A DNA stretch of 56,220 nt, taken from Methanomassiliicoccales archaeon (GTDB taxonomy: Archaea > Thermoplasmatota > Thermoplasmata > Methanomassiliicoccales > UBA472). Below, piece by piece: positions 1 to 56,220 of the stretch. Position 1 is the stretch's first letter. Every line of letters begins with the position of its first letter. The notes under the pieces are model-generated. The model saw only the letters and a program-made list of their open reading frames with translations. It was not told the DNA's origin and made no database searches. The DNA lies in the NCBI GenBank assembly GCA_036504055.1, contig DASXVU010000011.1:1-56220 (forward strand). The letters run 5' to 3'. A program made the position numbers and the translations under genes.

Positions 1-568
1 TCTCCGCATCCATGAGCCAGTTGACCCCATCCATCGAGGTCATGTAACGGTTCTCTTCCTCCCTTATGTCCAGAAGGACCATCGTATGCAGCCCGCGTTC
101 CTTGTTCTCCAGGATGCGTTCGTACGGACTGGAGGGAAAATATTCGCCCTCCACGAACGGTAGGGTGACGGTCCTTCCGAACTTGTATGGCTGAAGCCCC
201 AAGGACGAGGGGCAGGCGCTGAAGATCGAGACCCCGTGGATCACTTTGGTAGGGATTCCCGCATCCACCGCTTGGATACGCAGGTCCACATGGGTTGTTG
301 CGGCCATGGTGTCCCCGGCAGTGACGAACGCCACCTTCTTCTCCTTGGCTGCGTCCACCACCATCTCCGACTCCTCCACGTCCTTCCGCCTGAGCACCGT
401 GATATCCTTACCGATGGCTTTACCGAGATCCTCCAGCGAGGCGTCGATCAGCCTAGAAGTGTAGAACTCCACGAATATCTGGTCGCAGCCCTTCAATTCT
501 CTAAGGGCTCGGACGCTCATGTCGTCCACCCCGCCCAACCCTAAACCAACAAATAGCAATTCGCCCAT
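1..568 (-). CDS. dphB: Diphthine synthase (diphthamide biosynthesis methyltransferase), C-terminus beyond window
   Basis: The reading frame starts at ATG 568 on the minus strand and runs off the left edge, so 189 residues are visible of a family about 250-265 long. The N-terminus MGELLFVGLGLGG and the AGDTMAATTH loop (residues 84-93) are typical of the tetrapyrrole-methylase-like SAM enzyme that repeatedly methylates the modified histidine of archaeal EF-2 during diphthamide synthesis. A GGTGAT Shine-Dalgarno-like sequence lies just before the ATG. The start is 10 bp from the divergent trm5 start, so the two translation genes share a tiny intergenic space. Identification is from sequence recall of the family; the missing third cannot be checked. 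Confidence 0.9.
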   Translation of the reverse strand, partial: MGELLFVGLGLGGVDDMSVRALRELKGCDQIFVEFYTSRLIDASLEDLGKAIGKDITVLRRKDVEESEMVVDAAKEKKVAFVTAGDTMAATTHVDLRIQAVDAGIPTKVIHGVSIFSACPSSLGLQPYKFGRTVTLPFVEGEYFPSSPYERILENKERGLHTMVLLDIREEENRYMTSMDGVNWLMDAE

Positions 569-578
569 CGACATCACC

Positions 579-1598
579 GTGCGCTCTCTATGCGTTCGCG
601 TACCGAAGGGTGAAGGCGAGTCCGTCCGTAAAAAGCTTTTAGACCTGGGAGTCCTGGATTCGGCGCTAAAGATCATCAGGGAGGATGACTCGATCCTGTT
701 CCCGGTGCTCGGTGACAATATTCCCGACATGGGACTCGAGGTCTGCGAAGAAGAGTTCGATGAGCGCCGCCTCATGGAAACGGACTATAAATCTCTGGTA
801 GCTCTGCCCAATGAGCTCAGGCCCCTGCTGCCCACGTCGTTCGACGTCATCGGTGACATCGGAATATTCCGGTTGCCGGACGAACTATCTCTTTACGCAA
901 AGGAGATCGGTTCGGCCCTTCTATCTGCGTTCCCGCGGCTTCGCACCGTCGCCATTGACAAAGGCGTCAAGGGAGAGTTCCGGGTGCGTGACCTGGAGGT
1001 GGTGGCCGGCGACGAAAGGTTGGAGACCGTCCACCAGGAATACGGGATCAAACTGCTGGTCGATCCCAGCCTCGTCTATTTCAATCCCCGACTGGCTGGC
1101 GAGCGCCATAGAGTGGCATCGCTGGTAAGGGATGGAGAGACCGTTATCGACATGTTCTCCGGTATCGGTCCTTTCGCCATCATGATCGCCAAGCAAGCGA
1201 AACCGTTCGTGGTGTTCGGACTGGACATCAATCCGGAATGCATCGAGTACATGAAAAGGAACATCGAGATCAATAAGGTCACCACCGTGGTCCCGTTAGA
1301 GGGTGATTCCAAGCACCTTATATTCGACATACCATGCGCCGACCGGATCGTGATGAACCTGCCGCACACTGCCAGGCAGTTCTTCCCCGAGGCATTGACA
1401 CGGCTGAACATCGGCGGCACCATGCACTTCTACCATATCTGTGAAAGGAACGAGATCGATTCGGTTCTGGACCAGATGGTGCTCGAGGCCAGAGGCATGG
1501 GGGTCTGCGTCGACATAGCCCACAAGGAGGAACTGAAGACCTACTCCCCAAGTGCCAGCGTCTTCAGCGCCGACCTATTTCTTCGTGACTGGTGCTAG
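579..1598 (+). CDS. trm5: tRNA (guanine37-N1)-methyltransferase Trm5
   Basis: A 339-residue SAM-dependent methyltransferase that makes m1G37 next to the tRNA anticodon. Family landmarks are GEFRVRDLE (about 132-140), the PRLAGER segment (about 170), the SAM-binding DMFSGIGPF (191-199) and the catalytic NLPH motif (260-263). I chose GTG 579: it gives an N-terminus MRSLCVRVPK that matches archaeal Trm5, and it avoids overlap with divergent dphB. An upstream ATG at 519 would place 20 unconserved residues inside dphB. A TATA-like AACAAATAG near 548-556 lies about 25 bp before the GTG, consistent with a leaderless message. The 3' end overlaps the convergent dCTP-deaminase-like gene by 24 bp. The stop is TAG. 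Confidence 0.93.
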   Translation: MRSLCVRVPKGEGESVRKKLLDLGVLDSALKIIREDDSILFPVLGDNIPDMGLEVCEEEFDERRLMETDYKSLVALPNELRPLLPTSFDVIGDIGIFRLPDELSLYAKEIGSALLSAFPRLRTVAIDKGVKGEFRVRDLEVVAGDERLETVHQEYGIKLLVDPSLVYFNPRLAGERHRVASLVRDGETVIDMFSGIGPFAIMIAKQAKPFVVFGLDINPECIEYMKRNIEINKVTTVVPLEGDSKHLIFDIPCADRIVMNLPHTARQFFPEALTRLNIGGTMHFYHICERNEIDSVLDQMVLEARGMGVCVDIAHKEELKTYSPSASVFSADLFLRDWC

Positions 1599-2066
1599 AG
1601 TGATCCCTTTCTGACCCTGGTAGTTACCGCTCCTCTTTTCGTAGGTCATCTCGCAACTGGAATGCATCTTCTCCAACACCATCTGCACAAAACGGCAGCC
1701 TATGGGGACCTCGACCGAATGGGCGGAGGCGTTGAATCCTGTGAAGGTGAGGGTTCCATGGAATCCGGCATCGATCTTGCCAAGGCCGATCAGTAGCCCT
1801 TTTCTTATCCAGGAAGTCCTGGTCCAGAGCTGGGCGGCGATATCATCGGGCAGTTCGATATGTTCTATGGTGCTGACGAAGAACATCTTTCCCGGGCCGA
1901 TGATGGCAGTTCCCTCACGCTTGGTCTCACCGGAATCTGCCATCCTGATCTCGGCTATGCGCAGGTCGTACCCGTTGGGGGTGAGACTTGCGTCAGAATA
2001 GTCCTTTATCACAAGTCTCCCGCTATTCATCATCTCGACGATCTCATGGTCCGGAACGATGCACAT
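1575..2066 (-). CDS. dcd: dCTP deaminase / dUTPase-family protein lacking the usual catalytic Glu
   Basis: A 163-residue trimeric-fold nucleotide enzyme relative. It shows SLTPNGYDLR (27-36), RTSW..KGL (83-90), IDAGFHG (98-104) and the C-terminal GNYQGQKG (147-154) that closes over the nucleotide. Start ATG 2066 gives the family-like MCIVPDHEI and follows a GAGGTGG Shine-Dalgarno; a TTG four codons upstream is less likely. In E. coli dCTP deaminase the catalytic Glu138 sits two residues before a conserved aromatic-Asn pair; here that slot reads TFTGFN, so Thr (about 108) replaces Glu. Related archaeal proteins I recall also lack it. Deaminase activity is therefore uncertain; a dUTPase or other nucleotide role is possible. 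Confidence 0.82.
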   Translation of the reverse strand: MCIVPDHEIVEMMNSGRLVIKDYSDASLTPNGYDLRIAEIRMADSGETKREGTAIIGPGKMFFVSTIEHIELPDDIAAQLWTRTSWIRKGLLIGLGKIDAGFHGTLTFTGFNASAHSVEVPIGCRFVQMVLEKMHSSCEMTYEKRSGNYQGQKGITLAPVTKK

Positions 2067-2203
2067 GACCCACCTCAACTCGCTTCCTGCACATTAGTGT
2101 AACGCACTATCCTAACGTTCGATCCTTTATCGAGGGCTGTATCGCCGACTCGGAGAACCAAAGCGAATAGTTATCATACGCGAAACGAAATTCTCCTTCC
2201 AGA

Positions 2204-3334
2204 ATGTCGTTTTTTGCTCATGAGGACAAAGTGAATCCAAAGTCACTGCGTTCCATAGACCTTCATGATCACGTGGCCATCATCTACGAGTCCCAACAAA
2301 GCATGTTCGATCTGCTCGCCGAGCTGTGCCGGATCGGCATAGAGAGGAATGAAAGGTGTTTGATAGCGACCTTTGAAGGTAACGAGATCGAGACCCATCT
2401 CCGGCGGGCAAGGATCGATGTGGATTCCGCCAAGGCCTGTGGAGCCCTGATCTTTCAGGATGTCCTAGACATATTCCCTGACGAGCCGAGCTTCGATCCA
2501 GATGGGACCGTCGCTCTATTCGAGAGAATGATCAACGAGGCAGTGGATCAAGGTTTTTCTGGATTGAGGGTGTTCAATTCGTCGTATTCGCCCGCAGCCT
2601 TTGGTGACGCCGAGGTCCATCTCGACTTCGTCGCGAGGATGGGCGGGGTGGTGAGGGACAATAAGGTAGTTCGGATCAGCCTCTTTGATCTGAACGAGCA
2701 GGAGCACGACGTGATCATAAACGCCATACTCAGCCATCCTATCATCATCCTGAGAGGGATCGTGTGCAACAATTTTTTCTATATCCCGCCCGAGCAGTTG
2801 TTCAGCCCCAAGGGCGGTTCCCCTGAGTTGTACAGGTTGATGGACAACCTGATCGACGTCCATCATAACGAGCTCAGCCTCAAGGAGAGCCACGACGAGC
2901 TTGAATCTACGAATCGGATGCTTCGTGAGGAGATCAACAAGAGGAAAATGGTGGAATGGGCCCTCCTGATATCCGAGCTAAGATACCGCAACACACTGGA
3001 TTCGATCAATGAACCGGTCATTGTCATCGACCAGGACTATAGGGTCACCGTGATAAACAAGGCAATGGAGGTCATGGGTGACAAGCTCGGAGTGAACTGC
3101 CGCTGTGTCGGTCGGCCATTTCTAGAGGCGTTCCCGCGGCTCTCAAAACAGGAATTGGACGAATACGCTCAAGTGTTCAAGAGTGGGGAAACGATCGTCT
3201 CCCAACGGATATACAACCCGAACGGCATCAAGGTGTTAGCCGAGGTGAGCAAGGTGCCGATGAAGGATGGGGACAAAGTTACGAACGTTACAACAATAAT
3301 CAGAAAGTTGGACGAGAATGAAAAAGATGCCTGA
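2204..3334 (+). CDS. MEDS domain - coiled coil - PAS sensor protein
   Basis: A 376-residue soluble protein. Residues about 20-195 look like a MEDS (methanogen/methylotroph DcmR sensory) domain: an early HDHVAIIYES, then ERCLIATFEG, a segment around FDPDGTVALFERMINEA and GLRVFNSSYS. A charged, probably coiled-coil stretch (about 215-255) leads to a PAS domain (about 255-370, SINEPVIVIDQDYRVTVINKA). There is no histidine-kinase, GGDEF or DNA-binding domain, so it probably signals by protein contact; that is inference. It stands alone between dcd (divergent) and the btu promoter region. The ligand is unknown. Confidence 0.75.
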   Translation: MSFFAHEDKVNPKSLRSIDLHDHVAIIYESQQSMFDLLAELCRIGIERNERCLIATFEGNEIETHLRRARIDVDSAKACGALIFQDVLDIFPDEPSFDPDGTVALFERMINEAVDQGFSGLRVFNSSYSPAAFGDAEVHLDFVARMGGVVRDNKVVRISLFDLNEQEHDVIINAILSHPIIILRGIVCNNFFYIPPEQLFSPKGGSPELYRLMDNLIDVHHNELSLKESHDELESTNRMLREEINKRKMVEWALLISELRYRNTLDSINEPVIVIDQDYRVTVINKAMEVMGDKLGVNCRCVGRPFLEAFPRLSKQELDEYAQVFKSGETIVSQRIYNPNGIKVLAEVSKVPMKDGDKVTNVTTIIRKLDENEKDA

Positions 3335-3680
3335 AAATATACTCAGAAAGTGGGTCTTGTTCTCAATATTGATACTCAGGTATCGACGTTAATATACCAT
3401 GGTGGCGATGTGTAACATGGGATATGGGAGCACTCGATACCAGTACATTCAAGAGCGGATGCATTAAGGATCGATTTCGACACCACCTCGCTCCCCTCCT
3501 CCTCTTTTTAAATTTCATCTCTGCAAGGTGACGCGTCTTCATCGGAAAGACGATTGTTCGTAGTGACTAGGTACTCCATCGAATTCGGCAATTATTAATA
3601 TGGTTGAAACGTTCAAGGATTAGTTGGATGTATCATCCAATTGCGGCTGTAGGGGCCGAAAGAACAGGGGGTTTTCAAGA
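3335..3680. other. 346-bp non-coding region upstream of btuF
   Basis: No convincing gene was seen. The left part carries a small inverted repeat GATAC-TCAG-GTATC (3371-3384) and a pyrimidine-rich stretch ending in TTTTTAAATTT (about 3505-3515) that could end transcription from the MEDS gene. The right part holds the btuF promoter and operator described separately. Confidence 0.6.
3591..3640 (+). promoter_or_regulatory. btuF promoter with 17-bp palindromic operator candidate
   Basis: A TATA-like ATTAATAT (3594-3601) is followed at 3624-3640 by the perfect palindrome TTGGATG-TAT-CATCCAA. The TATA spacing puts the transcription start near the left edge of the palindrome. The identical 17-mer, in the same orientation relative to the gene, occurs at cobT (12410-12426). 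A shared cobamide-responsive repressor site is inferred. Confidence 0.65.
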
Positions 3681-4766
3681 ATGGTGAAGAAAGGTGCAAT
3701 CATAGCGGTCGTCGTCGTCATGGCATTGGTCGCTGTAAGCTTGTTTGCTTTTGTCGGTATGAACAACACTAAAACCAAGGACGTCGGCAGGATCACCTTC
3801 GTAGACGCGTTGGGGAACAATGTAACGCTAAACTCGACACCTATGAGGGTCGTGTCGGCCTCGCCGAGCACCACCGAACTTCTGTATGCGATGGGGGTCA
3901 ATAACACGATCGTAGGAGTCACTGACTATTGTGACTACCCTCTGAACGATACCGGGAAATCCCCGAAAGAAATCTTCACCAGCATTGGCGGTTTCTATTC
4001 GCCTAGCAAGGAAAAGATAGCTGGACTCAACCCCGACCTGGTCCTCCTGGACGCGGGGGTCAAAAGCCAGCGGGATCTGAACACATTTTTCGACTCGCTG
4101 GGCATGAAATATGTTTCACTTTACCCGGGTAAGAATGTCACCGAGATTGAGAAGAACATAGAATTCATCGGACAGATATATGACAAAGGGGCGAAAGCCG
4201 CCTCTTTGATCACTGATATGAACGATAAGCTGTCCGCGATATCGAACGCGACCAGCAGCATACCATCCAAACTCAAGGTGATGGTGATGGTGTCTTGGAG
4301 CCCCTCGATCTACGTGAATGGCGGGAACACCTTCATTAACGATATCATCGTCGCCGCCGGCGGCGTTAACGCCTTTGGGAACGCCTCGGGCTATCTGATC
4401 GTCTCGAAGGAGGGCGTCGTCCAGGCCAATCCAGACGTGATAATTGTCGCATCGTCGATGATACCGGGTCTGACCTCACAGGAGGTCCTGGACCAGATCA
4501 AGGGCGATGCCCTTCTGCGGTACACGAACGCCGTCATTAACAACAAGGTCTTCGTCATCCAGGACCAGGCAGAGAGCTGCTTCCTGCGCCAGGGGATAAG
4601 AGTGGTCCAAGCGACCCAACTGCTGGCCGATATGCTGTATCCGACCATGTTCGGAGAGAGCATACCCAATATACTGGGAAGCGATTACGGCATCTACTTG
4701 CCCCAGAGCGGAATTACCGGAGCGATCACCCAGCAAACGGTCATGACATCGTCCATATCTCGGTGA
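3681..4766 (+). CDS. btuF: Corrinoid ABC transporter substrate-binding protein (BtuF-like)
   Basis: A 361-residue extracytoplasmic binding protein. One N-terminal hydrophobic segment (about 4-24) has no lipobox cysteine, so it is probably a membrane anchor or uncleaved signal. The periplasmic-binding fold for B12 or siderophores is recognisable from RVVSASPSTTELLYAMG and the following GVTDYCDYP. ATG 3681 is chosen because AGGGGG lies 9 nt upstream; a TTG at 3624 would start inside the operator palindrome. It heads the btuF-btuC-btuD-cobD-cbiB-cbiS-cobS-cobY unit. That context favours corrinoid over ferric-siderophore uptake, although sequence alone does not exclude the latter. Confidence 0.87.
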   Translation: MVKKGAIIAVVVVMALVAVSLFAFVGMNNTKTKDVGRITFVDALGNNVTLNSTPMRVVSASPSTTELLYAMGVNNTIVGVTDYCDYPLNDTGKSPKEIFTSIGGFYSPSKEKIAGLNPDLVLLDAGVKSQRDLNTFFDSLGMKYVSLYPGKNVTEIEKNIEFIGQIYDKGAKAASLITDMNDKLSAISNATSSIPSKLKVMVMVSWSPSIYVNGGNTFINDIIVAAGGVNAFGNASGYLIVSKEGVVQANPDVIIVASSMIPGLTSQEVLDQIKGDALLRYTNAVINNKVFVIQDQAESCFLRQGIRVVQATQLLADMLYPTMFGESIPNILGSDYGIYLPQSGITGAITQQTVMTSSISR

Positions 4767-4770
4767 TGTC

Positions 4771-5817
4771 TTGAACGGTTCAGTGGTCGAGCGGGCGAAG
4801 TCCAGGTTATTGCTTATCGTAATAGCCGGAAGCATCTCGCTCACCCTGCTCTTTTTCCTTTCCTTGGCGGTCGGTGCCTATGGCATGTCCTTCGAAACGG
4901 CCATGTCCTCCTTCTTTCATCTCATTACCGACCCGGGTGACCCCAACAGGTCATTGGATGAAGGGATCATATTGAGCTCAAGGCTGCCCCGGACGCTGTC
5001 CGTCATAGGGGTGGCCATCGGCCTTTCGATATCAGGCGCTGTCATGCAGGCGATCATCAGGAATCCGCTGGTCGACCCCTACATCACCGGTGTTTCGTCT
5101 GGGGCCGCGCTCGGCGCCTCCCTCGTGGTGATGGGCGGAGTATCAGTGGTGGGCATCGGCGTGTATTCTATGCCTCTGGCCGCCTTCGTAGGTGCCATCG
5201 CGGCCTTTGCTTTGACCCTGTCCCTATCCGAGGCGGCCGGAGGAAAGCCGATTAGCTTCGTACTGGCCGGGGTCATGATCGGACTGGGCCTGTCATCGTT
5301 CACCAACATCCTTGCGGTACTGAACCCGGACGAGCACAAGGGCATACTTTTCTGGATGTTCGGTTCGTTCACAAATGTTGATCTGAACCAGACATTGATC
5401 ATCTTGATACCGACGATCGCGATCGTCATCGTGATGCTGGTATACGCAAGGGACATGAACGTCATGCTCCTCGGTGAAGAGCAGGCTGGTCAGCTCGGCC
5501 TGAACACCCGCAATTTCAAAAGGGTCATGATGGTCCTTACTTCCTGCCTGACTGGTATCTGTGTGGCATTCACGGGTGTCATCGCATTCCTGGGTCTGAT
5601 CGTTCCCCACTCCGCCCGGATGATCGTAGGCAGCGACCACAGGTTGCTACTGCCAGCATCGATCGTGATCGGGGCCAATGTCCTTCTTCTCGCAGACATC
5701 GTGGCCAGGTCGGTCATCATGCCATCCGAACTACCGATAGGGGCGATAATATCATTGATAGGCGTTCCGTTCTTCGGATACCTGATGATCAGGAGGGGGA
5801 AGGAATATGGGGCCTGA
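4771..5817 (+). CDS. btuC: Corrinoid ABC transporter permease (BtuC/FecCD family)
   Basis: A 348-residue integral membrane protein with about nine to ten hydrophobic segments, starting at residue about 12. The FecCD-family signature SGAVMQAIIRNPLVDPYI, followed by TGVSSGAALGAS, lies near residues 90-115, and a GVIAFLGLIVPHSAR segment near 270 faces the ATPase. The start is TTG 4771, five bases after the btuF stop, with GGTGAT just upstream; GTG 4783 is an alternative. The 3' end overlaps btuD by 11 bp, so the two are translationally coupled. It forms the channel of the BtuFCD importer. Confidence 0.9.
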   Translation: MNGSVVERAKSRLLLIVIAGSISLTLLFFLSLAVGAYGMSFETAMSSFFHLITDPGDPNRSLDEGIILSSRLPRTLSVIGVAIGLSISGAVMQAIIRNPLVDPYITGVSSGAALGASLVVMGGVSVVGIGVYSMPLAAFVGAIAAFALTLSLSEAAGGKPISFVLAGVMIGLGLSSFTNILAVLNPDEHKGILFWMFGSFTNVDLNQTLIILIPTIAIVIVMLVYARDMNVMLLGEEQAGQLGLNTRNFKRVMMVLTSCLTGICVAFTGVIAFLGLIVPHSARMIVGSDHRLLLPASIVIGANVLLLADIVARSVIMPSELPIGAIISLIGVPFFGYLMIRRGKEYGA

Positions 5818-6604
5818 AACTGGCACGGTAACCGTGAAGGTAAGCGGCATATCCTTCGGTTATAACGGGAAGAACACCCTGGACGGGATCGATCTAGAAT
5901 GCGCCAGGGGTGAGTTCATCGGCCTCATAGGGCCGAACGGTTCCGGCAAGACCACGCTCCTTCGATGCATCAACGGAGTGCTCAAGCCAAAGGTCGGCAC
6001 CATCTTCGTCGAAGGCAAGAACATCGACAAGATGAAGATCAAGGAGATCGCCCGGGTCTGCGCGAACGTCCCGACCGACGCCGCCGAGGACCTGACGCTG
6101 ACCGTGCACGAGTTCGTGTTCCTAGGCCGGTACCCGTACGTCAGCGGAATGTGGTGGGAGAGCAAGGAGGACGAAGCGATCGTCGACAAGGCCATCGCCA
6201 CGTTCAAGCTGGAATCCCTGGTCAATCGCAAATTGAACGAACTGAGCTCTGGGGAACAGGCCAGGGTGCTGCTGGCCAAGGCGGTGGTCCAGCGCCCGCA
6301 GGTGATGCTTGTGGATGAGCCGTCCGCCCACCTCGACCTCCGTTACAAGCTGGAGGTGATGGAAGAGCTGCGTTCCCTTTCAAGGACCGGGATCACCGTC
6401 ATCACCGCATCGCATGACCTCAACCTGATGTCCAAGTTCTGCGACCGGGTCCTTATGATCAGCGCAGGCAGGATAGTCTCGTTCGGTCTGCCGTCGGAGG
6501 TCATGACCGAGCAGAACATCAGGGACGTGTACGGGGTAGAGGTCAGGATATTCCGCGAAGATGACGAGATATATGCCATTCCAAAGAGGTCGATAAGGCA
6601 ATGA
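5807..6604 (+). CDS. btuD: Corrinoid ABC transporter ATPase (BtuD-like)
   Basis: A 265-residue ABC ATPase that powers corrinoid import. It has Walker A GPNGSGKTT (42-50), signature LSSGEQ (146-151), Walker B VMLVDE (166-171), the D-loop SAHLD and switch His203. One oddity: the Q-loop, normally ending VPQ in this family, reads VPT (about 88-90) before LTLTVHEFVFLGRYPY, so the magnesium/water-coordinating Gln appears to be Thr. It overlaps btuC by 11 bp and cobD by 4 bp (ATGA). Confidence 0.92.
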   Translation: MGPETGTVTVKVSGISFGYNGKNTLDGIDLECARGEFIGLIGPNGSGKTTLLRCINGVLKPKVGTIFVEGKNIDKMKIKEIARVCANVPTDAAEDLTLTVHEFVFLGRYPYVSGMWWESKEDEAIVDKAIATFKLESLVNRKLNELSSGEQARVLLAKAVVQRPQVMLVDEPSAHLDLRYKLEVMEELRSLSRTGITVITASHDLNLMSKFCDRVLMISAGRIVSFGLPSEVMTEQNIRDVYGVEVRIFREDDEIYAIPKRSIRQ

Positions 6605-7737
6605 ACGTGGAGGAACTGGTCCGTGCGGACCTCTTGAACATCAAGCGGCCGATTCACGGCGGCCTGGGCTGGAAATACCAGGGCGTGGAGGACTTCAGCT
6701 CGAACCTGAACCCTCTGGGTCCGCCATCGCAGGTCCGTGACTATATGCTGGAGGCCGCGGACAAGCTTATCTACTATCCCGACGACGGCGGGATGGAGCT
6801 CAAGGATGCAATATCCAGACGGTTCGGCGTCAACAAGGATAACATCATGCTCGGAGCCGGCTCGGCCGAGCTTATCCGTCTGTTCCCAGACGTATTCATC
6901 AACAAGGGGGACGGGGTCATCATGCCCCGGCCGACCTTCGCCGAGTATCAGTTCGCCCTTAGGATGAGAGGCGCCAGCGTGCATGATTTCCCGCTTTGCG
7001 AGATCGACGGGTTCCATTTCGACTTCGCCCGGCTGAACTACATGATCGAGTCGGGATCGAAGGTGGTCTACATCTGCAATCCCAACAACCCCACCGGTGT
7101 CGTGGAAAGCAGGAAGCGTATCGTGGAGATCATCGACGAGTGCGAAAAGCAGAACACCATCGTCTTCCTGGACGAGACGCTGCTCGAGCTGGTGGACAAC
7201 GCCCGGGACCTCACCTGCGTCTCAGAGGCCGAGAGCCACGACAATCTTTTCATCATCCGCTCGTTCACCAAGTGCTTCGCCATACCGGGCATGCGGGTAG
7301 GATACGCCGTGGGCTCGAAGGACCTCATCCGGCACATGGACAACGCCCGGCTGGCGTGGAACCTGGGTCAGGTGGAGATGCACGTCGCCTCAAGGCTCTT
7401 GGATGATTGTTACGGTCACATCGAGAAGGCTGCCCGCCTCATGGCCGAGGAGAAGTCCTATCTGCTCGAGGGCATCCGCAGGACCGAGGTCGTCTCGGCC
7501 TCGAGACCGGACGCCTTTTTCTTCTTCAACCGGGTCAACGGCGGTCTGGACTCGAAGCAGCTGAAGGACCTGCTGCTCCGGTTCAACGTCCTGGTTCGGG
7601 ACTGCGGTTCGTTCGGAAGGCCGTTCGAGAAGTTCGCCCGTTTCGCCGTCAAGACCCATGACCGGAACGTGCACCTGGTGGAGGCGTTCAAGCGGACGGC
7701 CGAGATCATGGAGAACCTGAAATCTAAGGGTGAATGA
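6601..7737 (+). CDS. cobD: L-threonine-O-3-phosphate decarboxylase (CobD), class I/II aminotransferase fold
   Basis: A 378-residue PLP enzyme of the aspartate-aminotransferase fold. The early HGG (19-21), the substrate segment SSNLNPLGPP (33-42), NPNNPTG (160-166), D191 and the PLP lysine K224 in SFTKCFAIPGMRVGY are in order. HGG and SNLNPLG distinguish CobD from HisC, and a separate hisC lies at 27.1 kb. The product, (R)-1-aminopropan-2-ol phosphate, is the linker that CbiB attaches to the corrinoid. It overlaps btuD and cbiB by 4 bp each. Confidence in CobD rather than another HisC-like enzyme rests partly on the neighbours. Confidence 0.9.
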   Translation: MNVEELVRADLLNIKRPIHGGLGWKYQGVEDFSSNLNPLGPPSQVRDYMLEAADKLIYYPDDGGMELKDAISRRFGVNKDNIMLGAGSAELIRLFPDVFINKGDGVIMPRPTFAEYQFALRMRGASVHDFPLCEIDGFHFDFARLNYMIESGSKVVYICNPNNPTGVVESRKRIVEIIDECEKQNTIVFLDETLLELVDNARDLTCVSEAESHDNLFIIRSFTKCFAIPGMRVGYAVGSKDLIRHMDNARLAWNLGQVEMHVASRLLDDCYGHIEKAARLMAEEKSYLLEGIRRTEVVSASRPDAFFFFNRVNGGLDSKQLKDLLLRFNVLVRDCGSFGRPFEKFARFAVKTHDRNVHLVEAFKRTAEIMENLKSKGE

Positions 7738-8744
7738 TCTTGCTGTCCGATCTATACCTGTACGGTCTATTGACGCTCGTTCTCGCGGTCGTTATAGATC
7801 TACTGCTAGGCGAGCCGCCGAACGCCGCCCATCCAGTGGTCTGGATCGGCAAGGTCATAGGGTTCATGGACCGGCACACCAAGAGGAACGGAAGGAAGGG
7901 TTCCGAGCGGGTGAAGGGCATATTCCTGGCCTTGGTGCCCCTGTTGCTCTTCCCGTTCATGTTCACGCTGTTGCTGTTCCTGCTCCGCGATCTTTTCGGA
8001 GCGGTGATCTGGGCCATCGGATGTGCGCTGATCCTGAAGACCATGTTCGCCATCAACGCCATGGGAAAGCACACGCTGCCGATCCAGAAAGCTCTGGAAC
8101 GTGGCGACATGGAGGCGGCAAGGAAGGGCGCTTCGATGATCGTCTCCCGCGACGTCAACAAACTGGACCGAGAGCATATCATCTCCTGTGCGGCCGAGTC
8201 GGCGGCGGAGAACACCGTGGACAGCATCTTCTCGCCGTTGTTCTTCTTCGGGCTGGGAGGCATGCCTCTTATCATCTTCTACCGGGTGTCGAACACGCTG
8301 GACGCCATGGTCGGCTACATCGACCATCCGTACACGCATGTAGGATGGTTCAGCGCCAAGCTGGATGACTGCACGAACTACATCTGTGCCCGGATATCGC
8401 TTCCGTTCATCCTACTTGCCCTGATGATCCTCGGAATGGACTGGAGGGGTGCATGGAGGGACGCCAAGAAGTACCACAAGGCCACCCTCTCGCCGAACAA
8501 GGGATGGTCCATGTCCGCCTTCGCGGGCGGCCTGGGCATCCGTTTTGAGAAAGTAGGATGGTACGTCATGGGCGACGGGCCGTTGCCGACCGACCCGAAG
8601 GTTATCGGCAATACGGTCAAGGTGATGAAGGTCTCGGCGCTGCTGTTCATCGCACTGGTGGTGCTGCCGCTATTCCTTTTCGTCGGGCTCAATGTCCAGA
8701 TATATATCGAAAACCTATTCTCGGGTCTAGTCGGGTGGTTGTGA
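7734..8744 (+). CDS. cbiB: Adenosylcobinamide-phosphate synthase (CbiB), membrane protein
   Basis: A 336-residue polytopic membrane enzyme that attaches aminopropanol phosphate to adenosylcobyrate. Typical features are an N-terminal DLLLGEPPNAAHPVVWIGK, the central SRDVNKLD and AAESAAENTVDSIFSPLFFF segments, HVGWFSAKLDD, and a cytosolic SPNKGWSMSAFAGGLG segment near residue 250. It overlaps cobD (4 bp) and ends two bases before the cbiS ATG, inside one cobamide-remodelling operon. Confidence 0.94.
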   Translation: MILLSDLYLYGLLTLVLAVVIDLLLGEPPNAAHPVVWIGKVIGFMDRHTKRNGRKGSERVKGIFLALVPLLLFPFMFTLLLFLLRDLFGAVIWAIGCALILKTMFAINAMGKHTLPIQKALERGDMEAARKGASMIVSRDVNKLDREHIISCAAESAAENTVDSIFSPLFFFGLGGMPLIIFYRVSNTLDAMVGYIDHPYTHVGWFSAKLDDCTNYICARISLPFILLALMILGMDWRGAWRDAKKYHKATLSPNKGWSMSAFAGGLGIRFEKVGWYVMGDGPLPTDPKVIGNTVKVMKVSALLFIALVVLPLFLFVGLNVQIYIENLFSGLVGWL

Positions 8745-8746
8745 TC

Positions 8747-9880
8747 ATGGGCAAGGTGGAAGTGACTACGGAGTTCAGGGAGGTCGGAGAGAATACGGTA
8801 ATGGTGGTACGGCTGCCGAAGAGAATGAAGGTCCTCAGCACGACGGTGCTCAACGGAGGGTTCTCGGTCTCGGACACCCTTCTCTCGATCCAGGTCCCCA
8901 TCCATTACAATGGCACGGACCCCGAATCGGAAGTGGTCGATATCTGCAGGACGCTCGGGCTCTGCGCCGAGGCGGTCGGTTTCATGACCGCCGTCGACCT
9001 GAAGAAAGTGATCACGATCGTCAGCGAGGAGTATCATGGCATCAACGCCACCGTGGTCGCGACATCTGGAGTCAAGAACGCGGTCTATGCCGGGGAGCTC
9101 ATGACCGACGCCCTGGTCCGTGGACTGAACGGTCCCGGAACGATCAACATCATCGTCGTCCTGGACAGGCCTCTGCACGAGACTGGCATGGCCAACTCCC
9201 TGATCACCATCACCGAGGCGAAGACCGCCGCCCTCATGGATACCAAGACCAAGGGCACCGGGACGACCAGCGATGCCATAGCGATCTGCTGCCCGGAGGG
9301 CGATGGGGAGAAGTATGCTGGCACCGCGACCGATGTGGGCATATGCATGGCCCGCGCCGTACGCAAAGCGGTGGCCGCCTCAACGCTCAAATGGTATGCC
9401 CGGCCTGGCCCAGTGGATTTCATCAAGCTGCTGGACGACCGGGGCATCACCATGGAGGAGATGTGGACCGCGGCCAACAAGCTGGTGTTCCCCAACCCTG
9501 ATTGGCCGGAGGGATTCCTCAAGGGCAAATTCGTGGAGCGTATGAACCTGCTCCGGCAGGACATCAACGTCAACGCCATGGTCAAGGGGGCCATCCTTCT
9601 GGAGGATGCGGGCAATTCACAGGACCTCTACGGTCTCGACAACGGGGTCTTCGAATCCGATCCGGTCCACCTGCTGGCCGACGAGCTCATGGGGATCGCC
9701 CTGGCGGAGTACATCACCGGTACCAAGGGGCTGTTCGAATACGTTCGTTACGACCGAAAGAAGCCCGGCATCCTGGCCGAGCTCGGCCCGTTCCTCGACG
9801 ACATCGTGGGTGCGTTGATCGGCGCGGTAATGTCCAGGATATACTCTGATCTACTGGAGGCGGAAGGACGACTACAATAG
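8747..9880 (+). CDS. cbiS: Fused adenosylcobinamide amidohydrolase / alpha-ribazole phosphatase (CbiS: CbiZ-CobZ)
   Basis: A 377-residue two-domain protein. Residues 1-220 match CbiZ, the archaeal amidohydrolase that cuts the nucleotide loop of salvaged corrinoids: NGGFSVSD (36-43), SGVKNAV, TEAKTAAL and TGTTSD (171-176), then a VGICMARAV helix. Residues about 225-377 resemble the PgpA/CobZ fold (LRQDINVNAMVKGAILLEDAG, HLLADELMGIALAEYI and a terminal DDIVGALIGAV), which in archaea dephosphorylates alpha-ribazole phosphate. This domain order is that of the bifunctional CbiS known from Methanopyrus. ATG 8747 is preferred; GTG 8741 is in frame and overlaps the cbiB stop. The stop is TAG. Confidence 0.87.
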   Translation: MGKVEVTTEFREVGENTVMVVRLPKRMKVLSTTVLNGGFSVSDTLLSIQVPIHYNGTDPESEVVDICRTLGLCAEAVGFMTAVDLKKVITIVSEEYHGINATVVATSGVKNAVYAGELMTDALVRGLNGPGTINIIVVLDRPLHETGMANSLITITEAKTAALMDTKTKGTGTTSDAIAICCPEGDGEKYAGTATDVGICMARAVRKAVAASTLKWYARPGPVDFIKLLDDRGITMEEMWTAANKLVFPNPDWPEGFLKGKFVERMNLLRQDINVNAMVKGAILLEDAGNSQDLYGLDNGVFESDPVHLLADELMGIALAEYITGTKGLFEYVRYDRKKPGILAELGPFLDDIVGALIGAVMSRIYSDLLEAEGRLQ

Positions 9881-10668
9881 GCGCGGTCAAAGCAGCATTC
9901 TCGATGTTCACGATGATACCGCTGGACGTCGAAGGCGAAGAGGTTGTCGGGCTGTCAAAACGATTCTACCTGATTGTCCTGGTGGGAGCGTTCTACGGAT
10001 TGATCGCCGGATCGCTGATGTGGGCCCTATCACAGGTGTTCACCGTTCTGACCGCAGGAGTGCTGGCCCTTTTGGTGGTCCATGCTCTGAACCGTTTCCT
10101 GCACTTCGATGGGCTGAGCGATTTCGGTGACGGAATGATATGCAGCGGCGACCAGGAGAAGAAGATGAGGGCGGTCAAGGACTCGCACACCGGTGCTGGA
10201 GGCATCGGATACTCCATCGTCTTCACTGCGCTGAGCATCGTGGCGCTAGGTGAGCTCTCACCGCAGCTGGTCTTCTTCGGGCCGTTCGTGGCCGAACTGC
10301 TGAACAAGAACGCCATGGTCTTCGCCGCTTCGGCCGGTTCCTCCCGGGAAGGGCTGGGTGGCATTTTCGTAAAGAACGCGTCGGCCAAGACGGCCGCGAT
10401 CTCCGCCCTGATCTCGCTGGTGTTCATCATACCGGTGAGTTACGCCTTCTATTGGTACTATGGGCTGTCGATGTACTGGCTGATCTTCATGATCGTGGCG
10501 CCGTTGGTCATCAGCTGCGTGGTCGGAACGATCGCCGCCAGGATAGCCATGAAAGGGTTCGGCTGCGTCAACGGGGATGTCCTCGGTGCTACCAACGAAT
10601 TCTCCCGGCCGTTCGTGCTTTTGACCGTCTCGGCGGTGGTCTGGTGCCTGGCCACGCTGCACTGGTGA
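9877..10668 (+). CDS. cobS: Adenosylcobinamide-GDP ribazoletransferase (CobS), probable ATA start
   Basis: A membrane enzyme (about 263 residues, several hydrophobic helices) joining adenosylcobinamide-GDP to alpha-ribazole. The metal-binding HFDGLSDFGDG and the distal GDVLGATNE motif are present. The first ordinary start is ATG 9904, but the frame upstream encodes IGAVKAAFSMFTMIPL, matching the conserved first helix and (T)xIP loop of CobS. No ATG, GTG or TTG lies between an upstream stop at 9847 and ATG 9904. ATA 9877 overlaps the cbiS TAG and has AAGGA 8 nt before it, whereas ATG 9904 has no Shine-Dalgarno. If only ATG is used, the gene is 9904-10668. Confidence 0.9.
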   Translation: MGAVKAAFSMFTMIPLDVEGEEVVGLSKRFYLIVLVGAFYGLIAGSLMWALSQVFTVLTAGVLALLVVHALNRFLHFDGLSDFGDGMICSGDQEKKMRAVKDSHTGAGGIGYSIVFTALSIVALGELSPQLVFFGPFVAELLNKNAMVFAASAGSSREGLGGIFVKNASAKTAAISALISLVFIIPVSYAFYWYYGLSMYWLIFMIVAPLVISCVVGTIAARIAMKGFGCVNGDVLGATNEFSRPFVLLTVSAVVWCLATLHW

Positions 10669-11267
10669 CCGCCGGCGGCAAGGGCAGCCGCATCAGCGAA
10701 CTGGGTGTCGAGAAACCGTTGGTGCCTATCGCCGGCGTGCCGATGATAGACCGTATTCTGGAAGAACTATCCAGATCTTCGAGGATCGACCGGATCTACG
10801 TATCGGTGAGCCCTTTGGCACCGAAGACCAGAGATCATCTCGATGGCAGCGACGTTGTGATAATCGAAACGCCAGGTAACGGTTATGTGGCCGATCTGAA
10901 CAGCTCTATGCGTGCCATCGAGGAGGACGCCGTCATGGTCTGTCCTTCGGATATGCCGCTGATCACCTCTGCCGGGGTTGACGAGCTCATCGCCACCTAT
11001 GATGAAAGGGCACAGCCCTCCCTAACGGTGGCGCTGCCGCCAAAGGTCGTTGAGTCGCTGGGATTGATCGTCACGTATGTCGAGGAGATTGAAGGCAGAC
11101 CGCTGACATTCTGCGGGGTGAGCGTGGTTGACCGTAAGGAGATGCTGACCGGTAACTTCTTGCCAGGCGGTTATTTCGTCACCGAAAAGGAGGAGTTCGC
11201 CGTGAACGTCAATACCGTCCACGACCTCCGCCTGGCAGAAAGGATTTTGGAGGAGAGACCCAGGTAG
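10644..11267 (+). CDS. cobY: Adenosylcobinamide-phosphate guanylyltransferase (CobY)
   Basis: A 207-residue nucleotidyltransferase that activates adenosylcobinamide phosphate with GTP, the archaeal replacement for CobU. It has the glycine-rich nucleotide loop AGGKGSR (10-16), a downstream EKPLVPIAG, and a CPSDMPLI metal-binding segment (about residue 93). GTG 10644 gives a complete first strand (HAALVTAGG) and overlaps cobS by 25 bp. GTG 10665, overlapping the cobS stop as GTGA, would cut that strand short. The frame is open back to 10452, but that part lies entirely within cobS. It is last in the operon; the TAG stop lies 7 bp from the convergent cobT stop. Confidence 0.88.
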   Translation: MPGHAALVTAGGKGSRISELGVEKPLVPIAGVPMIDRILEELSRSSRIDRIYVSVSPLAPKTRDHLDGSDVVIIETPGNGYVADLNSSMRAIEEDAVMVCPSDMPLITSAGVDELIATYDERAQPSLTVALPPKVVESLGLIVTYVEEIEGRPLTFCGVSVVDRKEMLTGNFLPGGYFVTEKEEFAVNVNTVHDLRLAERILEERPR

Positions 11268-11274
11268 TCCGTGT

Positions 11275-12387
11275 CTAGTGTTTGGCTAGGGCCATGATCT
11301 TCTCATAGTTCTTCTCGATCTCGGCGAACAGGGTCTTGCAGGTGATCGCCCCGCTGCTCTGGCAGAATGCCGCTATGGATATCCCTCCGGCGCCCACACC
11401 TTCCTTGACCAGGCCCTTCTCGTAGAAGGTCAGCCCATCGTGCTTGGTCGATGAGAAGTCCAGGTTGGCCGCCAGGACCGGCACGTGGCCGATCTGCTTC
11501 ACGATGCCTACCAGGTCGGCGGATGGGTCCTTCATGATCCATCGGGTCGTTCCGAGCGCGACATTGTCCAACGCCTTCGGTTCCATCGATTTCACGACGG
11601 CCAGGACCGCGGCCATCTGGGTCCCTCCGGCAAGAATGACCGGGACCTTTCTGGCCGCGCCCACGATCAGACCGGCTGCCGCCGGCATCATCGGGTCCCC
11701 GACGGCCGCCACGGCCAGCATGCCGTCGTTCTTCATCTGCTCAGGGGTCGATCTGGACTTGGATATGCCCTCCTTGGCGATCGAGGATTTGAGCGAGTGC
11801 GGGTTTTCCGGCAATGTCGAACTGACCTTGCCGTCGGCGTTGTAGCCTAATGCCAAAAGGACCGCCAGGGCGGTCGTCGTTCCCCCGGCTATGCTCTCAC
11901 CAACGACCAGATAGTCAGAGACCTTGGCCAGGTTCTCTCCGGCTATGACCGCGTTTTCGTAGACCCGTTTGGGATCACGGACCGCCGCCCCGGTCTTGAT
12001 GTCCTCTCCTGGATACCCTTCCAGCTCGAAATAGGGCGCATGGGGCCGTACCCGGACGCCCCCGTTTGCGGCATAGAACGGCATTCCGGTCATCCCGATT
12101 GCGCTCATGGTGACCAGCGCCGGTGTCGGTATGCCGTTCGGCGTAACAGGCACTCCATCGATGCACTTGCATCTTCCATAATATAGCAATTCAATGTCCG
12201 CGGCAGGCGTGAAATCCGTGATGGCCGGAACCGCGCCCGCGGCCGATATGCCAGGGATCTTCGCCGTTTCGGTGTTACCTATCACGCAGATGAATGTCGG
12301 TCTCTTGCCCCAGACCTTCTCGACGAATGCCTTGGCCTTCGCTTCCTCATTGCAGATCAGGATGTCCTCAGGGACTTTGAAGTTCAT
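11275..12387 (-). CDS. cobT: Archaeal CobT-type nicotinate-nucleotide:lower-ligand phosphoribosyltransferase family protein
   Basis: A 370-residue protein of the archaeal CobT-like (UPF0284/TIGR00303) family, expected to make alpha-ribotides for the cobamide lower ligand. Recognisable segments are GNTETAKIPGISAAG, a glycine-rich VVGESIAGGTTTALAVL (about 175-190), and PVILAGGTQMAAVLAV. Start ATG 12387 follows GAGGTG; the frame extends to a TTG at 12426, but that lies inside the operator palindrome. It is convergent with cobY and has its own promoter carrying the same 17-bp palindrome as btuF. The precise lower ligand cannot be read from sequence. Confidence 0.85.
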   Translation of the reverse strand: MNFKVPEDILICNEEAKAKAFVEKVWGKRPTFICVIGNTETAKIPGISAAGAVPAITDFTPAADIELLYYGRCKCIDGVPVTPNGIPTPALVTMSAIGMTGMPFYAANGGVRVRPHAPYFELEGYPGEDIKTGAAVRDPKRVYENAVIAGENLAKVSDYLVVGESIAGGTTTALAVLLALGYNADGKVSSTLPENPHSLKSSIAKEGISKSRSTPEQMKNDGMLAVAAVGDPMMPAAAGLIVGAARKVPVILAGGTQMAAVLAVVKSMEPKALDNVALGTTRWIMKDPSADLVGIVKQIGHVPVLAANLDFSSTKHDGLTFYEKGLVKEGVGAGGISIAAFCQSSGAITCKTLFAEIEKNYEKIMALAKH

Positions 12388-12409
12388 TTGTTGACACCTC
12401 TCAAAGTAG

Positions 12410-12450
12410 TTGGATGATACATCCAATGTATGAGAAATAGACTATTTAAT
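12410..12450 (-). promoter_or_regulatory. cobT promoter with 17-bp palindromic operator candidate
   Basis: Read on the minus strand, TATA-like ATTAAATAG (12450-12442) precedes TTGGATGTATCATCCAA (12426-12410), the exact 17-mer found before btuF. The predicted transcription start falls inside the palindrome, and the cobT ATG is 22 bp further on. A repressor overlapping the start site would fit both promoters. Confidence 0.65.
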
Positions 12451-12498
12451 GCTTTTTCGAAGAGAAAATCATGTGCGGATACAGTCACAGATCGCTTT

Positions 12499-13566
12499 CT
12501 AGATGAATATCTTCGGCAACAGGTCGCCGAGCTGGATGCACTTGGATTCCTGTTCGCAGAACCGCTTTCCCTCGGCCGAAGTGACTAGGTGGTCGGTGAT
12601 GGCGTATGGAACCTTCATCACGATGTGTTCCCCGGTGACCGAAGAACACCCATGGTCCACGATGACGGCGATGCGGCAGTTGGAGAACGATTTTGCATTG
12701 CGCATGAGCTCCTTATCGACCGCCTCCAGCAATTCCACTTTTTCTCTCGGGGCGCGTTTATGGGATATATCGTCGGTCTCCTCGACATGCAGGAACACAT
12801 CCTCTTTTTTGATCAATGAAGCGGCTTCCTTGATGCCATGTTTGAAATCCGAGACACGTTTCGATCTGATGCCCAGGAAAGCGGCCACTCCCAGAGCCGA
12901 GGGGCTCTTGGAGATTATGGTCATCGGCGGGACCTTCCTGCTGCTGGCCCTTGCCTCTTCAGCCAGCTTTCCGAAGCCCCCGCCCCAGGGCAGCATGGTT
13001 ATGCCGCCAGTGTGCATCGCCACGGACTCAGCGAATTCCTCGAACTCGTAAAGGTCCTCCGGCATGACGTCCGCCGGGCTCGGCGGCTTGGGCAGGTCCA
13101 AAATTCGGTTGCTCTCCACGGTCATCACCGCCTTGCCCCCTTGGTAGAACAGGATGCTCGGTTTCATCCCGGAGATGTGCTTCTTGCTTTTCAGGACCGC
13201 TTTCTGCAGCTCGATCTCGTCCGCACAGGACACCTTGTAGTACCATTCCACTCTTCCGTTGACGATCTTGGCCGGTGTCATACGATATGCGATCCTCGAC
13301 GCATCCAGTGGAAGTCCCAGTCCGAAGGCCTCGATCACTCCCCGGGGCACATCGAGCGGCTTGCCGGAGAACAGCTGCAGAAGGAAGAAATGGGTGTATT
13401 CCCGCGCGTCCGTGCATCCCAACTCGCCGCTCGAAGCGACCGAATTGATGAACTTCATCGTGGAGACCTGGAGAGGGGTCTTGTAATCAAGTGCCGGCAC
13501 CTTGTCGTCGGTCGCTCCGTCGAGCATGATCACAAGGGTCCGCCTCGAGTTGGACATATCATCCAT
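12499..13566 (-). CDS. Archaeal phosphoglycerate-mutase (ApgM)-like protein lacking the active-site Ser
   Basis: A 355-residue alkaline-phosphatase-superfamily protein resembling archaeal 2,3-bisphosphoglycerate-independent phosphoglycerate mutase: MLDGATD (N-terminal metal Asp), KTPLQ, PRGVIEAFGLGLPL, AYRMTPAKI, VEETDDISH (second metal site, near 265) and VDHGCSS. In ApgM the nucleophile is the Ser of GSDVAH; the aligned segment here is AREYTH, so Ser becomes Arg (about residue 55) while the His is kept. A phosphotransfer mechanism is therefore doubtful and the role is unknown. ATG 13566 is chosen; in-frame GTG 13572 and ATG 13557 are alternatives. It lies between cobT and hypF on the same strand, 112 bp before cobT, but has no evident link to either. 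Confidence 0.7.
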   Translation of the reverse strand: MDDMSNSRRTLVIMLDGATDDKVPALDYKTPLQVSTMKFINSVASSGELGCTDAREYTHFFLLQLFSGKPLDVPRGVIEAFGLGLPLDASRIAYRMTPAKIVNGRVEWYYKVSCADEIELQKAVLKSKKHISGMKPSILFYQGGKAVMTVESNRILDLPKPPSPADVMPEDLYEFEEFAESVAMHTGGITMLPWGGGFGKLAEEARASSRKVPPMTIISKSPSALGVAAFLGIRSKRVSDFKHGIKEAASLIKKEDVFLHVEETDDISHKRAPREKVELLEAVDKELMRNAKSFSNCRIAVIVDHGCSSVTGEHIVMKVPYAITDHLVTSAEGKRFCEQESKCIQLGDLLPKIFI

Positions 13567-13629
13567 TATCACGATTCACATCCTTAATCGTTTGCAGTGC
13601 CACTGAATTCTAAACAAATGGCCAGTATC

Positions 13630-15813
13630 CTAACGCCGTGATAGCGCGACCGCACATTGGCCGGCAGATATGCATTCATCGCCGTTGGGAAGCTGATCGG
13701 GCAGCAGCAACTCGAACCCTTTGGAGCGGGCGATCTCCTTGGTCAAACGGCAGACAGTGGCGTTGTACGAGACTCCTCCAGTGAGTCCGATCGACGTAAG
13801 GCCTTCATCCTCGGCCTCCAGGCATGCGATATCCACCATGGACTCCAGCATGGCCTTGACGAAACTGATTGCCAGATCCTCCTTCTTACCCTCGGACTCG
13901 AAAAGCTGGGCGAACAGCGGTATGGTCTGCACCACTCCGTTCTTGACCTCCGCGGCCAGCTCTATGGTGGGTTCGCCCTTTTCCAGCCACCTCTCCAGCT
14001 TCATGGCCGGCTCCCCATCATAGGAGCGGTACTGGCATATCCCGAGGTAGCAGGACAGGGCGTCCATGACCCTTCCCATGCTGGTGGTCATCGGGCTCTT
14101 GGTCATCAGTTTCCGGAGCAAAGCCGAGTCCACGTCGGTGAAATACCCGCCATCCAGTCCCAGAGATTCGCGGACAGCGAAGACCAGGCGTTTGACATCG
14201 TACACCGCCTTCTCACCACCGAGGAGCGGTATCTCCTGCAGGTGGCCCACCCTGCGGTAGGAGTCGAACCGGGAGTGCAGGACCTCGCCGCCCCAAGCGT
14301 TTCCGTCCTCTCCATAACCGGTGCCGTCCAGGGTGAGGACCACCGCTTCATCGATGCGCCGGTCCACCATGAGGGCGGAGGCGTGGGCCCAATGGTGCTG
14401 GACCTCCACTAGTCTGACGTCCGATCCCTCGGCGAGGCGTTTTCCAAGTCTCCGGGTCGAATATCCTGGGTGCAGGTCGATGCCGATCGCCTCTATGGTC
14501 TCTGCTCCGAGGAGTCTCCTCTGGTATGCAAGCCCGGACTCCAGGAACTCGAGCACTCCGGCCGAGCTGGCGTCCCCGATATACTGGGTGGCATACAGTC
14601 TCTTCCCGGTGACCAGTGCGCCGGCTATGCTCTCCTGCGCCCCCAGACCGACCGCCGTCCCGTCGAACGGGAAATCGACCGCGACCGGGATGTGCCCCCT
14701 CGATTTGCGGATAAAGAAAGTGCCGTTCTCGAAGCTGCGCACCACCGAGTCATCGCATCGGTTCACGATCTCCCGGTCGTGGAAAAGGTAGCATTCCGCT
14801 CCCAGCGCCATTGCGTCCTCGTCCCGCAGGACCATCGGTTCTCCCGGGACGTTGGCCGAGGTCATGACCAGGGCGTCATCCTTCAATTCCGAGAACAGGA
14901 TATGCTGCATCTCGGTGTAGGGCAGGAACACCCCGATGTTGCCTAACCCCGGCGCCACCAGTTCTGTGAGGTCGGAATCTGTTTTGGGCAACAGCACGAT
15001 CGGACGGTGGGGGGACAGCAACAGCTCTTCCTCATGACCGTCCGGCGCAGCATACCTTCTGACTGCGTCCATATCCCGGACCATGATCGCAAATGGTTTC
15101 TGGCGGCGCCGGTACCATTGCCTCATCCTGGGAAGTGTCGACAAGGTGCAGCAGAGGTGCATGCCGCCCCAACCCTTTACCACGCCAATGAATCCCTTTT
15201 CAAGTTGTATGGCGAATGTCGAGATAGGCTCACCTTCGATCGGTCTGCCCTCACCGTCGAGAAGACGGAACCTCGGGCCGCATGCCGGGCAGGAAATGGT
15301 CTGATGGTGGAACCTCCTGGCCTTTGGATCATCATACTCCCGGAGACAGTCGGGGCACATCTGGAATCTGGCCATCGAAGTCAGCTCCCTGTCGTACGGA
15401 AGGTCCTTTATGATCGAAAATCGAGCGCCGCAATCGGTGCAGTTGGTGAAAGGATATAGATAACGCCGATCGGTCGGGTCAAACATCTCCTTCCTGCAAT
15501 TCCCGCAGAGAGCAGTGTCATTGGGGATGCCCACGCCCTTCTGGCCGCTGGAACTCTTGACTATCCGGAAGCCCATGTCCACGAGATCATCCACGGGCAT
15601 GCCTTCGGAAATCTCGAAGCTATCCAACCGGGCCAGAGGGGGCAATGCCTTGCGCAACTCCGTAACAAAGAGTTCCGAATCCCCGTCCACCTCGATGACC
15701 ACGTTCGAGCCGTTGTTCTGAACATATCCGTGCATTCCCAACTGTGTGGCTACCCGGTGGACCGTTGGCCGGAAGCCTACTCCCTGGACAATGCCGCGGA
15801 CGGTGATTCGCAT
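13630..15813 (-). CDS. hypF: [NiFe]-hydrogenase maturation carbamoyltransferase HypF
   Basis: A 727-residue protein with all HypF modules. These are an N-terminal acylphosphatase domain (RGIVQGVGFRPTVHR, residues 6-20), two zinc fingers (CxxC pairs between about 100 and 180), a YrdC-like carbamoyl-AMP domain (about 195-370) and a Kae1-like domain with VQHHWAHASA and DGTGYGEDGNAWGGE. It makes the thiocarbamate on HypE that becomes the Fe-bound cyanide of [NiFe] hydrogenases, implying hydrogenases elsewhere in the genome. No other hyp gene lies in the window. It is divergent from gcvH, with TATA-like elements for both in the 111-bp gap. The stop is TAG. Confidence 0.96.
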   Translation of the reverse strand: MRITVRGIVQGVGFRPTVHRVATQLGMHGYVQNNGSNVVIEVDGDSELFVTELRKALPPLARLDSFEISEGMPVDDLVDMGFRIVKSSSGQKGVGIPNDTALCGNCRKEMFDPTDRRYLYPFTNCTDCGARFSIIKDLPYDRELTSMARFQMCPDCLREYDDPKARRFHHQTISCPACGPRFRLLDGEGRPIEGEPISTFAIQLEKGFIGVVKGWGGMHLCCTLSTLPRMRQWYRRRQKPFAIMVRDMDAVRRYAAPDGHEEELLLSPHRPIVLLPKTDSDLTELVAPGLGNIGVFLPYTEMQHILFSELKDDALVMTSANVPGEPMVLRDEDAMALGAECYLFHDREIVNRCDDSVVRSFENGTFFIRKSRGHIPVAVDFPFDGTAVGLGAQESIAGALVTGKRLYATQYIGDASSAGVLEFLESGLAYQRRLLGAETIEAIGIDLHPGYSTRRLGKRLAEGSDVRLVEVQHHWAHASALMVDRRIDEAVVLTLDGTGYGEDGNAWGGEVLHSRFDSYRRVGHLQEIPLLGGEKAVYDVKRLVFAVRESLGLDGGYFTDVDSALLRKLMTKSPMTTSMGRVMDALSCYLGICQYRSYDGEPAMKLERWLEKGEPTIELAAEVKNGVVQTIPLFAQLFESEGKKEDLAISFVKAMLESMVDIACLEAEDEGLTSIGLTGGVSYNATVCRLTKEIARSKGFELLLPDQLPNGDECISAGQCAVALSRR

Positions 15814-15924
15814 CGATGGATTCGAACATCTGGGAATTATTTAACGTATTTGTAAATAGGTCATCCCCTACCGGGCAAAGTAATATACTGGTGACACCGA
15901 TTCCGCAGGACAAGGGGATCAGAA

Positions 15925-16308
15925 ATGAGCGACATCAGGACCGGACTGTATTATTCCAAGGACCACGAGTGGGTAAAGGTCGAGGGCGGAAACGCCCGTA
16001 TCGGCATATCCGATCATGCCCAGCACGAGCTCAATGACCTGGCGTTCATCCAGTTGCCGAAGGTCGGAGACAAGGTGAAGGCCGGCGAGGTTCTGGGTAT
16101 CGTTGAGAGCGTGAAGAACACGGCCGATGTCATCAGTCCGGTCAGCGGCACAGTGGTCGAGGCCAATTCTCCCTTGGAGGACAATCCCCAGGTGATCAAC
16201 AAGTCCCCATACGATGAAGGGTGGATCGCCGTGGTCCAAATGGATTCGCCGGGCGATGTACTGAAGCTCCTGGACGCGCCGAGCTACAAGAAGTTCCTGA
16301 ACGAGTGA
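15925..16308 (+). CDS. gcvH: Glycine cleavage system H protein / lipoyl carrier
   Basis: A 127-residue lipoyl-domain protein. The lipoylated lysine is K64 in IVESVKNTADVISPVSG, and DEGWIAVVQM near the C-terminus matches GcvH. It carries the aminomethyl group in glycine cleavage, or may serve as a lipoyl scaffold. No gcvP, gcvT or lipoate gene is in this window, so its partner set is unknown. ATG 15925 follows AAGGGGATC, with a TATA-like AAAGTAATATAC near 15875-15886. The stop is convergent with the next small gene, two bases away. Confidence 0.93.
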   Translation: MSDIRTGLYYSKDHEWVKVEGGNARIGISDHAQHELNDLAFIQLPKVGDKVKAGEVLGIVESVKNTADVISPVSGTVVEANSPLEDNPQVINKSPYDEGWIAVVQMDSPGDVLKLLDAPSYKKFLNE

Positions 16309-16310
16309 GC

Positions 16311-16577
16311 TCAGATCATCCCTTTCAGCAAAAAGACATCGTGCAGGTCGTTGATGAAGCCGTGCTCGTCGGCGGCCAATCTCTTCTTCACTTCTTTCCA
16401 TACATCTGGGCAGTCATCGAGTCCGAGCAGTTCCTTGATCGTCAGGTCCACCTCTTTTCTGTTGTCCGGTCTCAATTTGACGCCCGCCGCGATGACGACA
16501 TCGTCGAGATGCCTGAGATAGCACGACATAGCGGGACATCGGCCTGGGATATAATCAACGTTCTCCATTCCTTTCAT
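16311..16577 (-). CDS. Small protein of unknown function
   Basis: An 88-residue protein that I do not recognise. It has an N-terminal PGRCPAMSCYLRHLDD with two cysteines five residues apart and a third cysteine in LGLDDCPDVW, then charged helices (WKEVKKRLAADEHGFINDL). The composition looks like a real soluble protein, and the frame exactly fills the space to gcvH. ATG 16577 is used; ATG 16568 is possible. The cysteines could bind a metal, but nothing proves it. Confidence 0.55.
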   Translation of the reverse strand: MKGMENVDYIPGRCPAMSCYLRHLDDVVIAAGVKLRPDNRKEVDLTIKELLGLDDCPDVWKEVKKRLAADEHGFINDLHDVFLLKGMI

Positions 16578-16732
16578 AATGTAGCCATCATATGGATGGG
16601 ACGGTAATCATCGTAATGCCCCGACGGGCCTTTGATAGATACCGATTTATAACTCCTCTTTCAATCGATATAAATATTATTTCAGTCAGCTCATGCATAA
16701 TAGATTACGGACTCTATATGGAACAGATATCA

Positions 16733-16747
16733 GGACCGGAACGGTCC
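16733..16747. promoter_or_regulatory. Palindrome GGACCG-GAA-CGGTCC in the radical SAM gene promoter
   Basis: A perfect 6-3-6 inverted repeat lies about 25 bp after a TATA-like TCTATATGG (16712-16720), so it sits at the predicted start of transcription, about 105 bp before the ATG at 16852. A second TATA-like ATATAAATATTA occurs near 16669-16680. An operator or a short leader hairpin are both possible. Confidence 0.4.
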
Positions 16748-16851
16748 GGAAGGTTATGGACAATTTTTCCCTGAGAGAATGTCCGTTACAATTCGTTATC
16801 GGTGAAGCATGAACAGTGGCCATTATGGAAAATGGTAGGAAGAGCAGATAA

Positions 16852-18747
16852 ATGTCATTTAGAAGAGTATTGTTGATTAAACCCTCTGGAAGGCACGGCC
16901 TCTCCTACGCATTTGACCTGATCCCCACCGGGCTGGAGTACATCGCCGCTTCATTGGAGGATATAGTTGATGAAGTGGTCATATTGGACCTGGAGATGGA
17001 TGGCAGGCCTTATTCGGAAGTCGTTACCGAATCGTTGAGGGACATAAAGCCTGACCTGGTCGGCATAACGATGTCGGCGACGGAGCACAGCGAAGGTCTG
17101 GAGATCGCCCAAATGGCCAAGGACCATGCGGCCGCCACCCTGATGGGCGGATATCATCCTACGGCGATCCCCGATGAGCTGCTATCGCATCACCAGGTGG
17201 ACATGATTGTCCGTGGTGAAGGTGAGATGACAATTCGTGAGCTGGTCCAGAAAGGGGGGCCTCAGGGCGTCAAGGGCGTGTCGTACCGGGAGGGCGACAA
17301 GATCGTCCACAATCCTGACAGGAAGTTCATCGAGGACCTGGACACCCTTCAGTTTCCGGCCCGGCATCTGAGAAAGCACACATACGGAACGAGATTGATG
17401 CGGGACCGCGACTTCGATGTGTTGACAACGTCCAGGGGCTGCTGGGGCAGGTGCACCTTCTGCTGTGAACCGACAATGAGCAAGAGCCATCAACGTTACC
17501 GTTCGCCCGAGAACGTGATGAAGGAGATCCTGGAGATCGTCTCGTTCCATAACAACAGGCCACTCGCCATTGATATAACCGACCCTCATTTCATGGGCAA
17601 GCCGGAGCTGGTGGAGCGGTTCTGTGATCTTCTGGCGCCGCATCATCTTGACATCCGCTTTGGCGTTAAGGTGCGGGCCGACTCGGTGGCCAAACACCCC
17701 GAGATCGTTAGGAAAATGATCGCGGTCGGGATCGAGGGTTTCGAAATGGGCATCGAAAGCCCTAACCAAGAGGATATCCGGTCAACAGCGAAGGGAATGA
17801 GCATTGACGTGCACGTGACGGCGGTCAACAACATCAAGAAATTCGGAGGCAACGCAGGTGGGACCTTCGTCATCGGCCTTCCTGGTCAGACCGAAGAACA
17901 GATCCTGAGTTTCCCGGCCTATGCCAAGAAGATAGGGCTCACCAGCACAGCCTACGGCATTGCCACTCCATTTCCAGGTACGAAGTTCCATGAGGATCTG
18001 GATGCCCAAGGTCTGATATTCGAGACCGATTGGAATCGCTACGACGAGATGCACTCCATATTCCGGTCCGAACACCTCTCCAGCGAACGGACGGAAGAGC
18101 TGGCCTCGATATGCATGGCTAGGTTCTGGACGGTGGACATGTTCATCGAAAAGGAGCGGATGCACATGATAAGGTCCAATTCCAAGAGGCCCCTGGTAAA
18201 GTTCGTTATGGACAAGATGGGAGAGCTGGACTTCTCGCTGAGGATGGGTTCGCAGCTGCAGACCAAGAACCTGGGGAAGCACGTCATGTCTGTCATCGAG
18301 GCGTCCGCGGACCCCGGCGTCGAGAGATATACCAGGGAAGTGGGCGTGCATAATATCATCGAAATGCCCGTGCTGCTGCGGCTATTGGGAGATCAGAGGG
18401 TGCAGCTCACAGTGAAGAGCAATGGAGAGGCGGTCACAAGCTGGATACTCAAGACCGCCCAGAACAAGGTGGAGTATATCCAGGTCATACCGGGAAGATC
18501 CGACCAGAGCACTGTGAACGTAGATCTGGAGCTGGATGATTTCAATTTCAGCAAGAGCGGCAGTGTGGACCTGGTTGAGAGCGTCGCGATTCTGGGGAAG
18601 ATGCTGGTTTCGAACAAAGGGATCAGGAAACAGCCGACAATGATCCGGCTGATCGTTGCCGGAGGTCTCGAGATGGTCGTGGGCTACGTGAGAAGCATCG
18701 ACCGAAAGGTCTCCGGAAAACATTCCATCAATGTGACCGAAGGTTAA
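16852..18747 (+). CDS. Cobalamin-binding-domain radical SAM protein (class B methylase-like)
   Basis: A 631-residue protein. Residues about 5-135 form a B12-binding-like Rossmann domain (DLIPTGLEYIAASLED, then MGGYHPTAIP, VRGEGE). Residues about 185-420 form the radical SAM barrel with the [4Fe-4S] motif C197-x3-C201-x2-C204 and a later GFEMGIESPNQEDI. The C-terminal 130 residues (about 500-630; VQLTVKSNGEAVTSWILKTA, later SVAILGKMLVS) vaguely recall an SCP2-like lipid-binding fold, a weak inference. Relatives methylate unreactive carbons or rearrange lipids and proteins (for example McrA methylases, tetraether-lipid ring synthases); I cannot choose between them. It stands alone behind a palindrome-bearing promoter and depends on the cobamide supplied by the first operon. 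Confidence 0.82.
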   Translation: MSFRRVLLIKPSGRHGLSYAFDLIPTGLEYIAASLEDIVDEVVILDLEMDGRPYSEVVTESLRDIKPDLVGITMSATEHSEGLEIAQMAKDHAAATLMGGYHPTAIPDELLSHHQVDMIVRGEGEMTIRELVQKGGPQGVKGVSYREGDKIVHNPDRKFIEDLDTLQFPARHLRKHTYGTRLMRDRDFDVLTTSRGCWGRCTFCCEPTMSKSHQRYRSPENVMKEILEIVSFHNNRPLAIDITDPHFMGKPELVERFCDLLAPHHLDIRFGVKVRADSVAKHPEIVRKMIAVGIEGFEMGIESPNQEDIRSTAKGMSIDVHVTAVNNIKKFGGNAGGTFVIGLPGQTEEQILSFPAYAKKIGLTSTAYGIATPFPGTKFHEDLDAQGLIFETDWNRYDEMHSIFRSEHLSSERTEELASICMARFWTVDMFIEKERMHMIRSNSKRPLVKFVMDKMGELDFSLRMGSQLQTKNLGKHVMSVIEASADPGVERYTREVGVHNIIEMPVLLRLLGDQRVQLTVKSNGEAVTSWILKTAQNKVEYIQVIPGRSDQSTVNVDLELDDFNFSKSGSVDLVESVAILGKMLVSNKGIRKQPTMIRLIVAGGLEMVVGYVRSIDRKVSGKHSINVTEG

Positions 18748-18807
18748 CCCCTTCGATCCGTCATCGCGCAGACCGTTCTATCGAAAAATGGAAGAATGAG
18801 GCGGGGC

Positions 18808-19593
18808 TCAGGCCCCTGCCTCTTTCAAGATATCGGCGCATTTGCACTTCCTGCGCAGCTCCGGTATCTTCGGCAATACGTTCTTGAGCAGGAGCTGCAC
18901 CTTGTCCATGTTGTCCGCCATGGTCTTCAGGATGGTCTTGGTGTCGACCGGTTCGTCGGCCCAAACATCGAAGTCGGTGATCATGGCCAGACTGGTATAG
19001 CACATCTCCATCTCACGGGCCAGCTGGCATTCCGGGACCACGGTCATGCCGATTATGTCGGCGAAGGCCCGGAACATGGTGCTCTCCGCCCTGGTGGAGA
19101 ACCGGGGACCTTCCACGCATACATAGGTGCCGCCGGCGTGGACCGGGATCTTGGCCTTCTTGGCCGCCTTGACGAACAGGTCGTTCATCTCCGGGCAGAA
19201 CGGGTCGGCCATGCTGACGTGGACGGTCTTGCCCTCGTCGAAGAAGGTGTACTCCCTGGTCTTGGTGAAGTCTATGAACTGGTCCACGACCACGATCTCC
19301 CCCGGTTTGAACTCTTCCTGGAGCGACCCGACCGCGCAGGGGGAAACGATCCTTTCGACCCCGAGCTGCTTCAAGGCCCAGATGTTGGCCCTATAGTTCA
19401 CCTTATGCGGGGGGTAGATGTGCCCCTTCCCATGCCGCGGCAGGAAAGCCACTTCCACTCCATAGAGGTCGCCGATGAGGATCTCGTCGGAGGTCGCTCC
19501 ATATGGGGTGAAAGGTCTCACGGTCTCTTTTAGCTTGAACATCTTGGGGTCGTATACCCCGGTGCCGCCGATGATACCGATCTTGGCCTGCAT
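18808..19593 (-). CDS. mtnP: S-methyl-5'-thioadenosine (or thioinosine) phosphorylase
   Basis: A 261-residue member of the MTAP/PNP family: IGIIGGTGVYDP (phosphate loop), LPRHGKGHIYPPHKVNYRAN, the GGTYVCVEGPRFSTRAES segment and LAREMEMCYTSLAMITDFDVW. It cleaves methylthioadenosine or its deaminated form in methionine salvage. The two cannot be separated safely here; several archaea use the thioinosine route. ATG 19593 gives the family N-terminus; 49 more upstream codons are open but unlike the family. It is convergent with the radical SAM gene and divergent from the flavin-reductase pair. Confidence 0.9.
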   Translation of the reverse strand: MQAKIGIIGGTGVYDPKMFKLKETVRPFTPYGATSDEILIGDLYGVEVAFLPRHGKGHIYPPHKVNYRANIWALKQLGVERIVSPCAVGSLQEEFKPGEIVVVDQFIDFTKTREYTFFDEGKTVHVSMADPFCPEMNDLFVKAAKKAKIPVHAGGTYVCVEGPRFSTRAESTMFRAFADIIGMTVVPECQLAREMEMCYTSLAMITDFDVWADEPVDTKTILKTMADNMDKVQLLLKNVLPKIPELRRKCKCADILKEAGA

Positions 19594-19748
19594 TATGATC
19601 GAACCTGGAACGTTTTTTCGGATAAAGAACCGTCGGCTTCCGATGATGGTTAACGATTGTCTATTCAGGCAAATTATCGTTCGTTTTTCCGGAAAGGAAT
19701 ACGAAAGGCTTATTTTCCGTCCGTTGCACTGTTGCCTCAAGGAATAAC

Positions 19749-20282
19749 ATGGGGCCTAAGTCTGAAGTGAATCCAATTTGGGCGTGCAGGGCGTTTCCGG
19801 CATTCCCTGTCGTGCTCGTGGCCGTGGGGGATGGTCAAGAGGGCGGGGAAAGGAACGTCATGACCGTAGCTTTGGTCCATATGTTCTCTTTCAACCCTCC
19901 CGTTCTCGGAGTAGGCGTTTCGCCTTCGCGGCACACTTATTCCCTCATGGAAAAATACCCCGACTTCTCCATCAACATCCCATGCAAGGAGCTCGTGGAA
20001 GAGGTGTTGTATTGCGGTAACAAATCCGGCCGGGAAGTGGACAAGTTCGAGGAGTGTGGTCTCGGCTGTCGGAAGGGCACCAAGATCGACTCCCCAGTGC
20101 TCGATGAGTGCATGGTCAATCTCGAGCTGAAGAAGACGCAGAAGGTGGAGGCGGGAGACCACGTTTGGTTCCTGGGCGAGGTTGTCCACGCTGAGATGGA
20201 GTCTTGCGCCGACCGGGACAGGGCTTTGCTGTATTGGTCGGGCGAGTTCCGGTTGATCGGCGACGTGATAAGACGACGCTGA
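19749..20282 (+). CDS. Flavin reductase-like (FMN-binding split barrel) protein, copy 1
   Basis: A 177-residue protein of the flavin-reductase-like domain family: AFPVVLVAVGD, NVMTVALVHMFSFNPPVLGVGV, the FSINIPCKELVEEVLYCG segment, and DHVWFLGEVVHAE. Members bind FMN and reduce flavin or act as small oxidoreductases; the substrate is unknown. AAGGA precedes the ATG. It is about 45% like the next gene by eye, so the pair is a tandem duplication. Copy 1 is richer in cysteine (several extra Cys, such as FEECGLGCRKG). Confidence 0.83.
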   Translation: MGPKSEVNPIWACRAFPAFPVVLVAVGDGQEGGERNVMTVALVHMFSFNPPVLGVGVSPSRHTYSLMEKYPDFSINIPCKELVEEVLYCGNKSGREVDKFEECGLGCRKGTKIDSPVLDECMVNLELKKTQKVEAGDHVWFLGEVVHAEMESCADRDRALLYWSGEFRLIGDVIRRR

Positions 20283-20323
20283 TGGTCCGAACTGCCAAAC
20301 ATATTTAGCATGACTCCTTCAAT

Positions 20324-20347
20324 CATTGTTCACAGGTGAGAACAATG
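20324..20347 (+). promoter_or_regulatory. 8-bp inverted repeat spanning Shine-Dalgarno and start of flavin reductase copy 2
   Basis: CATTGTTC (20324-20331), loop ACAGGTGA, GAACAATG (20340-20347). The arms are perfectly complementary. The Shine-Dalgarno AGGTGA is in the loop and the ATG in the 3' arm. A TATA-like ACATATTTAG (20299-20308) puts the transcription start near the 5' arm. It could be an operator at the start site or, if fully transcribed, a start-blocking hairpin. Confidence 0.5.
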
Positions 20348-20887
20348 GGAGCTTTTCAAGATGATAAGATAGACACCGATAACATGGCCTCGGTGCAGCT
20401 GCTGCCGCCGGCACCGGTCGTGTTGGTGGCGGTGGGGGACAAGGAAGGCAAGGAGAAGAACATCATCTCCGTGGGCATGTTCAACCTCTTCTCACAGAAA
20501 CCGCCGCTGATAGGCATCGCGGTTCTGACCTCTAGGCAATCTTACAAACTGCTGGAGGAATGTCCAGACTTCTCTGTCAACATTCCTGGCAAGGACCTGA
20601 TCGACCAGGTGATCCTCTGCGGGACCAAGTCAGGGAAGAACATGGACAAGTTTAAGGAGGCCGGCTTGACGGCCGTTCCGGGCAAGAGGATCAAGTCACC
20701 GAAGATCGAGGAGTGCCTCATCAACATCGAGGTGAAGAAGCGCGAGTCCTTCGAGAAGGGCGATCACACCTGGTATGTGGGCGAGATCGTGCACACGGAC
20801 GTAACGAAGGACTACGATCGGTCCAACGCTCTCTTGTTCTGGGACGGGGAGTTCAGCACCTCCAGCAAGGTCCTGCGTAAGCTCTGA
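20345..20887 (+). CDS. Flavin reductase-like (FMN-binding split barrel) protein, copy 2
   Basis: A 180-residue paralogue of the preceding gene: PAPVVLVAVGDKEGKEKN, ISVGMFNLFSQKPPLIGIAV, DFSVNIPGKDLIDQVILCG and GDHTWYVGEIVHTDV. It has its own promoter rather than being read strictly with copy 1, and ATG 20345 follows AGGTGAGAAC. The cysteines of copy 1 are mostly absent, hinting at divergence in substrate or cofactor. A T6 tract downstream marks the probable end of transcription. The role is unknown. Confidence 0.83.
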   Translation: MGAFQDDKIDTDNMASVQLLPPAPVVLVAVGDKEGKEKNIISVGMFNLFSQKPPLIGIAVLTSRQSYKLLEECPDFSVNIPGKDLIDQVILCGTKSGKNMDKFKEAGLTAVPGKRIKSPKIEECLINIEVKKRESFEKGDHTWYVGEIVHTDVTKDYDRSNALLFWDGEFSTSSKVLRKL

Positions 20888-20908
20888 AACCGGCCCTAAA
20901 GGACAGTA

Positions 20909-20917
20909 CCTTTTTTA
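20909..20917 (+). terminator. T-tract terminator candidate after flavin reductase copy 2
   Basis: CCTTTTTTA lies 22-30 bp after the stop, between convergent units. Archaeal polymerase stops on short T tracts without a hairpin; none is obvious here. Confidence 0.45.
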
Positions 20918-20999
20918 TCATCCATATCCTAAGCGGTCCGCGTCCTCGGGAGGTTGCCTCAGGCCGTTCCACGAACATGAAATGTGCGAAGGCTAAGGC

Positions 21000-21845
21000 C
21001 TACTCCGGCAGCTTAGCCCTGGGAAATGATCCGAACACCTTGACGAACGATGCCTTGCGCACCAGGTCGATCAGGGCCTTGCTGACGCTGGCATCATCGA
21101 CGCTGCCATCGATGTCCACGTAGAAGACGTATTCCCAAGGATGTTCCCTCCGGGGCCGGGACTCCAGCTTGGTGATGTTGACGCCGTGCTCGGCGAACGC
21201 CCCCAGACACTTGTACAATGCACCGGGCACATGCTTGGTGGTGAACGCCAGGGCGGTCTTGTCACCGGGGTTGTCGGTCTTAGGGTCCTTCTCCAGGACA
21301 AAGAACCGGGTGCAGTTCTTGTTGCTGTTCTGGATGCCTTCCCGCAGGACCTTCATCCCATAGAATTCGGCCGCCCGCTTGCTGGCAACGGCCGCCTCCT
21401 CGATCAGTCCGCGCTGCTTGATCATGAGCACGCTGCCGGCCGTGTCGAAGGAGGGGATCTTCTCCCACTCCGGATGCTCCAGGAGAAAGTTCCTCGACTG
21501 GCCCAGCGCCTGTGGGTGGCTGTAGACCTTCTTGATGTCCTCCAGCTCCGCGTCCGGCTGGCCGATGAGGCAGTGCCTTATGGGCAGCAGGATCTCGCCG
21601 ATCACGGTCAGATCGCTCTCCAGAAGCAGGTCGTTCGCCAGCGTGACGCTTCCCTCGATGCTGTTCTCCACCGGGAGCACGCCATGGGTGGCCTTTCCCC
21701 GGTCGACCGCCTCGAGCAGATCCGTGAACTCCTGGCAGGGGAGCGTTTCCACCTCTTCGCCGAAATACGAGTATGCCGCATCCTCGCTGTATGCCCCTTT
21801 GACTCCCTGGAACGCCACCCTGGTCACGCTGTGTCGTTCGCTCAT
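21000..21845 (-). CDS. pheA: Prephenate dehydratase with ACT domain
   Basis: A 281-residue enzyme converting prephenate to phenylpyruvate for phenylalanine. The catalytic domain (1-185) shows FQGVKGAYSEDAA, LPVENSIEGSV and NCTRFFVLE. The ACT regulatory domain (about 200-275) has the phenylalanine-binding ESRPRREHPWEY. There is no chorismate mutase domain; that activity is fused to TyrA at 33-34 kb. It is the last gene of the ten-gene his-lysC operon, one base after the lysC stop. Feedback inhibition by phenylalanine is expected. The stop is TAG. Confidence 0.95.
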   Translation of the reverse strand: MSERHSVTRVAFQGVKGAYSEDAAYSYFGEEVETLPCQEFTDLLEAVDRGKATHGVLPVENSIEGSVTLANDLLLESDLTVIGEILLPIRHCLIGQPDAELEDIKKVYSHPQALGQSRNFLLEHPEWEKIPSFDTAGSVLMIKQRGLIEEAAVASKRAAEFYGMKVLREGIQNSNKNCTRFFVLEKDPKTDNPGDKTALAFTTKHVPGALYKCLGAFAEHGVNITKLESRPRREHPWEYVFYVDIDGSVDDASVSKALIDLVRKASFVKVFGSFPRAKLPE

Positions 21846-21846
21846 A

Positions 21847-23214
21847 TCAACACCCGAAGAACTCTTTGTGGATGGCCTTGGTGGCGACCTCCAGGTCGTC
21901 CTTGTTGACCGTGAAATGATAGGCGACGAGCGAAGCGCCGGCGGAGATCAGCCCTATGTTGATACCCTCGGCGGCCACGGCGTTGAACGCCCGGGAAGCG
22001 ACACCTCTTGTGTATCCGATCCCCTCTCCGACCAGGCATACCAACGCGATGTCGTCGGAGGTCTCGATCCTGGCGATCCCGGACTGCTTTTCCGATTCCA
22101 GGGCGATCCGGGCGGCGCCCAGGTCGTTCCTGTCCACCAGCATGGCGACGCACGTGAGCGAGGTCGCGACCGACAGGATGTTCACGTCCGCCTCGTTGAG
22201 CCGGCGTCCCAGCTGTGAAAGGAAGCCGGACCGGTAGCCGGTGTCCTCGGCGAAGATCTTCACCAAGCCCAGGTTCTTCATGCAGGAGATCGACTTGATG
22301 ACCGCCTCATCCTCCGGCGTGCTCTTGGAGACCGAGGTACCAGGCAGATCCGGTCGGTATACGTTCTTGAGCTTGATGACTATGTCCTTGGCCCGTGCCG
22401 GCACCACCGTCATGGGATGCAGGACCTTGGCCCCGAAATAGGCCAGCTCCGCCGCCTCTTCATACGAGAGCTGGGGGATCGGTATCGCCTTGGGCACGAT
22501 CTTCGGGTCCACCGACATGAACCCGTCCACATCCTTCCAGATCTCCAGGGTGTCGGCGCCGATGGCGTTGGCGATGGCGGCGGCCGAATAGTCTGAACCG
22601 TTCCTGCCGAACACCGTGACCGAACCGTCCGGAGCCTTACCGAAGAATCCGGTCACCACCGGGACCTGGTGCGATCCAAACATTATCAGTATCTTGTCCC
22701 TGATGTTCTCCTGGGTCTTTTCCAGGTCCGCGATCGCCGAACCGTAGACGCCGTCGGTTATGATGCCGAGCTCGTCCGCGTCCTGCGGCAGCGCATCCAC
22801 TCCATGGTCCTGGAGCATGGCCGATACGACGATGGCCGAGAGCCTCTCCCCGTAGCATTGGACGAAATCCTTGGTCCTGGGGGTGACCTCCTCCAGGTAG
22901 GAGATGCCGTAGAGCATCCGTTCCAGCCTGACCAGTTTCTCGCTGATCCGGAGCATGGCATCCTCCCGCAGACGCTGGTCCGAGACGGCGTCGGAGATGA
23001 GCTTGAAGTGAATCTCCGTCAGTTTCTCGATGAAACCGATAACCTCGTTCTCGCCCTTGGTCTGGGCGATGAACTGGATGAGCGACTCCGTTATGCCGCT
23101 GACGGCCGAGACCACTATGACCTTGTCCTCCTTCTCCGAGGCGATTATCTCACCTATGCGGAGCATCGATTCGCCGGTGGTGAGCGAGCTCCCGCCGAAC
23201 TTCATGACCTTCAA
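21847..23214 (-). CDS. lysC: Aspartate kinase with tandem ACT domains
   Basis: A 455-residue aspartate kinase: KFGGSSL (5-11), the GRNGSDYSAAAIA substrate segment (about 225) and two C-terminal ACT domains (from about residue 310; LVKIFAEDTG and ALVCLVGEGIGYTRG). It phosphorylates aspartate, the first step to aspartate semialdehyde, which asd at 32 kb completes. Here it sits in the his operon, overlapping the PHP gene by 4 bp, not beside asd. The ACT pair implies allosteric control, probably by a pathway amino acid. Confidence 0.94.
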   Translation of the reverse strand: MKVMKFGGSSLTTGESMLRIGEIIASEKEDKVIVVSAVSGITESLIQFIAQTKGENEVIGFIEKLTEIHFKLISDAVSDQRLREDAMLRISEKLVRLERMLYGISYLEEVTPRTKDFVQCYGERLSAIVVSAMLQDHGVDALPQDADELGIITDGVYGSAIADLEKTQENIRDKILIMFGSHQVPVVTGFFGKAPDGSVTVFGRNGSDYSAAAIANAIGADTLEIWKDVDGFMSVDPKIVPKAIPIPQLSYEEAAELAYFGAKVLHPMTVVPARAKDIVIKLKNVYRPDLPGTSVSKSTPEDEAVIKSISCMKNLGLVKIFAEDTGYRSGFLSQLGRRLNEADVNILSVATSLTCVAMLVDRNDLGAARIALESEKQSGIARIETSDDIALVCLVGEGIGYTRGVASRAFNAVAAEGINIGLISAGASLVAYHFTVNKDDLEVATKAIHKEFFGC

Positions 23215-23870
23215 TATATGCTCCTCCTCTTCACGATCTCTTCCGGCGTCTCATAGCAGGCGCGATGCGCCTCCTCTTCGGTGAGGCCAGCCGCCCGGGC
23301 GATGATCATGGCGGTCTGCTCGTCGATGATGTCCCCGGGAGAATGGGTGTCCGTGTCCAGGACCATCTTGGCGCCCACCTGGCGGGCGATCCTGGCCACA
23401 TGGCCGTTCGTCTTGTTGTGCGATGAGCGCGAGGTTATCTCCAAAGCCACGCCGTTCCTCTTGGCCAGCTCCGCTTCCTCCACGGTGATGAACCCGGGAT
23501 GGGCCAGGATATCGATCTCCGGGTTGCTGACCGCGGCCAGGTTGGTGCCCTTCTCCACCGGTTCGGATATCGTCTCCCCATGAATGACCACGATCTGGGC
23601 GCCCAGTTTGCGCGCCTTGGAAACGACCATGTCGATCTTCTTGGCCGGGACATGGGTTATCTCCACCCCGTTGAGCACTTCCAGGTTCCACTCCTTTGCC
23701 AGGGGGATGTCCTTCGACGCCTCGTCCAGCACCCGGTCCAGCGTCGAGAGCGCCACGTGGTCCGTGAAGGCGATCGCCTTGTGGCCCTTTACCGCGCATC
23801 TCCTGGCCAGCTCGATGGGCAGCAGCTCCCCGTCGGAGAGCAGCGTATGCATGTGCAGATCGATCCTCAT
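23211..23870 (-). CDS. PHP-domain phosphoesterase, candidate histidinol-phosphatase
   Basis: A 219-residue PHP-fold metal phosphoesterase with ordered ligands HMHTLLSDGE (6-15), FTDHVA, HGE, LAHPGF and DTDTHSPGD. Such proteins act on histidinol phosphate, nucleoside or DNA substrates. Its place inside the his operon (4-bp overlaps with hisIE and lysC) and the absence of any other histidinol-phosphatase in the cluster make a HolPase role the best inference. It is shorter than bacterial PHP HisK-type HolPases (about 270), so this is not proven. Confidence 0.78.
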   Translation of the reverse strand: MRIDLHMHTLLSDGELLPIELARRCAVKGHKAIAFTDHVALSTLDRVLDEASKDIPLAKEWNLEVLNGVEITHVPAKKIDMVVSKARKLGAQIVVIHGETISEPVEKGTNLAAVSNPEIDILAHPGFITVEEAELAKRNGVALEITSRSSHNKTNGHVARIARQVGAKMVLDTDTHSPGDIIDEQTAMIIARAAGLTEEEAHRACYETPEEIVKRRSIY

Positions 23871-24478
23871 TTCTTGTGCCCCCTCCGTTCCGCCAGCATG
23901 CGGTAGATGTCGCCTGGCGGCATGTCCGCCGCTTCCAGCACCACCATCAGATGGTATATCAGGTCAGATACCTCCCAGGCTGCCGCCTTGTGATCATGAC
24001 CTTTGAATGCCAGTATCACCTCGCCCGCCTCCTCGACGACCTTCTTCAGCCGTTTGTCCTCATCGGCCAGCAGTTTGCTGGTATACGAATCCGGGTTCGG
24101 TTCCTTCTTCCGTTCGGCGATCACCCGCTTCAGTTCCGGGATGACGTTCATGGTCCCGGCCAGGTCTCCGTAGAGTACGTCCTCGAAGCAGGACGGCCGG
24201 TCCAGATGGCATGCGACGCCTTCCTGCCCCACCCTGACCAACAGCGTATCGGCATCGCAGTCAAGCTGCATTGCCAATATCTTCTGCAAATGCCCCGAGG
24301 TCTCTCCCTTCTTCCACAGCGTCTGCCGGGAGCGGGACCAGAAGTGAGTATAGCCGGTGCTCAGCATCAGATCGTAGGCCTCTTGGTTGGCATAGGCGAG
24401 CATCAGCACTTCGTTCGTGTAGGCATCCTGGACTATCACCGGGATCAGCCCTTCTGAATTGAACTTGAATTCCGTCAT
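23867..24478 (-). CDS. hisIE: Bifunctional phosphoribosyl-AMP cyclohydrolase / phosphoribosyl-ATP pyrophosphatase
   Basis: A 203-residue fusion catalysing steps 2 and 3 of histidine synthesis. The HisI part (1-110) has [34 protein letters not shown], the metal-binding [11 protein letters not shown] and [12 protein letters not shown]. The HisE part (115-203) has [19 protein letters not shown] and a C-terminal [10 protein letters not shown]. Fused HisIE is common in bacteria; many archaea keep the two separate. Four-bp overlaps join it to hisF and the PHP gene. Confidence 0.95.
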
Positions 24479-25227
24479 CTGACCGGCACTCCCCTTTTGC
24501 GCAGATACGACTTGACCTGGCCGACGGTCAGTTCGTTATAGTGGAATATCGACGCCGCCAGAGCGGCCTCTGCCTTGGTCTTGGTCAGCACCTCGTAGAT
24601 GTGCTCCACGTTGCCGCAGCCTCCCGAAGCGATGACCGGGATGTTGACGCTGCTGGCCACAGCCTCCGTCAGCTCCAGGTCGTATCCGTCCTTGGTGCCG
24701 TCCGCGTCCATGCTGGTGAGGAGTATTTCCCCTGCCCCGAGCTGCTGCGCCCGCACCGCCCATTCGACGGCGTCGAGCCCGACATCCTTCCGTCCGCCAT
24801 GGGTATAGACGTTCCAGGAGTTCCCGGTCCTCTTGGCGTCGATGGCCACGACCACGCACTGGGAACCGAAATCCTCCGCGCACTGGGTTATGATCTCCGG
24901 GTTCTGCACTGCGATCGTGTTGATCGATACCTTGTCGGCGCCGGCGTTCAACGCTGACCGCATATCCTCCCGGCTCCTGACGCCTCCGCCCACCGTGAGC
25001 GGGACGAAAAGCTGGTTCGCGGTCCTTTCCACCACGTCCAGCAAAGTTCGGCGACCTTCGTGCGAAGCCGAGATGTCCAGGAAGACGATCTCGTCCGCTC
25101 CCTGCCCCTCGTAGCTGGAGGCCATGTCCGGCGGCGAACCGACACCCTGCAGATTGAGGAACTTGATGCCCTTCACGACGTTCCCGTCCTTGACATCCAG
25201 GCAAGGGATGATCCGTTTGGTGAGCAG
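24475..25227 (-). CDS. hisF: Imidazole glycerol phosphate synthase cyclase subunit HisF, probable CTG start
   Basis: A (beta/alpha)8-barrel of 250 residues that uses ammonia from HisH to close the imidazole ring. The first ordinary start, GTG 25176, would delete the conserved N-terminus. The frame upstream reads [14 protein letters not shown] and contains the essential Asp11. A CTG at 25227 gives exactly the standard [11 protein letters not shown], and GGAGG sits 7 nt before it across the hisB stop. No in-frame ATG, GTG or TTG exists at the proper place. The second catalytic Asp ([11 protein letters not shown], about 130) and GGGVRS phosphate site are present. It follows hisB by one base and overlaps hisIE by 4 bp. 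Confidence 0.93.
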
Positions 25228-25228
25228 A

Positions 25229-25783
25229 TCAACCCCTCCGGACCTTGGGCTTCTCCTTGGTGGACAGGACCGTCGCTCGTTTCGTCGTGGCCTGTCTCAG
25301 GGCGGTTCCCAGCGCCTTGAACGTCGCCTCGACCATGTGGTGATCATCGAATCCCCTCTTTACGATGACGTGCAGGGTGATCCCTGAGGACATGGCGAAC
25401 GAACGAAGGAAATGGTGGTACAGCACATCCGGGCAATCGATCTCGGCGTACGGCCGGTCAACGATGTCCAGATCGACCTCTACCAAGGCGTCGTCCATTG
25501 GCACCACGGCGGATGCGATCCTTTCCACCGGGGCATCACCCAGGGCTTCGCGCAAGGACTGGCCGAGCACGATGGCCACGTCCTCGACCAGGTGATGGTC
25601 GTTGTCCCCGGTGGCGGCCACGTCAAGGTCGAACGATGAGTATCTGGCGAAGGTCTCCAGCATGTGCCTCAGGAATTGTTGGTCACAGCGGACCGAGGCC
25701 TTTCCGGTCCCGTCGATGTTCAGTTCTATGGAGACATCGGTCTCCTTCGTCTGCCGATTCAGCTTCGCCGACCTGGTCACCAT
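25229..25783 (-). CDS. hisB: Imidazoleglycerol-phosphate dehydratase
   Basis: A 184-residue monofunctional dehydratase (step 6 of histidine synthesis). The two metal-binding DNDHHLVED and DDHHMVEA motifs are intact, as are [17 protein letters not shown] and SGITLHV. ATG 25783, one base after the hisA stop and preceded by GGAGGAAG, is preferred over an in-frame ATG at 25801 inside hisA. There is no fused histidinol-phosphatase domain, leaving that step to the PHP protein or an unlinked gene. Confidence 0.95.
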
Positions 25784-25784
25784 C

Positions 25785-26489
25785 TTACTTCCTCCATACA
25801 TCTAAAGGATTCAGTTTTCCAGTATAAAGCGCTAATCCGACCACTGCGGATCTGATACCGATCCTTTCCAGCTCGGCAAGGTCGTTCATTCCGGTAATGC
25901 CGCCCGAGGCGATTACGTCGTGCGGGCAGCTGGCCACGAACGTTCTCACCTCGTCCACGTTGATCCCCTGGACCTTGCCCTCGACGTCCACGTCGGTATG
26001 CAGGACCGCTGCCAGCGGCATGTCCTCGATCCGTTTGAACATGTCCGCTTGGGAGATGCCGGCCGATTCCTGCCATCCTTTGACGGTTATCTTGCCCGCC
26101 TTCACATCCAGTGCCAATACGATCCTTTTCGGGTTCCTTTCCGCCAGATGGAAAAGCCATTCCGGTTCCCTGATGGCCTTGGTGCCCACGACCACCTGTT
26201 TGGCCCCCGCGTCCAGCAAATACTCCGCCAGCTCGGTCGAGCGAATGCCTCCCCCGACCTCTACCGGGACCTTGCATTCGGCGATCATGCGGCGGATGGT
26301 CTGGACGTTGTTGCCCTTGGCGAAGGCCCCGTCCAGGTCGACGACGTGCAGCATGGGGGCACCCTTCGCGACCCAGTCCTGGGCCACCTCGACCGGGTTC
26401 GGTATCAGGACCTGCTCGGTGCCGGGAACGCCGCCCACCAGCTGTACCACGTTGTGGTCCAGTATGTCCACCGCCGGCATGACGATCAT
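25785..26489 (-). CDS. hisA: ProFAR isomerase HisA
   Basis: A 234-residue barrel that isomerises ProFAR to PRFAR (step 4). VMPAVDILDHNVVQL at the N-terminus, VEVGGGIRS (first phosphate site), LALDVKAGKITVKGWQE (central catalytic Asp) and IASGGITGMNDL (second phosphate site) are in place. It overlaps hisH by 4 bp and is followed after one base by hisB. Confidence 0.95.
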   Translation of the reverse strand: MIVMPAVDILDHNVVQLVGGVPGTEQVLIPNPVEVAQDWVAKGAPMLHVVDLDGAFAKGNNVQTIRRMIAECKVPVEVGGGIRSTELAEYLLDAGAKQVVVGTKAIREPEWLFHLAERNPKRIVLALDVKAGKITVKGWQESAGISQADMFKRIEDMPLAAVLHTDVDVEGKVQGINVDEVRTFVASCPHDVIASGGITGMNDLAELERIGIRSAVVGLALYTGKLNPLDVWRK

Positions 26490-27082
26490 TTGGATTCCTC
26501 CGCGAAGCGCACGAAGTTGCGCAGGAACGTCAGGCCGTTCGAGGAGCTCTTCTCCGGATGGAACTGGACACCGTATGTATTGCCTTTACGGAACACCGTC
26601 GGGAACCTGCCGTAGTAATCGGTGGTGCCGACCACGACATCCTCCTGGGCATTCCCATAGAACGAATGTGCGAAATAGAAATACGGGGAAGAGATCGATT
26701 CGAACAGCTTGTCCTGGCATTCCACCGAGTTCCATCCCATGTGGGGCACCCGGTCGGCCTTCAGACGGACCACGCGGCCGTCGAGGAAACCCAGTCCGGG
26801 ACCTTCCCCTTCCTCGCTGCTGCCGAAGAGGATCTGGGAACCGATGCAGATGCCGAGGCATGGCTTTCCGTCCTTCAGTTCCTTGAGTATCTCTGACCGG
26901 TATGGCTGCAGCCTCTCCATGGTCTTTGTGAACGCGCCGACCCCGGGCAGGACTATGCACTCCGCATCGAGGAGGACGGACATGTCCCTCTCGACATACA
27001 CCTCCGCGCCGCAGTTCTCAAGGGCCTTTCGGATGCTGTGCAGGTTTCCAACGCCATAATCGGCGATGCAGAGCCTTACCAT
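26486..27082 (-). CDS. hisH: Imidazole glycerol phosphate synthase glutaminase subunit HisH
   Basis: A 198-residue class I glutamine amidotransferase delivering ammonia to HisF. The nucleophile Cys lies in CLGICIGSQ (about residue 84) and the His-Glu pair in VQFHPEKSS (about 175-182). DYGVGNLHSI at the N-terminus and PHMGWNSV are typical. It overlaps hisC by 7 bp and hisA by 4 bp. Confidence 0.95.
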   Translation of the reverse strand: MVRLCIADYGVGNLHSIRKALENCGAEVYVERDMSVLLDAECIVLPGVGAFTKTMERLQPYRSEILKELKDGKPCLGICIGSQILFGSSEEGEGPGLGFLDGRVVRLKADRVPHMGWNSVECQDKLFESISSPYFYFAHSFYGNAQEDVVVGTTDYYGRFPTVFRKGNTYGVQFHPEKSSSNGLTFLRNFVRFAEESK

Positions 27083-28125
27083 TCCCTCACGACCTCTCCC
27101 AGCTTTGCCAGGAGCTCATCGTTCATCTCCCTGGTGCCGATGGTGGTGCGGACGCAATTCTCCAGCCTTCTAAGCTTGCCGAAGTCCCGGATCAGTACGT
27201 CCTTCTGTGCCAGGCGGGAGACGAGCTGGGCCGAGTCCTTCGGTGAGCGGAACAGGATGAAGTTCGCCTCCGATGGGAACACATGGAAACCGAGCTTGGA
27301 CAATCCGTCTGCCAGGTGCTTCCGCTCATTGTTCACGGTCTCGACGCTCTGGCGGACATAGCTCTGGTCCTTCAATGACGCTATCGCGACGTGCTCGGAC
27401 ACACGGTTGAGCGAGTATGGGATCTTGACCGTCTGCATCACGGAGGCCATGGACAGGTTTGATGCCATATACCCGACTCGCATACCGGCGAGACCGTAGG
27501 CCTTGCTGAAAGTGCGTGTGACGATCAGGTTTTCATATTTGTCCACGAGCGGCATGAACGATTCACCGGCGAACTCACCATAGGCCTCATCGACAACTAC
27601 TGGCCGGTCACATCCTTCCACAATCGCCTTTACATCCTCCTTGCGCAGCAAATTGGATGTCGGGTTGTTCGGCGTGCAGATGATGACCATCTTCCCCTTG
27701 GCCGAGTTGATGCCGTTCACGTCGAGCTGGAAATTGTCGTCCAGGTCGATCTGGGTTACCATCCCTCCATTGATCTTCACGAAGAATCCGTGGAGCGAAT
27801 ATGCCGGGTAGGCGGTAATGACGGTCTCTCCCGGCTCCATGAAGGTCTTGAACAGTATGTCCAGCATCTCGTCCGAACCGTTACCCACGATGAAGTTGTC
27901 CCTTTCCAGGCCATAGAAATTGGCTAGCTCGTTGCGCAGACCATCGGAGTAGGTGGAAGGATACTGGTCCAGGTCCATTTCCGCACATTCCAGAATGGCC
28001 TTCTTCGCCGCCGGGTTACATCCGAGCGGGTTGGTGCTGGTGTCCATCCTGAGTTTGCCCTCCACCTTGGGGTTGTAGTAGGTGGTCATTCCCCGGGCGG
28101 TGCACCTGATCCATTCATTATTCAT
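27076..28125 (-). CDS. hisC: Histidinol-phosphate aminotransferase
   Basis: A 349-residue PLP aminotransferase: DTSTNPLGCNP, NGSDEMLDILFKTF, CTPNNPTSNLL, VVDEAYGEFAG and the PLP lysine in TRTFSKAYGLAGMRVGY (about residue 210). The operon position between hisG and hisH identifies it, compared with the CobD at 6.6 kb that has HGG and shares the fold. Some HisC enzymes also transaminate aromatic keto acids, relevant because no separate aromatic aminotransferase lies in the window. Confidence 0.94.
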   Translation of the reverse strand: MNNEWIRCTARGMTTYYNPKVEGKLRMDTSTNPLGCNPAAKKAILECAEMDLDQYPSTYSDGLRNELANFYGLERDNFIVGNGSDEMLDILFKTFMEPGETVITAYPAYSLHGFFVKINGGMVTQIDLDDNFQLDVNGINSAKGKMVIICTPNNPTSNLLRKEDVKAIVEGCDRPVVVDEAYGEFAGESFMPLVDKYENLIVTRTFSKAYGLAGMRVGYMASNLSMASVMQTVKIPYSLNRVSEHVAIASLKDQSYVRQSVETVNNERKHLADGLSKLGFHVFPSEANFILFRSPKDSAQLVSRLAQKDVLIRDFGKLRRLENCVRTTIGTREMNDELLAKLGEVVREW

Positions 28126-28134
28126 GCCATCGCC

Positions 28135-28992
28135 TCAGGGGACCATCCTATCGATCGGAGTGATCAGGATCCCGGAAGCGCCCAGCCGTTTCAGCCGGAT
28201 GATGGCGTCATAGGCCTGGTCCTTGCTGATGACCACGTGAACGGCAACGACGTCCTCGCGGCCGGCTATGTGCATGACCGTCGGGCCGGCAATTCCTGGG
28301 AAGTACTTGCGCACCTCGTCCAGCGCGGCCGTCGGAACGTCCGCCATGAGATACTTCTTGTTCTCTGCGTCCATGACGCTGCGCATGGCCGAGACGAGCT
28401 CGTCTATCTCCTCCCGTCTGTGCTTGTACGAATCGATATTGGCTATGACCACGGCCTGAGAGTTGGTGATGACCGCGATCTCCTTCAGGTGGTTCTGCCT
28501 CAGGGTCGATCCGCTGGACACCAGGTCTGATATGACATCGGCCACGCCCAGGTGCGGGGTCACTTCCGCTGCACCGGATATCTTGGTGATCTCGACCTTC
28601 TTTCCCAGTCTTTCGAAGTACTTCTGGGTCATATAGGGGAACGAGGTGGCCACCACCGTTCCGTCCTTTATGTCGTCCACGCTGTCGAACCCCGATCCCT
28701 CCGGTGCGGCTATGGAAAGCCTGCAGTGCCCGAAGTCAAGTTCATAGACGGTCTTCACGTCGAGGCCCGATTCTAGAACCAGGTCCTTCCCGGTCACTCC
28801 GACGTCCACCGCCCCCTTATGCACGAAGCGGACGATATCGGAGGCGCGCAGGAACATGACGGATAGGTTCCTCACGTTGGTGTAGAGCTTCCTCTCATCC
28901 GCCCCCTCGATCTCCAGACCTGCATGGTTCATTATCTGGACGGTCCGCTCACTCAGCCTTCCCTTGTTGGGTATGGCGAACTTAAGTGTCAA
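28135..28992 (-). CDS. hisG: ATP phosphoribosyltransferase, long form, TTG start
   Basis: A 285-residue long-form HisG with a C-terminal regulatory ACT-like domain (about 210-285), starting histidine synthesis and expected to be inhibited by histidine. FAIPNKGRLSERT (5-17), VDVGVTGKDLVLESG and SGSTLRQNHLKEI are family motifs. The start is TTG 28992 after GGTGAG; no better start matches the conserved N-terminus. It is the first gene of the ten-gene operon. The promoter carries a TATA box between two 9-bp inverted arms (29011-29054). hisD was not found in the window. Confidence 0.95.
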   Translation of the reverse strand: MTLKFAIPNKGRLSERTVQIMNHAGLEIEGADERKLYTNVRNLSVMFLRASDIVRFVHKGAVDVGVTGKDLVLESGLDVKTVYELDFGHCRLSIAAPEGSGFDSVDDIKDGTVVATSFPYMTQKYFERLGKKVEITKISGAAEVTPHLGVADVISDLVSSGSTLRQNHLKEIAVITNSQAVVIANIDSYKHRREEIDELVSAMRSVMDAENKKYLMADVPTAALDEVRKYFPGIAGPTVMHIAGREDVVAVHVVISKDQAYDAIIRLKRLGASGILITPIDRMVP

Positions 28993-29010
28993 TTGCTCAC
29001 CGTGTCAGTG

Positions 29011-29054
29011 TGGTCAATGATTATACATTACTTCAACCTTTTGCGCATTGACCA
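29011..29054. promoter_or_regulatory. his operon promoter: TATA box bracketed by 9-bp inverted repeat
   Basis: TGGTCAATG (29011-29019) and CATTGACCA (29046-29054) are perfectly complementary and enclose a TATA-like TGTATAATC (minus strand, about 29027-29019). The predicted start of transcription is about 25 bp beyond, close to hisG. A dimeric or looped regulator binding site is inferred; no site of this form is known to me. Confidence 0.5.
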
Positions 29055-29085
29055 GTCGTTCCGGCAGCAAAGTGCCGCCAGCCAG

Positions 29086-29505
29086 CTAATGGGCTTGATT
29101 ATCGAGAGGGGCGCCGCAGGAAATGCACTTCTGGGTGGTGGGGGCGTTGTGCATCCCGCAATAATCGCATTTGCCATGCTCGACCCAGTTCCTCCTCAGC
29201 TGCTCGATGCGTCTTCTCTCCTTTCCCGAGATCCCCTTCCCGATAAGCGCGAACACGATCGCCACGAGGACCAACGCGAGTGTTACCCAAAGGAAACCGC
29301 TACTGGCCAAAAGCCCGGGAAGGAGAAAACCGAACGCGAAGAAGCCCATCATCCCGGCCAATCCATAGAATAGCAGGGCCATCGCCTTGGCGTTAGAGTT
29401 CGGGTCATCATAGATCTGAGGCACTCCGGACAGGTCGCTGCCGCAGTTCGGACAGAGCCTGGTCCCTGGCTTGGACTCGGTCTCACATGCGGGACATTTG
29501 GTCAT
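29086..29505 (-). CDS. Zinc-ribbon membrane protein of unknown function
   Basis: A 139-residue protein with a zinc ribbon at each end: CPACETESKPGTRLCPNCG (4-22) and CDYCGMHNAPTTQKCISCG (about 112-130). Two closely spaced hydrophobic helices (about 42-62 and 70-90) lie between them. Both ribbons would face the same side of the membrane. The function is unknown. It ends upstream of the his promoter on the same strand. The stop is TAG. Confidence 0.75.
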   Translation of the reverse strand: MTKCPACETESKPGTRLCPNCGSDLSGVPQIYDDPNSNAKAMALLFYGLAGMMGFFAFGFLLPGLLASSGFLWVTLALVLVAIVFALIGKGISGKERRRIEQLRRNWVEHGKCDYCGMHNAPTTQKCISCGAPLDNQAH

Positions 29506-29684
29506 ATGCGGTTTTGAAAACCCGATCTCACCTTATGATTCTTTCCAGAAGATTCAGGAAAAAGAGAATGGGAGAGGGCGGGAAGCTCTTTGCATCGATA
29601 TTGCCGGTAGGATATCGTTGTCATGATCAAAGCAGGCATTCAACACCGATCCTCTAGCGTAGATAAGACGACTGAGAAATCTGA

Positions 29685-30428
29685 TCATTTGTCTCGAACC
29701 GGTCCAAAAAGGATCCGGCTGGTCTTGCTGAAGTTTCCCTTGGCCTGGACCATCCTTGGAATGGTCCCCTTCATCGCTATCTTGTCTCCCGCGATGGCGC
29801 AGCATCCGATGATCCCGTCGACCTCCATCGACCTGGTGACCGCATCGGCCATCAGGGCGTCGTCATTCGAGACCACCATGTTCCCTAGCATAGTGGCGCA
29901 GGCATCGGCCAGAGATACGTTGTCCGATATCACTATGGCCGCATCTGCCACACCGAACGAGATCGAAGGACCAACGGTGGCGGACGAGGTGCATATCCCC
30001 ATCACGTGATCGACCGGCTCGAACCGGAACGCCAGTCCGCTGAACCTCGATCTTCCAGCGTAGATGCCGATATCGACCTCCCGGTCAAGGATCATGGCTA
30101 TGTCCCCTCCATTGTCCACCAGGGCATGGGGGGAACCGGCCTCGACCATTGCGTTCACCGCAGCCTCCGCCACGGCGCCCGCCACAGCCGCCATCGGCCC
30201 GACATTCGTTGCACGGGCGGCATCGCACATGCGTTTGATCAGGGGAGGGGCGTCCTTACCTTCCCTGTACGGCTCCAGCGTGCTTCGGAAGAACGGGTCT
30301 TTCGCGATGAACTGCTCCAGGACCTGGCGCGATTCAAAGATGGAACGCTTGGCCTCCGGGAGGTACCGTTCATCGGCCACTATGGTCACTGCCGTCTCCC
30401 GCAGTTCGAAGTGCTCCCTCACGATCAT
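29685..30428 (-). CDS. UPF0280 (ApbE-like) protein of the homocysteine/sulfide assimilation module
   Basis: A 247-residue UPF0280/COG2122 protein: VGPMAAVAGAVAEAAVNAM, LVDNGGDIAMI, and TSSATVGPSISFGVADAAIVI, resembling a short ApbE flavin-transferase-like fold. In Methanosarcina the family member MA1715 is, as I recall, needed for efficient sulfide assimilation with COG1900 and its NIL-ferredoxin. Here all three are consecutive, which supports the same role. ATG 30428 overlaps the ferredoxin stop (ATGA); the frame is open upstream, but that part lies in the ferredoxin gene. It is the last gene of the aromatic/asd operon. The biochemical activity is unproven. Confidence 0.86.
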   Translation of the reverse strand: MIVREHFELRETAVTIVADERYLPEAKRSIFESRQVLEQFIAKDPFFRSTLEPYREGKDAPPLIKRMCDAARATNVGPMAAVAGAVAEAAVNAMVEAGSPHALVDNGGDIAMILDREVDIGIYAGRSRFSGLAFRFEPVDHVMGICTSSATVGPSISFGVADAAIVISDNVSLADACATMLGNMVVSNDDALMADAVTRSMEVDGIIGCCAIAGDKIAMKGTIPRMVQAKGNFSKTSRILFGPVRDK

Positions 30429-30829
30429 ATCTTGAACGCGATGGCGCCGGGCGGGCAGGCATCGATGCAGGTACCGCAGGCAATGCACTTCTCAGGCAGG
30501 TAGGAGACCATCTTGGTGTCCGGGTCCATGCACATGGCATCGACCGGGCAGATGCTGATGCACATGCCGCAATGGGTGCACCGGTCCTCGTCCTTCTTGA
30601 CGTAGGCCTTCAGTTCCCTGACCTCGACCCTGCTCGCCTTCAGGTATTCGACCGCCTTCTTGATCATGTCGGGCTTGCCCTGCATCTCGATCAGCATCTT
30701 GCCGCCCACATCATTGACCTCGGCCCTGAGTATGTTGATCTGCAGGTCATAGTCCTTGACCATGCGGTAGGTGATCGGTTCGTTCACCAGGTCAGGTGTG
30801 AAACTGAGCTGGAACTTCTTCTTGGCCAT
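30425..30829 (-). CDS. NIL domain - 2[4Fe-4S] ferredoxin of homocysteine biosynthesis
   Basis: A 134-residue protein. Residues 1-75 form a NIL domain (QLSFTPDLVNEPITYRMVKD, later VGGKMLIEMQGKP), and 80-134 form a bacterial-type ferredoxin with CTHCGMCISICP and CIACGTCIDACP. It matches the MA1822 type, the electron-transfer partner of COG1900 in turning aspartate semialdehyde and sulfide into homocysteine. ATG 30829 shares a base with the COG1900 stop. The upstream extension to 30934 is inside COG1900 and is rejected. Confidence 0.88.
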   Translation of the reverse strand: MAKKKFQLSFTPDLVNEPITYRMVKDYDLQINILRAEVNDVGGKMLIEMQGKPDMIKKAVEYLKASRVEVRELKAYVKKDEDRCTHCGMCISICPVDAMCMDPDTKMVSYLPEKCIACGTCIDACPPGAIAFKI

Positions 30830-31995
30830 TATACCACGTCCTCCATCGACATTACCTCGAGGGGCTTCTGGGCCCTCTCCTTGGGCATGGCCGCTACCGG
30901 CTGGGTGAGGGTGAAATCCCCCTTCTCGATCCATTTCTTGAGCTGCCCGGCGACGATCCGGGCCTTATAGTAGCTGGACAGGGAGGATGTCTTGACCTGA
31001 TTTCCATGCAGTTCGATGCAGCCGGAACGCAATTCGGCGTAGCTGATCTCCTTGATCGGTTTCCGGTTACGCGACTGGACCGCGTAATCGAGCAGCGGCG
31101 CGAATATCTGGTCGTCCCTGATCGAGACGCATCTCATCATGTCCTCGTCGAGGATCGGTATGGGAACCCCGATGCCCAGACCGAGGGAAAGTCCGTACTT
31201 TTGGAAGTTCAGTGCGCGAACGAACTCCGGGGACATGCCTCTCAGGTCCCCTATCAAAGCGAGTGATCTGGCAGCCCCGACCGGAACACCGTTCTTGGTG
31301 GCGGTGGTGGTCTTGTACTGAGTGCCTTCCCAGGCGACATACCCGACACCGCCCCCTAGGAATATCCTGGTCCCGATGCCGATGGTCCTAAGCTGGGGGT
31401 CGTTCAGCAGGGGTGACAGTTGCCCGGCCGATGAATAGGTCACGTTGCCGTAGTGCGGCAGGAGCTTTCCCATGTAGGTGTATAGGGTCTTTTCCGAGCT
31501 GTTGGTGGCCAGGCCATAGTTCTGGTAGATATTCCGCGGGTTGTAAAGATAGGCCTGGTTGATGGTCTTCAGCGAGATGTAGGTGTCGATGTCCTTCCGC
31601 GGATAGCAATCCGAACAGTAGGAATTGGCCTTGAGGTGTATGGCCTTCCCGGCCACCAGCTCCTCGATGACGTGGGCGCCTCCGTAGCTCATGTCCTCGT
31701 CATTCCGCAGCTCGGTGGCCCCGATGTACGCGTCCACCGCCGCCAGGCCGCCGTAGGCTGCCACGCCGTTCAAGGAGACGTGCTGCATCTTGATCGGGGG
31801 CTCGGAGTGGCCGAAGTTGAGGAACGCTCCTGAAGAGCACATCGCCCCGAAGGTGCCAGTGGTGACCACGTCGACCTCCTTTGTAGCCTCCTCAATGCCC
31901 TTGCTCTCTATCAGCCCGAGCACCTCCTCGGCGGTCATCACCACCGCGTCCTCCGCTTCGATCTTGCGGTTGATCTCCTCGTAAGTACGTTTCAC
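30829..31995 (-). CDS. Homocysteine biosynthesis protein (COG1900/DUF39)
   Basis: A 388-residue protein of the HcyBio family, of which MA1821 is the studied member. Conserved cysteines C53 (GAMCSSGAFLNFG) and C127/C130 (NSYCSDCYPRKDID) are present and are the expected sulfur-handling sites. Another mark is FLGGGVGYVAWEGTQ. It is thought to make homocysteine directly from aspartate semialdehyde and sulfide, bypassing O-acetylhomoserine. It follows asd by 9 bp, so enzyme and substrate supply are co-transcribed. Confidence 0.9.
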   Translation of the reverse strand: MKRTYEEINRKIEAEDAVVMTAEEVLGLIESKGIEEATKEVDVVTTGTFGAMCSSGAFLNFGHSEPPIKMQHVSLNGVAAYGGLAAVDAYIGATELRNDEDMSYGGAHVIEELVAGKAIHLKANSYCSDCYPRKDIDTYISLKTINQAYLYNPRNIYQNYGLATNSSEKTLYTYMGKLLPHYGNVTYSSAGQLSPLLNDPQLRTIGIGTRIFLGGGVGYVAWEGTQYKTTTATKNGVPVGAARSLALIGDLRGMSPEFVRALNFQKYGLSLGLGIGVPIPILDEDMMRCVSIRDDQIFAPLLDYAVQSRNRKPIKEISYAELRSGCIELHGNQVKTSSLSSYYKARIVAGQLKKWIEKGDFTLTQPVAAMPKERAQKPLEVMSMEDVV

Positions 31996-32004
31996 AGTTT
32001 CACC

Positions 32005-33069
32005 TTACAACAGCTTCTTTGCCTTGGCCAGTTCCGCGTTGAGCACCGAACCGCCGGCCCCGCCGCGGATGGTGTTGTGCGAGAGCACCCACATCTTGGT
32101 GTACTTGCCGCTTTGCCGCACCCTTCCGACCGTCACCGCCATCCCCCTCGCCCTGGCCGGCTCGCCGGCGTTCACGTCGATGATGGGCTGGGGCCGGTCG
32201 TCCTCGCTCCGGACGATGATTGGCTGCCTGGGCGCCGTGGGCAGTTCCAGCTTCTGCGGTTCAGAACGGTATTCGTTGAGCAGTGCGGTGATCTCATCGA
32301 CCGTGGGCGACTTGCCCATGATCATCGCGGCCGATTCGATATGACCGTCTATGACCGGGACCCGGGCGCATGAGGCCACCATGTCAAAGGAGGCATCCTT
32401 GATGCCACCCTTGGGCGAGATGACCCCGAGCATCTTGAAGATCTCCGCCTCCATCTTCTCCTCCTCGTTCTTGATGTAAGGAACGACATTGCCCAGTATG
32501 TCCAGTGAAGGGACGCCGGGATAGCCCGCGCCGCTTACCGCCTGGTAGGTGGAAACGCAAAGGAAACGGAGCCCGTACTCCTCGTGTATCGCCGCCATCG
32601 GGATGACCAATCCAGTGGTCGAGCAGTTGGCGTTTGTGACGATGTAGCCGCCATCCTTGAACGATTTTTGGGCCTTGACCAGCTTGAGATGTTCCGGGTT
32701 CACTTCCGGGATCAGAAGAGGCACGTCGTCCCTCATCCGGTGCGAGGCGGCGTTCGAGAAGACCGCGACCGAGCTGTCGGCCAGGCCCTGCTCGCAGTCC
32801 TTGGCGACATCGGTGGGCAGTCCGGAGAATGCGGCCCGGCACCTCGACGCGATGGTCTTGACGTCCAGCTGCTCGATCCTCCTTTCCAGCGTCTCCTCCT
32901 GGAACGGGTAATCCTTGATCCTCAGGACCTGTTTCAGCTTCTTCCCTTCCGAGCGTTCCGAGGCGTACAAGCCCTGGATCTCGAAATAGGGGTGGTCCTC
33001 CAGCAGCTGGATGAACCGCTGACCGATGTTGCCCGTGGCTCCCAGCACCGCTACCTGTATCTTCGCCAA
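32005..33069 (-). CDS. asd: Aspartate-semialdehyde dehydrogenase
   Basis: A 354-residue archaeal/fungal-type Asd: VLGATGNIGQRFIQLL (NADP loop, 8-23), the catalytic Cys in TNANCSTTGL (about residue 150), YQAVSGAGYPG and the acid/base His in CARVPVIDGH. The product, aspartate semialdehyde, is consumed by ADH synthase (first gene of this operon) and by the COG1900 module directly downstream, as well as by threonine and lysine routes. It lies one base after tyrA. Confidence 0.95.
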   Translation of the reverse strand: MAKIQVAVLGATGNIGQRFIQLLEDHPYFEIQGLYASERSEGKKLKQVLRIKDYPFQEETLERRIEQLDVKTIASRCRAAFSGLPTDVAKDCEQGLADSSVAVFSNAASHRMRDDVPLLIPEVNPEHLKLVKAQKSFKDGGYIVTNANCSTTGLVIPMAAIHEEYGLRFLCVSTYQAVSGAGYPGVPSLDILGNVVPYIKNEEEKMEAEIFKMLGVISPKGGIKDASFDMVASCARVPVIDGHIESAAMIMGKSPTVDEITALLNEYRSEPQKLELPTAPRQPIIVRSEDDRPQPIIDVNAGEPARARGMAVTVGRVRQSGKYTKMWVLSHNTIRGGAGGSVLNAELAKAKKLL

Positions 33070-33070
33070 T

Positions 33071-34150
33071 TCAATCCTCTCCGAAGTATTCCTTGCCTTC
33101 CTTCATCATGCCCACGAACCGGTCCCCGTTCTCGTCCAGGGCGAACGTTTCGATGTCCCGGACCGCCTCCAGGAACAGCTCCAGACAGTGCTCGCTGTGG
33201 GGATTGAGGTGCTGTATGTCGTAGTACAGCTCGGGGCTCTCGTTGGAAACCCTCTTTGACGTGACAGCCTGGCTGCGGAATGTGGTGGACGAGACCTGGT
33301 CCAATCTCCTGAAGTCCACACCCGACCTTGTCAGTGTACGGAAGAAGGCAATGTTCACCGCATGGGACAGGCCCAGCACGTAGGACATCAGCTCATCGTG
33401 CTCTTCTACCGGCATCCGGGTCAACCTGGCGCCGGTGGCGTAGAAGAGCTCTGCCGCCTTATCCATGGCTTCGCTGGAGCCGCAGTCGCATATCACGATG
33501 TTCCTGTTGTACACCGATGCCTCCGGTCCGAACATCGGATGGATGGAGCATACCTCCATCCCCCTATCGGCGGCCGCTCTCATCGTCGGTATGATCGCGT
33601 CCTTGATGGAGGTGATGTCCAGCACGGTCCCTTTAGGTTTAAGCGCCAGGACCTCCTCCAGGATCTGCTTCGTCGAGGGTATCGGCGTGGCGATTATGAT
33701 CATATCGGCGTTCATCACACCGTTCTTCAGGCCGACCGTCGACCGGTCCGCCTTCTCGGGCCTGGTGTCACAAACGTGCACCTTGTGCCCCCTTCCGGTG
33801 AGGAATCGCACGAACCATTGCCCCATCTTACCAGTCCCGATGACCAGTATGTCCTGCGGCTTCCCTGGCCGGGGGAGCCTTCCCTGCGCGTCCACCGATT
33901 CCTGGATCAGTATCGTGGCGATCTGTTGGGCCGCTGCCTCGCTTATGCCGACGCTCTCCGCCCTTTCCAGATACCTCTCGATCACCTGTTCCTCTACGCG
34001 CTCGTTCCTTACGGGCAGTCCTTTTCGGACCTTTTCGCTGCCCATGTACAGGGCCGCCTTCATCCTCTTCTCGATGAGGTCAAGGATCTGATTGTCAAGT
34101 TCTTCGATCTTCCATCTGATGCCGTCCACGCTGTCAGTCAACGAAACCAC
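33071..34150 (-). CDS. tyrA: Chorismate mutase - prephenate dehydrogenase fusion
   Basis: A 359-residue fusion. The N-terminal AroQ chorismate mutase helix bundle (about 1-95; VDGIRWKIEELDNQILDLI, then KGLPVRNERVEEQVIERY) is followed by an NAD-binding prephenate dehydrogenase (DILVIGTGKMGQWFVRFLTG, then MFGPEASVYNRNIVIC and ILGLSHAVNIAFF-type helices). It supplies prephenate for both Tyr (itself) and Phe (pheA at 21 kb). GTG 34150 overlaps aroC by 17 bp; TTG 34141, better spaced after AAGGGGTGG, and GTG 34129 are real alternatives. Confidence 0.92.
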   Translation of the reverse strand: MVSLTDSVDGIRWKIEELDNQILDLIEKRMKAALYMGSEKVRKGLPVRNERVEEQVIERYLERAESVGISEAAAQQIATILIQESVDAQGRLPRPGKPQDILVIGTGKMGQWFVRFLTGRGHKVHVCDTRPEKADRSTVGLKNGVMNADMIIIATPIPSTKQILEEVLALKPKGTVLDITSIKDAIIPTMRAAADRGMEVCSIHPMFGPEASVYNRNIVICDCGSSEAMDKAAELFYATGARLTRMPVEEHDELMSYVLGLSHAVNIAFFRTLTRSGVDFRRLDQVSSTTFRSQAVTSKRVSNESPELYYDIQHLNPHSEHCLELFLEAVRDIETFALDENGDRFVGMMKEGKEYFGED

Positions 34151-35210
34151 CCCTTATGCACAGGTCCGCCAATACCAGGGCGGTGGCGGCCTCGACCACG
34201 ATGACCGCCCTGGGCACGATGCAGGGATCATGCCTCCCCTCGACCTTGATGCCTGTCTCTTCCATCGTCGTCCGGTCGACACTGCGTTGCTCCTTGGCGA
34301 TCGACGCCGTCGGCTTGAACGCCACCCGGAACGTGATGGGCATGCCATTGGATATGCCCCCAAGTACGCCGCCGGCGTCGTTCTTGGCGGTGCGCAATCG
34401 TCCGTCGACGACCACGAACGGGTCGTTGTGCTCTGAGCCGCGCATACAGGCCGCCCGGAAGCCTGCCCCGAACTCGATGCCCTTCACCGCCGGGATGGCG
34501 AACATGATCTTGGAGATCTCCCCTTCGACGGTATCGAAGAAGGGCTCGCCCAGTCCAACTGGCACACCATCGCATATGCATCCGACCACACCGCCGACGC
34601 TGTCATGGTCCTCGCAGGCCTCCAGTATCTCGGTCCGCATCGTCCTGGCGATCTCCTCGTTGGCCGCCCGGACGTCGTTGTTCTTTGCCGAGGAGATGAT
34701 CTCGTGGAGGGAATGCTCTTTCACATCCACCACCTTGCCGATGCTCTGGGTATAAGCTGCGATCTCGATGCCCAGGTCCGAGAGGAGGGCCCTGGCGATG
34801 GACCCGGCGGCGACCAGCGGTGCCGTCATCCGGCCGGAGAACTGCCCACCCCCGCGGATGTCCACGCAGCTCCCGTATTTCGACACCTGGGTCATGTCCG
34901 CGTGGCCCGGTCGGGGCACATCCTTGAACCGTTTGTACTTGTCGCTGTCCCTATCCTCGTTTCGGATGAAGATTGTGATGGGGGTTCCGGAGGCCTTTCC
35001 TTCTCTCACGCCTGAAACGATCTCGACTATGTCCGCTTCCTTGCGAGGCGTTCCGATCCCGTCCGATGGCCGGCGCAGGTCCACCTCCCTCTGCACCGCC
35101 TCGATGTTGATCGCCAGTCCTGGGGGCACCCCGTCCAGGACGCAACCTATCGCTTCGCCATGCGATGAGCCGAAGAGCGTGACCTTGAACGTGTGGCCGA
35201 TGGTGTTCAT
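34134..35210 (-). CDS. aroC: Chorismate synthase
   Basis: A 358-residue flavin-dependent chorismate synthase: LFGSSHGEAIGCVLDG, RPSDGIGTPRKEAD, RPGHADMTQVSKYG, DIRGGGQFSGRMTA and the C-terminal GGVLGGISNGMPI. It completes the shikimate pathway. Four-bp overlap with aroA upstream. Confidence 0.96.
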   Translation of the reverse strand: MNTIGHTFKVTLFGSSHGEAIGCVLDGVPPGLAINIEAVQREVDLRRPSDGIGTPRKEADIVEIVSGVREGKASGTPITIFIRNEDRDSDKYKRFKDVPRPGHADMTQVSKYGSCVDIRGGGQFSGRMTAPLVAAGSIARALLSDLGIEIAAYTQSIGKVVDVKEHSLHEIISSAKNNDVRAANEEIARTMRTEILEACEDHDSVGGVVGCICDGVPVGLGEPFFDTVEGEISKIMFAIPAVKGIEFGAGFRAACMRGSEHNDPFVVVDGRLRTAKNDAGGVLGGISNGMPITFRVAFKPTASIAKEQRSVDRTTMEETGIKVEGRHDPCIVPRAVIVVEAATALVLADLCIRGGFVD

Positions 35211-36475
35211 AACTGCACCTCCATTTTCGCTCCGAGCGAGACCATGTCCCTAACGAAACCGGGATAGGATATCTTGAAGCAATCGCCGTCGCCGATGGAC
35301 GTTCTCCCTTCGGCCACCAGGGCCGCGACCGCCGCCGCCATGAGGATGCGGTGATCGGCCATCGGTTCCACCTGCGCTCCCTTGAGCCGGCAGGGGCCGC
35401 GGATGTGGCATCCGTCCTGTTTCTCCTCGACCTCGGCGCCCATGTCCTTCAGGAACTTGACGGTGGCGGAGATGCGGTCGCTCTCCTTGTAGCGCACGTG
35501 CTCGGCGTTGAAGATGGTGGTGACGCCCCTTGCCTGGGTCGCCACGACGGCCACGATGGGGAACAGGTCCGGCGCATCTGCCAGGTCGATCTGGGTTCCA
35601 ATCAGCGGCGCCGAACCCACGGTCACCGCGCCCTCGCTCTGGGTCACCGATGCTCCGAAGCTCTTCAATATCTCGATGAATGTGCGGTCCCCCTGCCGGT
35701 CCTTGGGGTCCAGGTTGATGATCGTTGCCCTGCCGGCCAACGCCCCCGCCGCCAATGGGAACGCGGCGGAGGAGAAATCTCCCGGCACGACGTAGTCCTG
35801 GGCCCGGTAGCTCTGCCCACCGGGGACATGGAATGTGCCATCCGACTCCGAGCATTCCGTTCCGAACCGGGACATCATGTCCATGGTGATCTCAACGTAG
35901 GGTCGGGACTTGAGATCGGTGGTGATATGGATGTCGGTGTCGACCTCCTTCAGAGGCGAGGAGATGAGCAGTGAGGAGATGAACTGGGAACTGATGTCAC
36001 CGGGTATGTGGGTCTCCCGTCCAGTGTTTGGTCCCTTGACGATCAGCGGGGCGAGGCCGTTCCCCCTGGTCGAGCGACATTCCGCTCCCAGTTCGGTAAG
36101 GGCGGAGATGAGGGGCTGCATGGGCCGGCGTCTGATGGACTCGTCACCGGTGAGGACGGTGTAACAGGGTATGAGCGATGCGATCCCGGCCACCATCCTT
36201 ATCGTGGTGCCAGAGTTGTCGGCATTGATGATGTCGTCGGGGCAGATCAGGTTCCCCCCCTCGATCAAGCACCGCTCCCCCTCGAAGGTGACATACCCGC
36301 CCAATTTCCTGACCGCATTGAGAGTGGCCAGTGTATCGCCTCCAAGGAGAACGTTGTCAAGCCTGGAGGTGCCTTTGCTTAGGAGGGCCAGCATCATCGC
36401 TCGGTGCGTGTAGCTCTTGGACGGGGAGGCGGACAGGGTCCCCCCGATCTCCGACCGACTGACCAGTAATCTCAT
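35207..36475 (-). CDS. aroA: 5-enolpyruvylshikimate-3-phosphate synthase
   Basis: A 422-residue EPSP synthase: SPSKSYTHRAMMLALL (PEP/S3P-binding Lys and Arg), DNSGTTIRMVAGIAS, GDISSQFISSLLISSP, GDFSSAAFPLAAGAL and RYKESDRI near residue 325. Two six-fold-repeat domains of standard length. Four-bp overlaps link it to shikimate kinase and aroC. Confidence 0.96.
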   Translation of the reverse strand: MRLLVSRSEIGGTLSASPSKSYTHRAMMLALLSKGTSRLDNVLLGGDTLATLNAVRKLGGYVTFEGERCLIEGGNLICPDDIINADNSGTTIRMVAGIASLIPCYTVLTGDESIRRRPMQPLISALTELGAECRSTRGNGLAPLIVKGPNTGRETHIPGDISSQFISSLLISSPLKEVDTDIHITTDLKSRPYVEITMDMMSRFGTECSESDGTFHVPGGQSYRAQDYVVPGDFSSAAFPLAAGALAGRATIINLDPKDRQGDRTFIEILKSFGASVTQSEGAVTVGSAPLIGTQIDLADAPDLFPIVAVVATQARGVTTIFNAEHVRYKESDRISATVKFLKDMGAEVEEKQDGCHIRGPCRLKGAQVEPMADHRILMAAAVAALVAEGRTSIGDGDCFKISYPGFVRDMVSLGAKMEVQL

Positions 36476-37329
36476 GCGTTCGCACCGTTGAATATGTCGG
36501 TTATTATGAACTCTTTGGTGGATTTTATGTCAGATAGGAATTTTTCGAGCTTCTCGGAATCGACCAGGATCGCGGTGGCCGGGCCTGTCCCGGAAAGGCC
36601 GGCAGACCTTGCCCCCAGCTCCAGCGCCCTGAATGCGACCTCCTGGTCCACGCTCAACGCAGACGCATAGCACAGGCCGTTGAGCTTCATGGCACCCAGG
36701 TAATCGCCCTTCAACGCCATCTGGAACGCCATTTCGGCCACGTCCGATATCGCCGATATGCGGCTTCGCGGAAGCCCCGACTTCCTGGTCTGGAACGGCG
36801 GCACATGGATCACCACCTTGAGGTTCGGGTCCATCGGTTCGCGCCTTAGCAGTTCGTCATTGCGGTTGTCGGTGACCACCGCTCCTCCCAGCCAGGCGGC
36901 GCAAGCATCGTCGAAGGCGCCGGTGACCGACACCCCGGCGTCGATCGCGCACTTGGTCCCCAGTCGGATGGCTTCCAGCGGTTCCATCTTCTCCCCAAGG
37001 GCATCCAATGTCGCCATTATCACTGCGTTGGCGGCCGCGCTGCTGCTCTTCAGCCCGCGTGAGACCGGGATCTGAGAACGGGTGACGATCTTCGCCCCCG
37101 GCCTCTCTCCCGGCATCATTTTGTCGATCACTGCACGAAAACAGTTCTCCACCAATCTGGTGGGTTCTCTGCTGAAGCCTTCGATGGACACCTCGACCTT
37201 CGGGGAGTCCAGAACGTTGACCTCTGCCCAGGTCTTCAGATCGATGCCGAAGGCAGCTCCCTTACCGGTGGCGATGGCGTTGACGATGGTCGCGGCCCCA
37301 TGGGATTCTCCTTTCCCGGTACGGTTCAT
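36472..37329 (-). CDS. aroK: Archaeal shikimate kinase (GHMP family)
   Basis: A 285-residue GHMP-superfamily kinase, unrelated to bacterial AroK. The ATP loop PVSRGLKSSSAAANAV (about 88-103) and the C-terminal SAGLSGTGPATAILV are diagnostic. Position between aroDE and aroA confirms the substrate. Four-bp overlaps on both sides. Confidence 0.95.
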   Translation of the reverse strand: MNRTGKGESHGAATIVNAIATGKGAAFGIDLKTWAEVNVLDSPKVEVSIEGFSREPTRLVENCFRAVIDKMMPGERPGAKIVTRSQIPVSRGLKSSSAAANAVIMATLDALGEKMEPLEAIRLGTKCAIDAGVSVTGAFDDACAAWLGGAVVTDNRNDELLRREPMDPNLKVVIHVPPFQTRKSGLPRSRISAISDVAEMAFQMALKGDYLGAMKLNGLCYASALSVDQEVAFRALELGARSAGLSGTGPATAILVDSEKLEKFLSDIKSTKEFIITDIFNGANA

Positions 37330-38786
37330 GGGAGCGCCTCCCTGAAGGCCTGCTCCATCACCTCGTATGTTGGGGCCTTGCCGGTCCAGAGCTCGAAAGC
37401 CTTCAGGGCCTGATAGATCAGCATGTTCTTGCCTGAGACGGGTGTTGCCCCTCTCTCCTGGGCCACCTCCATCAGCTTTGTAACCGTCGGATTATAGATG
37501 GTGTCCAGGACCAGCATCCCATTCTGGATGGTCTCGATGGGAAGCGGTAGTTCGTTCGGGAAGCCCTTCATGCCGACCGGCGTGCAGTTGACCACGGCCG
37601 CGAACTTGCCCTTCGCCAGGGAATCGAACTCCACCGCCGTGACGTTGTCGAACTTGTCGGCCAGTGACGCCGCTTTGGTATTGGTGCGGTTCGTGATCTT
37701 GACCTTTGCACCGGCCTCGCTGAGGTATGCGCACACCGCCCTTGATGCCCCGCCGGCGCCCACCACCAGGACGTCCTTGTCCTTGGCGTCGAAATTGGCC
37801 AGCTCGAAGGTCTTGGCCACTCCATAGAGGTCGGTGTTGCTGCCTATGAGCGTCCCTTTGTCGTTGATGATAGTGTTGACCGCGCCGACCTTGATGGCGT
37901 TCAGGTCCAGACGGTCGAGGAGCGAGATGACCGATTCCTTGTGGGGAATGGTGACGTTCATGCCCCGCATGTCCAGTTCAAGCATCATTTCGGTGACCGA
38001 TCCGAGTTCCACCGGTGCCGCGGGGAGCTTGAAGTACATCCCCGGAAGTCGAAGCGCCCGGAAGGCGGCATTGTGCATGGCCGGGGACACGGTATGCTCC
38101 AGCGGATGTCCGGTGATCCCGGTGATGACCGCCTTGTTTCCCAGCCATTTCATGGTGGCCAGATCGATCTGTCCCGGCGCAGCTTCCTTGCCCGGCTCGA
38201 GGGAAACATAGGTAAGGCTGGCCCCGAAACGGTTGGCACAGACCCGGGTGATGCTGCCCAGCGGGCCCATCCCGATCAATGCGAACTTCCTCTCCGCCAG
38301 CGCGTAAAGCTTACCGGCCGCCACCAGCGATGCCACATCGGTGAGCGTTTCGGCCCTGTAGACGACCTTCGGCGTGTCCCCCTTCGACCCGTTGGCGACA
38401 AGGCGGTCGACCACGGTCATCAGTCGAGGGCTTGCATCAAAGATATGCGAGGAAACGATGATCCTGATCCCGTCCAGGTCCCGACGGTGAAGCAGCGGGA
38501 AATCGTCCTCAAGGTCGATGAAATCGAATGCCCCGTTATAGGCCCTGACCAGGAACCTGAGCTTGTTCTCGTCGCTGCCCTTGTAATTCCCGCCCTGGGC
38601 CGCCGATCGCAGTGTCGCGATCTTCGGTATCTGGAACTCCTTGAAGCCGGAGAAGTCCTGAGGGAGCTGGGCAAAATTGTCGAACCTGACCTCTATCAGG
38701 TCGGCGCCCAGGCCGACGGCTTTCCGCGAAGCCTCGATGGCATCGTCCAGGCCGGTCTCGATGATCGATACGCAGTTTTGCATCAT
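37326..38786 (-). CDS. aroDE: Fused 3-dehydroquinate dehydratase (type I) - shikimate dehydrogenase
   Basis: A 486-residue bifunctional enzyme. The type I dehydratase domain (1-215) keeps the substrate Glu in LIEVRFDN, the catalytic His in VSSHIFD and a lysine in PKVVYRAETLTDV spaced as the Schiff-base Lys of E. coli AroD. The shikimate dehydrogenase domain (about 220-486) has HTVSPAMHNAAFR, NVTIPHKE, VVGAGGASRA and NCTPVGM. The fusion is familiar in plants and Chlamydia; most archaea I know keep the two genes apart. It sits between DHQ synthase II and shikimate kinase with 4-bp overlaps. Confidence 0.95.
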   Translation of the reverse strand: MMQNCVSIIETGLDDAIEASRKAVGLGADLIEVRFDNFAQLPQDFSGFKEFQIPKIATLRSAAQGGNYKGSDENKLRFLVRAYNGAFDFIDLEDDFPLLHRRDLDGIRIIVSSHIFDASPRLMTVVDRLVANGSKGDTPKVVYRAETLTDVASLVAAGKLYALAERKFALIGMGPLGSITRVCANRFGASLTYVSLEPGKEAAPGQIDLATMKWLGNKAVITGITGHPLEHTVSPAMHNAAFRALRLPGMYFKLPAAPVELGSVTEMMLELDMRGMNVTIPHKESVISLLDRLDLNAIKVGAVNTIINDKGTLIGSNTDLYGVAKTFELANFDAKDKDVLVVGAGGASRAVCAYLSEAGAKVKITNRTNTKAASLADKFDNVTAVEFDSLAKGKFAAVVNCTPVGMKGFPNELPLPIETIQNGMLVLDTIYNPTVTKLMEVAQERGATPVSGKNMLIYQALKAFELWTGKAPTYEVMEQAFREALP

Positions 38787-39820
38787 CTCTCCGTTATGGT
38801 CTCTTTGATGGCATGTCCGAAATGCCTTCCTCCCTGTTCCAGGCGCACAAATACCTCGTTGCCGGTCTTCAACTCAGAGATCGATACCGGTCCGGTCGGC
38901 GTGCACAGGCGGATGGTCTCCGCGTTCTGAAGGATGGTGGTGAACCTCTTACCCTCGGTCTCGACCTCGACCAACAGAAGGGGACGGACCTCGATCTTCG
39001 AGCGGCCGACGACCACCGACCGGCTGTTGCCCTCCGTGTCGACTGCCATCACCTCCTCTCCGCTGTTCACCTCTGAAAGGTACTTGGTCTTGCCGTCGGA
39101 TGTCAACACGTAAGCGTGCACCGCCCCGGCGTTGACCCGGAAGGGCCTGGCGGCCACGTACTCGCTCTCCATGGCCTCCGATTGTATCAGGAAAAGGCAG
39201 TTGGACTGCGAGCCGACCAGCATGCCCTCGCCGATCCGCAGGAGCGAACAGGTGTCCAGGCAGACCCGGTCCCCGACGTTCACAGGCACGATCCTGGTGA
39301 CCTTGACCGCGCTCAACGCGATCTTCGGCCGCTCTCCCTGGGTCAGTTCTTTGAAGTCCTTGATCGCCGAGGCGTCCTTGGGCTCGATGACTATGCCGTC
39401 CACGCCCACTTCCAGGGTCTTTGAGAACACCAACGCCTCTTCCGGCGTGGCTGCCCCGGCCAGGATCCTGGTCTTGGACCTCTGGAACTCCGCTATCAGG
39501 TTTTCCAGCGGGATGATCTTCCAATCGTTGGCGGCGATCAGCACGTTGGCCACCTTTCCCTTGAAGGCCGAGGCCTTGGCCAGATCCTCCGGGCGGTCGA
39601 TGGTCACGATGGCTCCGATCCTTTCGCCCTCAAGGAACAGGTCACTGCCGTTGACCTCGATGGCCTCGAAGCGGCCCAGGCGCTTTAGCTCCTTATCCTC
39701 CGCTTTGATCATTATATTGGAATATCCAGACTCGAGCGCGGTGGAGACTACCTTCTTCCTCTCCTCATATGAGCCGAGGTGGTCGGACCTGACCCAAACG
39801 GTTTTTCCCTTTTCGCTCAT
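38783..39820 (-). CDS. 3-dehydroquinate synthase II (archaeal type)
   Basis: A 345-residue archaeal DHQ synthase that oxidatively deaminates and cyclises ADH to 3-dehydroquinate, unrelated to bacterial AroB. Family marks are GVDGIVIEPKDA, GDRVCLDTCSLLRIGEGMLVG and YVAARPFRVNAGAVHAYV. It follows ADH synthase by 6 bp and overlaps aroDE by 4 bp. Confidence 0.94.
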   Translation of the reverse strand: MSEKGKTVWVRSDHLGSYEERKKVVSTALESGYSNIMIKAEDKELKRLGRFEAIEVNGSDLFLEGERIGAIVTIDRPEDLAKASAFKGKVANVLIAANDWKIIPLENLIAEFQRSKTRILAGAATPEEALVFSKTLEVGVDGIVIEPKDASAIKDFKELTQGERPKIALSAVKVTRIVPVNVGDRVCLDTCSLLRIGEGMLVGSQSNCLFLIQSEAMESEYVAARPFRVNAGAVHAYVLTSDGKTKYLSEVNSGEEVMAVDTEGNSRSVVVGRSKIEVRPLLLVEVETEGKRFTTILQNAETIRLCTPTGPVSISELKTGNEVFVRLEQGGRHFGHAIKETITER

Positions 39821-39826
39821 CAGGAA

Positions 39827-40651
39827 TCACTTCAACAGCTTGATGGCTTCCTCTACTTCCAGATCCTCGATGACGATGGCGGAGATCGCCTTGGTGATCC
39901 CGGTAACGTTGCGGTGCTGGAAGATGTTCCTTCCTATCGAGACGCCCTTGCCCCCCGCGTCCACCGAATCGCGCACCATCTGGAGCAACTTCTCGTCGGA
40001 GTCGATCTTGGGGCCGCCTGCTATGACGACCGGTGCCAGTGCACCCCTTACCAGCTCGCGGAAGGAATCGATGTCCCCGGTGTAATTGGTCTTGACGATG
40101 TCGGCTCCCATTTCTGCTGCGGCGCGCGCGCAGAGCTTGAGCTTATCGATGTCGTATGCGTCGGCGGCATCCTTGCCCCTGGGGTAGATCATGCAGAGCA
40201 ACGGGACGCCCCACTCGGTGCAGCTGCGGCTCACTTGGCCGAAATCGGACAGCATCTGGTCATCCCAGTCATTGCCCAGGTTTACATGGATCGAGCACGC
40301 GTCCGCACCCATCTTAAGCGTCTCCTCGACGGTCGTGACGAGCACTTTCTTGTTCGGGTTGGGACTGAGGTTCGTGCTCGCCGACAAGTGAACGATGAGC
40401 CCGATGTCTCGCCCAAAGGACCGGTGGCTATACGGGGGAATGCCCTTGTGCAGCACAATGGCTGTCGCTCCTCCCTGAGACACCTTATCTATCGTGGACT
40501 TCATGTCCAGCAGTCCTTCCATGGGTCCCATCGATATGCCGTGGTCCAACGGGACGATTACGGCGCGGCCAGTCGACCGGTCCATGATGCGCTCCATCCT
40601 TACGCTCTTGCCAAGCACAATATCACCCTTTTCCGTGTCAACATCTAGCAT
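39827..40651 (-). CDS. 2-amino-3,7-dideoxy-D-threo-hept-6-ulosonate (ADH) synthase
   Basis: A 274-residue class I aldolase-like barrel that condenses aspartate semialdehyde with a deoxyketohexose phosphate, replacing DAHP synthase. VIVPLDHGISMGP, HKGIPPYSHRSFGRD, SIHVNLGNDWDD, the Schiff-base Lys in DIVKTNYTGDIDSF and VSIGRNIFQH are in order. It is the first gene of the eleven-gene operon. ATG 40651 is used; GTG 40618, 5 nt after AAAAGGGTGAT and about 40 bp after TATA-like TTACATAAG, would give a shorter N-terminus and is a strong alternative. Confidence 0.93.
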   Translation of the reverse strand: MLDVDTEKGDIVLGKSVRMERIMDRSTGRAVIVPLDHGISMGPMEGLLDMKSTIDKVSQGGATAIVLHKGIPPYSHRSFGRDIGLIVHLSASTNLSPNPNKKVLVTTVEETLKMGADACSIHVNLGNDWDDQMLSDFGQVSRSCTEWGVPLLCMIYPRGKDAADAYDIDKLKLCARAAAEMGADIVKTNYTGDIDSFRELVRGALAPVVIAGGPKIDSDEKLLQMVRDSVDAGGKGVSIGRNIFQHRNVTGITKAISAIVIEDLEVEEAIKLLK

Positions 40652-40740
40652 GCTTATGTAAGTTTCGCCATTTGCGATGGTTCGAACTGTACCTCATGCC
40701 ACAAACCATCTCTGGTTGATATCGCACGGATTCGCTTGAC

Positions 40741-40811
40741 TATTGGTTCTTACTTGCTTAATCATTTCCACTATAGTCCCAATGTTCAAAGAGGTCCAAT
40801 GATAACCAATA
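40741..40811. promoter_or_regulatory. Divergent promoter region with 8-bp inverted arms (aromatic operon / ACT regulator)
   Basis: TATTGGTT (40741-40748) and AACCAATA (40804-40811) are perfect inverted arms 55 bp apart in the space between the ADH synthase operon and the ACT-domain gene. The right arm overlaps a TATA-like element 30 bp before the ACT gene. A shared regulator is possible; the wide spacing makes chance a fair alternative. Confidence 0.3.
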
Positions 40812-40839
40812 TCATACAGCAGCTCGATGTCCTGAACAT

Positions 40840-41340
40840 ATGTGGAAGCAGATCGCGAACTACTTCGGCCGTTATCCTTCTCAGGCCAAGGTGGCAAAAC
40901 TGCTCTTGGAGAACGGTATGAGGGTGAGCGGGGGTCGTATCTACAGCGGCGATGTGGAGGTGGCGGACGTTGCACTGGGCCGGGCCGCCGGGGTCGATCG
41001 AAGGATCGTCCGCTCCGCCATCGAAACGATAGAGTCCAGCCCGGAACTGGCGAAGGTGTTCGCGGCATTGAGGCCGACACTGCTCCTCAGGGACGTGGCG
41101 CCGGTCATGGGGTGGTCTGCCATCGAGATCATCCCCAGCAATGCCAACGCCACCGGCATCGTCGCCGACGTCACCACGGTCATCTCCAACGCCGGCATCA
41201 GCATCAGGCAGGTATTGGTGGGTGATCCGGACCTCAGTGTCGAACCTAAGCTGTACGTCATCACGCAGAGCCCGGTCCCCGCCGAACTGATCCCCAGTCT
41301 CAAGGCCTGCCGGGGTGTCAGGTCCATCGTGATCTATTGA
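40840..41340 (+). CDS. ACT-domain regulator protein (COG2061-like)
   Basis: A 166-residue protein. The N-terminal part (1-85) looks like a small helix-turn-helix (QAKVAKLLLENGMRVSGGRI, then VALGRAAGVDRRIVRSAIETI). The C-terminal ACT domain (90-166) has IEIIPSNANATGIVADVTTV and later KLYVITQSPVP. COG2061 members are predicted regulators of aspartate-family enzymes. Its position directly opposite the ADH synthase/asd operon makes it a candidate amino-acid-sensing repressor of that operon; this is inference. The likely TATA is about 30 bp before ATG 40840, suggesting a near-leaderless message. Confidence 0.75.
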   Translation: MWKQIANYFGRYPSQAKVAKLLLENGMRVSGGRIYSGDVEVADVALGRAAGVDRRIVRSAIETIESSPELAKVFAALRPTLLLRDVAPVMGWSAIEIIPSNANATGIVADVTTVISNAGISIRQVLVGDPDLSVEPKLYVITQSPVPAELIPSLKACRGVRSIVIY

Positions 41341-42257
41341 TGGCCATGGCCAACTCTAAAAAGGATTCGCCTGCCCCGTACATCGGTGTTGCGGTCGCTG
41401 TGCTCAGTGTATCCTTCGCCTCGATATTCATTCGCTGGAGCGATGCCCCTCCGGTAGTGATCGCGGCATACCGGATGCTTTTCGCGTCCTTGATGCTGCT
41501 CCCTTTCGCCGTGGTCCATAGGGAGGCGCAGTTCAAGCTAATGGACAGGAAGACGATATCGTGGCTCTTGGTGATCGGGCTGATCCTGGCGATGCACTTC
41601 GCTACCTGGATCACATCCTTGGGAATGACGTCGGTGGCGAGCTCCACTATCCTGGTGACAGCTCATCCGCTTCTTGTCGGGGCAGTGTCCATCCTCCTGT
41701 TCAAGGAGTCGGGAAAATGGACCGCGATCGGAGTGACCGTGGGATTTTCCGGGGTGGTATTCATCTCTTTATTTTCGCTGCAGGACGGATCATGGGACGG
41801 TAATCTTCTGGCACTGATCGGCGGTGTGTTCGCCGGCGTTTATATCCTGGCCGGTCGGGTCCTGCGCAGGAGGGTGAACCTGATCGCCTACGCTTTCATC
41901 ATTTATCTTTCTGCAGCGGCCTTCCTTTTCTTGGCCTGCCTGGTCCTTTCCCAACCTATCTGGCCCTACCCTGTGGAGGAGTTCGTCCTGTTCCTTCTGC
42001 TGGCCGGGGTGTCGACGATCCTGGGTCATACGGTCTATAATTGGTCGCTGAAGTATGTCACCGCCCCGCTGGTCAGCGCCTCGCTGCTCGGCGAACCGAT
42101 CCTCGCTTCGGTCCTGGCGGTCTTCATACTGGCCGAACTGCCCTCACCTTATATCTTCATCGGAGGGGGGCTTATCCTTATCGGCGTCCTGTTCGTTCTC
42201 TACGATGAGCGCTCAAACAAAGGGAGAGCCAGAGAAGGCAAGGAACCGCTTGGATAG
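41340..42257 (+). CDS. EamA-family (DMT) transporter
   Basis: A 305-residue protein with ten predicted membrane helices arranged as two EamA repeats, each ending in a helix like LGHTVYNWSLKYV and ALIGGVFAGVYILAG. It is a drug/metabolite-superfamily exporter or permease with unknown substrate. ATG 41340 shares a base with the ACT-gene stop, so the two are coupled; export of an amino acid sensed by the ACT protein is a reasonable guess only. ATG 41346 is also possible. The stop is TAG. Confidence 0.85.
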   Translation: MAMANSKKDSPAPYIGVAVAVLSVSFASIFIRWSDAPPVVIAAYRMLFASLMLLPFAVVHREAQFKLMDRKTISWLLVIGLILAMHFATWITSLGMTSVASSTILVTAHPLLVGAVSILLFKESGKWTAIGVTVGFSGVVFISLFSLQDGSWDGNLLALIGGVFAGVYILAGRVLRRRVNLIAYAFIIYLSAAAFLFLACLVLSQPIWPYPVEEFVLFLLLAGVSTILGHTVYNWSLKYVTAPLVSASLLGEPILASVLAVFILAELPSPYIFIGGGLILIGVLFVLYDERSNKGRAREGKEPLG

Positions 42258-42262
42258 AGAAG

Positions 42263-42275
42263 CCTGAGCCTCAGG
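42263..42275. terminator. Short hairpin between convergent EamA and carB genes
   Basis: CCTGAG-C-CTCAGG forms a 6-bp inverted repeat in the 40-bp space between the two stops. There is no strong T tract on either side, so termination is only a possibility. Confidence 0.25.
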
Positions 42276-42297
42276 GTTTCCATCGATGCACGCTGTT

Positions 42298-45200
42298 TCA
42301 GGCATTATGGTAGGAGGCGATGTCCCTGACCGACAGGTCTCCCTGCCTTCCTCTCCTGATCGCCCCGACGGTCGCCCTGGCCGCCTGCATGGTCGTCAGG
42401 AACGGGATCTCCAGCTCGACCGCCAAACGCCTCATCATGTATCCGTCCCTTATCGATCCGGAGGCATAGGAGGGCGTGTTGATGATCAGGTTGATCTCGC
42501 CGGACCTCATGATTCCAAGCGCATCCGGGGCCACGTTGTCCTTGACCTTGTACACAGTGGTCACCGCCAGGCCTTTGTTCCTGAGGAAGGTGGAAGTGCC
42601 CTTGGTTGCGTATATGGAGAATCCCATGGCTGCCAGTTCGCGGGCGATCGGCAATGCCGCTTCCTTGTCCGGGTCGCTGACGGTGATATAGACCCCTCCC
42701 TTCGTCGGCAGCTTGTTCCCGGCCGACAGGAGCGCCTTGTACATAGCCGAATCCAGGTCGGTGTCTATACCCATGACCTCGCCGGTGCTCTTCATCTCCG
42801 GTCCCAGGATGCTGTCGACCCCGGGCAACTTCAGGAATGGGAAGACCGATGCCTTGACCGCCACATTCCTGAACTCAGCAACACCGACGAGGCCCAATTC
42901 CTTCAGGGTCCTTCCCAGCATGACCTTCGTGGCGATCTTCGCCAAAGGGATCCCGATCGCCTTGGACACGAACGGCACGGTGCGTGAGGCCCGGGGATTC
43001 GCCTCGATCATGAACACCTCGTTCTCCTTGACCGCCAGCTGCAGGTTCATCAGCCCCTTGACCTGCAGTGCCATGGCTACGTCGGTGGTGATCTGGATGA
43101 TCCTGTCCAGCACATAGGAGGGAATGGTCTGGGTAGGCAGCATCATGGTCGCGTCACCGCTGTGGACGCCTGCTTCCTCGATATGCTCCATTATCCCGCC
43201 GATGTAGACATCGGTTCCGTCGGCTACCACGTCCACGTCGATCTCGATCGCGTGCGATAGGTATTTGTCGATCAGGACAGGGTGTGACCGGGAGACCTTC
43301 ACCGCGGTGGCGACATAGGTCCTCAGTTCATCCTCGGAATAGATGATCTCCATGCCCCTTCCGCCGAGCACGTATGACGGACGCAGTAGCACCGGATAGC
43401 CAATGCGGTTCGCAACGTCGCGCACCTCTTCGAAGGAGAAGCCGGTTCCAGACTCGGGCTGTTTTATGTCCAGCTGGCGCATCAGTGCGGTCCAGCGCTT
43501 CCGGTCCTCGGCCATATCGATCATGTCCGGACAGGTACCCAGGATCTTCGCCTTCTTGCCCTCCAACGCCTTCTCCAGCGGGATCGCCAGGTTGACCGAG
43601 GTCTGGCCTCCGAACTGGACGACCACACCGTCCGCGTCCTCCTTCTCGATGACGTTGACCACGTCCTCCAGGGTCAGCGGTTCGAAGTACAGGCGATCGG
43701 AGATGTCGTAGTCGGTGGAGACCGTCTCCGGGTTATTATTGATGACGATGGCCTCGACGTTCTCCTCCTGACAGGCCATGACCCCGTGGACGCAGCAGTA
43801 GTCGAACTCGATGCCCTGACCGATGCGTATTGGTCCTGCGCCGACGATAATGACCTTCTTCCTGGTCGAACGCTTCCCTTCCGACTCTGACTCATAGGTC
43901 GAATAGTAGTAAGGTGTGGCCGCCTCGAACTCGGCCGCGCAGGTGTCGACCATCTTGTAGGTGGGGGTTACCCCGTACTTCTTGCCCATCTCGGCCACTC
44001 TGTCGATCGAGACCTTGGTGTGGGCGGCTATGCTCTCGTCCGGATATCCCATCCTCTTTGCCGTGCGGAGCAGTTCCTGGGTCAATCCTTCCTTCTTGAG
44101 CCTGGCCTCGACGTCCACCAGGTTCTTCACCTTACGGACGAAGAACTCATCCCAGGCGGTGAGGTTGGCGATGCGTTCGATGCTCATTCCACGACGGATC
44201 GCTTCGGCGATCGCGAACAGGCGGAGGTCGGTCGCTACGGTCAGCTCCTGCTCGATCTTCTTGTCGGTCCAGTTGGGTTCGGGTTCCAGGTCGATCCGGT
44301 CCGTTTCCAGGGAACGGATGGCCTTCATGATGCCTTCCTCGACGCTGCGGCCGATGGCCATGACCTCTCCGGTGCTCTTCATCTGGGTGCCGAGCGTCCG
44401 GTCTACGGTCCTGAACTTGTCGAAGGGCCAGCGGGGGATCTTGATGACGCAATAGTCTATCGTCGGCTCGAAGGCCGCGTAAGTCTTGCCGGTGATCTTG
44501 TTCGGGATCTCGTCCAGCGTCTTTCCGATGGCGATCTTGGCCGCCACCCGCGCGATCGGATAGCCGGTGGCCTTGGACGCCAAGGCCGACGAGCGGGATA
44601 CCCTCGGGTTCACTTCGATGACCCGGTAGTCCTTCGTTGATGGGTCGAAGGCGAACTGGACGTTGCAGCCCCCTTCGATGCCCAATGCCCGTATGATCTT
44701 GATGGCGGCGGTACGCATGCGGTGGTGGTCGACGTCGTTCAGCGTCTGAACCGGGGCGATGACTATCGACTCGCCGGTATGGATGCCCATCGCATCCAGG
44801 TTCTCCATGGAGCAGATGATGACGCAGTTGTCGTTCTTGTCCCGCATCACCTCGTATTCGAGCTCCTTCCAGCCGATGACGCTCTCCTCGATCAGTACCT
44901 GTTTGATACGTGAGTAGGCCAATCCGCGACCGACGATCGGACCCAGCTCCTCGTCGTTATGGGCTATGCCGCCGCCGGTCCCGCCCAAGGTATAGGCCGG
45001 ACGGATGAGCACTGGGTAGCGGCCGATGTACTTGACCGCCTCCCGCGCCTCCTCCAGCGTGTGGCAGGTCTTGCTGCGGGGAACCGGCTCTCCGATGCCG
45101 ATCATGGTCCCCTTGAACAGTTCCCGGTCCTCGGATAGGGCGATGGCCCTCGGCTGCGTACCGTATAGACGGCAGTTCAGCCGGTCCAGATAGCCCTTCT

Positions 45201-45507
45201 CGGCTAGCTCCGAGCACAGGTTCAGGGCAGTCTGTCCGCCCATGCCAGAGAGGACGCCTTCCACCTTCTCCTTCTCGATGATCTTGGCGATCGTCTCCAC
45301 CGTCAGCGGCTCTATGTAGACGATGTCGGCCATCTCCAGGTCGGTCTGGATCGTAGCCGGGTTGGAATTGACCAGGACCGTCTCGTACCCTTCCTCCCGC
45401 AGGGAGCGGCATGCCTGGGAACCAGAGAAATCGAACTCGGCTGCCTGACCGATGACGATGGGACCCGAGCCTATGACCATAAGCTTGCCCTTCTTGCCTT
45501 CGGTCAT
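42298..45507 (-). CDS. carB: Carbamoyl-phosphate synthase large subunit
   Basis: A 1069-residue unsplit large subunit with two ATP-grasp halves: GSGPIVIGQAAEFDFSG near the start and GAGPIRIGQGIEFDYC near residue 555. Two VIEVNPRVSRSSALASK/MIEANPRASRTVPFVSK segments follow, with a C-terminal methylglyoxal-synthase-like allosteric domain (about 935-1069). It makes carbamoyl phosphate for pyrimidines and arginine, and for HypF. The start overlaps the carA stop by 4 bp. Confidence 0.97.
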   Translation of the reverse strand: MTEGKKGKLMVIGSGPIVIGQAAEFDFSGSQACRSLREEGYETVLVNSNPATIQTDLEMADIVYIEPLTVETIAKIIEKEKVEGVLSGMGGQTALNLCSELAEKGYLDRLNCRLYGTQPRAIALSEDRELFKGTMIGIGEPVPRSKTCHTLEEAREAVKYIGRYPVLIRPAYTLGGTGGGIAHNDEELGPIVGRGLAYSRIKQVLIEESVIGWKELEYEVMRDKNDNCVIICSMENLDAMGIHTGESIVIAPVQTLNDVDHHRMRTAAIKIIRALGIEGGCNVQFAFDPSTKDYRVIEVNPRVSRSSALASKATGYPIARVAAKIAIGKTLDEIPNKITGKTYAAFEPTIDYCVIKIPRWPFDKFRTVDRTLGTQMKSTGEVMAIGRSVEEGIMKAIRSLETDRIDLEPEPNWTDKKIEQELTVATDLRLFAIAEAIRRGMSIERIANLTAWDEFFVRKVKNLVDVEARLKKEGLTQELLRTAKRMGYPDESIAAHTKVSIDRVAEMGKKYGVTPTYKMVDTCAAEFEAATPYYYSTYESESEGKRSTRKKVIIVGAGPIRIGQGIEFDYCCVHGVMACQEENVEAIVINNNPETVSTDYDISDRLYFEPLTLEDVVNVIEKEDADGVVVQFGGQTSVNLAIPLEKALEGKKAKILGTCPDMIDMAEDRKRWTALMRQLDIKQPESGTGFSFEEVRDVANRIGYPVLLRPSYVLGGRGMEIIYSEDELRTYVATAVKVSRSHPVLIDKYLSHAIEIDVDVVADGTDVYIGGIMEHIEEAGVHSGDATMMLPTQTIPSYVLDRIIQITTDVAMALQVKGLMNLQLAVKENEVFMIEANPRASRTVPFVSKAIGIPLAKIATKVMLGRTLKELGLVGVAEFRNVAVKASVFPFLKLPGVDSILGPEMKSTGEVMGIDTDLDSAMYKALLSAGNKLPTKGGVYITVSDPDKEAALPIARELAAMGFSIYATKGTSTFLRNKGLAVTTVYKVKDNVAPDALGIMRSGEINLIINTPSYASGSIRDGYMMRRLAVELEIPFLTTMQAARATVGAIRRGRQGDLSVRDIASYHNA

Positions 45508-46586
45508 TTTTTGACCTCCATCATCGTGCCGAACTCGTCGAAAAGGAATCCGGTATCCCTCGGTCCCGGGCAGGCCTCTGGATGGTACTGGGCGGAGAAT
45601 ATCGGAAGTTCCGTATGCTTCATCCCCTCGACCGTCCCGTCGTTCACATTGGTCTGTTCGACCACCAGGCCGCTGCCGTCGATCGATTCCGGGTCGACGG
45701 CGTAGCCGTGGTTCTGGGATGTGATGAAGACCCGGTCACGGTATCTGACGGGCTGGTTCGCCCCACGGTGACCGAACTTCATCTTGTAGGTGGACCCGCC
45801 GAAGGCCAGTCCGAGCAGCTGGTTGCCCATGCATATGCCCATGATAGGGTAGTCGTCCTTGATGTCCCGGATGGTCTGGATGGTGGTGTTCTTCAGTTCC
45901 GGATGGGACGGGTCTCCCGGTCCGTTGGATATCATAACCCCGTCGATATGGTGATCACGGAAGAACTTCTTCGGAGTGTCGTAGGGAAGCTGGTAGACAT
46001 TGAACCGCTTGTGCAGCTCCCGAACGATGTTGGCCTTGACGCCGCAATCGAACAGGGCGACGGTCTTGGTCGCCCTTTCGTTCTTGTGAAGGATGACCTC
46101 TTTTGTGCTGGCCATGCCCACGAGATTGTCGTCGGAAGGGTAGGCCATGGTACGGAGCTTCCTGACCACCTCCTCGGGGTCCTCGTCGAACACGATGGCA
46201 CCGCGAAGAGTCCCCCTTTCCCTGATCTTTATTATGATCGACCTGGTGTCCAGGTCTGAAATGCCCGGAACGTTCTCCTGCTTCAAGTACGAGCCCAGGG
46301 TCCTTCCGCCGTACATGTCGGAAGGTTCGGTGCAGTTCTGCCGGACCACGAACCCGCGGACCTGGACCTTTCCTGATTCCACGTCCTCGGAATTGACACC
46401 GTAGTTCCCGATCAGGGGGTATGACATGATCAGGATCTGCCCCATATAGGAAGGATCGGTCAAACTCTCCTGATAACCGGTCATGCCGGTGTTGAAAACG
46501 ACCTCGCCAAAAGCGGTCTTACCGGAACCAAAACCAGTGCCTTCCATTACCGTTCCATCTTCGAGTACAAGGAAGCACTTTGCCAT
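45504..46586 (-). CDS. carA: Carbamoyl-phosphate synthase small (glutaminase) subunit
   Basis: A 360-residue class I glutaminase: FNTGMTGYQESLTDPSY in the N-terminal domain, nucleophile Cys in IMGICMGNQLLG and the His-Glu pair in QYHPEACPGP. It supplies ammonia to CarB through an intersubunit tunnel. ATG 46586. An inverted repeat lies upstream (46657-46674). Confidence 0.97.
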   Translation of the reverse strand: MAKCFLVLEDGTVMEGTGFGSGKTAFGEVVFNTGMTGYQESLTDPSYMGQILIMSYPLIGNYGVNSEDVESGKVQVRGFVVRQNCTEPSDMYGGRTLGSYLKQENVPGISDLDTRSIIIKIRERGTLRGAIVFDEDPEEVVRKLRTMAYPSDDNLVGMASTKEVILHKNERATKTVALFDCGVKANIVRELHKRFNVYQLPYDTPKKFFRDHHIDGVMISNGPGDPSHPELKNTTIQTIRDIKDDYPIMGICMGNQLLGLAFGGSTYKMKFGHRGANQPVRYRDRVFITSQNHGYAVDPESIDGSGLVVEQTNVNDGTVEGMKHTELPIFSAQYHPEACPGPRDTGFLFDEFGTMMEVKK

Positions 46587-46915
46587 TAAGATTCGATGGT
46601 ATAGTTAGGGTGTACTTAACTTTTGTTGAGCCAACCTCTACATATGGCAGAGGGCTTTGTCCATCATTGGACAATGTTTATTCAATGGCCATACATGAAT
46701 AACTCTTAACCCTCCAAATCACTCCACTGTTTTGTTCCGCGATCTCAGAACAATATCGTCAATCTTGTTCGATAGTTCGTAGGAATCTCTACCCGATTTG
46801 GGAATTGGGGCTTGGAGCATTCTTGGAATATTCTCTGTCCATGGAATAATATAATATACTTCACCGATAATACAATATTCATCAATTGGTGAAAATAGCA
46901 AAAATAGTGAAAATT
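46587..46915. other. 329-bp AT-rich intergenic region between carA and the AbiE-like pair
   Basis: No convincing gene was seen. It contains the carA promoter side (a TATA-like AAAGTTAAGTA, minus strand, about 46624-46614), an inverted repeat at 46657-46674, and AT-rich promoter sequence ATAATATAATATA (about 46845-46857) that probably drives the toxin-antitoxin pair. A 60-codon minus-strand frame here covers that promoter and was not accepted. Confidence 0.55.
46657..46674. promoter_or_regulatory. 7-4-7 inverted repeat upstream of carAB
   Basis: TTGTCCA-TCAT-TGGACAA is a perfect inverted repeat about 71-88 bp upstream of the carA ATG and upstream of its likely TATA box, an activator-like or autoregulatory position. 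It could instead belong to the divergent AbiE-like operon, whose antitoxin has a winged helix. Confidence 0.4.
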
Positions 46916-47932
46916 ATGGAAGAATTAGATTTCAAGGATGCCGTAGACAAGTTGTTGTCCAAAATTGGGAAAATAAGATGGGATGGCGAAGGTGTCAGCG
47001 ACGACGGGGAGGTTCAGGCAGATTCGATCGTCAAAATAACAATGGGCAAGAAAGAACGAAAACTATTTCTGGAATTCAAATCGAATGGAGAGCCAAGAAC
47101 AATCGCGGAATTTATCGGTAGGTTAAGCACCACTTCCATAAATGATTACTATCCAATTCTAGTCGCCCCATACATTACCGATAGGGGAAGAGCATTATGC
47201 GAAAAATCCAACATTGGCTGCATGGACCTCTCAGGGAACGCGTATTTGAAATTCGACAATGTTTTTGTCAATTTATGGGGGAACGAGAACCAACACAAAA
47301 CCCAAAGAAAACTGAAAAGCCTGTTATCTGACAAAAGTTATTGGGTCATAAGGTCCATGCTAACAGATTCGAAAAAGGAGTGGACAATGCAAGAGTTATC
47401 GAATGCGTCCTTTGTCAGTCTGGCCCAAGTGTACAAGGTCCTACAAGTTCTCGAAGCGGAGAATTATGTCGACAAAAAGAGGGCGGCTATCAAGCTTACA
47501 GACCCTTCGGGTCTCCTCGAATTTGTGGGAAAGAATTATAGGTATAACGATCAAGAAATCGTGGGATATTATTCTCCCTTCAAGGACTACGATCAGCTAT
47601 TTTCAAAATTGAGACAAATCCAGGGATGCGATTATGCCGTCACACTGGGAGCCGCTGCACAACTGGTTCTGCCGGTAGTGAGATCAAGAGATATTTATCT
47701 ATATGTAGATAATATTGAACCAATGAAGGACGCTCTTAGACTCGAACCAGTAGAGTTTGGAGGTAATGTCTATCTTATCACTCCCAGGGACATGGGAATA
47801 TTGAAAAACATTCAAACGATAGAAGGGGTCAAGGTCGTCTCGAATCTGCAATTGTACCTGGACCTTTTTAACTACCCGCAAAGGGGAAGGGAACAAGCCG
47901 AAGCTATCAGAGAGAAGATATTGGAGATCTAG
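46916..47932 (+). CDS. AbiEi-like type IV antitoxin / transcriptional regulator
   Basis: A 338-residue protein. Residues about 1-125 resemble the nuclease-like fold of the AbiEi_2 group (KLFLEFKSNGEPRTIAEFIG, then PILVAPYITDRGRALCEKS, IGCMDLSGNAYLKF). A winged helix follows (about 140-200; WTMQELSNASFVSLAQVYKV), then a C-terminal AbiEi-type domain (about 205-338). AbiEi proteins neutralise the nucleotidyltransferase toxin and repress their operon. The next gene, two bases on, is that toxin type. ATG 46916 is chosen among in-frame TTG 46886 and GTG 46889/46907. The codon use is AT-rich compared with neighbours. The stop is TAG. Confidence 0.78.
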   Translation: MEELDFKDAVDKLLSKIGKIRWDGEGVSDDGEVQADSIVKITMGKKERKLFLEFKSNGEPRTIAEFIGRLSTTSINDYYPILVAPYITDRGRALCEKSNIGCMDLSGNAYLKFDNVFVNLWGNENQHKTQRKLKSLLSDKSYWVIRSMLTDSKKEWTMQELSNASFVSLAQVYKVLQVLEAENYVDKKRAAIKLTDPSGLLEFVGKNYRYNDQEIVGYYSPFKDYDQLFSKLRQIQGCDYAVTLGAAAQLVLPVVRSRDIYLYVDNIEPMKDALRLEPVEFGGNVYLITPRDMGILKNIQTIEGVKVVSNLQLYLDLFNYPQRGREQAEAIREKILEI

Positions 47933-47934
47933 AC

Positions 47935-48795
47935 ATGTCCCCCAGGTTGTCTGAACAATACGGAGGCGGGGTGACAGACGCGTCTCTGTCTGCTCTATTG
48001 GAACTTTCCTTGACCTTAAGATCGTACAGGGATGCTTTGGTGCTCGTTGGCGGGTGGGCACCTTTCTTCCTAATAGATGAGTTCGGCAGGGGTGGATTTG
48101 ACCATGTTGGATCTATCGATATTGATATTGCCGTCGATCCCGAACTTGTCGAGAATGATGGATATTCAGCCATAGTCGATCTGATACAAGATCGAGGATA
48201 TTCAATGCGCCATGGATCTGATGGTCAGCCTATCCGGTTCAGTTTTGAAAGGAATATCGTTTCTCGGAGCGATGGTAGGGATTATCTCATATCTGTAGAC
48301 TTCTTGACATGCAGGTCAGCTGATTCGGGAAGTCATAGGCACCGGAAAGTCCAGTCGACACTTCCAGCAAGAATCGCAAACGGATGCGACATAGCATTTA
48401 TCCACAATTATTCTAAGGAGATCCGAGGAACATTACCTGACAATGGGACATCCAGTGCAAGCATTCTCATGCTCGATATCGCTGGTTGTATTGGAATGAA
48501 GGGGGTCGTTCTTGGCGAGAGATACAAAGAGAAAGACGCCTATGATATTTTTTCAGTGATATCCCAATGTCTCGCAGATCCGAATGAGGTTAGTCTCACA
48601 GTCAAACCATTCATAGCTGAGCGTAGCATGGCAGTTGGTATGGATAACATAAGACAAAAGTTTCAATCGATTGAATCCGATGGACCTTCCTGGGTTGGAA
48701 ATTTCATGTTCAGCTCCGATTTGCTCCAGAAGGAAAGGGCACAGGCAGAAAGCTACGTCCTAGTGAGGCAGTTCTTGAAGGGAATCGACGGTTGA
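47935..48795 (+). CDS. AbiEii-like nucleotidyltransferase toxin
   Basis: A 286-residue protein with the polymerase-beta-type nucleotidyltransferase signature: LVGGWAPFFLIDEFG (GG at 39-40), GSIDIDIAV (catalytic D62 and D64) and the third acid D122 in LISVDFLTC. A later KEKDAYDIFSVI matches the KxRD-like motif of AbiEii proteins. All three carboxylates are present, so it is probably active. AbiEii/MenA-type toxins transfer nucleotides to RNA or otherwise arrest growth, often against phage. It is paired with the AbiEi-like gene two bases upstream. Confidence 0.8.
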   Translation: MSPRLSEQYGGGVTDASLSALLELSLTLRSYRDALVLVGGWAPFFLIDEFGRGGFDHVGSIDIDIAVDPELVENDGYSAIVDLIQDRGYSMRHGSDGQPIRFSFERNIVSRSDGRDYLISVDFLTCRSADSGSHRHRKVQSTLPARIANGCDIAFIHNYSKEIRGTLPDNGTSSASILMLDIAGCIGMKGVVLGERYKEKDAYDIFSVISQCLADPNEVSLTVKPFIAERSMAVGMDNIRQKFQSIESDGPSWVGNFMFSSDLLQKERAQAESYVLVRQFLKGIDG

Positions 48796-48896
48796 ATGAC
48801 CGACCGATATGGATTGTTTTTCTAGAGATTGCGCCTAGCGAATTGAAGACGAATCTTGGTCATGAATTACAATCTCCTTACCTCAGAATAAGCGAT

Positions 48897-48918
48897 TCTA
48901 GAAAGTCTCTAGAAAGTC
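48897..48918. repeat. Perfect tandem 11-bp repeat TCTAGAAAGTC x2
   Basis: Two exact head-to-tail copies (48897-48907 and 48908-48918) lie at the right edge of the AT-rich toxin-antitoxin island, in the 251-bp space before pelA. It could mark an insertion junction or a regulator site. Nothing else in that space was recognised except a TATA-like TATAATAA (about 49015) for pelA. Confidence 0.5.
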
Positions 48919-49046
48919 ATTTCATGTATGGATAGACAAGCCATAAAATATGGATGGCTGGATTTGGATATAGTACCACATGGCACGATGCTCCCGTTCG
49001 TGCCTCCCCAACGGTATAATAATGCCCGAACCTTCACTTCCATCAT

Positions 49047-50099
49047 ATGCGTGTTCTCCATCAGGACCGGTTCAAGGGCGAGATCAAGGTGCAGATCGAT
49101 GCGCCGGACGATCTTTGGCATCTTTACAACATCATTCAGATAGGCGACGTCCTGATCGCTTCCACCTACCGCCGCGATGAGTCTGCCAAGTCAGATAAGG
49201 TCAGAGCGGAGCGATCGGAGAAGAAACGAATGCTACTTGGCATCAAGGTCGAGAAGATGGAGTTCCACGAGTTCGACGTGAGGCTGAGGGTGACCGGTGT
49301 GATCGTCGAGGGCGAACAGGACATCGGTTCATATCATACTCTCAACCTGGAGGAGGGTGAGCAGGTCACCATCGTTAAGACGGAATGGAAACCCTCCCAA
49401 TTGGAGCGGGTCCGCAGATCGGTGGAGGATGCCAAGAAACCCACCATCGTGTTCGTCTCCATGGAGAACGATGAGGCGGTCATCGCGGTGATGAGGCAGG
49501 CGGGAATACAACGCGTGGCGGAGATAACCGGTCCCTCCGGCGGCAAGATGTATGAACAGAAGCATTCCAACGAGTATTACATCGAGGTACTGGCGAAGCT
49601 CAAACAGGTGGCGGTCGGCGGCGTTCCGGTGGTCCTCCTGGGACCGGGTTTTGCCAAGGAGACGCTGTTGGAACTGGGCAAGGAGAAGGAGCCCGAGATA
49701 TTCGAAAAGGTCTTCGTCTATCATACCGGCCAGGCTGGCATGACCGGTATCCATGAACTGATGAAACGCGGTCTAGGCAGCGAGGTCCTGAAGGACTCGC
49801 GGGTGGCCCAGGAGGTCAACCTGGTCGAGAAGGTGCTGGAGGAGATAGCCAAGGACGGTCCGGTGGCCTACGGCCCAAAGGAGGTTCGCCAGGCGGTCGA
49901 TGCCGGTGCTGTGGAGACATTGCTGATCGTAGACAATGTGGTCCGCAACAAGGACTATGAGAGGATGATGAAGTCGGTCGAGGACCAAAGGGGAACGGTC
50001 ATCGTCGTATCAGAGCTGCACGAGGGGGGCAAGAAGCTCGATTCCATCGGTGGCATGGCCGCGCTTCTTAGGTTCAAGACCGCTACGGCATACACCTAG
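49047..50099 (+). CDS. pelA: Pelota homologue, mRNA surveillance / ribosome rescue factor
   Basis: A 350-residue eRF1-like protein with three domains. The N-terminal Pelota domain is residues 1-130 (APDDLWHLYNIIQIGDVLIA), the central domain 132-260 (VFVSMENDEAVIAVM, with no GGQ motif) and the C-terminal eRF1_3-like domain from about 265 (GPVAYGPKEVRQAVDAGAV). With aEF1A it recognises stalled ribosomes and promotes splitting. GC content returns to the genome norm here, marking the right boundary of the AT-rich island. The stop is TAG. Confidence 0.95.
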   Translation: MRVLHQDRFKGEIKVQIDAPDDLWHLYNIIQIGDVLIASTYRRDESAKSDKVRAERSEKKRMLLGIKVEKMEFHEFDVRLRVTGVIVEGEQDIGSYHTLNLEEGEQVTIVKTEWKPSQLERVRRSVEDAKKPTIVFVSMENDEAVIAVMRQAGIQRVAEITGPSGGKMYEQKHSNEYYIEVLAKLKQVAVGGVPVVLLGPGFAKETLLELGKEKEPEIFEKVFVYHTGQAGMTGIHELMKRGLGSEVLKDSRVAQEVNLVEKVLEEIAKDGPVAYGPKEVRQAVDAGAVETLLIVDNVVRNKDYERMMKSVEDQRGTVIVVSELHEGGKKLDSIGGMAALLRFKTATAYT

Positions 50100-50427
50100 A
50101 CATTTGTCGTAGTTGTTCCGATGGACGGTGCCAGAGCTCTCCCAGGAATCAAAGAAGGGCAGCCAATCGAACACAGAAACGACTCGCATCTCCGAAAATC
50201 TTTAGTATGCCCCTTTTTATGGAGATAGGTCCTAGGTCCGCATGACAGCTGGAATCACATCGACATACTGTCCCCCACGGGACTGCCCAAGGATGCTATT
50301 GTCGGTGATGGGGCGTTCTGAACTTATATCAGACGAACGGTGGGGCGCTCGTTCAAGCCGTGGTCATGCCCGTAGCCGGCCGGAAAGGCCGCTTCGCCAG
50401 ATCAGGTCCAGGTAGGAAGGGAAATCG
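50100..50427 (+). other. 328-bp leader region of the homocitrate synthase operon with predicted RNA structure
   Basis: No recognised RNA family or accepted gene. CGAAAATCTTTAGTATG (50193-50209) looks like a promoter, putting the start of transcription near 50228. The ~200-nt leader holds GTCCC-CCAC-GGGAC (about 50264-50277), an imperfect CGTTCTGA/TCAGA..AACG stem, CGGCC-GGAAA-GGCCG (about 50379-50393), and a long-range 7-bp complement GCATGAC (50240-50246) with GTCATGC. A 57-codon Arg-rich frame (50242-50415) starts 14 nt after the predicted start; whether it is translated is unknown. A regulatory leader is inferred. Confidence 0.4.
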
Positions 50428-51606
50428 ATGAAGAACAGGGACGAGGTACTTGCCAAATTGAACCAGCATCAACTTGTGATCTGCGACACCACCTTGAGAG
50501 ATGGAGAGCAGGCCGCTGGAATAGTCTTCGCCAACCTGGAAAAGATGCGTATAGCAAAGCTACTGGACGAGATCGGGGTGCAGCAGATAGAGGCAGGTAT
50601 ACCAGCCATGGGAGGGGATGAGAAGACCGCGGTCAAGAACATCGCGCACCTCGGGCTCGGCGCTTCCGTATTGGGATGGAACCGGGCCAACCCGGCGGAC
50701 ATCGCCCATTCCATCGATTGCGATGTCGACTCCGTCGCCATATCGATGTCATCATCCGATATCCACATCGAGCATAAGCTCATGAAGACCCGCGAATGGG
50801 TCATCGAGAAGCTGGTGGAATCGATAGAGTACGCCAAGGCGCACGGTCTGTACATATCGGCCAATGCCGAGGACGCGTCCCGCGCTGACAAGGACTTCAT
50901 TGTCACATTCGCCAAAGCCGCCAAGGAGGCGGGGGCGGACCGTTTCCGATACTGCGACACGCTAGGAATCCTCGAACCGCGCCGCACCTACGATGAGATA
51001 AAGAGGATCATCGAAGAGGCCAAGATCGATGTGGAGATGCATACCCACAACGATTTCGGCATGGCCACCGCGAACGCGCTTGCAGGCGTTCAGGCGGGGG
51101 CGAAAGTGGTCTCGACCACCGTCCTGGGCATAGGTGAACGTACCGGCAACACCCCCATGGAGGAGATCGCCATGGTCGGCAAGCACATCCTGAAGATGGA
51201 CACCAACTTCGACACATCCCGGTTCGTGGAGGTCTCGGAATACGTTGCCAGGGCGGCCGGAAGGGACATACCGGCCTGGAAACCTATCGTGGGCGGTAAC
51301 TGTTTTGCGCACGAGGCGGGCATCCATACCGACGGTGTCATCAAATACTTCTCAAACTACGAGCCGTACACGCCGGAAGAGGTCGGGCTTACGCGTAAGA
51401 TCATCATCGGCAAGCACTCCGGACGGCACACCCTGAAGCAGGTGTTGGCGAAGCGGGGATACGAGATCGACGATGATGTCGCCGGCATCCTGCTGGAGCA
51501 CGTCCGGGCCAACTCGGTGTCGCTGAAGCGCAGCCTGACCGAGAACGAGCTGGTCTACATCTATCTGGACTATCGGGCTGGCGTACCGGACAACCATGTT
51601 GAGTGA
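50428..51606 (+). CDS. Homocitrate synthase (NifV/AksA type)
   Basis: A 392-residue Claisen-condensation barrel: CDTTLRDGEQAAG (active-site Asp and Arg), GIPAMGGDEKTAV, EDASRADKDFI, RYCDTLGILEP, the metal-binding MHTHNDFGMATANAL and GKHSGRHTLKQVLAKRGYEI. Similarity to Azotobacter NifV runs along the whole length, so homocitrate rather than 2-isopropylmalate is the best call. The two downstream homoaconitase-like subunits point to chain elongation (2-oxoadipate, as in coenzyme B or aminoadipate synthesis). AGGAAGGG precedes the ATG. No LeuA-type regulatory domain is present. Citramalate synthase cannot be wholly excluded. Confidence 0.85.
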   Translation: MKNRDEVLAKLNQHQLVICDTTLRDGEQAAGIVFANLEKMRIAKLLDEIGVQQIEAGIPAMGGDEKTAVKNIAHLGLGASVLGWNRANPADIAHSIDCDVDSVAISMSSSDIHIEHKLMKTREWVIEKLVESIEYAKAHGLYISANAEDASRADKDFIVTFAKAAKEAGADRFRYCDTLGILEPRRTYDEIKRIIEEAKIDVEMHTHNDFGMATANALAGVQAGAKVVSTTVLGIGERTGNTPMEEIAMVGKHILKMDTNFDTSRFVEVSEYVARAAGRDIPAWKPIVGGNCFAHEAGIHTDGVIKYFSNYEPYTPEEVGLTRKIIIGKHSGRHTLKQVLAKRGYEIDDDVAGILLEHVRANSVSLKRSLTENELVYIYLDYRAGVPDNHVE

Positions 51607-51626
51607 AGATTCAAGGAGCGGTTAAA

Positions 51627-52877
51627 ATGGGCACAATGTCAGAGGAAATACTTTCAGCGCATGTGGGCAAGAAGGTCAAGGCCGGCGATATCGTTGTGGC
51701 CCCTGTGGACTTCATGATGTCCCAGGATGGTACGACCGGGCTCACGATCAAGGCGTTCAACGATATGGGCGGGAAGAAGATACTGGACCCATCAAGGTAC
51801 GCCATAGTGATCGATCACAACGCCCCGTCCCCATTGGAAGGGGTGTCCAACATTCACAAGCAGATGAGGGAGTTCGCCTCGAAGTATGGCGCCAAGCTGT
51901 ACGATGTCGGGGATGGGGTCTGTCATGTCCTTGTCCCGGAATCGGGAAGGGCTCTGCCAGGTACTATCATCATCGGCGCTGACTCGCACACCTGCACCTA
52001 TGGGGCGTTGAACTCTTTCGCCACCGGCGTCGGCAGCACCGACATGGCGGCGGCGCTGATCAGCGGCAAGATGTGGTTCAAGGTGCCGGAAACGATCAAA
52101 CTGGTCTATAACGGCAGGCTGCAGAAGGGCGTGTACTCGAAGGACGTCGCCCTGCACATGGTCGGTACTCTCACCGCTAACGGCGCCACATACAAGGCGC
52201 TCGAGCTCTACGGAGACATAATCGATAACATGTCCGTCGAGGCCAGGATGACCATATCCAACCTCGCCGTTGAGACCGGCGCCAAGGTCGGACTGATGCG
52301 CTGCGACAAGAAGACCGATGCCTACCTGAAGGGACGGGCCCAGGCAAAGTATGCGCCGACAATGGCGACGGACGATGCCAGGTATGAGCGCGTGGTCGAG
52401 GAGGACCTCTCCGACATGCCGCCGCAGATCGCCTGCCCGCCGGACGTGGACAACGTGGTCCCGATCCAGAAGGTGGAAGGCCTGAAACTGGACCAGATCT
52501 TCATCGGTACCTGCACCAACGGCAGGAGCGAGGACCTGGAGATCGCCGCCAAGATCCTTGACGGAAAGCAGGTTTCCAAGAGCCTCAGGCTGCTGGTCGC
52601 CCCGGCCTCCAGGGAGATCTACCTGAACGCATTGCACGACGGGACCGTGGAGAAGCTGGTCAAGGCCGGTGCCGTCATGATGACCCCGTCCTGCGGACCA
52701 TGTGTCGGAACATGCAACGGTATCCCCTCGGACGCGGAGAACGTGCTGTCGACCGCGAACCGCAACTTCAAGGGTCGCATGGGCAACGTCAAGGCGGACA
52801 TATACCTGGCATCGCCGGCAACCGCCGCATACTCGGCGATCAAGGGATGCATCGCCGACCCCAGGGAGGTGCTGTGA
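51627..52877 (+). CDS. Homoaconitase / isopropylmalate isomerase large subunit
   Basis: A 416-residue aconitase-family large subunit. The three [4Fe-4S] cysteines are in DSHTCTYGALN, IFIGTCTNGR and PSCGPCVGT. ATG 51627 follows AAGGAG; GTG 51603 overlaps the previous gene and is less likely. The homocitrate synthase upstream suggests homoaconitate or longer homologues as substrate. It overlaps the small-subunit gene by one base. Confidence 0.88.
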   Translation: MGTMSEEILSAHVGKKVKAGDIVVAPVDFMMSQDGTTGLTIKAFNDMGGKKILDPSRYAIVIDHNAPSPLEGVSNIHKQMREFASKYGAKLYDVGDGVCHVLVPESGRALPGTIIIGADSHTCTYGALNSFATGVGSTDMAAALISGKMWFKVPETIKLVYNGRLQKGVYSKDVALHMVGTLTANGATYKALELYGDIIDNMSVEARMTISNLAVETGAKVGLMRCDKKTDAYLKGRAQAKYAPTMATDDARYERVVEEDLSDMPPQIACPPDVDNVVPIQKVEGLKLDQIFIGTCTNGRSEDLEIAAKILDGKQVSKSLRLLVAPASREIYLNALHDGTVEKLVKAGAVMMTPSCGPCVGTCNGIPSDAENVLSTANRNFKGRMGNVKADIYLASPATAAYSAIKGCIADPREVL

Positions 52878-53380
52878 TGGAAGAGATGAAAGGCAAGGCC
52901 CACGTCTTCGGCAAGAACATCAATACCGACTACATCATCGCCGGCAAGTACAAGTTCAAGAGCCTGGACATGAAGGACCTGTCCACCCATCTGATGGAGG
53001 ACCTGCGCCCTGGATTCTACAAGGAGATCGAAAAGGGCGACTTCATCGTGGCCGCGGAGAACTTCGGCATGGGCTCCAGCCGTGAACAGGCCCCGTTGGT
53101 CATTCAGGCGGCCGGATGCTCGGCGGTCATCGCCAAGTCGTTCGCCAGGATATTCTACAGGAACTGCATCAACGTCGGACTGCCGTTGATCGAATGCGAC
53201 ACCAGCGGGATCGAGGAGGGCGATGTCCTCAGGGTCGACCTGGAGAAGGGAGTCGTTCTGAACATCACCAAGGGCAAGGAGGTCAAGACCACCCCGCTGC
53301 CGAAGGTCATGCTCAAGATCCTGAGCGAAGGCGGCCTGGCCGAGCACTTCAAGAAGTACGGCGGGTTCAACCTGGACTAA
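52877..53380 (+). CDS. Homoaconitase / isopropylmalate isomerase small subunit
   Basis: A 167-residue swivel-domain subunit: GKNINTDYIIAGKYKFKS (10-27), AENFGMGSSREQAPLVI and AKSFARIFYRNCINVGLPLIE. The loop that sets substrate in this family, YLRT in methanogen homoaconitase as I recall, here reads YKFK, so specificity cannot be copied from characterised enzymes. ATG 52877 shares a base with the large-subunit stop. No isocitrate-dehydrogenase-like partner follows. Confidence 0.88.
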   Translation: MEEMKGKAHVFGKNINTDYIIAGKYKFKSLDMKDLSTHLMEDLRPGFYKEIEKGDFIVAAENFGMGSSREQAPLVIQAAGCSAVIAKSFARIFYRNCINVGLPLIECDTSGIEEGDVLRVDLEKGVVLNITKGKEVKTTPLPKVMLKILSEGGLAEHFKKYGGFNLD

Positions 53381-53385
53381 ACGTT

Positions 53386-53838
53386 TTATCGGGTTCGGGA
53401 GGACGGCACCATGTCTTGGGCTGCCTCCGACCCTTCCATTTTTCCAACCTGGAAGATCATCGCGAAGAAAACGGTGAACAACGATATGAAGCTCATGGCC
53501 ATTGCCATCGAGAAGCCATCGTTCTGGCCTCCCAGTACATAGGCGAATCCGCCAGCCAGGGCTATCAGGACGAAGACGCCGGAAAGAGCGGATTGGATGT
53601 TGAGCCATCGGACCCTCGTCCTCGGGATGAGGTAGGCGATATACGATCCGACAACCAAGATGGCGATCCCGTTGATAATGTGGGCCAAGAGGACCACTCC
53701 TTCACCATACCCAAAGAAATCGAAAGGGGTGAGGGTCGGAATAGGGATGAACAGGTTCATCGACATGCCCAACCAGAACTGTAGATAGAGCAGGATACCT
53801 TCCACGACGATGAGCCCCCTCAGGTCTTTTTCGTCCAT
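53386..53838 (-). CDS. Four-helix membrane protein of unknown function
   Basis: A 150-residue protein with four hydrophobic helices (about 9-30, 48-68, 82-104, 110-131), no motif I recognise and a polar C-terminal tail. It is convergent with the homoaconitase small subunit (stops five bases apart). A TATA-like TATATTTATTC on the minus strand lies near 53875-53865. Confidence 0.7.
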   Translation of the reverse strand: MDEKDLRGLIVVEGILLYLQFWLGMSMNLFIPIPTLTPFDFFGYGEGVVLLAHIINGIAILVVGSYIAYLIPRTRVRWLNIQSALSGVFVLIALAGGFAYVLGGQNDGFSMAMAMSFISLFTVFFAMIFQVGKMEGSEAAQDMVPSSRTR

Positions 53839-53943
53839 CTGATGGCTCGGTTGGTATCAACGAATAAATATAGTCTACTGCCCCTCGATCGCTCCGATCG
53901 GTATTCACCCATTCCGATTCGATTCCAATCTTTTCGAATGCAT

Positions 53944-53985
53944 ATCCAAGCATTGGATTTTACCAGACATGATAGGATAATCCAA
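53944..53985. repeat. Interlocked ATCCAA/TTGGAT inverted repeats
   Basis: ATCCAA-GCA-TTGGAT (53944-53958) is followed by AATCCAA (53979-53985), which also pairs with TTGGATT (53953-53959). They lie in the 211-bp space between the divergent membrane-protein and ArsC-like genes. The half-site TTGGAT resembles the arms of the cobamide operator but in the opposite arrangement, so it is not the same site. Confidence 0.4.
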
Positions 53986-54049
53986 TCCACTCAGTATCCC
54001 AGAGAAATTATCTAGCCAATGATCCATTTCATTGTCCGGTGGTCTAGCG

Positions 54050-54460
54050 GTGTCGAAGAAAACAATCCTCTTCATATGTACCCATAACTCCGCCCGATCC
54101 CAAATGGCTGAAGGCTACGTGAACACGTTCCTGTCAGAAGCATATCTCGCAAAGAGCGCCGGCACGAAACCTTCGGTAGTCAACCCCTATGCCATTCAGG
54201 TGATGAAGGAGATAGGGGTGGATATTTCTGCTAGTCGTTCAAAGAACCTCAGCGAATTCAGGGGCGAGGAGTTCGATTATGTGGTCACCGTCTGCAGCGA
54301 CGCTGAGGATATCTGCCCATTTTTCCTCGGGAAGGAACACATCCATCATGGTTTCAAGGACCCTTCCGCACTAGATGGAAACGAAGAAAAGATCACCGCG
54401 GGATTCAGAGAAAGCAGGGACGAGATCATCAGGTGGATCAGAAAGGAGTTCAAAGGATGA
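54050..54460 (+). CDS. arsC: Arsenate reductase-like low-molecular-weight phosphatase (ArsC, thioredoxin-type)
   Basis: A 136-residue LMW-phosphatase-fold protein. The P-loop is C10-THNSARS, and two further cysteines lie in VTVCSDAEDICPFF (about 80 and 87), as in thioredoxin-coupled ArsC. FKDPSALDGNEE provides the general-acid Asp. GTG 54050 gives the natural N-terminus; TTG 54032 adds six unconserved residues. It is expected to reduce arsenate; no efflux gene or ArsR regulator lies in view. Confidence 0.86.
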   Translation: MSKKTILFICTHNSARSQMAEGYVNTFLSEAYLAKSAGTKPSVVNPYAIQVMKEIGVDISASRSKNLSEFRGEEFDYVVTVCSDAEDICPFFLGKEHIHHGFKDPSALDGNEEKITAGFRESRDEIIRWIRKEFKG

Positions 54461-54468
54461 AAATAAAT

Positions 54469-56046
54469 TCATTTGGGACTGTGATGGCCAGTCGATGTTG
54501 AGGACAAATCGCATCCCGCCGAAGAGCGTGATATCTCCGTTGAAGATTTTCTCCCAGACCTCAAAGACTGATCCTCATGGATGAGCGATTCTGCTCCGTC
54601 GGGCTTTCGTTGAGAGGATATCTGATCATTCTTTTCATTGAGACAACGAATTTTGTCCTTCGGCACATACATTTCCAGACGAATACCCTCCCCTGGGAAG
54701 CCAGTTTCCTTGATATCGATGTTTGTGATCTTGAAGATCGATTTGATCAGGAACATACCCAGACCGGTGTTGTTGCCGAATCCTCTGAGGAAGATCCGGT
54801 CCTTGTCCTCAAGCGGAATGCCGACCCCATTGTCCGAATAGATCAGGGTCAAACCGTCCCCATCCCGCTCCGCCGAAAGCCTTATCTCGGTCACCTTCTG
54901 GCCGTATCGTAGGGAGTTTTCCATCATGTTGAAAAAGGCCTTGACCAGCATTGGATCGGATTTGATCTCCATTCTGGGTAAAGTGCATTCTATCCTTACG
55001 TCCTGCAAATCGAGCATGCTCGAGGCCAGGGAGAACGAATGCGAGACATCGAGCCAGACCGGGCGTGTCTTGCCGGTACGTTGATAGTTCCGAGTGAAAT
55101 CTATGTGTTTCCTGACAGAATTTGCTGCGGTCTCGATGCGGCGGAGGTACTTGTCTTTGGCCTCAGGTTTTGGATCGTTCCGAAGCAGTTCGACATTTCC
55201 GCTCAATATCGAGAGCTGGTTCATCGTATCATGCCAAGTGACGCTCTCCAGGATCTCCAGCCTATGGTTTGCTTCTTCAAGGGCACCTTCCATCTCCTTC
55301 TCCCTTGTAACATCTCGGTCCACTCCCCTATAACCGACGATCTTCTCTCTTTTGTCAAGCACCGGAACCACGCTGGATTCAATGTATCTTGAGGATCCAT
55401 CGCGGTGCATTCTTATGTTCTCAAACTGCCGAAGACCGCCCTCAGAACTCAGTCCTTCCATGACCGATCTTTTGACTTTGGCCCTATCATCGCGAGGTAT
55501 GAAATCAGTAACGCGTTTTCCGATCATCTCGCTGGGCTGATATCCGATGACATCGAAGACCTGAGGACTGCAGTAGGTGTATGTACCCTTAGCGTCCATC
55601 TCCCATCTCCAGTCCCCTATCACCTCCACCAGGGCTCGGAATTTCTCGATGCTCTCACCCAGTTTTGCCTCTGCTTCCCTTCTGTCTATTGCCCTGATAA
55701 TGTGATGGGTCAATTCAGCAAACTGGGCACCAGGTTCACCGCCTTTTTGAATGTAGTAATCGGCACCGGAGTTTAGGGCCTCGATAGCGATCTCCTCCCT
55801 ACCTCTGCCAGTGAACAGTATGAATGGAATGTTGTTGGGTAATGCCCTCAAGTGTTTGAGCAATTGGATACCGTCTAGGTCAGGCATCTGATAGTCGGAT
55901 ACCAGGGCATCGTAGTGCGTCTTCTCCATCTTCTGCAGCGCTTCTGCGGCAGAATATGCTACATCGACCTCGAATCCGTTTGTGCTGAGGAATTCCTGAG
56001 TCACGTCCAAAAGCATCGGATCATCGTCTGTACAAAGAATCCTCAT
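54469..56046 (-). CDS. REC-PAS histidine kinase
   Basis: A 525-residue soluble hybrid sensor. The N-terminal receiver domain (1-118) has acidic DDD at 8-10 and phosphoacceptor D51 in VSDYQMPDLDG. The PAS domain (about 135-250) includes CSPQVFDVIGYQPSEMIGKR. A dimerisation helix with phospho-His in TWHDTMNQLSIL (about 272) and a HATPase domain (NMMENSLRYGQ N-box, SDNGVGIP G1, NTGLGMFLI G2) follow. A Ser-rich tail of about 50 residues comes after the kinase. ATG 56046 begins the receiver. It lies 8 bp from the convergent arsC stop, with no dedicated output regulator nearby. Confidence 0.9.
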   Translation of the reverse strand: MRILCTDDDPMLLDVTQEFLSTNGFEVDVAYSAAEALQKMEKTHYDALVSDYQMPDLDGIQLLKHLRALPNNIPFILFTGRGREEIAIEALNSGADYYIQKGGEPGAQFAELTHHIIRAIDRREAEAKLGESIEKFRALVEVIGDWRWEMDAKGTYTYCSPQVFDVIGYQPSEMIGKRVTDFIPRDDRAKVKRSVMEGLSSEGGLRQFENIRMHRDGSSRYIESSVVPVLDKREKIVGYRGVDRDVTREKEMEGALEEANHRLEILESVTWHDTMNQLSILSGNVELLRNDPKPEAKDKYLRRIETAANSVRKHIDFTRNYQRTGKTRPVWLDVSHSFSLASSMLDLQDVRIECTLPRMEIKSDPMLVKAFFNMMENSLRYGQKVTEIRLSAERDGDGLTLIYSDNGVGIPLEDKDRIFLRGFGNNTGLGMFLIKSIFKITNIDIKETGFPGEGIRLEMYVPKDKIRCLNEKNDQISSQRKPDGAESLIHEDQSLRSGRKSSTEISRSSAGCDLSSTSTGHHSPK

Positions 56047-56143
56047 CGGTCCCAAAACTATCTGACTAATTTGATATATATTTGAGCTATTCGAGGAGAT
56101 GTTTCCATGTTTTGTTGAGAACATGTATTCACCCTCACAGATT

Positions 56144-56220
56144 TAATCCCTGTGGCAGACGAACCTCAGATAGGGCAGGAAATGGATCCTCTTTTTCTTG
56201 ACCCAGTCACCGATCCGATA
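56144..56220 (-). CDS. C-terminal end of a gene cut by the right window edge
   Basis: On the minus strand a frame is open from the window edge to a TAA at 56146-56144, encoding YRIGDWVKKKRIHFLPYL and seven more residues ending HRD. The start of this stretch looks like the beginning of serine/sugar O-acetyltransferases, but the frame ends where those proteins continue. It may be a real C-terminus or a truncated gene. Only 25 codons are visible. Confidence 0.3.

Follow-up and report, generated by a model that had tools for sequence, protein, structure and literature searches.

The window analysed here, a stretch of 56,220 nucleotides from a Methanomassiliicoccales contig, contains cobamide genes on both strands, and an identical 17-bp palindrome precedes the btuF-like gene that opens the forward series as well as the oppositely oriented cobT (Table 1). 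An earlier note on this DNA had placed the exact 17-mer at these two promoters, each behind a TATA-like box and before btuF and cobT; our sequence matching, the measured gaps to the boxes and the profile matches of both proteins bear this out. A longer btuF frame, opening with a TTG at 3624, is a mechanical artefact; its start falls inside the palindrome.

Table 1 Features of the cobamide loci in the window.
Feature	Position	Strand	Evidence
TATA-like element TTATTAATAT, btuF promoter	3592..3601	+	ends 22 bp before palindrome
Candidate operator palindrome TTGGATGTATCATCCAA before btuF	3624..3640	+	exact sequence match; kept in 17 closest btuF orthologues
btuF-like substrate-binding protein	3681..4766	+	Peripla_BP_2 E=1.7e-36; ATG at 3681
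btuC permease	4771..5817	+	FecCD E=1.4e-87; BtuC models below cut-off
btuD ATPase	5807..6604	+	corrinoid ABC ATPase model 224 bits, below cut-off
cobD-like threonine-phosphate decarboxylase	6601..7737	+	TIGR01140 top match, below cut-off
cbiB	7734..8744	+	TIGR00380 above cut-off
cbiS (CbiZ-CobZ fusion)	8744..9880	+	NF038002 just below cut-off; CbiZ E=2.7e-49
cobS	9904..10668	+	TIGR00317 above cut-off
cobY-like guanylyltransferase	10650..11267	+	TIGR00454 / CobY top matches, below cut-off
cobT, nicotinate-nucleotide-dependent phosphoribosyltransferase	11275..12387	-	TIGR00303 394 bits vs cut-off 240
Candidate operator palindrome before cobT, identical 17 bp	12410..12426	-	exact match; 10-27 nt before start in orthologues
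TATA element TTAAATA, cobT promoter	12443..12449	-	ends 16 bp before palindrome; position conserved among cobT promoters

The core of the palindrome is TTGGAT-N5-ATCCAA and its extended form is AGTTGGATGTATCATCCAACT; its length is 17–21 bp. The window holds five matches at up to three mismatches, against a mean of 0.13 in shuffled windows, which never contained five. A weak match with three mismatches, at 13550–13566, overlaps the 5' end of a coding sequence. The claim of the earlier note that there is no other copy stands for exact copies inside the window but fails genome-wide, where three perfect and five one-mismatch copies of TTGGATGNNNCATCCAA are added. In the whole genome, TTGGATGNNNCATCCAA is matched 10 times at up to one mismatch and 23 times at up to two, compared to 0 and 1 for the reversed control. 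One of these copies lies before cbiP and another between cbiT and the precorrin-2 dehydrogenase gene. The pathway has further promoters beside those of btuF and cobT, contrary to what had been supposed: cbiP and the cbi operon lie on other contigs and carry palindromes of their own. The shared orientation of the palindrome to its two genes is real for the pair in the window but not meaningful, since among relatives the centre, relative to the gene, is GTATC in 17 cases and GATAC in 18.

We then consider the motif across the order. In the relative G006, eight sites score at least 13.5 in the 1.6 Mb scanned, against none in one shuffle. They lie mostly at B12 loci and mark cobT, the btuF operon, cbiT/hemA, a DUF4430-ECF transporter operon, a dehydrogenase operon and one orphan position; the transporter operon encodes EcfS, EcfT, a double EcfA and two putative surface proteins, of which one carries a DUF4430 domain. 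The motif is present in 39 of 41 Methanomassiliicoccales genomes, including all 30 of good quality, while the control matches in one genome. Exact matches occur in 22 of the 39 order members sampled, in 0 of 51 from other orders of the class and in 6 of 203 from the rest of the phylum. In the species collection, the exact 17-mer has 58 matches in Methanomassiliicoccales-like records, only one of them within an ORF, and 26 in other records, 16 within ORFs. The scan of the genome and its relatives that the earlier note had set as a check gives few genomic copies, sitting mostly at B12 genes. Of 143 distinct sites, 85 lie next to genes linked to B12. Sites are also found before genes with no known B12 link, namely those for radical SAM-SPASM, amino acid permease, YaaH and zinc-ribbon proteins and an MDR dehydrogenase operon.

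Of 27 orthologous cobT promoters, 20 retain the palindrome, as do all 17 of the closest btuF orthologues (shuffle rate 0.9–1.7%), where its loss would have counted against a role in regulation; it is absent from the cobT promoters of family f2. Its arms are 95–99% conserved compared to 41–49% in the flanks. TATA-like octamers are enriched at -32..-25 from the sites of relatives (18.0 versus about 4 expected), and the resulting spacing of about 25–32 bp agrees with the earlier proposal that the predicted transcription start falls at the palindrome. In a minority of promoters the palindrome lies nearer the TATA box or farther from the gene.

Based on these sequence comparisons, the palindrome is probably the operator of a Methanomassiliicoccales cobamide regulon, bound over the predicted transcription start by a candidate B12 repressor. 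From the motif and its setting we infer a protein binder, repression and a corrinoid signal; the reading of a cobamide-responsive repressor is supported, the repressor role being suggested by where the palindrome lies on the predicted start.

That the palindrome is a chance or repetitive element is practically negligible as an explanation: it is short and intergenic DNA is AT-rich, but reversed controls are near zero, the position is kept at orthologous promoters and the flanks are not conserved, in line with the earlier argument against chance. It could also act as RNA, since a start at or just before the palindrome would make it the first feature of the transcript, a hairpin with a 7-bp stem and a 3-nt loop serving as a new small riboswitch or as a site for an RNA-binding protein. 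We regard this as improbable, given that identical letters rather than compensatory pairs are kept, one-side pairing breaks such as TTGGATGATACAACCAA are tolerated, the centre occurs in both orientations, sites serve divergent genes, tandem copies are common, and a corrinoid aptamer would need a far longer element. The covariance model of the cobalamin riboswitch, RF00174, matches none of the 41 genomes of the order, compared to 8 of 14 control genomes, and gives no match in the window or at six other loci of the same genome, which agrees with the description of the lineage as one without B12 riboswitches.

The remaining alternatives concern the regulator and its signal. An operator whose regulator senses cobalt, or the nickel/cobalt balance, rather than corrinoid would account for sites at cbiM/cbiN and at the chelatase genes cbiX and cobN in some species and at the F430 gene cfbC in two, and a Fur-family gene heads cbiMNQO in many genomes and, in a single genus, has an intergenic site in common with cbiP. 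Most sites, however, lie at genes of corrinoid uptake and late assembly, for which cobalt sensing is not needed, the fur-headed cbiMNQO operons of family f1 generally lack the palindrome, and Fur proteins are missing altogether from many of the genomes with the motif; a cobalt signal is unlikely. That the Fur-family protein adjoining cbiP or cbiM is itself the regulator appears highly unlikely. In three genomes of a single genus, the palindrome separates the gene from a divergent cbiP, and in others the gene adjoins the palindrome before cbiM, but elsewhere it merely heads cbiMNQO; FUR-family matches are found in 37 of 61 genomes and are lacking in G022, G023, G029 and G032 despite 5–12 motif copies, and we rejected this family as the order-wide regulator. 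An Lrp-like protein with a double HTH, encoded divergently from the DUF4430 operon of G006, was also rejected, with an orthologue in 12 of 41 genomes (E≤1e-30). A further candidate, an HTH-DUF4443 protein (PH0730-like), is present in 60 of 61 genomes and adjoins the DUF4430 site in several; its gene follows an apparent S-adenosylmethionine synthetase gene and showed no link to other palindrome sites. No candidate combined an order-wide presence with a connection to the sites. A screen of HTH genes, both around every motif site and across 1.6 Mb of G006, gave no recurring candidate that has a palindrome of its own; its prefilter relied on consensus strings drawn from general knowledge and can miss families.

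The cobamide repressor proposed here can be compared to known systems. CarH/LitR-type proteins are MerR regulators that carry a B12-binding domain and both sense B12 and bind DNA. Such a protein would do the job proposed for the palindrome binder, but no fusion of an HTH to a B12-binding domain was recognised among the frames read from 18 PF02310 matches in the window's genome (G000); these resemble corrinoid proteins, and the long ones (481–757 aa) suggest radical SAM or similar proteins. In bacteria, the cobalamin riboswitch controls btu, cbi, cob and ECF uptake genes, the same kinds of genes as those behind the palindrome, which differs in being a short element at the predicted transcription start. 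The CBL-box, reportedly described by Rodionov and colleagues in 2003, is said to be the signal of a hypothetical B12 regulator in some archaea; the Methanomassiliicoccales were described after that work. Likened by description and not by consensus, both are conserved DNA signals upstream of several archaeal B12 genes with no named regulator, whereas the palindrome is found in Methanomassiliicoccales and is near chance level elsewhere in the phylum. Literature on an archaeal B12 regulator yielded nothing decisive. ECF-CbrT is an ECF-type vitamin B12 transporter (PMC5997447). The palindrome-controlled operon is likewise ECF-type and, unlike ECF-CbrT as described there, adds the two putative surface proteins.

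The putative regulator would be dimeric and of helix-turn-helix type. Since the palindrome begins about 25–32 bp downstream of the first base of the TATA box and overlaps the predicted start, the bound protein would block transcription initiation, most likely with repression at plentiful corrinoid and release when it is scarce. Uptake (btuFCD, the DUF4430-ECF system and, in some species, cbiMN), corrin ring synthesis (the cbi operon, cbiA, cbiP and cobN), adenosylation (cobO) and lower-ligand assembly (cobD, cbiB, cbiS, cobS, cobY and cobT) would then be switched together. Evenly balanced in our judgement is a broader proposal, namely an order-wide archaeal B12 regulon under a corrinoid-sensing factor of unrecognised family, which would replace riboswitches and also control a DUF4430-ECF corrinoid importer and a dehydrogenase-phosphoribosyltransferase pathway.

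B12 has a central part in methylotrophic methanogenesis, and little is known about its control in archaea without riboswitches. The palindrome provides a defined DNA bait, together with a gene list for one order that includes a candidate importer and one unexplained operon, with which the missing regulator may be fished for directly. It is a candidate switch site shared by genes for the uptake and synthesis of B12 across an order of methanogenic archaea.

Both copies of the 17-mer TTGGATGTATCATCCAA, which the earlier note had described as identical palindromes before btuF and cobT, were located exactly and on the strands claimed. The arms TTGGATG and CATCCAA form perfect inverted repeats flanking TAT, and the start codons of btuF (ATG at 3681) and cobT (ATG at 12387) lie 40 bp and 22 bp downstream of their sites, respectively. 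The first promoter leads the gene run btuF-btuC-btuD-cobD-cbiB-cbiS-cobS-cobY and cobT is transcribed convergently toward this run from the opposite side, so that the two promoters span salvage and lower-ligand assembly. In a family-model search cbiB, cobS and cobT exceed their own curated cut-offs; the assignments of btuC, btuD, cobD, cbiS and cobY are best matches under the curated cut-off. Long ORFs with a TTG start inside the palindrome are a mechanical artefact. The gene upstream of btuF encodes a MEDS-PAS sensor protein in which no DNA-binding domain was seen, and a weak match (3 mismatches) that spans the start of a minus-strand gene, 12499-13572, is probably a coding coincidence.

The earlier note had seen no other copy; this does not extend to the whole genome (2.66 Mb, 49 contigs, the window being contig C11), where further copies lie on other contigs. 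The pattern TTGGATGNNNCATCCAA gave 10 matches at no more than 1 mismatch, compared to 0 for the reversed control, and 23 at no more than 2 mismatches, compared to 1. Extra half-site-like direct repeats, ATCCAA, occur upstream of the TATA box at the radical SAM-SPASM and permease genes. In two genera, weaker palindrome-like sites lie 113-125 nt upstream of an mcrB-looking gene; these may be low-affinity sites or chance.

Table. Features in the window, in the rest of its genome (G000) and in relatives (G006 is a relative's genome; L numbers are loci)
Feature	Contig or genome	Position or count
17-mer before btuF	window	3624-3640 (+)
17-mer before cobT	window	12410-12426 (-)
MEDS-PAS sensor gene	window	2204-3334
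Weak palindrome match	window	13550-13566
Site before cbiP	C3	
Two sites between cbiT and the precorrin-2 dehydrogenase-hemA pair	C12	33 bp apart
Site before medium-chain dehydrogenase, PPOX gene divergent	C16	
Site before secreted beta-propeller protein	C20	
Site before radical SAM-SPASM gene	C21	
Site before amino acid permease	C42	
Site with direct repeats upstream, radical SAM-SPASM gene		L008:1501-1517
Site with direct repeats upstream, amino acid permease		L009:1501-1517
Weaker sites before mcrB-looking gene	G000; G006	C5:67742 (L052:17042); 204447
DUF4430-ECF operon	G000 C20; G006; L114	L048:4468-10017; 1443954-1449406; L114:3054-6500
Dehydrogenase/Glycos_transf_3 pair	G000 C16; G006; further loci	L047:11887-14103; 1349506-1351764; L070, L082, L090, L093
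High-scoring sites	G006	cobT 1, btuF 1, cbiT/precorrin-2 dehydrogenase 2, DUF4430 operon 1, dehydrogenase operon 2, AT-rich gap 1
Palindrome in AT-rich gap	G006	592693
Fur-headed cbiMNQO operon	many Methanomassiliicoccales	L212-L239 (e.g. L214, L219, L235)

Within the order, which by taxonomy is Methanomassiliicoccales, the motif is present at no more than 1 mismatch in 39 of 41 genomes, including all 30 of good quality. By hand count from the results table of a phylum-wide sample, the exact pattern occurs in 22/39 genomes of the order, in 0/51 of the class's other orders and in 6/203 elsewhere, these six having one match apiece. The exact 17-mer was found in 95 stretches of a named species collection, 80 of which were examined as loci: the 54 classed by title as Methanomassiliicoccales or close kin contain 58 matches, 1 within an ORF, and among the remaining 26, mostly bacterial, 16/26 matches are within ORFs.

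Loss of the palindrome at orthologous promoters, which the earlier note had named as refuting, was not what we found. The site (at most 2 mismatches) is kept 10-27 nt upstream of the start in 20 of 27 cobT orthologues, compared to 0.9% of shuffled upstream regions, and in 17/17 of the closest btuF orthologues; distant BtuF-like proteins are mostly without it. Column identity in btuF promoters is 0.99 in the arms versus 0.45 and 0.46 in the flanks. In non-redundant cobT promoters it is 0.95 versus 0.49 and 0.41 in the 60-bp flanks, an arm figure that leans high since the site itself served to anchor these promoters; the arm-versus-flank contrast and the constant spacing from the start are independent of this anchoring. 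The conserved flank columns of the cobT promoters are chiefly the TATA element (-29 to -18).

Pfam neighbours of the sites include CbiA, CbiP, CobO, CbiN, CbiM, CobN and ribonucleotide reductase. Among 143 distinct perfect-core sites, 85 adjoin B12-linked genes, 40 other genes, 4 are intragenic and 14 lack a called gene in their vicinity. This tally is a description rather than an independent test, because labels came from blastp against reference proteins of our choosing, the genomes are relatives of one another, and DUF4430/propeller proteins (12 label counts) were placed in the B12-linked class by palindrome association itself. The least biased view is G006, where 8 sites score at least 13.5 over the 1.6 Mb read of a 1.82-Mb contig, compared to 0 in one shuffled sequence. 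Its AT-rich-gap palindrome, with a perfect core, directly follows a TATA-like stretch some 530 bp ahead of split corrinoid-protein ORFs, with no gene start near. Another recurrent palindrome-controlled unit pairs a medium-chain dehydrogenase with a TrpD-like phosphoribosyltransferase (Glycos_transf_3); we know of no B12 role for this pair.

Over 139 oriented sites, the distribution of TATA-like octamers has its maximum 25-32 bp upstream of the palindrome (18.0, versus about 4 for shuffled sequence) and a lesser one at -12. In archaea, transcription begins some 22-27 bp downstream of the TATA box, so the predicted start falls at the first half of the palindrome, consistent with the earlier note. 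This position favours a putative repressor that would block initiation when bound. The extended consensus has two more bases at each end, AG to the left and CT to the right. The shared orientation of the two window sites loses its weight, as the palindrome centre is used equally often in either direction across relatives. Tandem copies are frequent, and their commonest spacing of 23 bp (7/42 pairs) would suit two dimers on one helix face. An RNA element could also present an inverted repeat as a hairpin; the sites tolerate changes in one arm that disrupt its pairing with the other, however, which supports DNA recognition and disfavours the hairpin. In agreement with the proposed lack of B12 riboswitches, RF00174 had no match in the window, in six other loci of its genome or in the 41 genomes, the last searched with stricter filters that can miss weak matches; 8/14 control genomes were positive.

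An archaeal B12 signal with an unidentified regulator, the CBL-box, was reportedly proposed earlier. Here, the effector is a putative corrinoid and the binder a putative protein, and no regulator was found among Fur, HTH-DUF4443, double-HTH Lrp-like and B12-domain-HTH candidates. In many genomes fur is the first gene of the cbiMNQO operon, and in one genus it and cbiP have a palindrome in common; as an order-wide regulator Fur was rejected, since 24/61 genomes, motif-rich ones included, are without it. The Fur-family gene heading this cobalt/nickel transport operon is possibly a cobalt- or nickel-responsive regulator. HTH-DUF4443 is nearly universal, placed behind an apparent SAM synthetase gene without a tie to other sites. 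In G006 a double-HTH Lrp-like gene and the DUF4430 operon have a site in common; this candidate was rejected, with orthologues in just 12/41 genomes. Among the B12-binding-domain proteins read from the window's own genome, none was recognised as an HTH fusion.

Taken as a whole, these results support the earlier note in reading the palindrome as an archaeal B12-regulon operator. The site at C20:54375 heads an operon encoding a surface protein of propeller/PKD type, a small DUF4430 protein, the CbiQ-family EcfT, a double EcfA and an S component of ECF type. Gene order is identical in G006; locus L114 shows the surface proteins, EcfT and EcfA and ends before the S component. Bacteria are known to import B12 through an ECF-type transporter, CbrT (PMC5997447). 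Because it belongs to the palindrome regulon, the DUF4430-ECF operon is a candidate archaeal corrinoid ECF importer.
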